Source of the DNA: a bacterium BMS3Abin08
Lineage (GTDB): Bacteria > Nitrospirota > Thermodesulfovibrionia > Thermodesulfovibrionales > JdFR-85
DNA: 41,761 nucleotides
NCBI GenBank assembly: GCA_002897935.1
Contig: BDTA01000117.1
Location: forward strand, 1 to 41,761
Reading direction: 5' to 3'
A program made the position numbers and the translations under genes. The first letter of the stretch is position 1; every line of letters begins with the position of its first letter. Below the pieces are notes generated by a model, which was given only the letters and a program-made list of their open reading frames with translations, was not told the origin of the DNA and searched no databases. Below, piece after piece: positions 1-41,761 of this stretch.

Positions 1-1
1 A

Positions 2-343
2 AAAAGTATGGAGGACTCATTCGAGGCAGGCAAGACTTCTGAAGAGGAAGACTCAAGGCTGCACATAACGATAGCCAAGGCGACCCATAATGTAATATGG
101 CTCCACATGATGCACACGATATTCGATGTAATGCAGGAATTTTTGAACCTGATCTGGCAAAAGGTTTACCCCGACACCGAAGACAGGGCAATACTGCTAA
201 AACAGCACCGTGGCATAGTTGATGCGATAAAAAACAGCAACTCTCGGGATGCATATGAAAGGATGCTCGAACATCTGAGCTTCGCTGAAAAAAAGACTCT
301 GGCATTTTTGAGCAGGAATTCAGTCCATGAGCTTTTACCTTAA
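2..343 (+). CDS. GntR/FadR-family transcription regulator, C-terminal FCD domain (5' truncated by window edge)
   Basis: The reading frame is open from base 2, so the gene begins outside the window and only about the last 113 residues are present. They match the all-helical FCD ligand-binding domain of FadR-subfamily GntR regulators: an Asp-Ser-Arg-Leu-His-Ile-x-Ile-Ala-x-Ala-Thr motif (D and first metal/ligand His), a later Gln-His-Arg-Gly-Ile-Val-x-Ala-Ile motif and Met-Leu-Glu-His-Leu near the C-terminus. These give the usual three His plus Asp that bind a metal or carboxylate effector. The DNA-binding winged helix is not in view, so target genes cannot be inferred. The ATG at position 8 is internal. 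Such regulators usually control carboxylic-acid or sugar-acid catabolism. The next gene is separated from it by a repeat, so co-transcription is uncertain. Confidence 0.8.
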   Translation, partial: KSMEDSFEAGKTSEEEDSRLHITIAKATHNVIWLHMMHTIFDVMQEFLNLIWQKVYPDTEDRAILLKQHRGIVDAIKNSNSRDAYERMLEHLSFAEKKTLAFLSRNSVHELLP

Positions 344-350
344 AATTCGC

Positions 351-447
351 TCAAGCTCTCCGGCCAAAGGTCGGGGATTTCGGGGCATCAGGAAGGCATT
401 GAAAAGACTGGATTCCGGCTTAAGGCCGGCCGGCATGACAGATTATA
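351..447 (+). repeat. Intergenic repeat copy (REP/MITE family), lies just upstream of the MFS gene
   Basis: Bases 351-381 match the dispersed repeat at 10977-11027 and 31086-31136 (shared core CTCTCCGnCCAAAGGTCGGGG, which folds as a hairpin). Bases from about 385 to 440 match the segment of the TIR element at 17998-18127 (GGCATTGAAAA, then ATTCCGGCTTAAGG and a GGCATGACAG end). It appears to be a mosaic of two repeat families filling the whole gap between the two genes. Confidence 0.7.
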
Positions 448-451
448 TTAT

Positions 452-1690
452 ATGGATACAGGAAGGCTTCCATTTTCAGCATTCTACATAAGGAACTTCA
501 GGCTCTTCTGGATAGCACAGCTGATATCCCTGTCAGGGACCTGGATGCATATGGTTGGCCAGGGATGGCTCGTCTATCAGCTAACTCATTCCCCCCTTTA
601 TCTCGGCTTTGCAGGCGCCGCCCTGTCGTTACCCATACTTATCTTCACCCTCTTCGGCGGTATCCTTGCCGACAGACACAGCAAGAGGACAATCCTGATC
701 ATAACCCAGTTCCTGAATATTTTCCCCCCTCTGCTCCTTGGCATCCTGACCTTTACGGGAAAGATAACCGTCTGGCATGTAATAGCAATCGCCTTTGTAA
801 TTGGAACCATTAATGCCTTCGACCTTCCGGTAAGGCAGTCCTTCCTGATCGAGATGGTGGGCAAGGGACGGCTCATGAATGCCATAGCGCTTAACTCTGC
901 ATCTTTTCACGGGGCCAGAATACTCGGCCCCCTGATAGCGGGGCTTGTCATCTCCAGGCTCGGCCTCTCAGCATGCTTTTTTATAAATGCCGTCAGTTTT
1001 ATACCGGTTGTCATTGCACTCAGGGGGATGACGATTGAAGAAAAGACAAAGAAGGGGGTCAAAAAAGACATCCTTTATGAGTTGAGAGAGGGGTTCCATT
1101 TTATACTCGGAAAGAAGGATATCATGACCATGATATCAATAATAATAGTCTTCAGCCTCTTTGGACTCCCGTACAATCATTTCCTGCCCGTTTTTGCAGA
1201 GGATGTCCTTAAAATAGGAGCAAGCGGACTGGGATACATGATGAGTGCTGCCGGGCTGGGAGCGTTTTCAGCAGCGATGATAATCGCCTTCCGGGGCGAT
1301 ATCAGAAACAAACAGGGAACCATCGCCATCGCCTCCATCATCTTTCCCGTAGCGCTGATTGTCTTTACATTCAGCACGCAGTTCTGGCTGTCAATGGCCC
1401 TCCTCCTGACTTTCGGTCTGACACTTGTAAGCTTTTTTGCAACGGCAAACAGCTTTATACAGATGGGGGTACCGGATGAATTAAGGGGAAGGGTCATGAG
1501 TGTCTACTCCCTTGTTTTCCTCGGGATGGTCCCTGTTGGAAGCTTCACTCTGGGTTTTGTTGCAGATGCCATAGGGACAAAAAGGGCCTTAATGGCCTCT
1601 GCAACAGTCTGCCTGCTGTCGGGTATAGCTTATTCCCGGGTGCTTGTATCAAAAAACAAAAAAGAACCACACCCCCGGACCCGACGATAA
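452..1690 (+). CDS. MFS transporter, MFS_3 / EntS-like exporter family
   Basis: The 412-residue hydrophobic protein has about 12 predicted membrane segments. The N-terminus (RNFRLFWIAQLISLSGTWM, then a QGWLVYQLT stretch) is typical of the PF05977 group that includes the enterobactin exporter EntS. The cytoplasmic loop between helices 2 and 3 has the MFS signature Gly-Gly-Ile-Leu-Ala-Asp-Arg-His-Ser-Lys-Arg. The family exports siderophores, drugs or small metabolites by proton antiport; the substrate cannot be read from sequence. The ATG at 452 has no clear Shine-Dalgarno and sits 5 bases after a repeat element. No better in-frame start precedes the conserved N-terminus. It is followed by a 359-base non-coding gap with a structured element and faces rnc convergently. 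Confidence 0.85.
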   Translation: MDTGRLPFSAFYIRNFRLFWIAQLISLSGTWMHMVGQGWLVYQLTHSPLYLGFAGAALSLPILIFTLFGGILADRHSKRTILIITQFLNIFPPLLLGILTFTGKITVWHVIAIAFVIGTINAFDLPVRQSFLIEMVGKGRLMNAIALNSASFHGARILGPLIAGLVISRLGLSACFFINAVSFIPVVIALRGMTIEEKTKKGVKKDILYELREGFHFILGKKDIMTMISIIIVFSLFGLPYNHFLPVFAEDVLKIGASGLGYMMSAAGLGAFSAAMIIAFRGDIRNKQGTIAIASIIFPVALIVFTFSTQFWLSMALLLTFGLTLVSFFATANSFIQMGVPDELRGRVMSVYSLVFLGMVPVGSFTLGFVADAIGTKRALMASATVCLLSGIAYSRVLVSKNKKEPHPRTRR

Positions 1691-1780
1691 CACCCTGTGA
1701 TGAAGACAAGCAGGCATCGTAAAATGCGATTATACTGATTTTATTACTTCGGCAATTAAATACATTAATCCTTACATAAC

Positions 1781-1797
1781 GCCGGATCAAGTCCGGC
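1781..1797. repeat. Short REP-like palindrome
   Basis: GCCGGATCAAGTCCGGC forms a 6-bp GC-rich hairpin (GCCGGA/TCCGGC) with a 5-base loop. It resembles the many REP-type hairpins in this window's gaps. It could also help terminate the MFS transcript, but no T-run follows. Confidence 0.5.
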
Positions 1798-1842
1798 ATG
1801 AGAGACTAATTTCCGGCAATAAATAAGGTTCAAATCAAGCAA

Positions 1843-1976
1843 AGGGAGCGATATGATAGAGTCTGAACGGTTTAAATTTCGCAGTAAATTCGCCCGGATG
1901 GTGAATTGCGAAATTTCCTCGGAGACAGACAGTATGTCTGTCGAGAATGAGTGAAGAATCTATCATATCGCTCCCT
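1843..1976 (+). ncRNA. Structured intergenic element, copy 1 (three-way junction with conserved unpaired segments)
   Basis: The outer stem P1 is 18 perfect bp (1843-1860 with 1959-1976). Inside are two hairpins. P2 pairs 1874-1883 with 1907-1916 and 1888-1894 with 1900-1906, the latter with one G-U, around a CGGAT loop. P3 pairs 1924-1930 with 1936-1942 around an AGTAT loop. The unpaired segments GAACGG (1865-1870), CCTCGGA (1917-1923) and GAGAATGAGTGAA (1943-1955) are identical in the second copy at 33300-33424, whereas the stems differ in sequence but still pair. An outer 11-bp inverted repeat (1813-1823 with 2003-2013) encloses this copy only. It lies between two convergent genes. The strand given is the one on which the G-U pair and shared segments read. 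Family unknown; RNA is preferred over DNA mainly because of the G-U pair. Confidence 0.7.
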
Positions 1977-2049
1977 GCGACATTTATCAATGTTTCGGAT
2001 ATTTTATTGCCGGTGTAATAATCCGGATCGGGAGGGGCTTCAAACAACC

Positions 2050-2754
2050 TCAAACATCGATCACCTCGAGGGCCTCCTTTGCAGCCTTCATCTGGGCCTC
2101 CTTCTTGCTCCTTCCGACACCACTGCCCATTGAAACTCCATCGACAAAGACCTCGACAGTGAATGTCTTGTCATGCTCCTCCCCCTCTTCCCGGATTATG
2201 TTATATACAGGGAGGGTTCCATATTTATTCTGAGTCCTCTCCTGAAGTTCGGTCTTGTAGTCATAGGACTGTTTTGTCCTGACAGCCTCTTCAATCCTGT
2301 CATCGAGTATCCTCAGAACAACATCCCTGGCAGCATCGTAACCGCCGTCAACGAAAATAGCCCCGAATACCGCCTCCATGGCATCAGCAAGGATATTATC
2401 CTTGCCTCTTCCGCCGGAGCCCTCTTCTCCCCTCCCAAGCCTTATTGCAGAACCGAGATCAAGCTCCCTTGCCGCTTCGGAAAGAACGGTCCGTGATACA
2501 AGGAAGGACTTCATTTTTGCCATGTCGGACTCCGTCAGTTCTTCCTCTGAAAAGTAAAGCGCCTCCACCACTGCAAGACCGAGAACGGCATCTCCGAGGA
2601 ACTCCAGCCTCTCATTATAGGGAGTCCCTCTACCGGGATGCTCATTTGCATAAGAACTGTGGGTAAGGGCTTCAATGAGGAACTTCTTCTCGTTGAAATG
2701 ATAACCGAGAGAGTCTTCAGTCTTGAGTATATTTTCTGAAGAGTAAGCAGGCAT
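2050..2754 (-). CDS. rnc: Ribonuclease III
   Basis: The 234-residue endonuclease cleaves double-stranded RNA in rRNA and mRNA processing. The catalytic domain carries the family signature NERLEFLGDAVL (residues 47-58), giving the acidic pair E51/D55. D124 and E127 in the DNILADAMEAVFG motif complete the two-metal site. A C-terminal double-stranded-RNA-binding domain (about 160-232) begins at DYKTELQE and ends with the basic GRSKKEAQMKAAKEAL helix. The ATG at 2754 was chosen because GGTGG lies about 6 bases upstream; a TTG at 2772 would also be in frame. The gene overlaps the end of fabF by 38 bases, the common acpP-fabF-rnc order, which implies translational coupling in the fatty-acid operon. 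Confidence 0.96.
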   Translation of the reverse strand: MPAYSSENILKTEDSLGYHFNEKKFLIEALTHSSYANEHPGRGTPYNERLEFLGDAVLGLAVVEALYFSEEELTESDMAKMKSFLVSRTVLSEAARELDLGSAIRLGRGEEGSGGRGKDNILADAMEAVFGAIFVDGGYDAARDVVLRILDDRIEEAVRTKQSYDYKTELQERTQNKYGTLPVYNIIREEGEEHDKTFTVEVFVDGVSMGSGVGRSKKEAQMKAAKEALEVIDV

Positions 2755-3973
2755 TAGTTCCACCAAAACCAAAGGAATTTGAAAGTGCGTAATTCACCGT
2801 CATCTTACGTGCCTCGTGAGGCACGTAATCAAGATCGCATTCCGGGTCGGGATTATCCAGATTTACCGTGGGGGGCACCATGTTTCTATATACGCTCAGT
2901 GTACTGACAACAGCCTCGATGCCGCCGGCGGCACCCAGCAGGTGTCCTGTCATGGACTTCGTCGAACTCACTGCAAGCTTGTATGCATGTTCTCCGAAGA
3001 GCCTTTTTATCGCTGCGGTTTCCAGCTCATCATTGGACTTTGTGGAAGTCCCGTGGGCATTAATATAGTCAATTCTTTCAGGGCTTGTTCCGGCATCCTT
3101 TATCGTAATATCCATACACCTGGTGGCACCCTCTCCGTCAGGTGAAGGGCTCGTGATATGATAGGCATCGGCAGTCATACCATAACCGGCTACCTCGGCA
3201 TATATCCTGGCTCCCCTGTTTTTTGCATGTTCCAGTTCTTCAATGATCACAACCCCGGACCCCTCTGCCATAACAAAGCCGTCCCTGTCCCTGTCAAAAG
3301 GACGGCTTGCCCTGTGCGGATCATCGTTTCTCCTTGACAGTGCCTTCATGACAGCAAAACCAGCCATCCCGAGAGGGCTTATGACCGCCTCGGCTCCACC
3401 GGCAATCATTACGTCCGCATCTCCACGCTGGATGATCCTGAAGGCATCTCCGATTGCGTGCGTGCCTGTGGCGCATGCAGTACAGACCGCCGAGTTCGGT
3501 CCCTTTGCCCCGAACCTCATCGAAACCCGGCCGGCTGCAAGATTAATTATCAGCATGGGGATGAAAAACGGGGTAATCCGTCTGTAGCCCTTCTCAAGCA
3601 GCACCTGGTGATACTTCTCGATTGTCGACATTCCACCGATGCCGGAACCTATAATAACGCCTACCTTCTCCGCATTGGAGTTGTCTATAATCAAACCGGA
3701 ATCATCCATAGCCATCTGTGATGCAGCGACCGCAAAGTGGATAAACCGGTCCATCTTTCTTATCTCCTTCTGCTCTATGTAATCAGCAGGGTCAAAATCG
3801 CCGACCTCTCCTGCAATCTGGACGGGAAAATCAGTGACATCAAATCTCGTTATCCTGTCGATCCCCGACTTCCCCTCCAACAGGGCACTCCATGTCTTCT
3901 CAACACCCGTTCCAAGGGGGCTCAAGAGGCCAAGGCCCGTCACGACAACCCTTCTTTTAAGTAGTGTATCCAC
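2717..3973 (-). CDS. fabF: 3-oxoacyl-[acyl-carrier-protein] synthase II (KAS II)
   Basis: The 418-residue condensing enzyme extends acyl-ACP with malonyl-ACP in cytoplasmic fatty-acid elongation. The thiolase-fold catalytic triad is visible: nucleophile C167 in CTACATGTHAIGDA, H307 in NAHGTSTKSNDELE and H344 in GHLLGAAGG. Length and N-terminus (RRVVVTGLGLLSPLG) are standard for FabF. The start is GTG at 3973, supported by AAGGAG seven bases upstream. It is downstream of acpP, from which it is separated by a terminator-like hairpin and a 12-bp tandem repeat, so it may have its own promoter or partial read-through. It overlaps rnc at its 3' end. Confidence 0.97.
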   Translation of the reverse strand: MDTLLKRRVVVTGLGLLSPLGTGVEKTWSALLEGKSGIDRITRFDVTDFPVQIAGEVGDFDPADYIEQKEIRKMDRFIHFAVAASQMAMDDSGLIIDNSNAEKVGVIIGSGIGGMSTIEKYHQVLLEKGYRRITPFFIPMLIINLAAGRVSMRFGAKGPNSAVCTACATGTHAIGDAFRIIQRGDADVMIAGGAEAVISPLGMAGFAVMKALSRRNDDPHRASRPFDRDRDGFVMAEGSGVVIIEELEHAKNRGARIYAEVAGYGMTADAYHITSPSPDGEGATRCMDITIKDAGTSPERIDYINAHGTSTKSNDELETAAIKRLFGEHAYKLAVSSTKSMTGHLLGAAGGIEAVVSTLSVYRNMVPPTVNLDNPDPECDLDYVPHEARKMTVNYALSNSFGFGGTNACLLFRKYTQD

Positions 3974-3996
3974 AAAAACTCTCCTTGCTCTTTCAG

Positions 3997-4020
3997 TCTG
4001 ATCAAATATCTGATCAAATA
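3997..4020. promoter_or_regulatory. 12-bp tandem direct repeat TCTGATCAAATA x2, candidate operator upstream of fabF
   Basis: TCTGATCAAATA occurs twice in perfect tandem (3997-4008, 4009-4020), placing two TGATCA palindromes about one helical turn apart (12 bp). It lies 24 bases before the fabF start and just past the acpP-side hairpin. Helically phased palindromes at a promoter suggest a regulator site; the binding protein is unknown. Confidence 0.35.
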
Positions 4021-4025
4021 AAGAT

Positions 4026-4056
4026 AAAGGGGCTGTATATCCGGATACAGCCCTTT
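4026..4056 (-). terminator. Terminator/attenuator-like hairpin between acpP and fabF
   Basis: Bases 4030-4038 pair with 4045-4053 (9 bp, GGGCTGTAT/ATACAGCCC), and AAA/TTT extend the stem past one bulged G, with a 6-base loop. On the minus strand the hairpin is followed by TTTATCTTTATTT. This suggests partial termination after acpP, which would give more acpP than fabF transcript. Confidence 0.6.
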
Positions 4057-4107
4057 ATAAAATGTAAAAATATATATGAACTAAAATATTGAAAAAAGCG
4101 CCTTGAA

Positions 4108-4341
4108 TCAGGCGGTTGTTTTGTTCTTTATATAACTGATTGCGTCGCCGACCTTAACGATCTTCTCGGCATCTTCATCGGGTATCTCAACTCCGAATGT
4201 TTCTTCAAAGGACATAACCAGCTCAACCGTATCAAGTGAATCCGCACCGAGGTCCTCCACAAACGATGCCTCAGAAGTTACCTGTGATGCATCCACCCCA
4301 AGCTGCTTCGATATGAGTTCTTTTACCTTCTCTTCCAACAT
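4108..4341 (-). CDS. acpP: Acyl carrier protein
   Basis: The 77-residue acidic four-helix protein carries growing acyl chains on a phosphopantetheine arm. The attachment site is S35 in the [13 protein letters not shown] motif, and helix III has the usual [15 protein letters not shown]. Length is normal. The start ATG at 4341 has a strong GGAGGT six bases upstream. It sits between fabG and fabF in the canonical order, with a terminator-like hairpin immediately downstream that fits the high ACP level cells need. Confidence 0.98.
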
Positions 4342-4460
4342 TACAATACCTCCGTCTTTTTATTATGAACCGAAAGCCTATAAAACCGGTCCCTTTCATC
4401 CAGATGCGATGCATCCGTATAAGTCAAACCTGCTTCCCCGATAACAATTCAGAGACAACA

Positions 4461-5195
4461 TCACATATACATGCCGCCGTTAACATGAATCACGTGACCT
4501 GTTATATAACCACTTGCATCGGAGGCAAGAAAAAACACTGCGTTTGAAACATCTTCAACCGTCCCGAACCTGCCGAGAGGTATCGACATCCTCATATCCT
4601 CTTTTACATCCTCGGGGAGGGCCTCTGTCATGGCAGTCATTATAAAACCCGGGGCAACGGCATTAGCCGTCACCCCCCTGCTTGCATACTCCCGGGCCAC
4701 CGTCTTTGTAAAACCCACGATTCCTGCCTTTGAAGCGGAATAGTTGGCCTGCCCGGCATTACCCATAAAGGCAACTACCGAAGCAATATTCACAATTCTG
4801 CCATATCTCCTTTTTGCCATTATCCTGACGGCCTCTTTGGAGCAGAGGAAGACACTCTTGAGGTTTACATTGATGACGCTGTCCCAGTCCTCCTCTTTCA
4901 TCCTTACCAAAAGGGTGTCCCGTGTTATTCCGGCATTATTGACGAGGATATCAATGCCACCAAATTCACTTACCACCCTGGGAAACATCTCCTTTACACT
5001 TTCCTCACTGGAGACATCAACCCGGACGGCCAGAGACCTTACCCCCCTGTCTGAGAGCGCCGCTGCAACCCCCTCCGCATCCTCCATGTTTAAATCGGCC
5101 ACAACAACATGTGCACCTCTGAAAGCCAAGCCTTCAGCAATGGCCTTTCCTATCCCCCTCCCGGCGCCCGTTACCAATGCAATCCTGTCTTTCAT
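4461..5195 (-). CDS. fabG: 3-oxoacyl-[acyl-carrier-protein] reductase
   Basis: The 244-residue short-chain dehydrogenase/reductase reduces 3-oxoacyl-ACP with NADPH in the elongation cycle. The Rossmann glycine motif TGAGRGIG (residues 9-16), NNAG at 86-89 and the catalytic Asn111-Ser139-Tyr152-Lys156 set (YSASK) are all present. The C-terminal GHVIHVNGGMYM ending is typical of FabG. The start ATG at 5195 has GGGGGT upstream. It is the first gene of the minus-strand fabG-acpP-fabF-rnc cluster here; fabD and fabH are not present upstream, so the cluster is a partial one. Confidence 0.95.
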   Translation of the reverse strand: MKDRIALVTGAGRGIGKAIAEGLAFRGAHVVVADLNMEDAEGVAAALSDRGVRSLAVRVDVSSEESVKEMFPRVVSEFGGIDILVNNAGITRDTLLVRMKEEDWDSVINVNLKSVFLCSKEAVRIMAKRRYGRIVNIASVVAFMGNAGQANYSASKAGIVGFTKTVAREYASRGVTANAVAPGFIMTAMTEALPEDVKEDMRMSIPLGRFGTVEDVSNAVFFLASDASGYITGHVIHVNGGMYM

Positions 5196-5457
5196 GTTTT
5201 ACCCCCGACCTTAACTTGGATTAGAAAATCGAGTGAGCAAATTTAAGCCATAAATTTTAACAGACTGACAAGGAATTTGCCAAGTGCCTCTCCATTATGG
5301 ATACAACTTGTAATTAAATAAACGTTATTATACTCTATATATCAGGGAAATAACAAAAGGGTTTGTACTCCCAAACATAAGGTAAACCCGGCCACAATCA
5401 CTTTTAATTCAAAAGGCTTTACCCGTACGAACCGGACGGACGTCGAAAAAAACGGCC

Positions 5458-6624
5458 ATGATTAATGAAGCAGGAAAGATAGAGGCAATCACAGGGGAGA
5501 GGTTTCTTCCCGACAACAGGGTTCAGCTCCTGTATCAGGGCACGGAAGCCTTCAATGAGATCTTCAGACATATAAGGGGGGCATCCCGTAGTATCTGCCT
5601 CGAATTCTATATCTTCCGAAACGACGATACAGGAAAGAGACTTGCCGAAATACTCATGGAAAAGGCAAGGTCGGGCATCAGGGTTTACCTGCTTTATGAC
5701 CATTTCGGTTCCCTCGGTACTCCGTCTAAGTTCTGGAAAATGTTAAGGACAAGCGGCGTTAACGTGAAACCCTCACGTCCCTTCAGCCTCAGAGAGCCTT
5801 CAGGCTATATCAGAAGAGACCACAAGAAACTCATAATTATCGACGGGGCGACTGCATTTACCGGTGGCCTCAATATTGCCAATGAATACAGCGGCTTTCA
5901 TCTCCTGTCACGAAAAGTGAAAACAATGAGAAGTAGGGCTTTTTCCTGGAGGGATACAGGTGTTATAGTCAGCGGCCCGGTAGTTAAAAAACTCTCGGAA
6001 TACTTCGCAGAGTCCTGGAAGCGTTCCGCTTCAGAGCTGATAAAGATAGCCGGTACTGCAGTACAGTACCATGACGGCTTTCCGGTAATCCCCATTTTTG
6101 CATCCTCCCCAAGGGGAAGACGGAGGTTGAGAAAACTACTGTACTGGAGCATAGAAAGTTCAAGAAAGAACATCCGCCTGACAACGGCATACTTCACCCC
6201 CGGCCCTAAGCTCTCGGGCAAGCTGATCAGTGCATCAAAAAGGGGAGTAAATGTAGAACTCCTGCTACCTTTTAAATCGGACATACTGGCTGCTCATTAT
6301 GCGGCGAGGTCCTTTTTTACCACCCTGCTGAGGGAAAACATCAGGATATACCTCTATCATGGCTCAATACTTCATGCAAAGACTTATATCTTCGATGACG
6401 AGTGGAGTATTATAGGCTCAGCCAATCTCGACTTCCGGTCACTGAGAAAAAATGATGAAGGTAACGTCGGGATATTGAGCAGGGAGTTCGGGGATCAGAT
6501 GAAAAAGCTATTTATTCAGGACAAGGAGAGGTCGATCCCCGTCAATATGGAAGACTGGCTGAAAAGACCCCTTTGCTCAAAGGCCGCCGAGAAGTTCTTT
6601 GCCCTGTTCAGGAGAAAGCTGTGA
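5458..6624 (+). CDS. cls: Phospholipase D-superfamily protein, cardiolipin synthase (ClsB-like)
   Basis: The 388-residue protein has two HKD motifs: H122-K124-D129 (DHKKLIIIDG, followed by GGLNIANEY) and H306-K308-D313 (HAKTYIFD, followed by GSANLDFRS). Together they form the single active site of phospholipase-D enzymes. This arrangement and the SANLDFRS end match bacterial cardiolipin synthases, which join phosphatidylglycerol (or PG and PE) into cardiolipin at the inner membrane. There is no N-terminal transmembrane hairpin, so it resembles ClsB rather than ClsA. It stands alone, divergent from fabG across a 262-base gap with no other gene. No clear Shine-Dalgarno precedes the ATG at 5458. 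Confidence 0.87.
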   Translation: MINEAGKIEAITGERFLPDNRVQLLYQGTEAFNEIFRHIRGASRSICLEFYIFRNDDTGKRLAEILMEKARSGIRVYLLYDHFGSLGTPSKFWKMLRTSGVNVKPSRPFSLREPSGYIRRDHKKLIIIDGATAFTGGLNIANEYSGFHLLSRKVKTMRSRAFSWRDTGVIVSGPVVKKLSEYFAESWKRSASELIKIAGTAVQYHDGFPVIPIFASSPRGRRRLRKLLYWSIESSRKNIRLTTAYFTPGPKLSGKLISASKRGVNVELLLPFKSDILAAHYAARSFFTTLLRENIRIYLYHGSILHAKTYIFDDEWSIIGSANLDFRSLRKNDEGNVGILSREFGDQMKKLFIQDKERSIPVNMEDWLKRPLCSKAAEKFFALFRRKL

Positions 6625-6737
6625 AAGCACTATAAAAGTTTCCGGTACTTATGATAAAATCTACATGTACGCTTCTAACTATCCCGATTCTCAGGCAGTA
6701 TTCTTTAATTTTAAAAGGGGCTGCAAGAAAACAAACT

Positions 6738-6898
6738 TGATGGCGTCGTAAAAAATCGATCTCCTTCGTCGTAGCGGGTACGCCCAATGCTCAACATAGC
6801 ATAAGTGCCTCCGCTTGGGCGACACCACTACTGCTTGTATATCGAATTTTTACTTAGCCATCCTGAAACGGTACGATGGACTTTTTACGAGTCCATCA
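6738..6898. repeat. MITE-like element with nested inverted repeats
   Basis: The ends 6738-6754 and 6882-6898 are imperfect 17-bp inverted repeats (TGATGGCGTCGTAAAAA against TTTTTACGAGTCCATCA, 15 of 17 pairing). A second inner pair lies at about 6746-6760 and 6841-6855. A 7-bp CGCCCAA/TTGGGCG pair sits near the middle. It occupies most of the 341-base gap between cls and the amidase gene. There is no coding capacity or transposase. Confidence 0.6.
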
Positions 6899-6965
6899 TA
6901 TTTAATAAACTTTTTCTTCCTGCTTACAGGAACCTATGTTGAAGCCCGATGAGGAATCAACGTTT

Positions 6966-7973
6966 ATGAAAAGAAAGACACTGGTAAATTTAACGGCGCT
7001 GTTCACGGTCTTTCTCCTTTTTCTGTCATACGCGGATATCCTCCTTGCCGGAGAGATCAGTTTGCGGTACAGTCTCAAAGGCAATGTCCTGAAAATAGTA
7101 TTTGAGTCTGACGATGAAAATCTCTTAAAAAAAGCAACCATATCTTCATCATACTCGCTGATCAAGATCGGTTTTCCCGAGGACTTTTCTTTCACTGCAC
7201 CTAACAAAATCGGGGCCTTTGAGTATAACAAAAAAGAAAACAACATCTTCCTCAATATAAAGGGTCTCATGAACGTCAAGGTCCTCCGCCTCGAGTCGCC
7301 TTCAAGGCTGGTTTTAGACGTTTACCTGGAGGGGAAATCCAAACCTGAAATAAAACCTGAAACACCTGCTACTGCACCCATCATACCCGGTCCTCCCGAG
7401 GAACCCTTTGTCGGCGAATTAAAATCAATCGTGATAGACCCCGGACACGGTGGCTCTGATGTGGGCCTGTATTCTCCCCTCTATAATGAAAAGTCCATAG
7501 CGCTTAAGGTGGCAAAACGGTTGAGAAACGCCTCAAAGAGGGAAAAAAGAAAGGCCTATCTCACAAGATACCAGGACAGTGATACATCCCTCAAAAAAAG
7601 GATCCTTACGATCAGGAAGAAAAGGCCCGACCTTGTCATATCCATCCACCTGAGTACATCCGATCATTTCGTTATCTATACGGTTCCGGAAAAGACCTAT
7701 CAGGGTGAGTTACCGTATCTGCTTAGCGCCTCACAGCTCCCATATGTAGCCAGGAGCAGGGCGATATCCTCCGCAATCGCCAGCACCTTGACAAAGGACC
7801 TCAATATCGAGGTCTCACATAGGGACCTGCCCCTACCCGTTCTTTCTTACAGTAACTGCCGGGCCTTTATGATAGAACTGCCGGGGCCTGACTTCTTCGA
7901 ATATACTGAAAAATCAATACAAAAAATCGTTAGAGCCATCCTTGAAGGAATAAAGGCATATGAAAAAGGGTAG
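6966..7973 (+). CDS. N-acetylmuramoyl-L-alanine amidase (Amidase_3)
   Basis: The 335-residue secreted Zn amidase cleaves the lactyl-amide bond between MurNAc and the stem peptide in periplasmic peptidoglycan. A signal peptide covers about residues 1-28 (KRKTLVNLTALFTVFLLFL, then ADILLA). An AMIN-like beta domain at about 30-125 and a Pro-rich linker (130-148) follow. In the catalytic domain, zinc ligands H161 (IDPGHGG), E175 (NEKSIAL) and H228 (SIHLS) and catalytic E304 (MIELPG) can be seen. The usual SIHANA is SIHLSTS and the region after it is shorter than in E. coli AmiC. The start at 6966 was chosen because the signal peptide begins there; an upstream ATG at 6936 would add 10 polar residues. 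It overlaps the next gene by 14 bases. Confidence 0.87.
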   Translation: MKRKTLVNLTALFTVFLLFLSYADILLAGEISLRYSLKGNVLKIVFESDDENLLKKATISSSYSLIKIGFPEDFSFTAPNKIGAFEYNKKENNIFLNIKGLMNVKVLRLESPSRLVLDVYLEGKSKPEIKPETPATAPIIPGPPEEPFVGELKSIVIDPGHGGSDVGLYSPLYNEKSIALKVAKRLRNASKREKRKAYLTRYQDSDTSLKKRILTIRKKRPDLVISIHLSTSDHFVIYTVPEKTYQGELPYLLSASQLPYVARSRAISSAIASTLTKDLNIEVSHRDLPLPVLSYSNCRAFMIELPGPDFFEYTEKSIQKIVRAILEGIKAYEKG

Positions 7974-8550
7974 TCTTCTGATAATTTTATTGGTAATTGT
8001 ATTACTCTCAGGCATTGGACTTGGGGTTTTCTATTTCTACTATATGAACAACGGTACCGAACAGGAACCAATTAAGCAGGAGATAGGTGAAGGTATACTC
8101 AAAAACTATGCCATCCTGAAGATATTCTATCCTGCAGGGGACAGGCTTGAGATATACGAAAAAAAGGTCTCCTCAAACCTCTCAAGGCTTGACATGGCCG
8201 ATATCCTTATTAAGGACTACCTCGCTTTTTCAGGCAAGATTGATACCGGGGTAATCCCCGAGGGGTCAAAGCTAAACAGTATTTTCGTCACACCCGACAA
8301 TGTTGTCTATATTGACTTTAACAGGACGTTTAAACGGAACTTCAGGGGAGATGCCACCGATGAGTTCATGTTACTGAAAAGCATTTACTATACCATTATG
8401 AGTAATTTAGAGGACATCAAGGATGTTGTAATTCTCATAGATGGGAAACTGGCTGAAACAGTAGGCGGACACTTTTTTGCTAATATACCGTTGGGATCGC
8501 TCTTTACACAGGAATCCTCACAGGAGGCTCAGACGGACAGTGAACTATAA
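7960..8550 (+). CDS. GerMN-domain membrane-anchored protein
   Basis: The 196-residue protein has one N-terminal membrane helix (residues about 5-29) and an extracytoplasmic GerMN-like domain. Supporting motifs are KIFYPAGDRLEIYEKKV, a Leu-rich helix ending in KDYLAF, then GVIPEGSKLNSIFVTPDNVVYIDF and DVVILIDGK. GerMN domains are known from spore-germination GerM and lipoproteins such as LpqB, and occur widely outside sporulators; they are thought to act near peptidoglycan. It follows the amidase with a 14-base overlap and overlaps murI, so a cell-wall role is inferred. The C-terminal 15 residues are Gln/Ser/Glu-rich and probably disordered. Confidence 0.75.
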   Translation: MKKGSLLIILLVIVLLSGIGLGVFYFYYMNNGTEQEPIKQEIGEGILKNYAILKIFYPAGDRLEIYEKKVSSNLSRLDMADILIKDYLAFSGKIDTGVIPEGSKLNSIFVTPDNVVYIDFNRTFKRNFRGDATDEFMLLKSIYYTIMSNLEDIKDVVILIDGKLAETVGGHFFANIPLGSLFTQESSQEAQTDSEL

Positions 8551-9415
8551 TCGGGAAAATGGCAAAAACACCGCATGCAAGCCCATCGGGATCTTTGATT
8601 CCGGTATAGGGGGACTAACCGTAGTCAAGGAGATAATAAAAATACTCCCTGGAGAGGATATACTATACCTTGGGGACACCGCAAGGGTACCCTACGGGAT
8701 ACGCTCTCCCGATACCGTTATGCGATATGCACTTGAAAATACGGAATTTCTTCTTCACCACGGGATAAAGATGCTTGTTGTGGCCTGCAATACCGTATCA
8801 GCCATCGGACTTGACACACTTGAGAAAAAAACCGATATTCCCGTTGTCGGTGTATTGAACCCGGGCGCAAAGGCGGCAATCAAGGCCACAAAAAAGGGAA
8901 GAATTGGTATAATCGGAACTGAGGCAACCATTTCAAGCAACGCCTATCAGAGGGCAATAAGGTCCCTTGGAAACAGTACCGAGGTATTTGGAACCGCCTG
9001 TTCGCTCTTTGTTCCTCTTGTGGAGGAAGGGCTCTTTGAAGGAAAGATAACAGAACTGATTGTAGAACGCTACTTATCGGATCTGAAATCAAGAGATATT
9101 GATACCCTTGTACTTGGCTGCACCCATTATCCTATGTTAAAAAAGCAGATCAGGGCATTCATGGGTTACGGTGTTATTCTTATCGACTCAGCTGTTGAGA
9201 CCGCACAAACGGTTCGGGATATACTTACCGAAGCTCAACTGCTGAACAACACCGGTTCTTTACCGGAAAGAAGGTTTTTTGTAACAGACTCCCCCGGGAG
9301 GTTTCAGAGGATTGGTGCAGCCTTTCTCGGTAATGAAATTACAGAGATTGAGAGGGTTGCGATACCACGCAGGGAACAACACAGGAATTTCTACCAACAC
9401 CAGGAGGAACGATGA
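8540..9415 (+). CDS. murI: Glutamate racemase
   Basis: The 291-residue cofactor-independent enzyme interconverts L- and D-glutamate for peptidoglycan. Asp20-Ser21 in [12 protein letters not shown], the first catalytic cysteine C83 (VVACNTVSA) and the second, C194 (LGCTHYPML), are all in place. The GTG at 8540 is taken as start: AGGAGG is 12 bases upstream and it overlaps the previous stop by 11 bases. An in-frame ATG at 8477 would extend 21 residues into the GerMN gene with no homologous sequence. The gene ends in an ATGA overlap with rph. Together with the two upstream genes it forms a cell-wall cluster. Confidence 0.94.
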
Positions 9416-10143
9416 GAAGAGATGGAAGGAAAAACGACGAACTAAGACAGGTAAAATTAATAAGAGATTATATCAAACTTGCCGAGGGGTCGGTCCTGAT
9501 AGAGATGGGCCAGACCAAGGTTATCTGCACTGCCTCTGTTGAAGAAAGGGTCCCGTCCTTCCTCAAGGACAAGGGAAGGGGTTGGGTGACCGCAGAATAC
9601 GGCATGATACCCAGATCTACATCTACAAGAATGATGCGCGAGTCCACATCAGGCAGGATCGGGGGCAGGACGCACGAGATCCAGAGACTGATCGGCAGGA
9701 GCCTGAGGTCGATAATGGATCTCGGCGCACTTGGAGAAAAAACCGTCTGGATCGACTGCGATGTTATCCAGGCCGACGGCGGCACAAGAACCGCCTCGAT
9801 AACCGGCGCCTATGTTGCACTTGTTGATGCCATGAGGTATGCTGTAAGAAATGGAATAATAGAGAAGAATCCCGTGAACGACTTTCTCGCTGCCACCAGT
9901 GTAGGGGTTGTTGACAGAGAACCCATGCTTGACCTCTGTTACGAGGAGGACTTCAAGGCCGAGGTCGATATGAACATTGTCATGACGGGAAACGGAAAGT
10001 TTGTAGAAGTACAGGGAACGGCAGAAGGAGACCCGTTTACGCGCGAGACACTTGATGATCTGATAAGCCTTGCCCGGAAAGGGATTAATGAACTTATCAA
10101 AATACAAAAGGGGATTATCGATGAAAATACTTATAGCTACTAA
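9412..10143 (+). CDS. rph: Ribonuclease PH (tRNA nucleotidyltransferase)
   Basis: The 243-residue phosphorolytic exonuclease trims tRNA 3' ends. Characteristic features are the N-terminal [27 protein letters not shown], the Arg-rich [19 protein letters not shown] stretch that binds phosphate and RNA, and [20 protein letters not shown]. Length is standard (about 240). The start ATG at 9412 has AGGAGG four bases upstream and overlaps the murI stop by 4 bases. The following rdgB gene starts inside its 3' end, and rph-rdgB is a widely conserved pair. Confidence 0.97.
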
Positions 10144-10708
10144 AAATAAGGGGAAGATCAGGGAGATGAACGACCTCTTCAGTGACCTTAAGATAGAGTT
10201 CATCGGCCTCGATTCCCTTGAAGATGTCCCTGAAGTGGAAGAAGATGGGCATACCTTCCACGAGAATGCCATGAAAAAGGCAATGACCTTTTTCAACTTC
10301 TCATCCCTACAAACACTGGCTGAGGACTCCGGCCTTGAAGTTGACTACCTGGGGGGTTCCCCGGGCATATTTTCGGCCCGCTATGCCGGTGAAGATGCAA
10401 CAGACGAAGAAAATATCAAAAAACTTCTTGAAGAACTGAAAAACGTTCCTGAAAAAGAGAGAACAGCAAAATTCGTCTCGGTTCTCTGCCTGATCTTCGA
10501 CGGTAAGCCCCACTTCTTTGAGGGAGAGGTAAAGGGGTTCATCCTGGATCAGCCAAGGGGAGAATCAGGATTCGGTTATGATCCCTTATTCGTCCCTGAG
10601 GGTTACACAGAGACCTTTGCAGAACTCGGACTCTCGGTAAAAAACAAGATCAGCCACAGGGCAATGTCTTTAAAAAAACTGAAGGAATTCTTAAAAGAAA
10701 AACTTTAA
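10121..10708 (+). CDS. rdgB: dITP/XTP pyrophosphatase (RdgB/HAM1)
   Basis: The 195-residue house-cleaning enzyme hydrolyses dITP, ITP and XTP to the monophosphate, keeping deaminated purines out of DNA. Family motifs are [14 protein letters not shown] at the N-terminus (phosphate loop), [36 protein letters not shown] and [10 protein letters not shown]. The ATG at 10121 was chosen because the MKILIATKN start is conserved and AAGGGG lies upstream; upstream in-frame starts would lie deep in rph. It overlaps rph by 23 bases. An 879-base gap with repeats but no gene follows. Confidence 0.96.
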
Positions 10709-10976
10709 TAAATAGCTATTAACTATTTGGATTCAGGTTATAAATTTAAAATTAAAGTGTCACCCCTTACATGATTCAGGACAGGCCCTGAACCATGTGC
10801 CTAAAAATCCCGGGGTCTTGCTTCAGGCTCGGCAAAGCGAATAGACTGCGTCTCAAAACCTTTGATATTCAGACACCCCGAACTTGATTCGGGATTCAGA
10901 ATGCATTGAAAACACCTGATCAGTCCGTCATCCCGGCTTGTCCGGAATCGTTTCTATAATATCCTCGTATAAATCA

Positions 10977-11027
10977 GTCAAGCTCTCCGACCAAAGGTCG
11001 GGGCCTTCGGCAAGGTGCATTGTAAAT
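10977..11027 (+). repeat. 51-bp dispersed repeat, copy A
   Basis: It matches 31086-31136 on the opposite strand at 50 of 51 bases, and 351-381 in part. The core CCGACCAAAGGTCGG is a hairpin. Near-identity of copies 20 kb apart in gaps implies recent spread or conversion. Confidence 0.8.
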
Positions 11028-11040
11028 GCCGTAATGCTTT

Positions 11041-11276
11041 GTCTAATGTGCATAAATTACCGTTTTTTATTTTTGTCATGTCCCGAACGCTTTCGGGATA
11101 TCCAGAACTTATTGAAAAGAATAGATTCCGGCTTAAGTACTGCTGGAATGACAGATAGAAAGATTGAGTTTATACACAGACTCCAATTGGAGTCTGTGTA
11201 TAAACTTTTGTCATTCCCGCAAACGAAGTGCGTCGGGAATCCTTCTTAAAAAACGATTCCGGACAAGCCGGAATGA
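11041..11276. repeat. Head-to-head pair of TIR elements with a 40-bp perfect palindrome at the junction
   Basis: The left unit runs from about 11041 (degenerate end GTCTAATGTGCATAAAT) to 11180 (TTTATACACAGAC) and contains the same internal blocks as 17998-18127. The right unit begins at 11192 (GTCTGTGTATAAA) and contains TCATTCCCGC and CCGGACAAGCCGGAATGACA blocks, but lacks a recognisable far end. The junction 11167-11206 is a perfect 40-bp palindrome (20-base arms, no spacer). Confidence 0.7.
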
Positions 11277-11587
11277 CATTGTGCGTTGTGGTTGTTGTGG
11301 TTAATCTTAAGTTGCATTTTAAGCCTCTCTCCAACTAAAACACGAAAGAGCCCAAAAATCACAAATCCTGAGACCCCTTGTTCCCCGGTCCACCCACTGT
11401 GCCGTCAACAAATACTTTCCTCTCTATTTTCCCTGGATTTGCCCGATTCAGGAAAAAAGATTGTTACATATGCTAAAATTTATAAAGGATATTGCTCTTT
11501 TATGGTATACCTCCTGCATCAATACACCGTCTGAAAAACACTTACGGATCAGGGGTCGTAAAGGGGCTGATTAAACAGGAGGTTTAA

Positions 11588-13396
11588 TTGAACATCTACA
11601 GAAACATTTTTGTATGGTTGCTCATCGGCGCTCTGATGATTCTTCTCTTCGATATGCTCAGCACCCCGAAGCAAACGAAGAAGGAAGTGCCCTTTTCAGA
11701 CTTTATAGAGAAGGTGGAAGCCGGCGATGTCGTCGAAGTAACAATCAAGGACAATGAACTGACCGGGGTCCTGAAAGACGGAACAAGCTTCAAGACCTAC
11801 GTTGAAAAATATCAGGGGTTCATAAAGGACCTCCGCACAAAAAATGTCAAGATCGTTGTAAAACCCCCTGATAAGAGCCCGTGGTATATAACCTTCCTTA
11901 TCTCCTGGGGACCGATCCTGCTCCTTGCATTGCTGTGGGTCTTCTTCATGAGGCAGATGCAGATGGGTGGCAACAGGGCGCTGTCTTTCGGCAAGGCCAA
12001 GGTCAAGCTGGTCTCCGATAAGACCGGGGGAATCACCTTTAAGGATGTAGCCGGCATAGAAGAGGCAAAGGCAGAGGTTCAGGAGATCATCGATTACCTG
12101 AAAGACCCCCAGAAGGTGACGAGGCTGGGAGGAAAGATCCCCAAAGGCGTGCTGCTCGTGGGTCCCCCGGGTACGGGAAAGACCATGCTTGCAAAGGCCA
12201 TTGCAGGTGAAGCAGACGTTCCCTTCTTCTCTATTTCCGGATCCGAATTTGTTGAGATGTTTGTCGGTGTCGGTGCCTCAAGGGTGAGAGACCTGTTTGA
12301 ACAGGCAAAGAAGATCGCACCATGTATAGTCTTCATAGATGAAATAGACGCGGTGGGAAGACACAGGGGCGCCGGTCTCGGGGGTGGTCATGACGAAAGG
12401 GAACAGACACTCAACCAGCTCCTCGTCGAGATGGACGGCTTTGAGGGGAAGGAAGGCATAATAGTTGTTGCGGCAACCAACAGGCCCGATGTACTTGACC
12501 CCGCCCTGCTGAGACCCGGCAGGTTCGACCGCCAGGTGGTAGTCCCGCCTCCCGACGTCAAGGGACGTCAGGAGATCCTGACGGTACATACTAAAGGCAT
12601 CCCGGTTGCAGATAATGTTTCCCTTGATGTCATAGCAAGATCCACCCCTGGTTTTTCGGGAGCGGACCTTGCCAATTTGGTTAATGAGGCCGCCCTCCTT
12701 GCCGCGCGCAGGGAAAAGGATACAGTCGAGATGGAGGATTTCGATGAAGCCAAGGACAAGGTCCTTATGGGGGTTGAGCGTAGGAGCATGATAATAAGCG
12801 ATGAGGAGAAAAGGAATACGGCCTATCATGAGGCAGGCCATACCCTGGTTGCAAAACTGACCCCCGGAACAGACCCCATTCACAAGGTGAGCATTATACC
12901 CAGGGGAAGGGCGCTTGGTATTACACAGCAGTTACCGATTGATGACCGTTATACCTATTCCAGGGATTTCCTTCTGAAGACCCTGCGTGTTCTGCTCGGT
13001 GGAAGGGCGGCAGAAGAGGTCGCCCTTAAACATATGACTACCGGGGCGGGAAACGACCTTGAACGTGCAACAGAGCTTGCACGGAAAATGGTCTGCGAGT
13101 GGGGGATGAGCGGCAAGCTCGGCCCTCTTACATACGGAAAGAGGGAAGAGATGATATTCCTGGGAAGAGAGATTTCCAAACACAAGGATTACAGTGAAAA
13201 AACCGCTGAAGATATTGATAAAGAGATCAGAAAGATAGTCACCGACGCCTATACTAATGCAAGACAGCTCCTGACAGAGAACCATGACATACTCGACAGG
13301 CTTGCCAACAGCCTCCTTGAAAAGGAAACCCTGGATTCAAAAGAAATAGACAAGCTGATGGAGGAAGTAAGGGCAGAGAGGTCCCCGGCAGTTTGA
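11588..13396 (+). CDS. ftsH: ATP-dependent zinc metalloprotease FtsH
   Basis: The 602-residue membrane-bound AAA+ protease degrades misfolded membrane proteins and short-lived cytoplasmic regulators. Two membrane helices (about 7-25 and 100-120) flank a periplasmic domain. The AAA domain has Walker A GPPGTGKT (192-199), Walker B IVFIDEID (D251/E252) and the second region of homology with arginine fingers ([20 protein letters not shown]). The M41 protease domain has HEAGH (zinc ligands H414, H418; catalytic E415) and third ligand D490. The start is TTG at 11588, chosen because AGGAGG lies five bases upstream. The stop overlaps the folP start (TTGA), so ftsH-folP is translationally coupled, an arrangement found in many bacteria. 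Confidence 0.97.
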
Positions 13397-14235
13397 AGGT
13401 CTCCTTCCAGAACCACAGCCTTGATTTTTCCCGGAAGACCCATGTAATGGGCGTTCTCAATGTAACCCCTGATTCCTTCTCCGATGGCGGCAGTTATCTT
13501 GGCCGTCAGAAGGCCATAGACCGGGCTCTCCGGATGCTTGATGAAGGGGCGGACATCATCGATATAGGTGGTGAATCAACCCGTCCCGGGGCCGACGAGG
13601 TCCCCCTTGAGGAGGAACTGCGCAGGACTGTTCCGGTTATCGAATTCCTCTCCGGGAAGGTTACCGCTCCGATATCCATTGACACTTACAAGGCCGGCGT
13701 GGCCAGGGCCGCCATTGAGGCCGGGGCATCAATAGTGAATGATATAAGCGGGCTGCGATTTGATCCTGAAATGGCCCCAACCATAGCAGGTTACGATGTC
13801 GGCCTAATCGTGATGCACATCAAAGGGACTCCGAAGAATATGCAGAAGAACCCCCACTATCATGATCTCTTTGGTGAGATCATGGATTACCTCTCGGGGA
13901 GTATAGCTATAGCAAAGTGGCATGGAATCAGTGAAGATAAGATCATCATAGACCCCGGGATCGGTTTCGGGAAGACGCCCGAGAACAACCTCCGGATCAT
14001 CAGGGGTCTCCACACCCTTTCGGAACTCGGCAGACCGATACTTGTAGGCCCTTCAAGGAAATCCTTCATAGGCCTCATCCTCGACGGGGCCGCGCCTGCC
14101 GACCGTTTAGAGGGAACCGCGGCGGCTGTTGCAATTTCAGTATTTAACGGCGCTAATATAGTAAGGGTTCATGATGTAAAGGAGATGGTAAGGGTCGTAC
14201 AGGTGGCTGATGCCATTAAAAACGAGAAGATTTGA
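13393..14235 (+). CDS. folP: Dihydropteroate synthase
   Basis: The 280-residue TIM-barrel enzyme condenses 6-hydroxymethyl-dihydropterin pyrophosphate with p-aminobenzoate, the sulfonamide target in folate synthesis. Motifs are [14 protein letters not shown] (residues 20-33), [39 protein letters not shown] and the terminal RVHDV. Length is normal. The start is a TTG overlapping the ftsH stop by 4 bases; no better in-frame start precedes the conserved [10 protein letters not shown]. Weak coupling from ftsH is likely. pheT follows after 59 bases with its own good Shine-Dalgarno. Confidence 0.96.
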
Positions 14236-14294
14236 CACTATCCGGCTCCTTCATATAAACTCTACCGTGACCGCTTGTTTCAGGAGACATAAAC

Positions 14295-16346
14295 ATGTTA
14301 TTACCCGTTGAATGGCTTAACGACTTTATCGAACTCAAAGAAGGGACTGATGAACTCTCCCGTATCCTCACTATGACAGGTCTTGAGGTTGAAGGCGAGA
14401 ACACCGCAACGGGAGGAGCGCCCGTATTTGAGGTCAACATAACACCCAACAGGCCTGACTGCCTCAGCGTGCTTGGTGTGGCACGTGAGTTGAGGGCGGC
14501 AACCGGCCGGAAAATCAGGATACCTGAGTCGGAAATTAAAGAGGAATTCAAAACCACTTTTCAGGTTATTATTGACTCACCGCTTTGCAGGCGCTATGCC
14601 GGCAGGGTTATCAGAGGGATTACGATAGGTGAGTCCCCCGGATGGATAAAGAACCGTCTTGAAAGGGCCGGCATCCGGTCAATCAACAACGTTGTCGATA
14701 TAACGAACTACGTCCTCCTCGAACTTGGCCATCCCCTCCATGCCTTCGACCTCGCAACCCTGAAGAACGAAACCATCAGGGTTGATACTGCCAACGGCAG
14801 TAATGTATTCCGGACCCTCGACGGTATGGAGAGGAAACTACCCCCGGATTCTTTAATGATATGGGATGCCACGAGACCCGTGGCTATTGCAGGAATAATG
14901 GGTGGCCTGGATACCGAGGTTACTGAAAATACCACCGATCTCTTTCTCGAAAGTGCGTTCTTCGAACCCTCATCAATACGACGCACATCCCGGCGGATAG
15001 GCCTGAGAACAGAGGCCTCCTACAGGTTTGAGAGGGGCACGGACATAGAAGGGCTGATAACGGCCCTTGACAGGGCTGCACTTCTTATAAAGAAGGTCTG
15101 CGGCGGCACCGTCTCACAAAGGATCGATGTATATCCTGAAAAGGTCAAGCCAAAAGAGGTTAAAGTACGGTTCAGCAGGGTTGAAAAACTGCTGGGGCTG
15201 CCTGTAAGCAAAGGAGACACAATAAGAATCCTGCAACTCCTTGGATTTACCATATCCGGGCAGGATGAAGAAGGGGCGATGCTGACCGTGCCCTCCTACA
15301 GGGTTGATATAGAAAATGAAACGGACATCATAGAGGAAATAGGGAGGCATTACGGGTATGATAAAATACCTGCAACCCTCCCGTCCGCGCCGATTGGTCA
15401 GGTGTTAAAGGACCGAGCCCTCGACATAGAGGGGCTAAAGGGCCTGATGATATCCTCAGGCTTCTGTGAAGCTGTGAACTACAGCTTCCTCAATCCTGTC
15501 TTCCTTGATATCCTGAAGTTGGACCCTGCCGATTTCAGAAGGAACACAGTAAGAATTCTTAACCCCATAAGCACTGATGATTCCGTGCTCAGAACTTTTC
15601 TTCTGCCTTCACTTGCAAGAAACCTTGTAAGTAACTTCAATCAGGGTATCCGGGATATAAAACTATTTGAAATATCGAAGGTCTTCATCAACGGCAAAGG
15701 CAAACTCCCTGAAGAAAGGGTAAAACTTGGCGCTGTTTATCTATACACCCCGGGACAGCATCTGTGGGAGGACGGCACCGAGACCTTTTTTATAATTAAG
15801 GGGCTGGTTGAAAAGGCCTTCGGGATATGGGGTCTTGGGGGTTATTCCTTCATCCCGACAGGAGAACCGTTCCTGCATCCCGGACGTTCAGCGGACATAG
15901 TATGCAACGGGCAAAAGATCGGTTTTGCCGGTATCCTCTCTCCCGGCGTACAGAAAAGGCTTGATTTAGAGCACTTCAGGGGAGAGGTCGGACTCTTTGA
16001 GCTTGACCTCACAGAGGCGGGGAGTCATTTATCGGTTACAAAGAAGTTTCAACCTCTGCCCAGATTCCCCTACATACAGAGGAACATCGCCTTACTGATT
16101 GACCGCACTATACCTGCACACAGGGTGCTGGAACACCTAACTGAGTTCCCTTCGGAGCTGATTGAGGACTTCTGGATCTTTGACGTATACGAAGGGGAAA
16201 ACATCGATGAAGGCAAAAAGTCCCTTGGCCTCACCATCATTTACAGAAGCAGTGAAAGGACATTGACAGACGAGGAGGCTGACAGCGTCCATAACAGCCT
16301 GATCAAGTTCCTCAAGGAGAAAACCGGCGGCCGGTTGAGAAGCTAA
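14295..16346 (+). CDS. pheT: Phenylalanyl-tRNA synthetase beta chain, short form lacking the N-terminal tRNA-binding domain
   Basis: The 683-residue beta subunit has the N-terminal B1 start (LPVEWLNDFIELKEG, then TGLEVEG), the FEVNITPNRPDCLSVLGVARELRAATG segment, the B3/B4 editing domain (about 110-270), a B5 domain (about 290-360), the catalytic-like core and a C-terminal FDX-ACB anticodon-binding domain (about 590-683). Canonical bacterial PheT (about 800 residues) carries an EMAP-II-like tRNA-binding insert after the first 40 residues. Here TGLEVEG is followed within 10 residues by the NITPNRPD motif, so the insert is absent. The start at 14295 has GGAGA eight bases upstream. The partner pheS is not adjacent; folP is. 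Assignment is firm; loss of the insert is seen directly. Confidence 0.94.
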   Translation: MLLPVEWLNDFIELKEGTDELSRILTMTGLEVEGENTATGGAPVFEVNITPNRPDCLSVLGVARELRAATGRKIRIPESEIKEEFKTTFQVIIDSPLCRRYAGRVIRGITIGESPGWIKNRLERAGIRSINNVVDITNYVLLELGHPLHAFDLATLKNETIRVDTANGSNVFRTLDGMERKLPPDSLMIWDATRPVAIAGIMGGLDTEVTENTTDLFLESAFFEPSSIRRTSRRIGLRTEASYRFERGTDIEGLITALDRAALLIKKVCGGTVSQRIDVYPEKVKPKEVKVRFSRVEKLLGLPVSKGDTIRILQLLGFTISGQDEEGAMLTVPSYRVDIENETDIIEEIGRHYGYDKIPATLPSAPIGQVLKDRALDIEGLKGLMISSGFCEAVNYSFLNPVFLDILKLDPADFRRNTVRILNPISTDDSVLRTFLLPSLARNLVSNFNQGIRDIKLFEISKVFINGKGKLPEERVKLGAVYLYTPGQHLWEDGTETFFIIKGLVEKAFGIWGLGGYSFIPTGEPFLHPGRSADIVCNGQKIGFAGILSPGVQKRLDLEHFRGEVGLFELDLTEAGSHLSVTKKFQPLPRFPYIQRNIALLIDRTIPAHRVLEHLTEFPSELIEDFWIFDVYEGENIDEGKKSLGLTIIYRSSERTLTDEEADSVHNSLIKFLKEKTGGRLRS

Positions 16347-16411
16347 GGCTTTTCCGCTTCAAAACGTTAACCTGCAATCTTGTAGCCTGCTCCCTTTCAG
16401 GACATGACAGA

Positions 16412-17959
16412 CTATTTTGTTGCCGGGTTGATACTTGAACTCTGCATATGGGTTATTATTTCCTCGACCAGTGCCTCGACAGTGGCGTTTTCCGGCATTA
16501 TATCCACCTTGAAACCCCTCTTCTCAATGGCCCTTGCAGTCACGGGTCCTATCGCTGCAATCCTTACATTCCTCAGCATCCCGTTGCAGCCATCCCCCAC
16601 AATATCACAGAAATTATTAAAGGTTGCGCCTGATGTGAAGGTTGCCACTGTAATCCTGCCCTCCTTCAGGAATCGCTGTATCCTCCTTGAATGACCCTCG
16701 GGCCTGAGGGCACGATATGCAACAGGTGTGTCTATATGACCTCCGGACTCACGGACCTTCTCAGGGAAAACGTCCCTTGCCTGTTCGGCCCCCGGCAGGA
16801 GTATCTTCAGGTCCTTCAGTCCATCCGGACCGCCAAAGGCGGCAATAAGTCCTTCAGCCCTGAATTCATCGGGTACCAGATCAGGAATGATACCGAATGA
16901 ACGCACAGCGCCGGCGGTCTTGGGCCCTATGGCACATACACCGACCCCCTTGAGGTCCCTCCCGTCCTTCCCGGAATTTAAAAGCCTCTCGAAGAAAAAG
17001 CCGACACCATTGGCACTTGTAAAAACGACCCAGTCATAGTGGGCGACCCCCTCGATGGACCTGTCAAGTGACTCCCATGTTAAGGGAGGCTCAACCCTGA
17101 TGGTTGGAAACTGGATTAGCTCGGCGCCGAGATCCTCGAGTCTCTCGTAACCGGAAAGGCTCTCCCTCGTAACAAGTATCCTCTGACCAAAGAGCGGCTT
17201 CTTCTCAAACCAGGAAAGCCTTTCTCTGAGTCTCACTACATCACCCACAACCACCACAGCAGGGGGTCTTATCTCACCGCTTTTCATGATTCCGGGTATC
17301 TCTCCAAGGGTTGAAACAATAGTTTTTTGCTCGGCCCTTGTTCCCCAGCGCGTCACGGCAACGGGTGTTTCCGCTGATTTACCGTTGCTGATAAGACGCG
17401 AAGATACAACATCGATATTCTTCACAGCCATTAAAAAGACGATCGTCCCCCTATGACGGGCAAGCGCTTCCCAGTCTATATTGCTCTCCTTTTTTGTCGA
17501 TGCTTCATTGCCGGGAACCACAACAAATGACGATGCATAATCCCTGTGGGTAAGCGGTATACCGGCATAGGCGGGAACTGCAACAGCAGAACTTATACCC
17601 GGAACGACCTCGAACTCTATCCCCTCTTCCGAAAGCACCTCTGCCTCTTCCCCTCCCCTTCCGAATATAAAGGGGTCACCACCCTTGAGACGGCAGATCG
17701 TCTTCCCGGCCTTTGCCTTCTCCACAAGGACCCTGTTTATCTGATCCTGGGTCATCTCATGATGCCCACCCCTCTTGCCAGCATAAATGAACTCCGCATC
17801 ACCCTTTATGTAGTTCAGGATCTGGGCATTGAGATGGAAATCATAGACCACAACATCGGCACGCTGAAGTGACTTCATCCCCTTTACGGTGAGAAGCCCT
17901 ATATCGCCGGGGCCTGCCCCGACAAGATACACCTTTCCGTCAGTCTCTTTCTTTTTCAT
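16412..17959 (-). CDS. cobA-hemD: Fused uroporphyrinogen-III C-methyltransferase / uroporphyrinogen-III synthase
   Basis: The 515-residue bifunctional tetrapyrrole enzyme has SUMT (CobA/CysG-A, about 8-250) at the N-terminus: VYLVGAGPGDIGLLTVKG, CRLKGGDPFIFGRGGEE and VPGISSAVAVPAYAGIPLTHR, which bind SAM and uroporphyrinogen III and make precorrin-2. After a linker, HemD (about 260-505) closes hydroxymethylbilane to uroporphyrinogen III; motifs include ILVTRE, VVFTSANGV, CAIGPKTA, FTSGATFNNF and AAIGPVTA. The fusion is common in Clostridia, Desulfobacterota and Nitrospirota. It supplies precursors for siroheme, cobalamin and, through uroporphyrinogen III, the hemes needed by the cytochromes here. 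It faces pheT; no other heme genes are adjacent. Confidence 0.95.
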   Translation of the reverse strand: MKKKETDGKVYLVGAGPGDIGLLTVKGMKSLQRADVVVYDFHLNAQILNYIKGDAEFIYAGKRGGHHEMTQDQINRVLVEKAKAGKTICRLKGGDPFIFGRGGEEAEVLSEEGIEFEVVPGISSAVAVPAYAGIPLTHRDYASSFVVVPGNEASTKKESNIDWEALARHRGTIVFLMAVKNIDVVSSRLISNGKSAETPVAVTRWGTRAEQKTIVSTLGEIPGIMKSGEIRPPAVVVVGDVVRLRERLSWFEKKPLFGQRILVTRESLSGYERLEDLGAELIQFPTIRVEPPLTWESLDRSIEGVAHYDWVVFTSANGVGFFFERLLNSGKDGRDLKGVGVCAIGPKTAGAVRSFGIIPDLVPDEFRAEGLIAAFGGPDGLKDLKILLPGAEQARDVFPEKVRESGGHIDTPVAYRALRPEGHSRRIQRFLKEGRITVATFTSGATFNNFCDIVGDGCNGMLRNVRIAAIGPVTARAIEKRGFKVDIMPENATVEALVEEIITHMQSSSINPATK

Positions 17960-17997
17960 ACATGACTGCCTTTTGGAGAATCGGAATTTTAATCAGT

Positions 17998-18127
17998 GTC
18001 TGTGTATAAATGTCTTTTTGTCGTCATGTCCCAAAAAGCGTTCGGGGCATCAGAAGGCATTGAAAATACCGGATTCCGGCTTAAGGACTGCCGGAATGAC
18101 AGACAAGAAATTGAGCTTATACACAAC
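17998..18127. repeat. MITE-like element with GTCTGTGTATAA-type terminal inverted repeats (most complete copy)
   Basis: The left end is GTCTGTGTATAAA (17998-18010) and the right end TTATACACAAC (18117-18127). Internal blocks are TCATGTCCC...GTTCGGGGCAT, GGCATTGAAAA and the hairpin ATTCCGGC/GCCGGAAT (18074-18098 region). The same ends and blocks recur at 11041-11276 and 41159-41331, and in part at 385-440. There is no transposase gene. Confidence 0.75.
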
Positions 18128-18247
18128 TTTAAATTATAACCTAAAGAGGGGAATTTATTCATGGAGGATGTCTTTAGCCAAACACACCGACAGACTTCTT
18201 CTAAACAGGGATACAGGCTCTCGCCCTCTTCAACATATCAACCGTTT

Positions 18248-18276
18248 TTATCATCGATTTCAGGTGAGTATATAAC
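18248..18276 (+). promoter_or_regulatory. Possible promoter for the MOSC-mogA transcript
   Basis: TTATCA (18248-18253), a 17-base spacer, then TATAAC (18271-18276) would start transcription near 18283, right at the first hairpin of the structured leader. The match is modest (4/6 and 5/6); position is the main support. Confidence 0.35.
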
Positions 18277-18284
18277 CCGGGAAT

Positions 18285-18410
18285 AACGATAGAGTGCAAC
18301 AGACACTCCTTATAAGGACCGCTGTATTGACCTTGAGCGGTTAAGAGGCCTCGCCTCCGTAGTGTATAGTAAGGAATGGCCCGGAAGCCATGCGGGCCTT
18401 ACAGTCAGAG
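18285..18410 (+). ncRNA. Structured 5' leader, candidate Moco/Tuco riboswitch
   Basis: Four consecutive hairpins can be drawn: GAGTG/CACTC (about 18291-18308), ACCGCT/AGCGGT (about 18318-18341), GAGGC/GCCTC with a 3-base loop (about 18345-18357), and TAAGG/CCTTA enclosing ATGGC/GCCAT (about 18370-18401). The leader precedes a MOSC-domain gene and mogA, both molybdenum-cofactor genes. The order CGCCTCC, GTA, AAGG, ATGGC resembles, from memory, the 3' half of the E. coli moaA leader that defines the Moco motif. Context is good but I could not align the 5' half, so the class remains tentative. The four hairpins themselves are read directly. Confidence 0.45.
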
Positions 18411-18499
18411 CCTTTTTATAAATCCCCTCACGAATAATACAGGTCAGAAATCTTGTTTCTCATCCAGACACTATGTTATTCTTTTGTATGGGCGCTTCA

Positions 18500-18955
18500 A
18501 TGAATTCATCTGCCAGGGTTATATCAATAAACATAAGCGACCGGAAAGGTGTCAGAAAGAAACCGGTACATGAGGTCGAGATACGTGAAAATTTCGGTAT
18601 CGAAGGCGACGCCCATGCCTCATCCGAATGGCACCGCCAGATAAGTCTGCTGGCCATGGAAAGCATAAAAAAGATGCAGAAGCTCGGACTCGATGTAGGA
18701 CCGGGGGACTTTGCAGAAAATATAACCACCGAAGGCATAGACCTTCCCGCTTTACCCGTTGGAACAAGGTTAAAGATAGGAGATATTGAAGCAGAGGTGT
18801 CCCAGATCGGCAAGGTCTGTCACAGCAGGTGCGAGATCTACTACCAGGCTGGAGACTGTGTGATGCCGAAGGAAGGGATATTTATCAGGGTTCTCAGTGG
18901 TGGAAAACTGAAGGTTGGGGACCCTGTTGTCTCAGGCAGTATAACTCCTCCCTGA
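18500..18955 (+). CDS. MOSC-domain protein
   Basis: This stand-alone MOSC protein has about 151 residues. MOSC (MOCO sulfurase C-terminal) domains bind molybdenum cofactor or carry sulfur to it. The sequence has the family's N-terminal beta motif (VISINISDRKGVRKKPV), GDAHASSEWHRQISLLA, PGDFAENITTEGI, LPVGTRLKIGDIEAEVSQIGK and the cysteine cluster CHSRCEIYYQAGDC with the conserved MOSC cysteine. The ATG at 18500 matches where family members begin; in-frame ATGs at 18473 and 18488 are also possible, and none has a clear Shine-Dalgarno. It lies 34 bases before mogA and behind a structured leader, so Moco-responsive control is inferred. Confidence 0.85.
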   Translation: MNSSARVISINISDRKGVRKKPVHEVEIRENFGIEGDAHASSEWHRQISLLAMESIKKMQKLGLDVGPGDFAENITTEGIDLPALPVGTRLKIGDIEAEVSQIGKVCHSRCEIYYQAGDCVMPKEGIFIRVLSGGKLKVGDPVVSGSITPP

Positions 18956-18989
18956 TCAAAGGACAGGTTCTGAAGGCAATCATCCTCAA

Positions 18990-19478
18990 ATGACTGAAAT
19001 AATAGCTGCAATACTCACACTCAGTGACAAGGGCTCAAGGGGAGAGCGCACTGACGAAAGTGGTAAATTGTTAAGGAATACCCTTCAGGCCAATGGGATA
19101 TCCGTTGCCGAATACGAGGTCATTCCTGACGAGAAGGAGATCCTCGCTGAGCGGCTGATAAAGCTTTCCGAACGTGTTGACCTCATAATCACCAATGGTG
19201 GAACCGGTCTCAGTCCCCGCGATATAACCCCTGATGTCACCATCGAGGTGATCGAGCGTGAGATACCGGGGATTGCAGAGGCCATGAGAACGGCCGGAAT
19301 GCAAAAGACCCCGCGCGCCATGCTATCCCGGGCAGTTGCGGGAGTAAGGGGTGAATGTCTGATAGTAAACCTTCCCGGCAGCCCCAAGGCGGTGCAGGAG
19401 GGAATCGATACAATTATAGATGTTATCCCCCATGCCATAGAGAAGATTAAAGGTTCGGGGGAAGATTGTGCGAGGTAA
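18990..19478 (+). CDS. mogA: Molybdopterin adenylyltransferase
   Basis: The 162-residue MogA/MoaB-type protein adenylates molybdopterin before Mo insertion in Moco synthesis. It shows ILTLSDKGSRGERTDESG at the N-terminus, the binding loop TNGGTGLSPRDITPD and NLPGSPKAVQEG, both classical MogA/MoaB signatures. It follows the MOSC gene and overlaps dsbD by 11 bases, so the three form one transcript. MoaB orthologues look similar; MogA is preferred from the GGTGLSPRDITPD and GSPKA loops, but the two names are not cleanly separable here. Confidence 0.92.
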   Translation: MTEIIAAILTLSDKGSRGERTDESGKLLRNTLQANGISVAEYEVIPDEKEILAERLIKLSERVDLIITNGGTGLSPRDITPDVTIEVIEREIPGIAEAMRTAGMQKTPRAMLSRAVAGVRGECLIVNLPGSPKAVQEGIDTIIDVIPHAIEKIKGSGEDCAR

Positions 19479-21294
19479 GAAAACAGATCTCATAGTATTA
19501 GGAACCTCGATATGCGTTCTTGTCCTACTCCTCTCATTTGCAATATCCTCAGCAATCACACCTGAAGAGATAATAAGGATAAAACCTCTTTATTCAGCCG
19601 ACAGAATACCTGCAGGTAGTGAGTTTAAACTCGCAATCGGGATGGAGCTTATCCCGGGATGGCATGTAAACAGCAATTCTCCATCAACGGAATTTGCCAT
19701 TCCCACCGTGGTCAGGCTTGACCCACCGCCCGGAGTTAAGATAAAGGACATCAAGTTTCCTCCCGCTGAAGAAAAACTCCTCCCTTCCATAGGGGCAAAA
19801 ACCGAGTTTTACTCGGGAACATCCTACATCATAATAACCGGTGAGACGGGAAGGGATATGAAACCGGGAACGTACCGGCTGAAAGGCACTTTTTCATACC
19901 AGGGCTGCAGCGAAAATATATGTCTCCCGCCGGCTGATAAGGAGATCACATTTGACCTCCGGATAGCTCCTCACGGGATGCTGGTTCAGGCCCTTAATGC
20001 CCGGATCTTTTCCCCGCAGGAGAAGGAGACGGGGACTGTCGCATCCCCTCTACCCGCTGCCTCTTCAGGACCCGGCGGTGGGATGGTTTCAGAGATGATC
20101 GCTGAAAAAGGACTCTTCCTGTCATTACTGCTGATCTTTATAGGCGGCCTTGCCCTGAACCTGACCCCCTGCGTTTACCCTTTAATCCCTGTAACCATGA
20201 GCTATTTTGGCGGTATGGAGCACAGGGGAAGAGGGCTCGTCAATGCCGCTGCCTATGTATCGGGGATAGTGATTACATACTCAATCCTTGGAACCATTGC
20301 AGCCCTTTCCGGCAAGATGCTTGGAACCCAGTTGACAAGCCCGATCGTGAGTTTATTTATTGCAGCCGTAATGGTACTCCTCGCCCTCAGCATGTTCGGA
20401 CTTTATGAGATAAGGGTGCCCCGGTTCATTATGAATCTCGCCGGTGGTGAGGCAAGAAGCGGGATTGCCGGCGCACTTCTCATGGGGATCACCATGGGGA
20501 TTGTGGCGGCACCCTGTATAGGACCCTTTGTTGTGGGATTACTCACCTATGTGGCTGTGGTCGGCGACCCCTTCAGGGGGTTTATAATGTTCTTTTTTCT
20601 TGCCCTTGGTCTGGGATTTCCCTATCTCTTTCTTGCCTTCTTCTCAGGCAGGATCTCCGCTCTCCCTCGTTCCGGTGAATGGATGATCGGGGTGAGAAGA
20701 ATTTTCGGATTTGTTCTGATTGTCATGGCGGTTTATTTTCTTGATCCCCTCATCAGCAAAGATGTCTATAACTTACTTTTCTCAATTTCCCTTGTGGCCG
20801 GTGGGACATGGCTCATTGTATTTGACCACTCAGGAGAGAAGGCAAGGGGATTTCACATATTTAAATCATTGTTTGCCCTGGGCATGGTTATCTTAGGTGT
20901 CTGGCTCTATCAGCCCGCTGTAAAATCAACGTCCATGATTCACTGGCAACCATATTCAGATAAACTTATCGAGAAGGCTCAAAGGGAAGGCAAGCCGGTC
21001 ATTATCGACTTTTATGCCGACTGGTGTATTCCCTGCAAGGAACTGGACTATAAGACCTTCAAATCTCCCCTTTTAGAAAAATATGCCGGCTCTTTTGTTT
21101 TCCTGAAGGTAGACCTCACTCAGGACAAAAGTGAGTCTGCAAGAAAGATCAAGAAACAATATGACATCAAAGGCGTACCGACGGTTATCTTTATCAGACC
21201 TGATGGAACGGAAAACAGGGGGGTACGTCTGACCGGGTTTGAAAATGCCGGGGGATTTGTAAAGCGGATGGAAAGCACCCTACGTCCCGGTTAG
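19468..21294 (+). CDS. dsbD: Thiol:disulfide interchange protein DsbD
   Basis: The 608-residue inner-membrane protein passes electrons from cytoplasmic thioredoxin to periplasmic thiol partners. Domains in order: signal/anchor helix (8-28); periplasmic alpha domain with cysteines C147 and C152 (YQGCSENICLPP); an eight-helix membrane domain with C235 (LTPCVYPLIPVTMSYF) and C350 (AAPCIGPFVVG); and a C-terminal thioredoxin-like gamma domain with DWCIPC (C520/C523). All six redox cysteines are present. The GTG start at 19468 overlaps mogA and has GGGGGAAG upstream. Reductant for the periplasm is needed for c-type cytochrome maturation, which fits the multiheme proteins nearby, though no ccm genes are in view. 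Confidence 0.95.
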   Translation: MRGKKTDLIVLGTSICVLVLLLSFAISSAITPEEIIRIKPLYSADRIPAGSEFKLAIGMELIPGWHVNSNSPSTEFAIPTVVRLDPPPGVKIKDIKFPPAEEKLLPSIGAKTEFYSGTSYIIITGETGRDMKPGTYRLKGTFSYQGCSENICLPPADKEITFDLRIAPHGMLVQALNARIFSPQEKETGTVASPLPAASSGPGGGMVSEMIAEKGLFLSLLLIFIGGLALNLTPCVYPLIPVTMSYFGGMEHRGRGLVNAAAYVSGIVITYSILGTIAALSGKMLGTQLTSPIVSLFIAAVMVLLALSMFGLYEIRVPRFIMNLAGGEARSGIAGALLMGITMGIVAAPCIGPFVVGLLTYVAVVGDPFRGFIMFFFLALGLGFPYLFLAFFSGRISALPRSGEWMIGVRRIFGFVLIVMAVYFLDPLISKDVYNLLFSISLVAGGTWLIVFDHSGEKARGFHIFKSLFALGMVILGVWLYQPAVKSTSMIHWQPYSDKLIEKAQREGKPVIIDFYADWCIPCKELDYKTFKSPLLEKYAGSFVFLKVDLTQDKSESARKIKKQYDIKGVPTVIFIRPDGTENRGVRLTGFENAGGFVKRMESTLRPG

Positions 21295-21297
21295 CCG

Positions 21298-22404
21298 TCA
21301 AGACACGGAATTACTATTATAAACCGCCATATTATTACGCATCCTCCCCGACCGTCCCTTTCTCGAGCCACCATTTGATGAAATCCTTAATCTCTCAAGC
21401 ATCTCTTCATCTGCGGGCACAACCTTCAGGGCCATCAGATCATCACCATCGCCTTTCATCATCCTGACATCCACTCTATCCCGGTATTTTGCATCGGAGT
21501 ACCTTGCAGTCAGAGAGGCCGCTATCCTGAGATCGTCTGTCCCGGGGTTCCCCGTTGTCATCGTGATAGGACTGCCAACCTCCTCCACCTCCATGATAAT
21601 ATCCTTCCAGGACTTGATGCATAGGAGTTTCTCGTTTTCTTTCTTGTTTCTTCCTATGATAACCTTGCATTCAGGAGAGGTCCTGAAATGCCGCCCTATC
21701 CTTAAAAGCTCTATATCCCTGAAGTCGGGATCGCTTTTAAACCTTAAAAGCTCACTTAATCTGTATGCGTACGCCGGCTCCGTAAGCAGACAGCCACCTG
21801 CAGGGGAAGGATAGTCATCAAGTCCAAGATCCCTGGCAAGGGACATCTGGGGTTTGCGGGTTCTGCCATTGAAGTCATAGAGCCTTTCCCTGTCAACGAG
21901 GCCCTTAAGCTCCGGGATTGACGGCGGCATGAGCCTTGCGCTGAGAGGCCTCAATACAAGGCCCTCTACGCCGGCCTCTCTGTCCATCATCGGGAAGCAC
22001 TCACGGCGCTGGCTCATTGGCCTCTGGCCAAGGACCTCCCCGGTAACGAGAAAATCGGCCCCGATAAGATCCATATAAACCCTGGCCTCCTTAAGCATCA
22101 GTATTCTGCAATCGATACAGGGATTCATGTTCCTGCCGTGACCGTGCGCGGGGTTCTTTACAATCTCAAAGAATTTATCGGCAAGATGACTCAGCTTCAC
22201 CTCGAAACCATACTTCCCGGCAGCGGGCATCGGGTTATGAGAACAGGAGGAGTTGTCTGAAATATCACAACCGAAATGGGTAAGAAAGGTGATGGCCTTT
22301 ATATTTATTCCCTGCCTTAGAAGAACAAGTACGGCAAGTGTGCTGTCAAGCCCTCCGGACAACAGGGCAACAGCCGTTGGTCTTTCCGTAACATTACTGT
22401 TCAT
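21298..22404 (-). CDS. PP-loop ATPase fused to an NFACT-R-like domain, probable tRNA thiolation enzyme
   Basis: The 368-residue protein has an N-terminal PP-loop SGGLDS (residues 16-21), as in ThiI, MnmA and other enzymes that adenylate tRNA bases for sulfur insertion. Further ThiI/MnmA-like motifs are NPCIDCRILML, GEVLGQRPMSQRR and SPAGGCLLTEP. From about residue 230 the sequence (IGRHFRTSPECKVIIGRNKKENEKL) resembles the NFACT-R domain. Other cysteines (HFGCD, SSCSHNP) may bind a metal or sulfur. From memory, this fusion has been predicted to modify tRNA; the exact base is not known to me. The start ATG at 22404 is clear. It faces dsbD with a 3-base gap and follows rfaE1. Confidence 0.78.
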   Translation of the reverse strand: MNSNVTERPTAVALLSGGLDSTLAVLVLLRQGINIKAITFLTHFGCDISDNSSCSHNPMPAAGKYGFEVKLSHLADKFFEIVKNPAHGHGRNMNPCIDCRILMLKEARVYMDLIGADFLVTGEVLGQRPMSQRRECFPMMDREAGVEGLVLRPLSARLMPPSIPELKGLVDRERLYDFNGRTRKPQMSLARDLGLDDYPSPAGGCLLTEPAYAYRLSELLRFKSDPDFRDIELLRIGRHFRTSPECKVIIGRNKKENEKLLCIKSWKDIIMEVEEVGSPITMTTGNPGTDDLRIAASLTARYSDAKYRDRVDVRMMKGDGDDLMALKVVPADEEMLERLRISSNGGSRKGRSGRMRNNMAVYNSNSVS

Positions 22405-22424
22405 TTTATAACTCCCGGTTTATC

Positions 22425-23408
22425 TTAAATGTCAACAGTGTTCTCCCTGAATGACTGAATTATCTGTTCAGGTGTGGCTGTTGCAGTACCAATCTGCCCA
22501 ACTACAATACCGGCAGCATGATTTGCAATAACAGCGGAATCCTTTAATTCCGCACCTGCAAGACGGGAGAGGGTGAGTGCGGAGATAACCGTATCACCTG
22601 CTCCTGTGACGTCATAAACACTCTTTGCGACTGTTGGTATATGCGTCACACTGCTGTCTTCAAAGAGACTCATCCCCTCTTCCCCACGTGTTATTAAAAC
22701 CGCCTCACAACCGAGTCTCTTTAACAGACTTCCTCCCGCCTTACTGAGGGTTCTCTCATCCCTGATCTCTATGCCTGATCCTTCAGATGCCTCTTTAAGG
22801 TTAGGGGTAACTATCGAGACCCCTTTGTACAGGTGAAAGTGTCCCACCTTTGGATCCACAGCAACAAAACATTCCCGGCCCCTGAACTCCCTCCTTAAAA
22901 AGTTCATGAATCCCTGTGTAACAACACCCTTTTTATAATCGGACACTATTATACCGTCCCAGCTTTCCCTGTTCGATAGCATGAACTCCTGGAGCTTTTT
23001 CAATATACGGTCATTTATTTTTTTTCTTTCCTCCCTGTCAAACCTTACTACCTGCTGGTTATGGGCAACGACCCTTGTCTTGACTGTTGTCGGCCTGTTC
23101 CCTTTAAGGATTCCCGATGTGTCAATGCCGTCATTCCTGAGAATGGAGAGAAGCAGATTTCCGTGATAGTCATCACCGATAATCCCGGCAATAGTGACAT
23201 TTGCCCCGAGGACCACAATATTGGCAGCAACATTTGCAACACCCCCAAGGGAGTAGTTCTCACCCTTAACATCAACCACCGGAACAGGAGCCTCCGGAGA
23301 GATCCGCTCCACAACGCCCCATATATAATGGTCAAGGATCACATCCCCGACGACAAGGATTCTGAGCCTTCTGAACCTTCCGACTATCTGTTTATAATTT
23401 ACCCTCAT
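22425..23408 (-). CDS. rfaE1: D-glycero-beta-D-manno-heptose-7-phosphate kinase (RfaE domain I)
   Basis: The 327-residue PfkB/ribokinase-fold protein phosphorylates heptose-7-phosphate to the 1,7-bisphosphate for ADP-heptose, an LPS inner-core precursor. The ERISPEAPVPVVDVK stretch is diagnostic for RfaE/HldE rather than other PfkB kinases, and YSLGGVANVAANI is the sugar-binding motif. The catalytic base is D272 in DVTGAGDT. Only the kinase half is present; the adenylyltransferase half (RfaE2) of E. coli HldE is missing, as in species where the two are separate. It indicates that the cell makes LPS with heptose. It is divergent from the DtxR-like gene across 122 bases. Confidence 0.93.
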   Translation of the reverse strand: MRVNYKQIVGRFRRLRILVVGDVILDHYIWGVVERISPEAPVPVVDVKGENYSLGGVANVAANIVVLGANVTIAGIIGDDYHGNLLLSILRNDGIDTSGILKGNRPTTVKTRVVAHNQQVVRFDREERKKINDRILKKLQEFMLSNRESWDGIIVSDYKKGVVTQGFMNFLRREFRGRECFVAVDPKVGHFHLYKGVSIVTPNLKEASEGSGIEIRDERTLSKAGGSLLKRLGCEAVLITRGEEGMSLFEDSSVTHIPTVAKSVYDVTGAGDTVISALTLSRLAGAELKDSAVIANHAAGIVVGQIGTATATPEQIIQSFRENTVDI

Positions 23409-23493
23409 ATCAAGAGCCGGCGCTTTTGCCTACTTTGTATTATATCATCATTCCTTTTTATCTTTAAAGGTGCATGTATTCATTCCATGATTA

Positions 23494-23525
23494 TTGGACA
23501 AAGACATGAGTGGATAGGTTATAAT
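23494..23525 (+). promoter_or_regulatory. Candidate promoter placing transcription start at the ATG (leaderless) of the DtxR-like gene
   Basis: A perfect TATAAT (23520-23525) ends 5 bases before the ATG at 23531, so transcription would begin on or next to the start codon. The -35 candidate TTGGAC/TGGACA (23494-23500) is 19-20 bases upstream, a long spacer. No Shine-Dalgarno exists before the ATG. Confidence 0.4.
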
Positions 23526-23530
23526 TTTCT

Positions 23531-24190
23531 ATGGAAGATATCTCAACTGAAAGACTCGAGGAGGCCCTCGAACTCCTGTGGGTGCTCAATGAAGAAAACA
23601 AAGACAGTCTGACCCTACTTAAGGCCTGTTCCGACGACGACGAAATAGATAATGTTATTGAAGACCTTAAAAACAGGAAATGGGTAACCGTATATGCCGA
23701 CGATCTCAGGTTCACGGAAGAAGGTAAAAAGATTGCCAGGACTATTGTCAGGAGGCACCGCCTTGCGGAGCGCCTCTTTGCCGATGTCTTTGAGATGAAA
23801 GAGGAAATCATCCATGAGGATGCCTGCAGGATGGAACACATCCTCAGTGAAGAACTTACGGACAGTGTATGCACCTTTCTCGGTCATCCGCCCACATGTC
23901 CACATGGAAAACCGATCCCGAGAGGTGAGTGCTGCAGAAAGTACAAGACAAATGTTACACCACTTGTTGTAAGGCTCATTGACTTTGAGGTCGGCCGTCA
24001 AGGACGTATTACCTACATAGTGCCGGCAGACCCTGCACGGTTGAACAGACTGAATTCCATCGGGATTCATGCAGGGTCTACAATAAAACTGCTGCAGAGA
24101 TGGCCGTCTGTGGTTATACAGGTCGATGAAACTACGGTAGCGGTAGACCCGGACATCGCCAGGGAGATATTCATCAAAAAGGTCTCCTGA
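23531..24190 (+). CDS. DtxR/MntR-family metal-dependent transcription regulator
   Basis: The 219-residue protein begins with a divergent winged-helix region (1-72). The dimerisation/metal domain keeps both DtxR sites: H76 and E80 (RRHRLAER), H95, C99, E102 and H103 (HEDACRMEH), corresponding to DtxR H79, E83, H98, C102, E105 and H106. LGHPPTCPHGKPIP is a clear family motif. An unusual RGECCRK follows. The C-terminal 70 residues are a FeoA/SH3-like domain. A cysteine at the site-2 position favours iron over manganese. Presumed role: Fe(II)-responsive repression; targets are not proven. Its 3' end overlaps the histidine kinase's 3' end by 17 bases, convergently. Confidence 0.9.
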   Translation: MEDISTERLEEALELLWVLNEENKDSLTLLKACSDDDEIDNVIEDLKNRKWVTVYADDLRFTEEGKKIARTIVRRHRLAERLFADVFEMKEEIIHEDACRMEHILSEELTDSVCTFLGHPPTCPHGKPIPRGECCRKYKTNVTPLVVRLIDFEVGRQGRITYIVPADPARLNRLNSIGIHAGSTIKLLQRWPSVVIQVDETTVAVDPDIAREIFIKKVS

Positions 24191-26138
24191 CCGGTAGCAT
24201 TATCCTGAACATGGTTCCCCTCCCCTCGCTGCTTCTAACATCTATTCTGCCGCCATGCTCCTGGATGATTCTGTAACTTATGGGAAGGCCAAGACCGGTG
24301 CCTTTCTCTTTTTTTGTCGTAAAGAAGGGTTCGAATATCCTCTGGGCAACCTCATCGGATATACCCGTTCCGGTGTCGGAGAAGGAGACATAAACATGCC
24401 CGTTAAACTGCTCTGTTCTGATTGTCAGGGTCCCGCCATCGGGCATTGCCTGTATCGCGTTATTCATGATGTTAAGAAACACCTGTTTCAATTGGTTTCT
24501 GTCCGCAATGATAGGGGGCAATTCCAAATACTCCTTCACAACCTTTATTCTTGACTCTTTTAGGTTTGCAGCGACCAGCTTCAATACCTCCTCGATGGTA
24601 TCGACCACATCCATCTCGGAAAGTTCAAGTTTTCTTCTTCTTGAAAACTCAAGCAACTGCTTGACGATATCCCGTGCCCGGAGGGACTCACTCTCAATAA
24701 TAGCAAGATCCCTCTTTACACTTTCCATATCCTCCTCTTCCCTGAGAAGCTCTGAATATCCAAGTATTGTTGTAAGGGGGTTGTTAATTTCATGTGCGAC
24801 ATTGGCAGCAAGTTCGCCGATTGCGGCAAGCTTAGCAGCCTGAATAAGCTGTTCCTGTGCCTCCTTGAGTTTTTTCATCTGCTCCTGGAGGTCCCTGTAA
24901 AGCAGTGCATTATCAAGGGCAACGGCAAAGTTGTTACCCATTATGCTCAATAACCTCACGTCTTCTTCGGTAAAGGATCCCTGCCTGTTCTCCCTTAGCA
25001 AAAGCAAAAAACCCGTGAGTTCCTCCTTCCTCCTCAACCAGAAGACGAGCATATTACCAACGCCCTTTAACTTCTTGAAAATGCCGTTGTCAATAATTTT
25101 TTCAGAACCGAATATCAGCGCCCTCCTGGTACTCTCACTGTAGAGATTCATTATAAAGGTTTGTTCGGATGAGATCTCCTTTATCTCTTCCTCCTTAAAA
25201 CCGTAGTAGGGAATCATGGGTGTAAAGAATCCCTTTTTCTTGTCAATGAGTACGAGAACCGCCTTGTCCGTCTTAACCAGATCCGCAACCCCGGTAATCA
25301 ACTCCCGGTAGATATCCTTTTCCTCCGTCACCATATGAAGAGAGAGCGTTAAGTTATAGAGCCCCTTGAGTTTTGCCATGTAGCTGAGCGTCCTCTGATA
25401 CCCCTCCTTGAGGGACAAACTCATCTCATTAAACGTCTTTGCAAGCTGACCAAACTCCGTACTGTCTCTGAAATTAACCGTATAACCAAGTTCGCCTGAA
25501 GATACCCTCCGGGCAGCATCGGACAGCTTATGAATTGGGGTAAGGATCTCCTTTGTTAAGCTCACAGCCACAATAAAACCAAACAGCATTGTAAGAAAAA
25601 GGCTTGCGAGCAGGAAATTTTTTATCGTATGGACGTCTGAGAGTGCCTGTTCCGTCCTCTCCTGGAGTTTCTCATTGGCGATAAACGTCATCTCGTTTGC
25701 ATCGCGAAGGAGGACGGCCCCGATCTCGACTGCGGCACTCTGGAGACGTTTTACCCTTTCAGGGTTTGCAGTAGTGGTTATAAAGGCACTGAGGGCATCC
25801 TCATACTTACCCACATACTTCACAAGGTTGTTTAACCTTCTTGCCAAAGCCGGCCTGTGATGGCAGCTGTTGCATTTGGTGACCGCCCTGTCGAGGGATG
25901 ATACATTTCCAACGATAATATCAATCTCTGAACCAAAGGATGTTCCTATAGTATAGAGGTGTTTCTGGACGGTCTGGAGGTTTATGATCAGATCCTGTCT
26001 GAGGATCTCGACCCTGTGAAGGGTTATGAGTGATTTAAGGTCCCTTGAAACACGGGTAAGGGAGATAACGGCTATACCACCGGCTATACCAAAAAGCAAA
26101 AAGATGAAAAAGAGGTATCTTGTTATCTTTCTGCGCAT
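24174..26138 (-). CDS. Membrane sensor histidine kinase with a periplasmic c-type heme motif
   Basis: The 654-residue sensor has TM helix 1 (about 8-28), a helical periplasmic domain (about 30-170), TM2 (171-195), HAMP (about 190-245), GAF (about 270-420), HisKA with phospho-acceptor H449 (AHEINNPLTTILGYSELL) and HATPase_c with N box (NIMNNAIQAMPDGG), G1 (DTGTG) and G2 (GTGLGLP). The periplasmic domain contains KCNSCHHRP (C89, C92, H93), a canonical covalent heme-c attachment site, so it may sense redox state or a heme ligand such as NO or CO. There is no response regulator nearby. It is the last gene of the cytochrome/barrel/binding-protein operon, 12 bases after the PhnD-like gene. Confidence 0.93.
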   Translation of the reverse strand: MRRKITRYLFFIFLLFGIAGGIAVISLTRVSRDLKSLITLHRVEILRQDLIINLQTVQKHLYTIGTSFGSEIDIIVGNVSSLDRAVTKCNSCHHRPALARRLNNLVKYVGKYEDALSAFITTTANPERVKRLQSAAVEIGAVLLRDANEMTFIANEKLQERTEQALSDVHTIKNFLLASLFLTMLFGFIVAVSLTKEILTPIHKLSDAARRVSSGELGYTVNFRDSTEFGQLAKTFNEMSLSLKEGYQRTLSYMAKLKGLYNLTLSLHMVTEEKDIYRELITGVADLVKTDKAVLVLIDKKKGFFTPMIPYYGFKEEEIKEISSEQTFIMNLYSESTRRALIFGSEKIIDNGIFKKLKGVGNMLVFWLRRKEELTGFLLLLRENRQGSFTEEDVRLLSIMGNNFAVALDNALLYRDLQEQMKKLKEAQEQLIQAAKLAAIGELAANVAHEINNPLTTILGYSELLREEEDMESVKRDLAIIESESLRARDIVKQLLEFSRRRKLELSEMDVVDTIEEVLKLVAANLKESRIKVVKEYLELPPIIADRNQLKQVFLNIMNNAIQAMPDGGTLTIRTEQFNGHVYVSFSDTGTGISDEVAQRIFEPFFTTKKEKGTGLGLPISYRIIQEHGGRIDVRSSEGRGTMFRIMLPVRRPF

Positions 26139-26150
26139 TGTAGATCTTCT

Positions 26151-27050
26151 TTATTTGACCCTGTACTGATAATCGTCAACAGTCATTCCAAGCCTTTTAA
26201 TCATCTTGTAAACAGGTAAAAAATCGCCCCTACCAGCCTCGACAAACCCCTTCAAACCCATCTTCAGCAATACCTCCCTCCCCTCTTTATTCTTATCCAT
26301 TGAGAGGGTAACCTCCTTTATTCTTCTCTTTAATTCATCGGAAAGGCCCTTCCTGACCAGAAGAGTGCCTTCAGGCATGGGAGGGGATTCCGCTATTACT
26401 TTGAGTTCTTCCTTAATCGTCGGATCTCTTTTGGTAAGAGATTCAAACACCGTACTCTTAACGCTTCCTATGTCCGCTCTTCCATCAAGAACGGCATATA
26501 CCGTTGAGTCATGACTCCCGGTAAAGTAATACTCGGAAAAGAAATGTTTCAAGTTTTTAACCCCTTTATTTCTTAAATATACCAGGGTGAAAAGGTATCC
26601 CGTAACCGTCGCCCTGTCAACAAAGGCCATTACACGCCCTTTCATATCCGCTATGGATTTTATTCCACTGTCCTTACGTACTATAATATAACCCCTGGAA
26701 ACCGACGAATCATCAAGATTAACCGATCTCACAAGGGGTATCACCCCAAGCTTTTTTATGGCAAGGGCACCCGTGAGGTCTCCAAAAAAGGCGCCATCCA
26801 TCTTTCTCTGGTTAAACCGGTCTATAATGTCCCCGTACCGGCTCAGTATTGTCAGTTTCACCTTTATGCCCAAACGCTCAGATAGATATCCGGCAAAGGG
26901 CCTGAACCTGTCCATCTGACGAAAGATGTTCTGCTCAGGAATCAGGCCAAGCAGCAGTGTATCCTGCCCGGCCCGAGCATAACCTTTGAACAGGGACAGT
27001 GTTAAGACGGCAAACAATATGGCGCCAACTATAAACCTTGGATATCTCAT
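26151..27050 (-). CDS. PhnD-family periplasmic substrate-binding protein
   Basis: The 299-residue protein has an N-terminal signal sequence (about 1-27, ending ARA-G) and a two-lobed PhnD-like fold (PF12974). Supporting segments are LLLGLIPEQNIFRQMDRFRP, AGYLSERLGIKVKL, ADMKGRVMAFVD, TGYLFTLVYL, TGSHDSTVYAVLDGRADIG and VIAESPPMPEGTL. Family members bind phosphonates, phosphite or other oxyanions for ABC import, or act as the sensing partner of histidine kinases. No permease or ATPase gene is present, and it is directly followed by a histidine kinase, so a sensory role is inferred. The ATG at 27050 shares a base with the stop of the upstream gene (TGATG). Confidence 0.87.
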   Translation of the reverse strand: MRYPRFIVGAILFAVLTLSLFKGYARAGQDTLLLGLIPEQNIFRQMDRFRPFAGYLSERLGIKVKLTILSRYGDIIDRFNQRKMDGAFFGDLTGALAIKKLGVIPLVRSVNLDDSSVSRGYIIVRKDSGIKSIADMKGRVMAFVDRATVTGYLFTLVYLRNKGVKNLKHFFSEYYFTGSHDSTVYAVLDGRADIGSVKSTVFESLTKRDPTIKEELKVIAESPPMPEGTLLVRKGLSDELKRRIKEVTLSMDKNKEGREVLLKMGLKGFVEAGRGDFLPVYKMIKRLGMTVDDYQYRVK

Positions 27051-28006
27051 CACCTGATCAACCTGTCGGATTCAGTAAGGAGTTCTACCGGCACATCAAG
27101 GCCCAGTTTCCTCGCAAGCTTGAGGTTAAAAACAAGTCTGTTTTTCATAAGAATCGTTATCTGCCCTGCCTTCCCACGCAAATCAGCCTCTCTCAATAAC
27201 CGGATCAGTTTGTCGGCAAGCACAATCCCCTGTCCGGAGGGCTTGGTATAAAGGGATATAAGTGCTTCCTGCTCCAGCCCACCCATGGTTGTTACAACAC
27301 TTATCCCCTTTTTCTCCAGGAGGTTGGAAAAGGAAGACATGTTTTTTGCAAGCACTGCGCTACCGGTTATGAACAGGGAATCTATTGAATAAAGCCTCAG
27401 CTTCTCTCTGATTTCAGAGGAATTCCTGATCCCTAAAAGCACGGATTCCGTTGAAAATGTCTTACATGTCTTTTCAACCTCTTTTGCCTCGATAAAGGAG
27501 GACTTCTCGATCTTGGAATATATTATGCCGATCCTCTTTACAGGAACGACTTTTTTCAAATAACGTATAAGACTCGATACCGGAACCCTGTATCCGACAC
27601 CACTGAAATTCCCTGTCTTCAGTCCTGCTTTTATGGGTTCATAAACACCTGCAAACAAAAGGGGCGTGGAATGGACCTCATACCGGGCTGCATCGGCAGC
27701 ACCGGAACCGTAAGCCACTATTATGGAGGCATCATAGGCAAGGAGCTTCCTGATGGCATTACTCCAGGCAATTGCATCAGGATTTGGTTTCTGTATAAGG
27801 ATATTCAGTCTATCGAGATATCCTCCTTTCCTGAGCCGCTTGATGAAGGCGCTGTGGATCTCACTGTAAAAAGGGATATCCGCAGAAAAAACCACCCCGA
27901 TTGTGGTTTTCTCCTGACCAAAAAGAGACGACGGCACAAGCAAAAAAAACAAAAGGCCCAGCCACAGCATCAAGACCTTCAGGCTTCTGTCTGAATGAAA
28001 AGACAA
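27050..28006 (-). CDS. ABC-type substrate-binding protein (PF04392/TrpX-like)
   Basis: The 318-residue protein has a signal peptide (about 9-30, ending SLFGQ). Then follow the TTIGVVFSADIPFYSEIHSAF start, AYGSGAADAARY, TPLLFAGVYEP, a NFSGVGYRVPV segment and IGIIYSK, all features of the periplasmic ABC_sub_bind (TrpX-like) fold related to type-1 binding proteins. These are usually encoded with permease and ATPase genes; none is here. The C-terminal FNLKLARKLGLDVPVELL is typical of the family. It begins with TTG at 28006 after AAAGGG, 25 bases after the barrel gene, and is coupled to the PhnD-like gene. Ligand unknown. Confidence 0.82.
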   Translation of the reverse strand: MSFHSDRSLKVLMLWLGLLFFLLVPSSLFGQEKTTIGVVFSADIPFYSEIHSAFIKRLRKGGYLDRLNILIQKPNPDAIAWSNAIRKLLAYDASIIVAYGSGAADAARYEVHSTPLLFAGVYEPIKAGLKTGNFSGVGYRVPVSSLIRYLKKVVPVKRIGIIYSKIEKSSFIEAKEVEKTCKTFSTESVLLGIRNSSEIREKLRLYSIDSLFITGSAVLAKNMSSFSNLLEKKGISVVTTMGGLEQEALISLYTKPSGQGIVLADKLIRLLREADLRGKAGQITILMKNRLVFNLKLARKLGLDVPVELLTESDRLIR

Positions 28007-28031
28007 GTCCCTTTACCTCCACGCTTAGAAT

Positions 28032-29993
28032 CTACCATTTTTTAGACAGCAGGATCATCGCACGATATGCACTACCGTTATTGCTGCTTTCGATCCCATC
28101 GGTATACCTTTCATACACAACAATTGATTCCAGTCTCATTCCCGCTGGGAAACCGTAGTTCAACTTCAAAGAGAGTTCCGTATCCTTAACCTTGATACTG
28201 GAAAAAGAGCCTATATCACCGGCGGGTTCAGTGGACGTCCTGAACCTGCCCGTTGTGTTTGTATGAAACAACCCGGCAGTCAGGTCAAGACGGTCATTGA
28301 TTTTCTGACTTACCCCCAGGATATAGATCCTCGACTCATCATTATAGGGAACCCCGTCCTCCATAACGGACAAACCGGGGTTGGATGATCCATCTCCTGC
28401 AAAAGTTGAAAAAAGGAGTGACTGTCTTATCCCGTTTCTGTAAAACCCGAACCCTGCAGTAAAAGACGTTTTCTCAAAGGGGAAAAACGATGTTAGAAAG
28501 AGGACGTTCTGCATGGTGTTGTTCCTCTCGCCATCCTCGATCAGGACATCATTGCCACCGTCAAAATACCTGAGATTATCGTTTCTGTCCCATCTGATTT
28601 TATAAGACAGGGTCGTTGTCATCCAGGATGAGAGGGTGTAACTGCCATACAACCTGACCTCATGAGACCTCTCCGGCTCTGAATTGTAGAGGGGCCTCCG
28701 GTTATCGGTGAATATGTATTGTCCCCTTAGTTTCAGCCCCTTTAAAATCCTTCCAAAGGCCTTTATTGAAAAGGTCTTTTTTACTGTATCGGCGTCAAGA
28801 AGCATCCATCCGTCCGTGTCTGAACGTTTGATGTCGGCAATAGAAAAGCTTCCTGCTATATTGAATCTTCTGAAGGGGCGTGACCTTATATCAAGTGAGA
28901 GTTCATGTTTTTTTATGTCCGGGGCCTTCCTCACCCCGGTTGTCACAGTACTGTTCAAACCGTAAAGTGTGGTTTCATCAGGATTGACCTCATCCGTTTC
29001 ACGGTAACGGTATCTCAGGAAAAAAGCGAGTTCAGGAATCGGGATATAACTGACCTGACCTGCACCTATAAGGCTGCTCCTCTCTACACCGCTGAATGTA
29101 TTACGATGGCTTATCTTCCCCACAGTTGCAGATGAAACAAGGCTTCCCGTATAGGAGGTATGAATCCTGATGAAATCCGACGACCCCCTGAATTCGGGGA
29201 TAACATTATGTTGATATACGTCCCCGGGTCTGTATCCGGTTTCCGGATACATATCACTCATGGATGTTTCACCTCCGGGGCTGAAGTTCTTTTCTCCATG
29301 GGTATACTCGATCTCGATAGGGCCGAAATGACCGTTTGCACCAAAGTTAACCTCAGCGGTTTCATATTTTACTCTACGCACATCGGCGGTCACCGTCATC
29401 TCCGTCCCGAACGTACCTATCAGATACCTCTGTTGTCTCTCACCGTTTTTGTAATAACCATGGTATCCTACAAATAAATGAAAGGGATACCCTGGATATT
29501 TAAACCTCAGATTGAACACCGCATTCTTTATATCTTCCTCGTATTCACCCCCTCTGTCCCGGTCAAGATAACGCCTCTCTTCCGAAGGATCAGTAGCGGG
29601 AAAAAGGGAATGAGCCGTGTTATGTACAAACTCCGTAAGGACTAACCGCGACAGTATAAGGTCCCTGTAGGAATACCCTGTATCGAGGTAGAGGTCGTCA
29701 TCGGAATATACAAACACCTCCAGGTGCAACCTGTGAGGGAGTGGATAGGCCTCAAGCACCCCTTCTATCACCAGTGAATCATCATCCTCCATGTACTCAA
29801 TCACCCGCTTGGATCCATCGACTCTTGTGAAGTTATAACCCACCCCCAGGGAATACGTCGGCTTATACGGGTGACCGACCTGCAGTTCGAAGGCGGAAAC
29901 CGTCCCTGTGTTCAACAGTATAATGAGGATCAACATCAGAAAGGTTTCCGTGATATCCGGACCGTACGTTTTATAAGGATAAACCCTATTCAT
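28032..29993 (-). CDS. MtrB/PioB-like outer-membrane beta-barrel paired with a decaheme cytochrome
   Basis: The 653-residue protein has a hydrophobic signal sequence (about 15-35) and then alternating amphipathic beta strands through to the last residue. It is rich in Tyr, Arg, Asp, Thr and Gly, and ends in an aromatic (LLSKKW), the outer-membrane barrel signature. Size and its ATGA-coupled position after a decaheme cytochrome gene match MtrB/PioB barrels, which sheathe the cytochrome across the outer membrane so electrons can cross. The N-terminal CXXC of Shewanella MtrB is not seen. Strand content was judged by eye; the family assignment is from size, composition and context, not alignment. 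Confidence 0.78.
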   Translation of the reverse strand: MNRVYPYKTYGPDITETFLMLILIILLNTGTVSAFELQVGHPYKPTYSLGVGYNFTRVDGSKRVIEYMEDDDSLVIEGVLEAYPLPHRLHLEVFVYSDDDLYLDTGYSYRDLILSRLVLTEFVHNTAHSLFPATDPSEERRYLDRDRGGEYEEDIKNAVFNLRFKYPGYPFHLFVGYHGYYKNGERQQRYLIGTFGTEMTVTADVRRVKYETAEVNFGANGHFGPIEIEYTHGEKNFSPGGETSMSDMYPETGYRPGDVYQHNVIPEFRGSSDFIRIHTSYTGSLVSSATVGKISHRNTFSGVERSSLIGAGQVSYIPIPELAFFLRYRYRETDEVNPDETTLYGLNSTVTTGVRKAPDIKKHELSLDIRSRPFRRFNIAGSFSIADIKRSDTDGWMLLDADTVKKTFSIKAFGRILKGLKLRGQYIFTDNRRPLYNSEPERSHEVRLYGSYTLSSWMTTTLSYKIRWDRNDNLRYFDGGNDVLIEDGERNNTMQNVLFLTSFFPFEKTSFTAGFGFYRNGIRQSLLFSTFAGDGSSNPGLSVMEDGVPYNDESRIYILGVSQKINDRLDLTAGLFHTNTTGRFRTSTEPAGDIGSFSSIKVKDTELSLKLNYGFPAGMRLESIVVYERYTDGIESSNNGSAYRAMILLSKKW

Positions 29994-31000
29994 TGAATAA
30001 ACAGGCCCCTACCGCTTGGTGAAGGAATGTCCGTGCCGTGGATCTGACTGTGACAGTTCGTGCATTTTGTATAAAAAAAGCGCTTGACCTCTCTGCCGGC
30101 CGCTGCCCCTGAAGCAGTATTTATCCTGTGTCCTTCATGACATTGAAGACACAGGAAAGGGACCCTTACCGTAAGGAGGTTATTGTTGGGAGATCCATGG
30201 GGCGTATGGCAGTTCAGACAGTCTTGCGTGAGGTCCCCGTGTTCAAAAAGAAAGGGACCCTCTTTTTCACCATGACACGCTGTACAGGTATCTCTTACCG
30301 ACTGTCCCTTGAGGAGCCTGCCCGTAGTTGTTCCATGAGGGTTATGACAGTCAAAACAGAATATCTTCCCCTCCGGTACGGGATGATGGCTTGGTAGCCT
30401 GAAGGATGCAGCGATGTCCTCATGACATTTAAAACACATCCCGGCCGTCTCTCTTGGTTTTAGCTTTAAGTCCGGCCCCTGATGAATCCTGTGGCAGTCC
30501 GAACATGAAACGTCATTGACTGCATGGACCCCGGCATTCCACTCGTGGAGGTTAAAGGTGGCGTTGGCGGTATGGCATTTCAGGCAGATCAGGCTTTTTG
30601 CGGGCGCCGGGAGATTCTTTATATCGATGAGGGTTTTGTAGTTGCATTCCGTCTTTATCCCCTTTTTAGAATTCTCTTCAACGACCTGCTTTGACAACCC
30701 CTTTATAGCAAGACTCCCCGGGCCATGGCAGGATTCACAATCAACAATCGGGAGACCGGATTCCCTGCTCAACTGCACTCCCATCGTGCTTGACTCAAAG
30801 GCAGCCCTTATCTCGTCATGAGCATGACAGGAGGAAAGACAGTTGCCGGTGCCGACATACTCTGCATCGAACCTCCCCGCTATCATCCTTTCATATTTCT
30901 TCTGGGAAATGATGGGGGCTGAACGCTTCAGTTCAACACATCCAACGACAACAGCGGCAAGTACGACGATTAATATCCCTACTTTATACCCTTTAGTCAT
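29990..31000 (-). CDS. Decaheme c-type cytochrome (MtrA/DmsE-like), lipoprotein
   Basis: The 336-residue protein begins with a lipoprotein signal (VVLAAVVVGC, C21 as lipid site). Nine canonical CXXCH motifs follow (CESCH, CLKCH, CSDCH, CFKCH, CFDCH, CTACH, CLNCH, CLQCH, CTNCH). The first potential site is CLSSCH (C54-C58-H59), a CX3CH with an extra residue, so the protein would carry nine or ten hemes. Spacing and length match MtrA/DmsE decahemes, which move electrons across the periplasm to an outer-membrane barrel. It is the promoter-proximal gene of a five-gene minus-strand unit, overlapping the barrel gene by 4 bases. No inner-membrane CymA-type quinol oxidase or extracellular MtrC-type cytochrome is in view. 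Confidence 0.92.
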   Translation of the reverse strand: MTKGYKVGILIVVLAAVVVGCVELKRSAPIISQKKYERMIAGRFDAEYVGTGNCLSSCHAHDEIRAAFESSTMGVQLSRESGLPIVDCESCHGPGSLAIKGLSKQVVEENSKKGIKTECNYKTLIDIKNLPAPAKSLICLKCHTANATFNLHEWNAGVHAVNDVSCSDCHRIHQGPDLKLKPRETAGMCFKCHEDIAASFRLPSHHPVPEGKIFCFDCHNPHGTTTGRLLKGQSVRDTCTACHGEKEGPFLFEHGDLTQDCLNCHTPHGSPNNNLLTVRVPFLCLQCHEGHRINTASGAAAGREVKRFFYTKCTNCHSQIHGTDIPSPSGRGLFIQ

Positions 31001-31085
31001 CTACTTTTAAACTCCTGGAGTCAGTGAAGTTGCTGCAAGACCGAGCTAACACCGACATTATGAAAGCATACTAAAGAGAAAAGGT

Positions 31086-31136
31086 ATTTACAATGCACCT
31101 TGCCGAAAGCCCCGACCTTTGGTCGGAGAGCTTGAC
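31086..31136 (-). repeat. 51-bp dispersed repeat, copy B
   Basis: The reverse complement matches 10977-11027 with one mismatch. It lies in the 258-base gap between rnj and the cytochrome gene, upstream of the latter, so it may be part of its 5' region. Confidence 0.8.
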
Positions 31137-31258
31137 TTGCGGGTCTTTGCGACCTTACCCCTTGAGAGAAAACAGCGCAAGCATTCAGTGTTACAGAAGG
31201 CACGGCTTTACAAAGGAACCCGATATATTCCAGTTGTGTATATTACCCCGAAAGACGC

Positions 31259-32965
31259 CTATATTTCAAATATAATGGGAACAATCATCGGACGCCGGTC
31301 TATGGTTTTATAGATAAAACGCTTCAACACACTCCTGATCTTGGCCTTAATTATGGAGACATCCTGTTTCAGATCCGGCTCCAACCCTTTTACGGTATCG
31401 GCTACAATCCTCCGGGCATCTTCAAGGAGTGCGGCTGATGCCTCCTCAGGGACAAAGCCCCTCGAAACGATGTCCGGTCCCGAAGCAATATTGCCGCTGG
31501 TCTTCTCCATGGCCATTATTACAAGGAGGATGCCGTCATGGGCAAGTTTCCTCCGGTCTCGCAAAACCACGTCTTCAATATCACCCTTGCCGTCAATGAA
31601 CACCCTGCCGGAGACCACCTTACCGTTCTTTCCGGCAGACCCGTCGTTTATCTCAAGCACTTCACCGTCCTGCATAAAAAATATGTTCTCCCGGGGAATG
31701 GCAAGCTTTTCAGCAAGCTGGGCATGATAAACAAGGTGCCTGAACTCCCCGTGAATAGGCATGAAGTACCTGGGACGCACAAGGTTCAGCATCAGCTTCA
31801 ATTCCTCCTTTGAAGCATGGCCGGATACGTGAACCTCCGAGACCTTTTCGTAGATTACATTTGCCCCCCTCTTGAACAAATGGTTGATTATCTTCCCAAT
31901 CGACCTCTCATTACCGGGAATCATCTTCGATGAAAGAATCACTGTATCATCCGGCCTTATCTTTATGGTTTTATGCTCATCCGTTGCAATCCTTGAAAGC
32001 ACACTCATAGGTTCGCCCTGGCTGCCTGTCGTTATAATCACGACCTCCCTGTCCGGCAGCTTGAGTATCTCATCAAGCCTTACCCAGGTATCCTCGGGCA
32101 TCTTCAGATACCCAAGGTCCAGGGCAATCCCGGCATTGGAGACGAGGCTTTTGCCACAGATAGAAACCTTCCTTCCATATTTGCATGCAACATCCACAAT
32201 CTGCTGTATCCTGTGGATATTAGATGCAAAAGTAGCGACTATAATCCTTCCGGTCGCTGTGAACAGGATATTCTCAAAGGCCCTCCGCACCTCTTTCTCT
32301 GAAAATGTAAAACCCCCCTTTTCTGCATTCGTGCTGTCCGACATTAAAAGGAGGGTTCCCCTGTCACCGAATTCGGAAAACTTCCCAAAGTCAAGCAGCT
32401 CTCCATCCACAGGTGTAGGATCGATCTTGAAATCACCTGTGTGAACTACCAGTCCGAGGGGCGTATGTATCCCGAGTCCCGCACCATCGACAATACTGTG
32501 TGTAACCCTGACAAACTCAACAACAAAAGGGCCCACAGGAACTGAATTCCTCGGCCTGACAGGAACAAGCCTACCCCTGATATGGTATTCCTTGAGCTTC
32601 TCCCTTATCATCCCGATGGAAAGGGGTGTCCCAAAAACAGGAATATCCGCCCCAACCTCCCTTAGCAGGAAGGGGAGCGCACCCGTGTGATCTTCATGTC
32701 CATGGGTTATCGCAATCCCCCTCACCATGTCCCTGTTTTCCTTCAGATATGAAAAATCCGGAATAACAAAATCAACCCCCGGCATCTCATCATCGGGAAA
32801 CATGATTCCGGCATCCACAACAAGGATATGGTCACCGTACCTGAATACGGTACAGTTCAGACCAATCTCCTCCACCCCTCCAAGGGGTATTACCTGAAGG
32901 AAATGTTCACCTGAAAACGTGTTATCCTGGGTCATAAAGGGCATCGGTTCGTAATTCAAGTTCAT
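31259..32965 (-). CDS. rnj: Ribonuclease J
   Basis: This metallo-beta-lactamase/beta-CASP RNase of about 568 residues has endonuclease and 5'-3' exonuclease activity in mRNA decay and rRNA maturation. The zinc motif is H88-G-H90-E-D92-H93 in AITHGHEDHTGALP. Further motifs are LVVHTGDFK, SDSTNAEKGGFT, the beta-CASP ATFASNIHRIQQ, TGSQGEP, and MPIHGEFRHL. A C-terminal domain (about 455-568) is present. The ATG at 32965 is used; an in-frame TTG lies three bases upstream and a later ATG at residue 11 is possible. No strong Shine-Dalgarno is seen. The gene is flanked by long repeat-filled gaps on its 5' side. Confidence 0.95.
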   Translation of the reverse strand: MNLNYEPMPFMTQDNTFSGEHFLQVIPLGGVEEIGLNCTVFRYGDHILVVDAGIMFPDDEMPGVDFVIPDFSYLKENRDMVRGIAITHGHEDHTGALPFLLREVGADIPVFGTPLSIGMIREKLKEYHIRGRLVPVRPRNSVPVGPFVVEFVRVTHSIVDGAGLGIHTPLGLVVHTGDFKIDPTPVDGELLDFGKFSEFGDRGTLLLMSDSTNAEKGGFTFSEKEVRRAFENILFTATGRIIVATFASNIHRIQQIVDVACKYGRKVSICGKSLVSNAGIALDLGYLKMPEDTWVRLDEILKLPDREVVIITTGSQGEPMSVLSRIATDEHKTIKIRPDDTVILSSKMIPGNERSIGKIINHLFKRGANVIYEKVSEVHVSGHASKEELKLMLNLVRPRYFMPIHGEFRHLVYHAQLAEKLAIPRENIFFMQDGEVLEINDGSAGKNGKVVSGRVFIDGKGDIEDVVLRDRRKLAHDGILLVIMAMEKTSGNIASGPDIVSRGFVPEEASAALLEDARRIVADTVKGLEPDLKQDVSIIKAKIRSVLKRFIYKTIDRRPMIVPIIFEI

Positions 32966-33012
32966 CAATCAGCAGCTTATCGAAACCTGAATTGAGCGAT
33001 TCTTTTACCTAA

Positions 33013-33128
33013 TGTCGTGTCAACCTTGTAATGTCGGGGTGTTTGAATTGTCATTCCCGCTACGTCGGGAATCATACTCCTCTTAGATTCCGGACAAGCC
33101 GGAATGACAATCGAGAGTTGACGCGACA
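33013..33128. repeat. MITE-like element with TGTCGnGTCAAC ends
   Basis: The ends TGTCGTGTCAAC (33013-33024) and GTTGACGCGACA (33117-33128) pair at 11 of 12. Inside are two hairpins, TTCCCGctacgtCGGGAA and ATTCCGGacaagCCGGAAT, the second shared with the 11192-11276 and 41159-41331 repeats. No transposase. Confidence 0.6.
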
Positions 33129-33199
33129 CTAAGTGCTCTTGTTCGTAAGCTCGGTGACGCATTTTAATGCTAAGAAATTTAGAATATCGTAACCTCTCA

Positions 33200-33225
33200 G
33201 GTCTCCCCCTTTGCTAAAGGGGGGA
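33200..33225. repeat. Short palindromic repeat TCCCCCTTTGCTAAAGGGGGA
   Basis: A 9-bp GC-rich stem (TCCCCCTTT/AAAGGGGGA) with a 3-base loop. The same two halves occur, separated by about 230 bases, as the inner ends of the element at 41451-41737. Confidence 0.6.
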
Positions 33226-33299
33226 TTAAACAATTGCTGAAGAGAATACGCAATCATATTTATGAAATAGTGTACTAAGAGACCATTCAAGTACCGGAT

Positions 33300-33424
33300 G
33301 GTACAAGGTATCGGGTTTGAACGGCTTCCAGTTTTATCCCGTACTCATTACGGTGATAAAACTGCCTCGGAGTCCCGACCTGATGTCGGGACGAGAATGA
33401 GTGAAAACCCTATACCGTTGTACC
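33300..33424 (+). ncRNA. Structured intergenic element, copy 2 (same fold and unpaired segments as 1843-1976)
   Basis: P1 pairs 33300-33318 with 33405-33424 (one bulge, one mismatch). P2 pairs 33329-33338 with 33355-33364 and CCGTA/TACGG around a CTCAT loop. P3 pairs 33372-33379 with 33385-33392 (8 bp) around a CTGAT loop. The unpaired segments GAACGG (33319-33324), CCTCGGA (33365-33371) and GAGAATGAGTGAA (33393-33405) are identical to copy 1, while none of the stem sequences is shared. The P2 loop CTCAT is complementary to ATGAG in the third segment; this is not so in copy 1. It lies between rnj and argF, antisense to both. Family unknown. Confidence 0.7.
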
Positions 33425-33478
33425 TGACAGCCATAAAATCGCTCAATTTGGGTGAAAAAAACCGGGTTTAACGCCTGG

Positions 33479-34381
33479 TCATTTCAGCAGAAACTCGAGG
33501 AGGGCCTTCTGGGTATGCAGCCTGTTTTCGGCCTGATCAAACACTACACTTTGAGGCCCGTCGATGACTTCATCGGTAATTTCCTCTCCTCTGTGAGCAG
33601 GCAGGCAATGCATCACGATTGCATCACTCTTTGCACAGCCAAGCAGCCGGGAATTAACCTGATAGGGTAGGAACCTCTGCCTCTTCTTCTCCGTCTCAGC
33701 CTCCTGCCCCATACTGACCCAGACATCCGCATAGATCACGTCCGCCATCCCGGCGGCCTCCTCGGGATTGGGGAGCACAACAATCTCCCCCTTACCACTC
33801 CCGGCATCCTCAAGGACCCCGGCGTCCGGCTCATAACCCTCTGGACAGGCTATCACTATCGTATAACCGAGCCTGCCGGAGGCCTCTATAAGAGAATTTG
33901 CTACATTATTACCGTCGCCTATATAGGCAATCTTCAACCCCCTTACACGCCCTTTCTTCTCCTGGATCGTCATCAGGTCTGCAAGGGCCTGGCAGGGGTG
34001 ATGAAGATCACTCAGACCATTAATAACCGGTATCCCGGCATTTGATGCAAACTCCTCAAGTGTCCTGTGGGCAAAGGTCCTTATAACAACCCCGCTGAGG
34101 TATCTGGAAAGTACCCTCGCTGTATCAGAAATCGTCTCCCCTCTTCCCAGTTGTATCTCCTGGGGGGTCATATATATGGGTTGTCCTCCAAGCTGATATA
34201 TACCAACCTCAAAGGAAATCCTGGTCCTTGTCGAGGGTTTTTCAAAAATGAGCCCGACGCTCCTTCCGATAAGGGGACAGCTGCCGGGATCAACACCCCT
34301 TTTCAACTCTATCGATCTCTGGATTATAGCGTAAATCTCCTCTTCACTCAGATCCCACAACCTGAGAAAGTCTCTCTTCAT
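33479..34381 (-). CDS. argF: Ornithine carbamoyltransferase
   Basis: The 300-residue enzyme makes citrulline from ornithine and carbamoyl phosphate in arginine synthesis. The carbamoyl-phosphate loop STRTR (residues 50-54, EKPSTRTRISFEVG), HPCQ (LHHPCQALADL) and the ornithine-binding HCLP (MHCLPAHRGEE) motifs are present, with SMG in WVSMGQE. The ATG at 34381 was chosen since the family starts there and it overlaps the argD stop in ATGA; a longer upstream frame would run into argD. The argD-argF order with coupling indicates one arginine operon. A 0.5-kb repeat region follows. Confidence 0.96.
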   Translation of the reverse strand: MKRDFLRLWDLSEEEIYAIIQRSIELKRGVDPGSCPLIGRSVGLIFEKPSTRTRISFEVGIYQLGGQPIYMTPQEIQLGRGETISDTARVLSRYLSGVVIRTFAHRTLEEFASNAGIPVINGLSDLHHPCQALADLMTIQEKKGRVRGLKIAYIGDGNNVANSLIEASGRLGYTIVIACPEGYEPDAGVLEDAGSGKGEIVVLPNPEEAAGMADVIYADVWVSMGQEAETEKKRQRFLPYQVNSRLLGCAKSDAIVMHCLPAHRGEEITDEVIDGPQSVVFDQAENRLHTQKALLEFLLK

Positions 34382-35583
34382 GAAAGCCTCCAGAATATAT
34401 CCTCCAGTATATCCACCACTGTGTCGATCTCCTGCTCGGTTACTATAAGCGGCGGTGTAAATCTTATGGTGTTTCCCGCTGTACAGTTTATCAGAACACC
34501 TCTCTCCAAACACGCATCAACAATGGACGAACAGTCCCTTGTAAGCTCCAGCCCAATCATGAGACCCATCCCCCGTATATCGGCTATTACACCTGAGAAC
34601 TCTTCCTTTAGCGCATATAATTTCCCTAAAAAGTACCCGCCCTTTCTCCTGCACTCCTCAAGTATGATGCCGTCTTCAAGGACGGTCTCCACGGTAGCCA
34701 GGGCAGCCTTGGCAGCGAGTGGGTTCCCACCAAAGGTTGATGCATGGGTACCTGGAACAAATGAAGCGGCTACCCGGTCCCCGGCAAGCATTGCACCAAT
34801 GGGAACACCGCCGCCAAGCCCCTTGGCAAGGGTCATTATATCCGGTTCAATGTCATAGTGTTCATAGGCGAACAACCTTCCCGTTCTGCCTATGCCTGTC
34901 TGAACCTCATCCAGTATGAGGAGAACTTCTCTTTCGCGGCAAAGCCTTCTTACCTCTTTCAGATAATCTCCGGAAGGTATCCTTATGCCGGCCTCTCCCT
35001 GAACCGGCTCGAGCATAACAGCGCATGTCCTGCCATCGAGGGAGTCTGAGAGGGCTTTGATATCATCAAACGGGACATGCCTGAACCCCGGAAGGAGCGG
35101 CTCAAAGCCCTCCTGAAACCGTTTCTGTCCCGTAGCGGTTATGGTAGCCATAGTCCTTCCGTGGAAAGAGTTCAAAGCGGTGATTATCTCGTATCTCCCT
35201 TCCCCGAAATGATCCCTTGAGTACTTCCTTGCAAGCTTGATGGCAGCCTCATTAGCCTCTGCGCCGGAGTTGCAGAAGAAGACCTTATCGGCAAAAGAGC
35301 TTTCAACAAGCAGCCTTGCCAGCCCGATCTGCGGCTCGATATGATAGAGGTTCGAGACGTGAATAAGCCTCTGTGCCTGTTTCTGGAGGGCAACCACCAC
35401 TCTTGGGTGACAGTGGCCAAGCACATTAACTGCTATTCCACCAACAAAATCAAGATACTCCTTGCCCCTTACATCATAAACCCTGCACCCCCTGCCCTTC
35501 CGCAGGACAACTGGGTACCGCTTATAGGTATTCATCAGATATTTTTCTGAATCCTCAATAAGTTCCTTCACCCTCTGACACAC
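34378..35583 (-). CDS. argD: Acetylornithine aminotransferase
   Basis: The 401-residue class-III PLP aminotransferase converts N-acetylglutamate semialdehyde to N-acetylornithine. It has the phosphate-binding CNSGAEANEAAIKLARK, FHGRTMATITATGQ, ILDEVQTGIGRTG, and the Schiff-base lysine K254 (TLAKGLGGGVPIGA), then HASTFGGNPLA. Specific assignment to ArgD rests on these motifs and on argF being coupled downstream. The start is GTG at 35583 with a weak GAGAGG nearby; a GTG six bases later is also possible. It lies 87 bases after an uncharacterised gene, with a GTCCCGAAATATCGGGAC hairpin in between. Confidence 0.94.
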   Translation of the reverse strand: MCQRVKELIEDSEKYLMNTYKRYPVVLRKGRGCRVYDVRGKEYLDFVGGIAVNVLGHCHPRVVVALQKQAQRLIHVSNLYHIEPQIGLARLLVESSFADKVFFCNSGAEANEAAIKLARKYSRDHFGEGRYEIITALNSFHGRTMATITATGQKRFQEGFEPLLPGFRHVPFDDIKALSDSLDGRTCAVMLEPVQGEAGIRIPSGDYLKEVRRLCREREVLLILDEVQTGIGRTGRLFAYEHYDIEPDIMTLAKGLGGGVPIGAMLAGDRVAASFVPGTHASTFGGNPLAAKAALATVETVLEDGIILEECRRKGGYFLGKLYALKEEFSGVIADIRGMGLMIGLELTRDCSSIVDACLERGVLINCTAGNTIRFTPPLIVTEQEIDTVVDILEDIFWRLS

Positions 35584-35670
35584 CTCTCATAATTAAGATA
35601 CTATCTTAAGATTCTTATTACGTTTTCAATACCCTGTCCCGAAATATCGGGACGGCTGGGAGGTTCATTC

Positions 35671-36624
35671 TCAGAAACCCAGACTCTCCTTCACCGCTGC
35701 TGCAAGAAGGGGGAACATAATCTCGTGATGACCCGTCAGGTAAAAACCCTTTCCACCCGAAAGGGTCGGCCTGTGCACTACATTCATCATCGGTCTGTAG
35801 TGTCTTGTAAAGTCCATGGTGACCGTTGTTATATCATTCACCCTGTTTCCAAGGTTTCTTGCAATCGTTAAGGCCTTCAGAAAGACCTCCGGTATTAAAA
35901 CGGCAGAGCCGAGGTTGATAAACACCCCCCCCTGAAGGTCGGAGACAACAGAGGCAAATATCCTGAAGTCCCTGTAACTTGCCCTGCCCGTGGCCTCACC
36001 GCTGCATTCAGGATGCATATGAATGATATCCGTACCAATTGCAACGTGTATTGTTACAGGGATGGAAAGGCGGCATCCCTCAGACAGGATACTTAAATCC
36101 TTGTAGGGAAAGGCCCTGCCCTTGAGAATCATCTCACCTACGGCTTCTCCAAGCCCTGCATTCCTCTCCGAGGCCTTATTAATGGCACGGTTTATCATCC
36201 TCCCCGTCTCCATTGCCATTCCGAAAGACCCATCCTTCAGCTCAGATGCCACATCCTCTGAAGTCCGCCCCACATAGGCTATCTCAAAATCATGTACAAC
36301 AGATGCGCCATTTGTGGCAACAGCCCCTATTACCCCCTTTTGCATGAGGTCAATAATAACAGGAGAAAGCCCCACCTTTATGGGATGGGCACCCATCCCG
36401 AGCACTACCGGCCTCCCCCGGTGGACCGCCTCTGTAATGGCATGGACAACCTCCCTGAAATCCTTTGCAGCAAGTATACCGGGAAGTGAATCGATGAAAT
36501 CCTTAAAACTTCCTCCGCCCTGATATGATTTTGCAAGAGCAGATACCCCTACCTTGCTTTTCCTCTTGCTCAGGGAATATCTCCTGAGTCTCCTCAAGGA
36601 TATGGCGCGATATTTCTTACTCAA
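35671..36624 (-). CDS. Conserved protein of unknown function upstream of argD
   Basis: I do not recognise this 317-residue family with certainty. There is no signal peptide or membrane helix, and the first 25 residues are very basic (Arg/Lys-rich). Visible motifs that look functional are VVLGMGAHPIKVGLSPVIID, GAVATNGASVVHDFEIAYVG, GTDIIHMHPECSGEA, VFINLGSAVLIPEVFLKAL and DFTRHYRPMMNVVHRPTL; the Gly-rich and His/Asp-rich segments suggest a nucleotide- or metal-binding enzyme. A distant deoxyhypusine-synthase-like Rossmann protein is a possibility I cannot support by alignment. The start is TTG at 36624 after GGGGG. It sits 87 bases upstream of argD, so it may be co-transcribed with the arginine genes. 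Confidence 0.75.
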   Translation of the reverse strand: MSKKYRAISLRRLRRYSLSKRKSKVGVSALAKSYQGGGSFKDFIDSLPGILAAKDFREVVHAITEAVHRGRPVVLGMGAHPIKVGLSPVIIDLMQKGVIGAVATNGASVVHDFEIAYVGRTSEDVASELKDGSFGMAMETGRMINRAINKASERNAGLGEAVGEMILKGRAFPYKDLSILSEGCRLSIPVTIHVAIGTDIIHMHPECSGEATGRASYRDFRIFASVVSDLQGGVFINLGSAVLIPEVFLKALTIARNLGNRVNDITTVTMDFTRHYRPMMNVVHRPTLSGGKGFYLTGHHEIMFPLLAAAVKESLGF

Positions 36625-36709
36625 GAATCCCCCGGAACATTATCATCCACATTTACATGAACCGCCCTTTATCCTGGCTATGCAGTGGTCCCCAACTTCC
36701 TCCACCACA

Positions 36710-36844
36710 CTAATCATAATTATCATACCCACAGGCATCAACAGGGACCTCAACCTCCATATAGTTTGTACATTTGTCGGAGACCACATCCTCTGTCTTC
36801 ATCAAGGACTCCTGATGCTTAAGTCCCCTGACATTTATCTTCAT
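36710..36844 (-). CDS. Small 44-residue protein with two cysteines (hypothetical)
   Basis: The ATG at 36844 has an excellent GGAGGT eight bases upstream. The frame reads KINVRGLKHQESLMKTEDV, then DKCTNYMEVEVPVDACGYDNYD, and ends in TAG. It is acidic, soluble and has two cysteines (C25, C38). Directly downstream a second frame (36643-36726, 27 residues, ending GGSCKCG) could be a separate tiny protein or the original C-terminus after a frameshift. Upstream is a palindrome (36865-36879). I do not recognise the family. The strong ribosome-binding site and sensible protein composition are the main reasons to call it. Confidence 0.45.
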   Translation of the reverse strand: MKINVRGLKHQESLMKTEDVVSDKCTNYMEVEVPVDACGYDNYD

Positions 36845-36864
36845 AAAAAGACCTCCGGGTTTTT

Positions 36865-36879
36865 ATGTTAGTCTAACAT
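36865..36879. promoter_or_regulatory. Perfect palindrome ATGTTAGTCTAACAT, candidate operator
   Basis: The 6-bp arms (ATGTTA/TAACAT) have a 3-base centre, 21 bases before the small ORF's start codon and just upstream of its Shine-Dalgarno. The TTAG...CTAA core resembles half-sites of DtxR/IdeR-family operators, and a DtxR-family gene is in this window. The link is inference. Confidence 0.35.
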
Positions 36880-36977
36880 GAAACCGTATTTTTAATAAAA
36901 TCGGCACTTTATTCCCAAAACCGCCGATAGAAAAACCTGCACATCCTGAAGGGGTTCAGGGCTAAAACGACCTTGCT

Positions 36978-37006
36978 TTGTCGATTACAGGGATATTTGA
37001 TATAAT
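36978..37006 (+). promoter_or_regulatory. pgeF: Promoter giving a leaderless pgeF transcript
   Basis: TTGTCG (36978-36983), a 17-base spacer, and a perfect TATAAT (37001-37006). The GTG start at 37013 is 7 bases past the -10, where transcription should begin, and there is no Shine-Dalgarno. Confidence 0.5.
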
Positions 37007-37012
37007 GTCGGT

Positions 37013-37686
37013 GTGATTGTACCCGACAACCTCAAATACGGCGCCATCAGTGCCTTCTTTACAGAAAGGGCGGAGGGCATAGACGGAAAAGTACCGGGCA
37101 GGATATCGGCTTACCCTGAAACTGATATATTTTCTCCTCTCCAGAGGCATACGGACACTATCATAAACCTTGATTTATCCCGGGATAAAACCATAGCCGA
37201 CGGCGTAATCACATCAAGAAAAGGGGTGCTCCTCGGCATCAGCACCGCCGATTGTGTCCCGATCCTCATTTACGATCCTCAAAAGCAGGTGGTAGGCGCC
37301 GTCCATGCAGGCTGGCGGGGCACTTCAAAGGGAATCCTGAAAAGGCCCTCCATTCAATGTCGGGGGCCTTCGGTTCCATGCCCGCAAACACCCTCATCGC
37401 CCTCGGACCCGCCATCAGGTGGTGCTGCTATGATGTAGGCAAAGACGTCCTTGAATCCGTCACGGATGCAACAGGGGAGGGAAAATATTCCATCACAAAA
37501 AATGGTAAAATATGTCTTGATCTCCCTTCTGCAAATATGCTTCAGGCGATCACTTCGGGAGTCCCGGAAGAGAACATATGGATATCGAAGGACTGCACCT
37601 ATTGCTGCCCTGAGAGATTCTTCTCATACAGATTCTCCAAAACAGGCGGGAGGCAGGGTGCCTTCATCGGGATAAAGTCAAAATAA
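37013..37686 (+). pseudogene. pgeF: PgeF/YfiH laccase-domain protein (peptidoglycan editing factor), single-base frameshift
   Basis: The first part (37013 to about 37339) reads MIVPDNLKYGAISAFFTERA and continues to AVHAGWRGTSKGIL. It holds H46, C81 and H98, whose spacing matches the YfiH copper/zinc site. The frame then shifts by one near 37339-37340, and the rest (EKALHSMSGAF, ALGPAIRWCCYDVG, to GGRQGAFIG) continues in another frame to the stop at 37686. Restoring one G (CTG GAA AAG) would give an intact protein of about 225 residues. As read, the first frame would stop at 37438. It may be a true mutation or a sequencing error. The family corrects mis-incorporated amino acids in peptidoglycan precursors. 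The start is GTG at 37013. Confidence 0.85.
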
Positions 37687-37698
37687 AGGAGGTTTAGA

Positions 37699-38166
37699 AT
37701 GCAACAGGAAGGGATGCTGACAGCGAGGGATATAATGAACAGGGAGGTGTATACCGTAGGCCCTGAGACATCTGTTGAAGAAGTGGGAAGACTGTTTATA
37801 GAAAAGGACCTCTCCGGTGCACCGGTTGTCGACGATGAAGGCAGACTCATAGGGATAGTCACTGAAAATGATCTCATCAGTCAGGAAAAACGCTTTCATA
37901 TCCCGACGATAATAAGGATCTTCGACGCCTTCATACCCCTTGAGTCTGATGCAAAGGTTGAAGCCGAGATCAAGAAGATGACCGCAACAACGGTCTCTGA
38001 GATATCCTCAGGAGAGGTTATAACCGTTGAAGAGGATACACCGCTTAATGATATAGCGACCATAATGACGGAAAAGAAGATTCATCTCCTTCCTGTTCTG
38101 AAGGAAGGTAAAATAGTCGGGATTATAGGGAAAAAAGATATAATACGTGCAATCTCCGGTACGTAA
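37699..38166 (+). CDS. CBS-domain-pair protein
   Basis: The 155-residue cytoplasmic protein consists almost wholly of two CBS motifs (about 8-62 and 95-152), forming one Bateman module. Typical residues are MNREVYTVGPETSVEEVGRL, GAPVVDDEGRLIGIVTENDL and HLLPVLKEGKIVGIIGKKDI. Stand-alone CBS pairs bind AMP, ATP or SAM and regulate partners, which cannot be identified here. The start ATG at 37699 has a strong AGGAGG. It is 12 bases after pgeF, and its 3' end overlaps tsaE by 20 bases. Confidence 0.92.
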   Translation: MQQEGMLTARDIMNREVYTVGPETSVEEVGRLFIEKDLSGAPVVDDEGRLIGIVTENDLISQEKRFHIPTIIRIFDAFIPLESDAKVEAEIKKMTATTVSEISSGEVITVEEDTPLNDIATIMTEKKIHLLPVLKEGKIVGIIGKKDIIRAISGT

Positions 38167-38611
38167 ATTGCGGATCACCTTCGAGACCTCTGATGAAACG
38201 GACACCATAGGACTTGCTGAACGCCTTGGAAAGAACTTAAAGAGAGGTGATATAGTCTGCCTCTATGGGGACCTCGGTGCCGGCAAGACAACATTTATTA
38301 AAGGCATTGCAAGATCGGTCGATATCCCTGAAAGGGAGATAACAAGCGCCAGCTTCGTAATCATTGCAGAGCATTACGGTAGGTACCCGCTCTACCATAT
38401 AGACCTGTACAGGCTATCCGATGCCGACGAGGCGATGAACACCGGGATGGATGAATACCTCTATGGGGACGGCATCTCCGTAGTAGAGTGGGCCGAAAGG
38501 CTTGGTGATTATCCTGATTGTACCGTTGAGATTCATATAAAGGACATAGGTGATAAAAAAAGGAAGATCAGCATAAAGGGAAACGCGGAGTATATCAAAG
38601 GCCTCGAATGA
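38147..38611 (+). CDS. tsaE: tRNA threonylcarbamoyladenosine biosynthesis ATPase TsaE
   Basis: This P-loop protein of about 154 residues acts with TsaB and TsaD to install t6A37 in tRNAs decoding ANN codons. Walker A is GDLGAGKTTFIKGI, followed by the TSASFVIIAEHYG switch region, YHIDLYRLSDADEA and VVEWAERLGDY. Length is standard. The GTG at 38147 overlaps the CBS gene; a TTG at 38168 just past its stop is an alternative start and neither has a strong Shine-Dalgarno. It ends in an ATGA overlap with nadK. Confidence 0.94.
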   Translation: MQSPVRKLRITFETSDETDTIGLAERLGKNLKRGDIVCLYGDLGAGKTTFIKGIARSVDIPEREITSASFVIIAEHYGRYPLYHIDLYRLSDADEAMNTGMDEYLYGDGISVVEWAERLGDYPDCTVEIHIKDIGDKKRKISIKGNAEYIKGLE

Positions 38612-39459
38612 AAAATATAGGCGTAATAACAAAACTCGGAAAATCCGAGCCGTTGGAGATACTCAGGGAACTCATTCCCTGGCTCAACGAGAGGGGATAC
38701 AACGTCTTTATCGAGCAGGAAACCGCATCACGAGCGGGCTTCAAGGGATATAAGCGGTCGGAAATTCCCCGGTTGGTCGATGTTGTTGTGGTTCTTGGAG
38801 GCGATGGAACCATGTTGAGTGCAGCCCGGCTCGTAGCAGAAACGGGTATACCCCTGCTTGGTGTAAACCTTGGGGGTCTCGGTTTTATAACAGAGGTTAA
38901 CAGGGCTGAGATGTACACGGCAATGGAGACACTCCTTAAGGGAGAATGTTCCGTTGAAGAGCGTATGATGATAGAGGCCGACGTTATTCGTCGGGGAGAG
39001 GTGATTGCAAGTTATACGGTTCTCAACGATGTTGTCATTACAAAAGGTGCGCTTGCACGAATAATCGACCTTGAAACATATATTGATCATACCTATGTCA
39101 CCACCTTCAAGGCAGACGGGCTCATCATATCCACCCCTACAGGCTCAACCGCTTACAACCTCTCTGCCGGCGGACCTATTCTTCACCCTGCCATGAACTC
39201 CGTTGTCCTCACCCCCATCTGTCCTCACACCCTTACGAACAGACCCATCGTCATATCATGCAACTGCCTCATAGAGGTAAGCCTGGGCCTGTACAGCGAA
39301 GACGTATTTCTAACGCTCGACGGCCAGGTAGGCCTCTCAGTAAGAAAGGATGACTTGATAGAGGTCAAGAAATCCCCCCACAGGACCAAGCTCCTCATCC
39401 CCTGTGAGAGGGACTACTACCAGGTATTGAGAGAAAAACTGAGGTGGGGAGAGAGATGA
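38608..39459 (+). CDS. nadK: NAD kinase
   Basis: The 283-residue enzyme phosphorylates NAD to NADP. The signature GGDGT (residues 64-68, VVLGGDGTMLSAAR) and a second NAD-binding motif (DGLIISTPTGSTAYNLSAGGPI) are both present, as is NLGGLGFITE. Length is normal. The ATG at 38608 overlaps the tsaE stop by 4 bases, and the gene ends in an overlap with the uracil-DNA glycosylase gene. The CBS-tsaE-nadK-udg run is therefore one operon. Confidence 0.97.
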   Translation: MKNIGVITKLGKSEPLEILRELIPWLNERGYNVFIEQETASRAGFKGYKRSEIPRLVDVVVVLGGDGTMLSAARLVAETGIPLLGVNLGGLGFITEVNRAEMYTAMETLLKGECSVEERMMIEADVIRRGEVIASYTVLNDVVITKGALARIIDLETYIDHTYVTTFKADGLIISTPTGSTAYNLSAGGPILHPAMNSVVLTPICPHTLTNRPIVISCNCLIEVSLGLYSEDVFLTLDGQVGLSVRKDDLIEVKKSPHRTKLLIPCERDYYQVLREKLRWGER

Positions 39460-40139
39460 CTGAAATCAGCATCCCAGATATCATAAAGGTCTTCAGGTTT
39501 TATGAGGCAATGGGGTTTGAGAGACTCCCGGTTCAAATCAAGGACACCGTCTGCAGGGACAACCCCTGCCCGATGAAGGAAGAGGCCCTCGGAAGACTGA
39601 GGGATGATGAATTAGGAGAATGTACAAGATGTGGCCTCTCAGGGAAAAGGACAAGGATAGTATTCGGTGAAGGAAACCCCGACGCCTCGCTTTTGTTGGT
39701 TGGGGAGGCGCCCGGTGAAGAGGAGGACAGGCAGGGGAGGCCTTTTGTCGGAAAGGCAGGTCAGCTTCTCACGAAACTCATCGTTAAAATGGGATTGAAC
39801 AGGGAGGGGGTATATATAACCAACACTGTAAAGTGCCGTCCCCCGGATAACAGAAAACCCACATCCGATGAAATCAGGACATGCAATCCCTTTCTGCAAA
39901 AACAGATAGCAATTATTAAACCCGTTGTCATAATGACCCTCGGAGACGTTGCCACAAAAACAATACTGGGTGATGTGGGTAATATATCGCGGATTCGTGG
40001 CAGGATTTACAGTTACAACGGGATAGACGTCGTCCCCACCTTCCATCCCTCATATCTCCTCAGAAATCCGGGAGCCAAATGGCAGACCTGGAGTGACGCG
40101 CAGACGGTAATAAAAATTCTTGAAAAAAACCATAAATGA
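39456..40139 (+). CDS. Type-4 (iron-sulfur) uracil-DNA glycosylase
   Basis: The 227-residue repair enzyme excises uracil from DNA. It has the family-4 motif [36 protein letters not shown] and the terminal HPSYLLRNP histidine motif. Cysteines C56 and C59 (ECTRCGLS) together with those in VKCRPP and RTCNPF are positioned to bind the [4Fe-4S] cluster. An extra N-terminal region of about 50 residues contains C33 and C38. The ATG at 39456 is chosen for its GGGGAGAG site and ATGA overlap with nadK; a GTG 12 bases upstream is less likely. This family is common in thermophiles and anaerobes. Confidence 0.95.
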
Positions 40140-40231
40140 ATCTTATGCACCTTATAGACAATACCTATGGTATTATATCTTCAAATCGGAAGATTCATAT
40201 TGTAAACAGTATGAAATTTTCTACTTGATTA

Positions 40232-40240
40232 TGTTATACT
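40232..40240 (+). promoter_or_regulatory. Extended -10 promoter element (TGTTATACT)
   Basis: TGTTATACT is an extended -10 with no good -35. Transcription would begin near 40247, before the terminator hairpin at 40264 and the rpsU gene. Confidence 0.4.
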
Positions 40241-40263
40241 CATACTCTTATTAAAGTTAATAG

Positions 40264-40300
40264 ACCTCACAGCCTCAAAAGCGTGAGGTTTTATTTTTCT
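40264..40300 (+). terminator. Rho-independent terminator (or attenuator) between the udg and rpsU genes
   Basis: ACCTCAC (40264-40270) pairs with GTGAGGT (40283-40289), and TTTTATTTTT follows. It is 125 bases after the udg stop and 78 bases before the rpsU start codon, so it may end the upstream operon or attenuate rpsU. Confidence 0.75.
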
Positions 40301-40377
40301 TCAAAAGGGAAGTTTTGGGGGGAAGTTTTGGCAGAGACAGAGAATAACGACATGAAAGAGGAAGGAGATGACTTGTT

Positions 40378-40572
40378 GTGGAGATAAGAGTTATAGACTC
40401 CAATATTGAAAAAGCCATCAAGGATCTGAAACGTAGGTTAGAAAGGGAAGGTCTTTTTAAGGAGGTAAAAAAGAGGCGATTTTATGAAAAGCCCTCTGAA
40501 AAAAAGAAGCGGAAACGGATAGAGGCAAAGAAACGAAGGATTAAAGCACTTAGATTTAGAAGGCATAGATAG
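40378..40572 (+). CDS. rpsU: 30S ribosomal protein bS21
   Basis: The 64-residue, extremely basic small-subunit protein acts near the mRNA Shine-Dalgarno duplex in initiation. The sequence (EIRVIDSNIEKAIKDLKRRL, then LFKEVKKRRFYEKPSEKKKRK) is typical of bS21. The GTG start at 40378 has GGAGAT eight bases upstream. It lies downstream of a terminator hairpin and an extended -10, which suggests its own controlled expression. Convergent with cspA. Confidence 0.96.
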   Translation: MEIRVIDSNIEKAIKDLKRRLEREGLFKEVKKRRFYEKPSEKKKRKRIEAKKRRIKALRFRRHR

Positions 40573-40652
40573 CTACAATCCCCCTAATCCAACCCGTCTT
40601 AGATTTTGCGGCACCCTCCATAAATCAATACGACCAGCAAATTTCCGGAAAT

Positions 40653-40678
40653 GAAAGCCCCCCGCAAAGGGGGCTTTC
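40653..40678. terminator. Bidirectional terminator hairpin between rpsU and cspA
   Basis: GAAAGCCCCC (40653-40662) pairs with GGGGGCTTTC (40669-40678), 10 bp with a 6-base loop, between two convergent genes. T-tracts are short on both strands. Confidence 0.65.
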
Positions 40679-40687
40679 AACAGGTAT

Positions 40688-40888
40688 TCAGATCTTAACA
40701 ACATTAATTGCCTTGGGACCTTTGGGGCCCTGTTCGATATCGAAGCTGACTGAATCACCCTCGGCAAGAGACTTAAACCCATCATCCTGAATGGAAGAAT
40801 AATGGACAAACACATCGCTGCCGTCTTCACTGGTGATAAAGCCATAACCCTTGGTTTCGTTAAACCACTTAACAGTTCCATTAACCAT
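40688..40888 (-). CDS. cspA: Cold-shock protein (CspA family)
   Basis: The 66-residue OB-fold single-stranded nucleic-acid chaperone has the RNP1 motif KGYGFI and RNP2 motif VFVHYS, and the [16 protein letters not shown] start is typical. The ATG at 40888 was chosen since AAGGAGG lies upstream and the family begins there; the frame opens 15 codons further upstream without homology. A GC-rich hairpin (40950-40983) sits upstream and may shape its 5' leader. Confidence 0.97.
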
Positions 40889-40949
40889 ACTTACTACCCT
40901 CCTTTCTATAATAGACTCAAGCATCAGAGTCACTGTAGGCTTAAATAAA

Positions 40950-40983
40950 CAGGGGCCACAAGCTCAAAGCCTTTGTGCCCCTG
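40950..40983 (-). terminator. Hairpin with T-run upstream of cspA (terminator or leader structure)
   Basis: CAGGGGC (40950-40956) pairs with GCCCCTG (40977-40983), and ACAA with TTGT past a bulged C, 11 bp in all. On the minus strand it is followed by TTTATTT. It lies about 60 bases before the cspA start, so it may block incoming transcription or attenuate cspA. Confidence 0.5.
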
Positions 40984-41158
40984 TACAAGCATACAAAAAC
41001 TCCTGAAACTTATTTTATAGAATGCCATCTTCTATCCTAATATGTCAATATGTTTGTTTGCTGAATCCGGCATGCATCAGGAACCGGGAGGCCCTGTGAA
41101 TCCCGCACCCCGAAAGCTTTCAGGGTAATGTCCCCCTGGACCGTTTGCTGAATATAGG

Positions 41159-41331
41159 GTCTGCGTATAAAGTCGAACAGTTGTTGTTTTTCCGTCATTC
41201 CGGCTTGTCCGGAATCGTTCTTCAAGAAGGCATTCCGGCGGTCCTTAAGGCAGAATCCAGTGTTTTCAATGCCTTTTGGATGCCCCGAACGCTTTCGGGG
41301 CATGACGACAAAAAGCAATTTATGCACAGAC
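41159..41331. repeat. MITE-like element with GTCTGnGTATAA-type ends (173 bp)
   Basis: The ends are GTCTGCGTATAAA (41159-41171) and TTTATGCACAGAC (41319-41331). Internal blocks match 17998-18127 in inverted order, with an extra ATTCCGGcttgtCCGGAAT hairpin. It is flanked by unrelated sequence. Confidence 0.7.
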
Positions 41332-41379
41332 TCTAAATGAACCTTCCCGCCGTCCCGAAATTTCGGGGCGGGGTGTATT

Positions 41380-41433
41380 GTTGATCTCGTCTATTTCGTT
41401 GATTTGGTCTATTTCGTTGATCTCGTCTGTGTC
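41380..41433. repeat. 18-bp tandem repeat, three units
   Basis: The units begin at 41380, 41398 and 41416. The consensus is GTTGATCTCGTCTATTTC, with a few changes in units 2 and 3. It is a minisatellite-like array in non-coding DNA. Confidence 0.75.
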
Positions 41434-41450
41434 TGTTTGGTTAAATAAAC

Positions 41451-41737
41451 GTAACTACTCAGGTCTCCCCCTTTGGAAAACTTAGCATGTTCCACAAATA
41501 TGACTGAACACCGGGGGTTTAACAACAAAATGCTGATTAATTTGCTTTTTTCATAAAATTTATGCTGTTTTAACTATTCCTTTTTTAAAGATACGTAGAT
41601 TATGTTTTATTTTAACTTAAAGATTTAACGTAAAATGTTAGTATTATCAGATAGTTATAAAATACCCCCTGTATCCAGACCTAAATGTGGGTAAGGATAA
41701 GTTTGCTAAAGGGGGGATTATAGGGCTGAGTAGTTAC
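41451..41737. repeat. AT-rich MITE-like element with perfect 12-bp terminal inverted repeats (287 bp)
   Basis: GTAACTACTCAG (41451-41462) and CTGAGTAGTTAC (41726-41737) are perfect inverted repeats. Just inside are TCTCCCCCTTT and GCTAAAGGGGGGATTA, which together form the short palindrome seen at 33200-33225. The interior is AT-rich and carries no gene. Confidence 0.7.
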
Positions 41738-41761
41738 AAATAAACTTTAAAGTCTCCCCTC

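Follow-up and report, generated by a model that had tools for sequence, protein, structure and literature searches.

The locus raises the question of what kind of element could occupy two intergenic sites of the same window (here the whole 41,761-nucleotide stretch that was analysed), sharing unpaired segments letter for letter while its stems differ in sequence and nevertheless remain paired. The evidence set out below makes it probable that both elements belong to a MITE-like, non-autonomous mobile repeat whose + strand fold is kept for a putative trans-acting protein.

Two window copies and their relatives

Both elements were located at the positions and with the segments given in a preliminary description of this DNA, with the identical junction segments and the differing yet paired stems, and folding against shuffled sequences confirmed the three-stem fold for each (Table 1). 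Folded as single-stranded RNA, copy 1 reached -64.9 kcal/mol (z -9.5) and copy 2 -58.7 kcal/mol (z -6.9); as single-stranded DNA, copy 1 reached -41.4 kcal/mol (z -10.9). None of the shuffled sequences attained the fold quality of either copy. The covariance model matched them at 1844-1974 (E 1.4e-33) and 33299-33424 (E 2.8e-20), each copy being itself part of the model. In the whole window, CCTCGGA-N10-40-GAGAATGAG is found as a linked pair twice and no more, against a shuffling expectation of 0.00; the occurrence in the window of GAGAATGAGTGAA by itself, with at most two mismatches, is not significant. The loops of five bases ending in AT that had been described hold for the window copies and not for the family, in which P3 loops are mostly of 3 or 4 nt. 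In copy 1, the pairing of P3 continues inward to a GTA triloop.

Table 1. Coordinates of the two copies and their parts within the window.
Feature	Position	Strand	Basis or remark
Copy 1, whole MITE-like unit	1813..1998 (~186 bp)	+	Read from sequence against complete 189-200 bp units
Copy 1, imperfect terminal inverted repeats	CCGGCAATAAA 1813-1823; TTTATCAATGTTTCGG 1983-1998	+	Read from sequence
Copy 1, three-stem core	1843..1976	+	Folding; covariance-model match
Copy 1, P1	1843-1860 with 1959-1976, plus 1862-1864 with 1955-1957		
Copy 1, J1/2 GAACGG	1865..1870	+	Family-wide GARCGG or near variants
Copy 1, P2	1874-1916		
Copy 1, J2/3 CCTCGGA	1917..1923	+	Near-invariant family-wide
Copy 1, P3	1924-1942		
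Copy 1, J3/1 GAGAATGAGTGAA	1943..1955	+	GAGAATGA near-invariant in family
Copy 2, three-stem core	33300..33424	+	Folding; covariance-model match
Copy 2, P1	33300-33318 with 33406-33424		
Copy 2, J1/2 GAACGG	33319..33324	+	
Copy 2, P2	33329-33364		
Copy 2, J2/3 CCTCGGA	33365..33371	+	
Copy 2, P3	33372-33392		
Copy 2, J3/1 GAGAATGAGTGAA	33393..33405	+	
Copy 2, right terminal inverted repeat AAAATCGCTCAATTTGGG	33435..33452	+	Read from sequence

What had been delimited as copy 1 is only the core of a larger unit, and C18 was matched out to both ends of that unit by BLAST with positions 1800-2020. No recognisable target duplication borders the unit of copy 1. For copy 2, a left partner of the terminal inverted repeat was not recognised; its sister at C77 (L051) is complete at either end and is bordered by a TGAGA target duplication.

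Copy 1 is flanked by convergent genes for an MFS transporter and RNase III, and a terminator-like signal is absent from it. Copy 2 lies between the genes for ornithine carbamoyltransferase and RNase J, antisense to both. A ribonuclease gene adjoins each window copy (RNase III at 2050-2772 and RNase J at 31259-32968), an adjacency that is probably due to chance because other copies lack such a link. At 33049-33118, the window also holds another dispersed palindromic repeat, GTCATTCCCGC...GGGAATC / ATTCCGGACAAGCCGGAATGACA, that is unrelated to the element; its relatives recur in many G000 loci, and its UUCCGG-like arms recall the MRSC-65-2 motif in the main text of PMC11109978.

The element is far from limited to the two copies first described. 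Covariance-model searches, the first model being built from five copies, found 34 copies at E < 1e-4 in the 2.6 Mb of the window's genome and copies in 27 of the 41 genomes searched, this one included, with a maximum of 82 per genome. BLAST with copy 1 recovered further copies in the window's genome, several of them at contig ends because near-identical copies broke the assembly. With a second covariance model, 59 of the 296 genomes sampled from the phylum proved to carry the element. A single order accounts for nearly all of these 59, and many families of this sample are entirely without it; at most 11 candidates per genome were scored, so that its per-genome counts are lower bounds. A pattern scan of GTDB species genomes returned at least 118 stretches. 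Among the matches listed, which come mostly from MAGs and may in some cases be misbinned, the majority belong to Thermodesulfovibrionales and other Nitrospirota, and Latescibacterota, Gemmatimonadota, Campylobacterales, Nitrospinota, Parcubacteria and Melainabacteria are also represented. The element was unmatched in IMG/VR and in phage and plasmid collections. Rfam release 15 (ribozymes, riboswitches, HEARO and others) likewise gave no match at gathering or loose thresholds, which agrees with the initial view of an apparently unnamed family.

Selection on structure and the strand that folds

The fold of P1 to P3 is under selection while the sequences of its stems turn over. Across 59 covariance-model matches, 43 of 44 pairs have changed on both sides in a compensatory manner, and pairing holds in 93.9% of pair cells, compared with 65.7% when shuffled; when the structures are slid along the alignment, pairing falls to 32-43%. 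Because this alignment was fitted to the covariance model, the pairing test was repeated without fitting on 128 copies from 49 assemblies, which were selected on their junction sequence alone and compared in one fixed register. The P1 arms of these copies paired at 89.8% with their own partners and at 67.8% with the partners of other copies. Within single genomes, the corresponding values were 93.2% and 78.0%, and they were 93.1% and 71.7% when only the outer half of the 16 tested positions was counted. An orthologous copy compared between two species at 76% identity still has its stems paired and an altered P3 sequence, a result for which gene conversion between copies could be an alternative cause. 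The junctions are fixed throughout the family (Table 1), J3/1 reading GAGAATGAGYGAA, with GAGAATGA near-invariant and followed by GYGAA variants. Selection on structure, proposed earlier from two copies, is thus upheld both by compensatory change and by the exchange of P1 arms, and the contrary pattern considered at that time, junctions kept with pairing lost, was not seen across the 59 copies.

The folded strand is the + strand, because G.T and T.G pairs in P1 exceed A.C and C.A mismatches 159 to 27 when the end of P1 is fixed by Watson-Crick pairs only. This excess persists whatever the orientation of the copies to genes (sense, antisense, convergent or divergent), and it turns into a measured property the strand-specific tolerance of wobble pairs that had been guessed from a single G-U pair. 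On the choice between RNA and single-stranded DNA as the folded form, the indications diverge: the wobble excess slightly favours RNA, and the antisense placement of many copies, together with the GNA triloops, speaks for single-stranded DNA. The loop types of P3 are mixed evidence in this regard, since the broad sample comprises 50 triloops of 116 (32 of them GNA) and 41 tetraloops (10 of them GNRA), counts that are not independent given the shared ancestry of the copies. A reading of CGGA/GA around P3 as a K-turn was rejected, the base following GA being variously G, A, T or C. Some Nitrospirota copies contain a -10-like box (TATAGTATTT) in P1, which other carriers lack.

Transposition of the window's family and bare cores elsewhere

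In the window's family, the core is enclosed in a unit of 189-200 bp with imperfect CC...GG terminal inverted repeats (CCCRAATCCAGCGATAA...). End motifs of the CCCRAATCCAGCGATAA type occur 43 times in the window's own genome, and the reversed control occurs 0 times. Twenty-nine units were called with two ends, and the exclusion of 2 zero-length artefacts left 27 complete units; exact 5-bp direct repeats abut the CC and GG ends in 14 of these 27, against 0.64 with swapped flanks, and the duplicated targets are mostly AT-rich. A site that is filled in G016 is empty in the related species G015 and G012. In G006 (L369-L386), units of 198 bp that are nearly identical to one another form a recent burst, and many contigs end inside a unit. 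The inverted repeats, the 5-bp duplications, the empty sites and the recent burst together show that the window's family transposes as DNA.

Two further observations concern the composition of these units. MITEs with the identical end type and without the three-stem core were seen at L281, L290 and L296, of which L290, with 58 bp between its ends, retains a TATTA target duplication. In some units (L305; also L043, L053 and L057 compared with L049 and L050), the core is inverted relative to the outer arms, as if recombination had taken place between both P1 arms.

Other Nitrospirota, Latescibacterota, Gemmatimonadota and further lineages carry a bare core squeezed between genes. In the broad sample, with ORFs called by a simple longest-ORF rule, the median distances from core to ORF are 32 and 20.5 nt beyond a 20-nt margin, and 50 of 70 copies between codirectional genes are antisense to them (50:20, p = 4e-4). 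At these bare cores, neither CCCRAATCCAGCGATAA-type terminal inverted repeats nor target duplications at the P1 ends were seen, and the flanking space is too small for outer arms. The lineages in question may possess a different unit, or their core may act where it lies. The core may have been retained after the loss of its outer arms, or it may predate them and spread in some other way. In the comparison of G027 (L363) with G038 (L114), a site that might have been empty of a bare core was discarded, as the orthologous gap is filled by an unrelated inverted repeat. This repeat at the L363 site (TTGAGCGATACAT...) is perhaps another MITE.

No recurrent neighbour gene was tied to the element when 2168 ORFs from its loci were clustered, and the resulting groups, judged by eye, resemble common housekeeping families. 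Individual placements include a copy in a Parcubacteria MAG (L204:326-421) that lies antisense within the operon for ATP synthase, where atpG and atpD appear to be its neighbours on either side (names assigned by eye), and two copies about 25-40 bp from tRNA genes (L136:2881-3011 and L130:3769-3899).

Known systems and the candidate reader of the fold

Small folding mobile repeats are already known. Bacterial MITEs such as Correia/NEMIS, RUP, ERIC, YPAL and others have been reviewed, with secondary structure, as RNA or as DNA, noted in several cases (PMC2229807). Like the element, they are short, non-coding, intergenic and multicopy, with terminal inverted repeats and target duplications (PMC2229807). 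The element differs from them in that its interior is conserved and not its ends alone, with a three-stem junction and fixed junction bases, in the compensatory change that affects all stems, in its strand-specific tolerance of wobble pairs and in the existence of bare cores without ends. Among mobile or repeat sequence candidates, MRSC-65-2, for which the main text of PMC11109978 leaves the choice between RNA and DNA form undecided, is likewise structured, strongly covarying and present in dozens of copies per genome in diverse phyla. As presented there, MRSC-65-2 forms one long stem with UYCCGG repeats; the element forms a three-stem junction with GARCGG, CCTCGGA and GAGAATGAG, and the UYCCGG repeat is absent from its consensus. 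The three-stem family itself was not found described in the openly accessible literature, PMC11109978 being compared through the MRSC-65-2 motif of its main text, and the main texts of the structured-RNA surveys consulted do not mention Nitrospirota.

The notion of a self-cleaving or regulatory RNA, a retron or an omega-RNA guide, raised initially, finds no support: the repeat is dispersed and lacks a recurrent neighbour gene, and in the window's family a MITE-like unit with inverted repeats and 5-bp target duplications carries it. A one-off riboswitch is likewise an unlikely description of the element. Reverse transcriptase was not among the recurrent neighbours of the sampled copies in the clustering of neighbouring ORFs, and sequence inspection revealed no conserved attC-like ends of the integron type.

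For the mobility of the unit, one gene of the IS1380 type in G010 has an end similar to that of the element (CCTGAATCCTGCG). The IS1380 family produces target duplications of 4-5 bp, and ends starting with CC are common to both; the element differs in that it has no transposase gene, and several carrier genomes, G006 included, have no match to the family. On this sequence resemblance, an IS1380-type transposase as the mover of the unit is only a lead. In the proposed mechanism, a DDE transposase encoded elsewhere, possibly of this type, would move the unit by its ends. The + strand of the core would be present as RNA, or be exposed as single-stranded DNA at replication, and the putative trans-acting protein would bind its fold through the fixed junction bases; once bound, it may help the element to spread or persist. 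We infer this second recognition event because the junction bases are fixed and the pairing is strand-specific.

A different origin of the fold would be a core kept by the host as a signal for RNA processing, stability or termination, or as a BIME-like docking site for proteins, which a MITE later captured. This fits the close placement of bare cores, in many operons, between a stop codon and the next start codon, the excess of antisense copies, the covariation of P1 inside single genomes and the pairing maintained in the orthologous copy. Neighbour and orientation, however, are not constant, many families of the phylum sample lack the element wholly, recent bursts of identical copies look selfish, and copy 1 has no terminator-like signal; we regard a host-kept core as unlikely. 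Far less plausible is the complete absence of selection on a folded strand, with template switching at replication repairing imperfect palindromes. Such a process predicts long, near-perfect stems and fast sequence turnover, both of which P1 has, yet the correction of duplex palindromes is blind to strand, and a strand-blind mutational explanation is disfavoured because the wobble excess sits on one strand in all orientation classes. The unpaired junction bases are, moreover, fixed across phyla.

The REP/RAYT system, in which a Y1 (HUH) transposase would move the fold in trans as a large REP-like single-stranded DNA hairpin, shares with the element its dispersal between genes and the importance of one strand's structure, and GNA triloops are common in the element. 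The link to Y1/RAYT was nonetheless rejected: none of the 30 Y1 loci examined has a copy nearby, and two carriers, G003 (31 copies) and G008 (39 copies), have no Y1_Tnp match in draft genomes that are 93-95% complete. The 130-nt three-stem fold is also not a short hairpin, and inverted repeats with 5-bp target duplications mark DDE rather than Y1 transposition, which leaves the REP/RAYT account very improbable. Similarly slight are the chances of a self-cleaving or catalytic retroelement RNA, a retrozyme-like module. The layout of the element's three-stem junction, with its fixed unpaired bases, recalls that of small ribozymes in general, and the wobble pairs on the + strand are compatible with such an RNA, but Rfam ribozymes are unmatched, in the window's family the unit, bounded by terminal inverted repeats, transposes as DNA, and reverse transcriptase does not recur nearby.

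The preferred reading of a MITE-like repeat with a protein-read fold has a wider form, which we advance tentatively: a three-stem module of RNA or single-stranded DNA, with fixed junction bases and a putative protein reader, would be distributed over several phyla, would in one family have been taken up by a MITE and would have no enzyme of the RAYT type. Such a module could, somewhat doubtfully, represent a new class of repeat that is recognised by its fold and that promotes or safeguards its own spread.

The selection of a one-strand fold in a high-copy element of many Nitrospirota, with sporadic occurrence in other phyla, implies a protein that recognises it; to our knowledge, nobody has named such a protein for this element. 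The element would add to the short list of structure-read mobile DNA, which includes REP/RAYT, IS200/IS605 and attC, or would alternatively turn out to be a dispersed RNA that acts where it lies. Because copies of the element break MAG assemblies, the covariance model is directly useful for annotation.

Follow-up and report, generated by a model that had tools for sequence, protein, structure and literature searches.

The window, a 41,761-nucleotide stretch of the genome of bacterium BMS3Abin08 (contig BDTA01000117.1), encodes a sensor histidine kinase with a strongly conserved periplasmic sensor domain that is of the heme c type by its motif, is predicted to fold as a four-helix bundle, has no Pfam family, and is tied to a gene for a PhnD-like periplasmic binding protein. 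This combination is a real feature. We consider it probable that the domain represents a family of Nitrospirota and Desulfobacterota lacking a Pfam model, in which the c-heme four-helix-bundle kinase and the PhnD-like protein together sense an oxyanion and, in addition, either redox state or a ligand of the heme. The analysis shows the sequence and topology of the kinase, its conservation, the association of the two genes, and a predicted fold; heme attachment, docking, the ligand, and the regulon are inferred.

Domain organization and topology of the kinase

The kinase gene (24174..26138, minus strand; 654 aa) encodes, as judged from the open reading frame, its translation, and Pfam, a first membrane helix, a periplasmic sensor containing CNSCHH, a second membrane helix, and HAMP, GAF, HisKA, and HATPase domains. 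Hydropathy placed TM1 at residues 9-27 (26058..26114, minus strand) and TM2 at residues 176-194 (25557..25613, minus strand). Downstream of these, on the same strand, Pfam identified the HAMP domain (residues 194-244; 25407..25559), the GAF domain (residues 274-410; 24909..25319), and the kinase core (HisKA 441-501 and HATPase 546-651; 24186..24818). HisKA and HATPase_c scored 63.6 and 98.1 bits against curated cut-offs of 26.9 and 26.4, as expected of a histidine kinase. Because the hydropathy peaks lie at 9-27 and 176-194, the N-terminus is basic, and HAMP follows TM2, residues 31-172 (25623..26048, minus strand) can be assigned to the periplasm, where AlphaFold models predict a four-helix bundle. 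Hydropathy and Pfam thus agree with the preliminary description, which had placed a heme motif between the two membrane helices of a HAMP-GAF-HisKA kinase; a cytoplasmic location, which would have spoken against its reading, did not emerge. By codon arithmetic KCNSCHHRP spans residues 88-96 (25851-25877), inside the interval 25845-25880 given there and with C89, C92, and H93 numbered correctly. The predicted heme c attachment site with its conserved second histidine, CNSCHH, occupies residues 89-94 (25857..25874, minus strand).

Conservation of the CxxCHH motif

Of 176 genomes searched within the order, 100 matched the N-terminal region at E <= 0.001, the weak end of these being largely matches to the TM2-HAMP part alone. 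We took 80 stretches around chosen matches, both strong and weak, which together with the window gave 81 proteins scoring > 50 bits to the sensor region. CxxCHH was present in 80 of these 81 homologues, so that the loss in orthologues that would have counted against a heme did not occur; the remaining open reading frame (L071) starts inside the motif and was left out of the 80-row alignment. R47 (helix 1; codon 25998..26000, minus strand), C89, C92, H93, and H94 were invariant in all 80 aligned rows, and the residues between the two motif cysteines varied freely. H41 (26016..26018, minus strand) and M150 (25689..25691, minus strand) were each kept in 75 of 80 rows.

A scan of named genomes returned 58 loci, of which 57 were relatives (L169, with 50 residues in the HAMP part, was dropped), under titles that included Nitrospirae/Nitrospirota, Thermodesulfovibrio, Desulfobulbaceae, Desulfobacteraceae, Deltaproteobacteria, and others. 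All 57 carry CxxCHH, a count that shares many genomes with the 80 of 81 and is not independent of it. For wider searches a profile of the whole region was swamped by HAMP (386 of 395 genomes of the phylum matched), and we therefore used a HAMP-free profile, which found the sensor domain in 110 of the 395 genomes from the window's phylum and in 27 of 395 from a second phylum, that of a Desulfobulbaceae MAG. Among 30 loci of the second phylum CxxCH was present in 30 and CxxCHH in 29, the one exception reading CIGCHQ. CxxCHH was also present in each of 14 further strong relatives (14/14), which come from different families and classes within the window's phylum. Three much diverged relatives (30-38 bits) read CMQCHS or CMQCHP, that is, CxxCH without the second histidine; a receiver gene lies directly downstream in all three and a PhnD-like gene directly upstream in two. 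L286 (19 bits, no motif) was counted as outside the sensor family, L296, which consists of a 100-base placeholder, was left aside, and no relative was found in the viral contigs searched.

Judged by this conservation (80/81 and 57/57 for CxxCHH among relatives, 30/30 for CxxCH in the second phylum), the motif in the kinase sensor loop is not a product of chance. Since diverged relatives drop the second histidine and keep CxxCH, the conserved core of the motif points to a heme c attachment site rather than a four-ligand metal site. The genome contains five matches to the cytochrome assembly family PF01578, and a periplasmic CxxCH in a cytochrome-making host normally carries heme. The window's kinase has what marks a c-type heme protein, a periplasmic CxxCH conserved in relatives, and its sensor loop probably bears a covalent heme.

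A predicted all-helical sensor domain

The preliminary description had called the kinase otherwise standard, which overlooks the nature of its sensor loop. Residues 1-196 gave no Pfam match even at E 10, and 58 sensor regions compared with Pfam matched HAMP families and otherwise gave four chance hits of one member each, PF11845 not being among them. NCBIfam matches of the window's sensor region all included the TM2-HAMP part, and a profile search of PDB sequences with this region recovered mainly HAMP segments.

AlphaFold models of residues 1-250 (mean pLDDT 82.4, pTM 0.51) and of residues 29-172 alone (mean pLDDT 78.1, pTM 0.66) both consist of four periplasmic helices (about 30-63, 70-90, 96-121, and 126-171) with no strand, and in both the heme motif lies at the end of helix 2 and in the turn to helix 3. 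Going by helix lengths, this turn should sit at the height of H41-R47 in helix 1 and close to M150 in helix 4. H41 and M150 are for this reason alternative candidates for the distal heme ligand, and R47 is a candidate for contacting a heme propionate or a bound anion.

Foldseek matched the long model best to NarQ (E 4.1e-5) and the short model best to the Adeh_2942 four-helix sensor (E 1.9e-3). In VIA-align the XylFII-bound LytS sensor came top for both the long model (Z 16.9, rmsd 1.8, 118 residues) and the short model (Z 15.9, rmsd 1.7, 118 residues), although for the short model rows 2-11 were within 1 Z of it and count as tied. Predicted models and structure matches agree on a four-helix periplasmic bundle like that of LytS/TorS-type sensors. 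Helical-bundle matches are easily generic, and because other four-helix sensors and designed bundles were tied or close, we take these matches to indicate arrangement, not kinship. Cytochrome c' was absent from the top 50 VIA-align rows, which is uninformative.

The PhnD-like binding protein is the constant gene partner

Directly upstream of the kinase gene lies a gene for a PhnD-like periplasmic binding protein (Phosphonate-bd, Pfam 1.8e-61; 26151..27053, minus strand), the proposed sensing partner, followed upstream by an ABC_sub_bind-type periplasmic binding protein (Pfam; 27050..28006, minus strand), a possible second partner. Beyond these lie an MtrB/PioB-like outer-membrane barrel (GSU2204-like by family profiles; 28032..29993, minus strand) and a DmsE/MtrA/GSU2203-like decaheme-family cytochrome (TIGR03508, 1.5e-75, above cut-off; 29990..31000, minus strand), both belonging to the operon of this clade. 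All five genes are on one strand and either overlap or are <=25 bp apart, and so appear to form a single operon. A G+C-rich hairpin could form on the minus strand in the 5' region of the decaheme gene (about 31060-31190); it matched no Rfam family and was not evident upstream in 11 relatives compared. On the other side, a gene for a DtxR-like regulator with a FeoA-type domain (23531-24190) faces the kinase gene in convergent orientation, overlapping the 3' end of the latter; in 22 of 81 loci the convergent gene at +1 belongs to a family of this protein's size.

The neighbouring multiheme cytochrome and binding proteins are therefore present as the preliminary description had claimed, but its use of the cytochrome as support for a redox signal fares less well, MtrA-like and MtrB-like genes being found at only 12 of 81 kinase loci. 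Open reading frames with at least four CxxCH motifs numbered 4 in the 398 kb of the 20 control stretches (3/20 stretches). The surroundings of the 62 loci closest to that of the window had 13 in 920 kb (13/62), and those of the 19 more diverged loci had 13 in 285 kb (8/19). Enrichment in multiheme genes is thus confined to the diverged group, and the window's kinase type is hardly above controls. With a link that is clade-specific and a density near that of controls, the cytochrome neighbourhood is weakened as a main argument.

By comparison, the PhnD-like gene is at -1 on the same strand in 57 of 81 kinase loci, and the ABC_sub_bind-type gene at -2 in 37 of 81. An adjacent PhnD-like gene was not found at the other 24 of the 81, some of which are near contig ends. 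In the second phylum a PhnD-like gene lies directly upstream in 25 of 30 loci. The control took in kinases whose core could be recognised, both in these stretches and in the 20 control stretches: a PhnD-like gene adjoins 54 of the 74 heme kinases and none of the 28 others. The constant gene partner of the heme kinase is the PhnD-like binding protein, not a cytochrome, and this pairing of a kinase with an adjoining small-molecule-binding protein suggests a two-part sensor of respiratory conditions.

Compared with PDB sequences, the window's PhnD-like protein matched PtxB (2.4e-28), ArrX (4.3e-20), and AioX (about 1e-18). It has glycine where ArrX has cysteine, at the AioX thiol position, and so lacks the cysteine associated with arsenite binding. 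With that residue replaced, arsenite-like sensing appears unlikely, and an oxyanion other than arsenite is the more likely ligand. The pocket histidine of the protein is H in only 46 of 56 relatives.

Response regulators and outputs

The preliminary description had noted that no response regulator is encoded nearby, and indeed none of the genome's 78 receiver-domain matches falls on the window contig (41.8 kb). A search for the cognate regulator accordingly yielded none there, while relatives show its likely kind. In 14 of 81 loci the kinase gene is immediately followed, on its own strand, by one for a receiver protein, and ten of these 14 regulators (462-472 aa) all combine a receiver, a sigma-54 activation domain, and a Fis-type HTH (10/10, Pfam), that is, they are adjacent sigma-54 (NtrC-type) regulators. 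In seven of the 81 a receiver profile matched within the kinase itself, two of these matches being only partial. In L066, a diverged relative, kinase and regulator genes are divergent from MtrA/MtrB-like genes, a layout that hints at action of the regulator on the MtrA/MtrB conduit. A search for sigma-54 promoters gave 11 matches against 15.4 expected by chance.

Outputs among 44 full-length proteins scanned were HisKA (37), GGDEF (7), and EAL (6). The heme sensor domain may therefore feed c-di-GMP signalling too, and because the same sensor is also joined to GGDEF and EAL outputs, one mechanism may not fit all members.

Proposed mechanism and alternative explanations

In the explanation that we favour, one covalent c-type heme would sit where helix 2 turns into helix 3 of the periplasmic bundle. 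The PhnD-like protein encoded just upstream would bind a small oxyanion-like solute and dock on the bundle, in the manner of AioX-AioS, TorT-TorS, and XylFII-LytS, and the heme would contribute an input from redox state or from a heme ligand. By way of TM2 and HAMP the joint signal would reach the kinase, and the kinase would phosphorylate a sigma-54 (NtrC-type) regulator encoded by the next gene in relatives and elsewhere in this genome. In this clade the output would likely be, or include, the MtrA/MtrB-like electron conduit of the kinase operon. Within this scheme we infer redox or gas sensing by the heme; control of the mtrAB-like genes and the combination of two inputs in one domain are speculative. 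In a stronger form, which we put forward only tentatively, heme redox or ligand state and a docked, oxyanion-loaded PhnD-like protein would be integrated in one periplasmic bundle as two keys, so that genes for the multiheme and outer-membrane conduit are switched on only with an acceptor present and the right periplasmic electron pool. If true, this two-key class of sensors spans two phyla and feeds kinase, hybrid-kinase, and c-di-GMP outputs.

The heme could instead work by itself as a plain gas or redox sensor for NO, O2, CO, or periplasmic potential, with the binding protein in the operon for some other reason. This would be in keeping with known signalling-type c-heme Cache domains, described in PMC12889525 as binding NO and not O2, and with the 24 loci at which no adjacent PhnD-like gene was found. 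It sits poorly with recurrence of that gene at the same position in two phyla (57/81 and 25/30) and beside none of the 28 other kinases, as well as with a predicted fold that is that of sensors able to take binding-protein input, and we think it rather unlikely. Heme might also be present without informing the kinase, either as a structural element or by exchanging electrons with the decaheme protein, so that the kinase reads the binding protein only. The MtrA/MtrB-like genes in the operon of this clade (12/81 loci) would suit such a role; most loci, however, lack those cytochrome genes yet keep the motif, and we give this reading very little credence.

A further alternative dispenses with heme, CxxCHH binding a metal ion (Zn, Fe, or Cu) or forming a redox disulfide. 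C-C-H-H, unchanged in all 80 rows, offers the four potential ligands that a metal site would be expected to show, but four diverged relatives drop the second histidine only and retain CxxCH, the residues between the cysteines vary freely as they do in heme c motifs, and the host makes c-type cytochromes. A metal or disulfide site is accordingly disfavoured, and we judge it improbable. We therefore retain the c-heme kinase with its PhnD-like partner as the preferred explanation.

Comparison with known sensory systems

ArrX and AioX are described as the first components of kinase systems for sensing oxyanions of arsenic (PMC5908839, PMC7533571), and AioR and ArxR as AtoC-family (sigma-54) regulators (PMC5908839). 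As in AioX-AioS-AioR, ArrX-ArrS, and ArxX-ArxS, a PhnD-family gene stands beside a membrane histidine kinase in the window and in 57 of 81 loci, and ten relatives of the window kinase have a sigma-54 regulator next to it, like the AioR and ArxR systems as described. The window differs from AioXSR in having no regulator gene on its contig (one is present in the same cluster in the ten relatives), in the glycine that replaces the AioX cysteine, and in the CxxCH of its sensor, the word heme being absent from the AioXSR review PMC7533571 in its available text.

The sCache_heme sensors (DUF3365/Tll0287, PF11845), for example GSU0582 and GSU0935, are reported to be fused to kinases or GGDEF/EAL domains and to occur in Nitrospirota and Desulfobacterota (PMC12889525). 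They share with the window kinase a periplasmic c-heme motif in a sensory protein, as far as that source describes them; it is a 2026 preprint that assigns PF11845 heme-Cache domains to the Cache fold and describes NO binding. The window sensor, in contrast, has no PF11845 match, and unlike the alpha/beta Cache fold both of its models are all-helical with no strands.

LytS and TorS are not known to have a heme site, and XylFII and TorT are not known to be PhnD-family proteins. These systems nonetheless resemble the one in the window in their helical sensor fold, here predicted, and in having a binding-protein partner gene, and binding proteins can activate sensor kinases (PMC6321045, as described there). 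The window kinase also shares the TM-helical bundle-TM-HAMP layout of the NarQ and NarX nitrate sensors. Its local profile alignment with E. coli NarQ spans only residues 165-245 (TM2 and HAMP), and E. coli NarQ has no cysteine in the 240 residues compared. Both proteins have an arginine in the region of the first periplasmic helix (the nitrate-binding R50 in NarQ, R47 here); this region is outside the local alignment, and equating R47 with the NarQ nitrate arginine has no sequence support. DcrA is a chemoreceptor, not a kinase. It is described as using a periplasmic c-type heme for redox and oxygen sensing (PMC8396549), and the predicted periplasmic c-type heme of the window kinase is like it by that description only.

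In the open-access literature, as available in part, we recognised no account of a c-heme kinase of the four-helix kind paired with a PhnD-like protein. Cache-type domains, whose binding of NO is described in PMC12889525, are the main known case of sensing by covalent heme outside the cytoplasm. A second family, all-helical and with a binding protein as its fixed partner, would be a solution reached independently, and would give a handle on when the mostly uncultured, cytochrome-rich Nitrospirota and Desulfobacterota build electron-export machinery. Though common in its phylum, the sensor family has no Pfam model and goes unnamed in annotation.

Related arrangements elsewhere in the genome

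On four other contigs of the same genome (C67, C36, C21, and C58; L212-L215), a PhnD-like protein, a membrane kinase without CxxCH, and a response regulator are encoded in a row, and pairing of PhnD-like proteins with kinases is therefore not confined to heme kinases. An iron-sulfur protein follows the row on C67, and the binding protein on C36 has two PhnD domains. A chemoreceptor of 950 aa (HAMP, MCPsignal) on contig C46 (L216:901-3753) has CQKCHL at residue 135 in an N-terminal sensor that matches PF21563 (Mcp40H-20_sensor) weakly, below its cut-off. After its signalling domain this protein carries a full PhnD-type domain (residues 700-937), so that heme motif and PhnD domain are found in one polypeptide.
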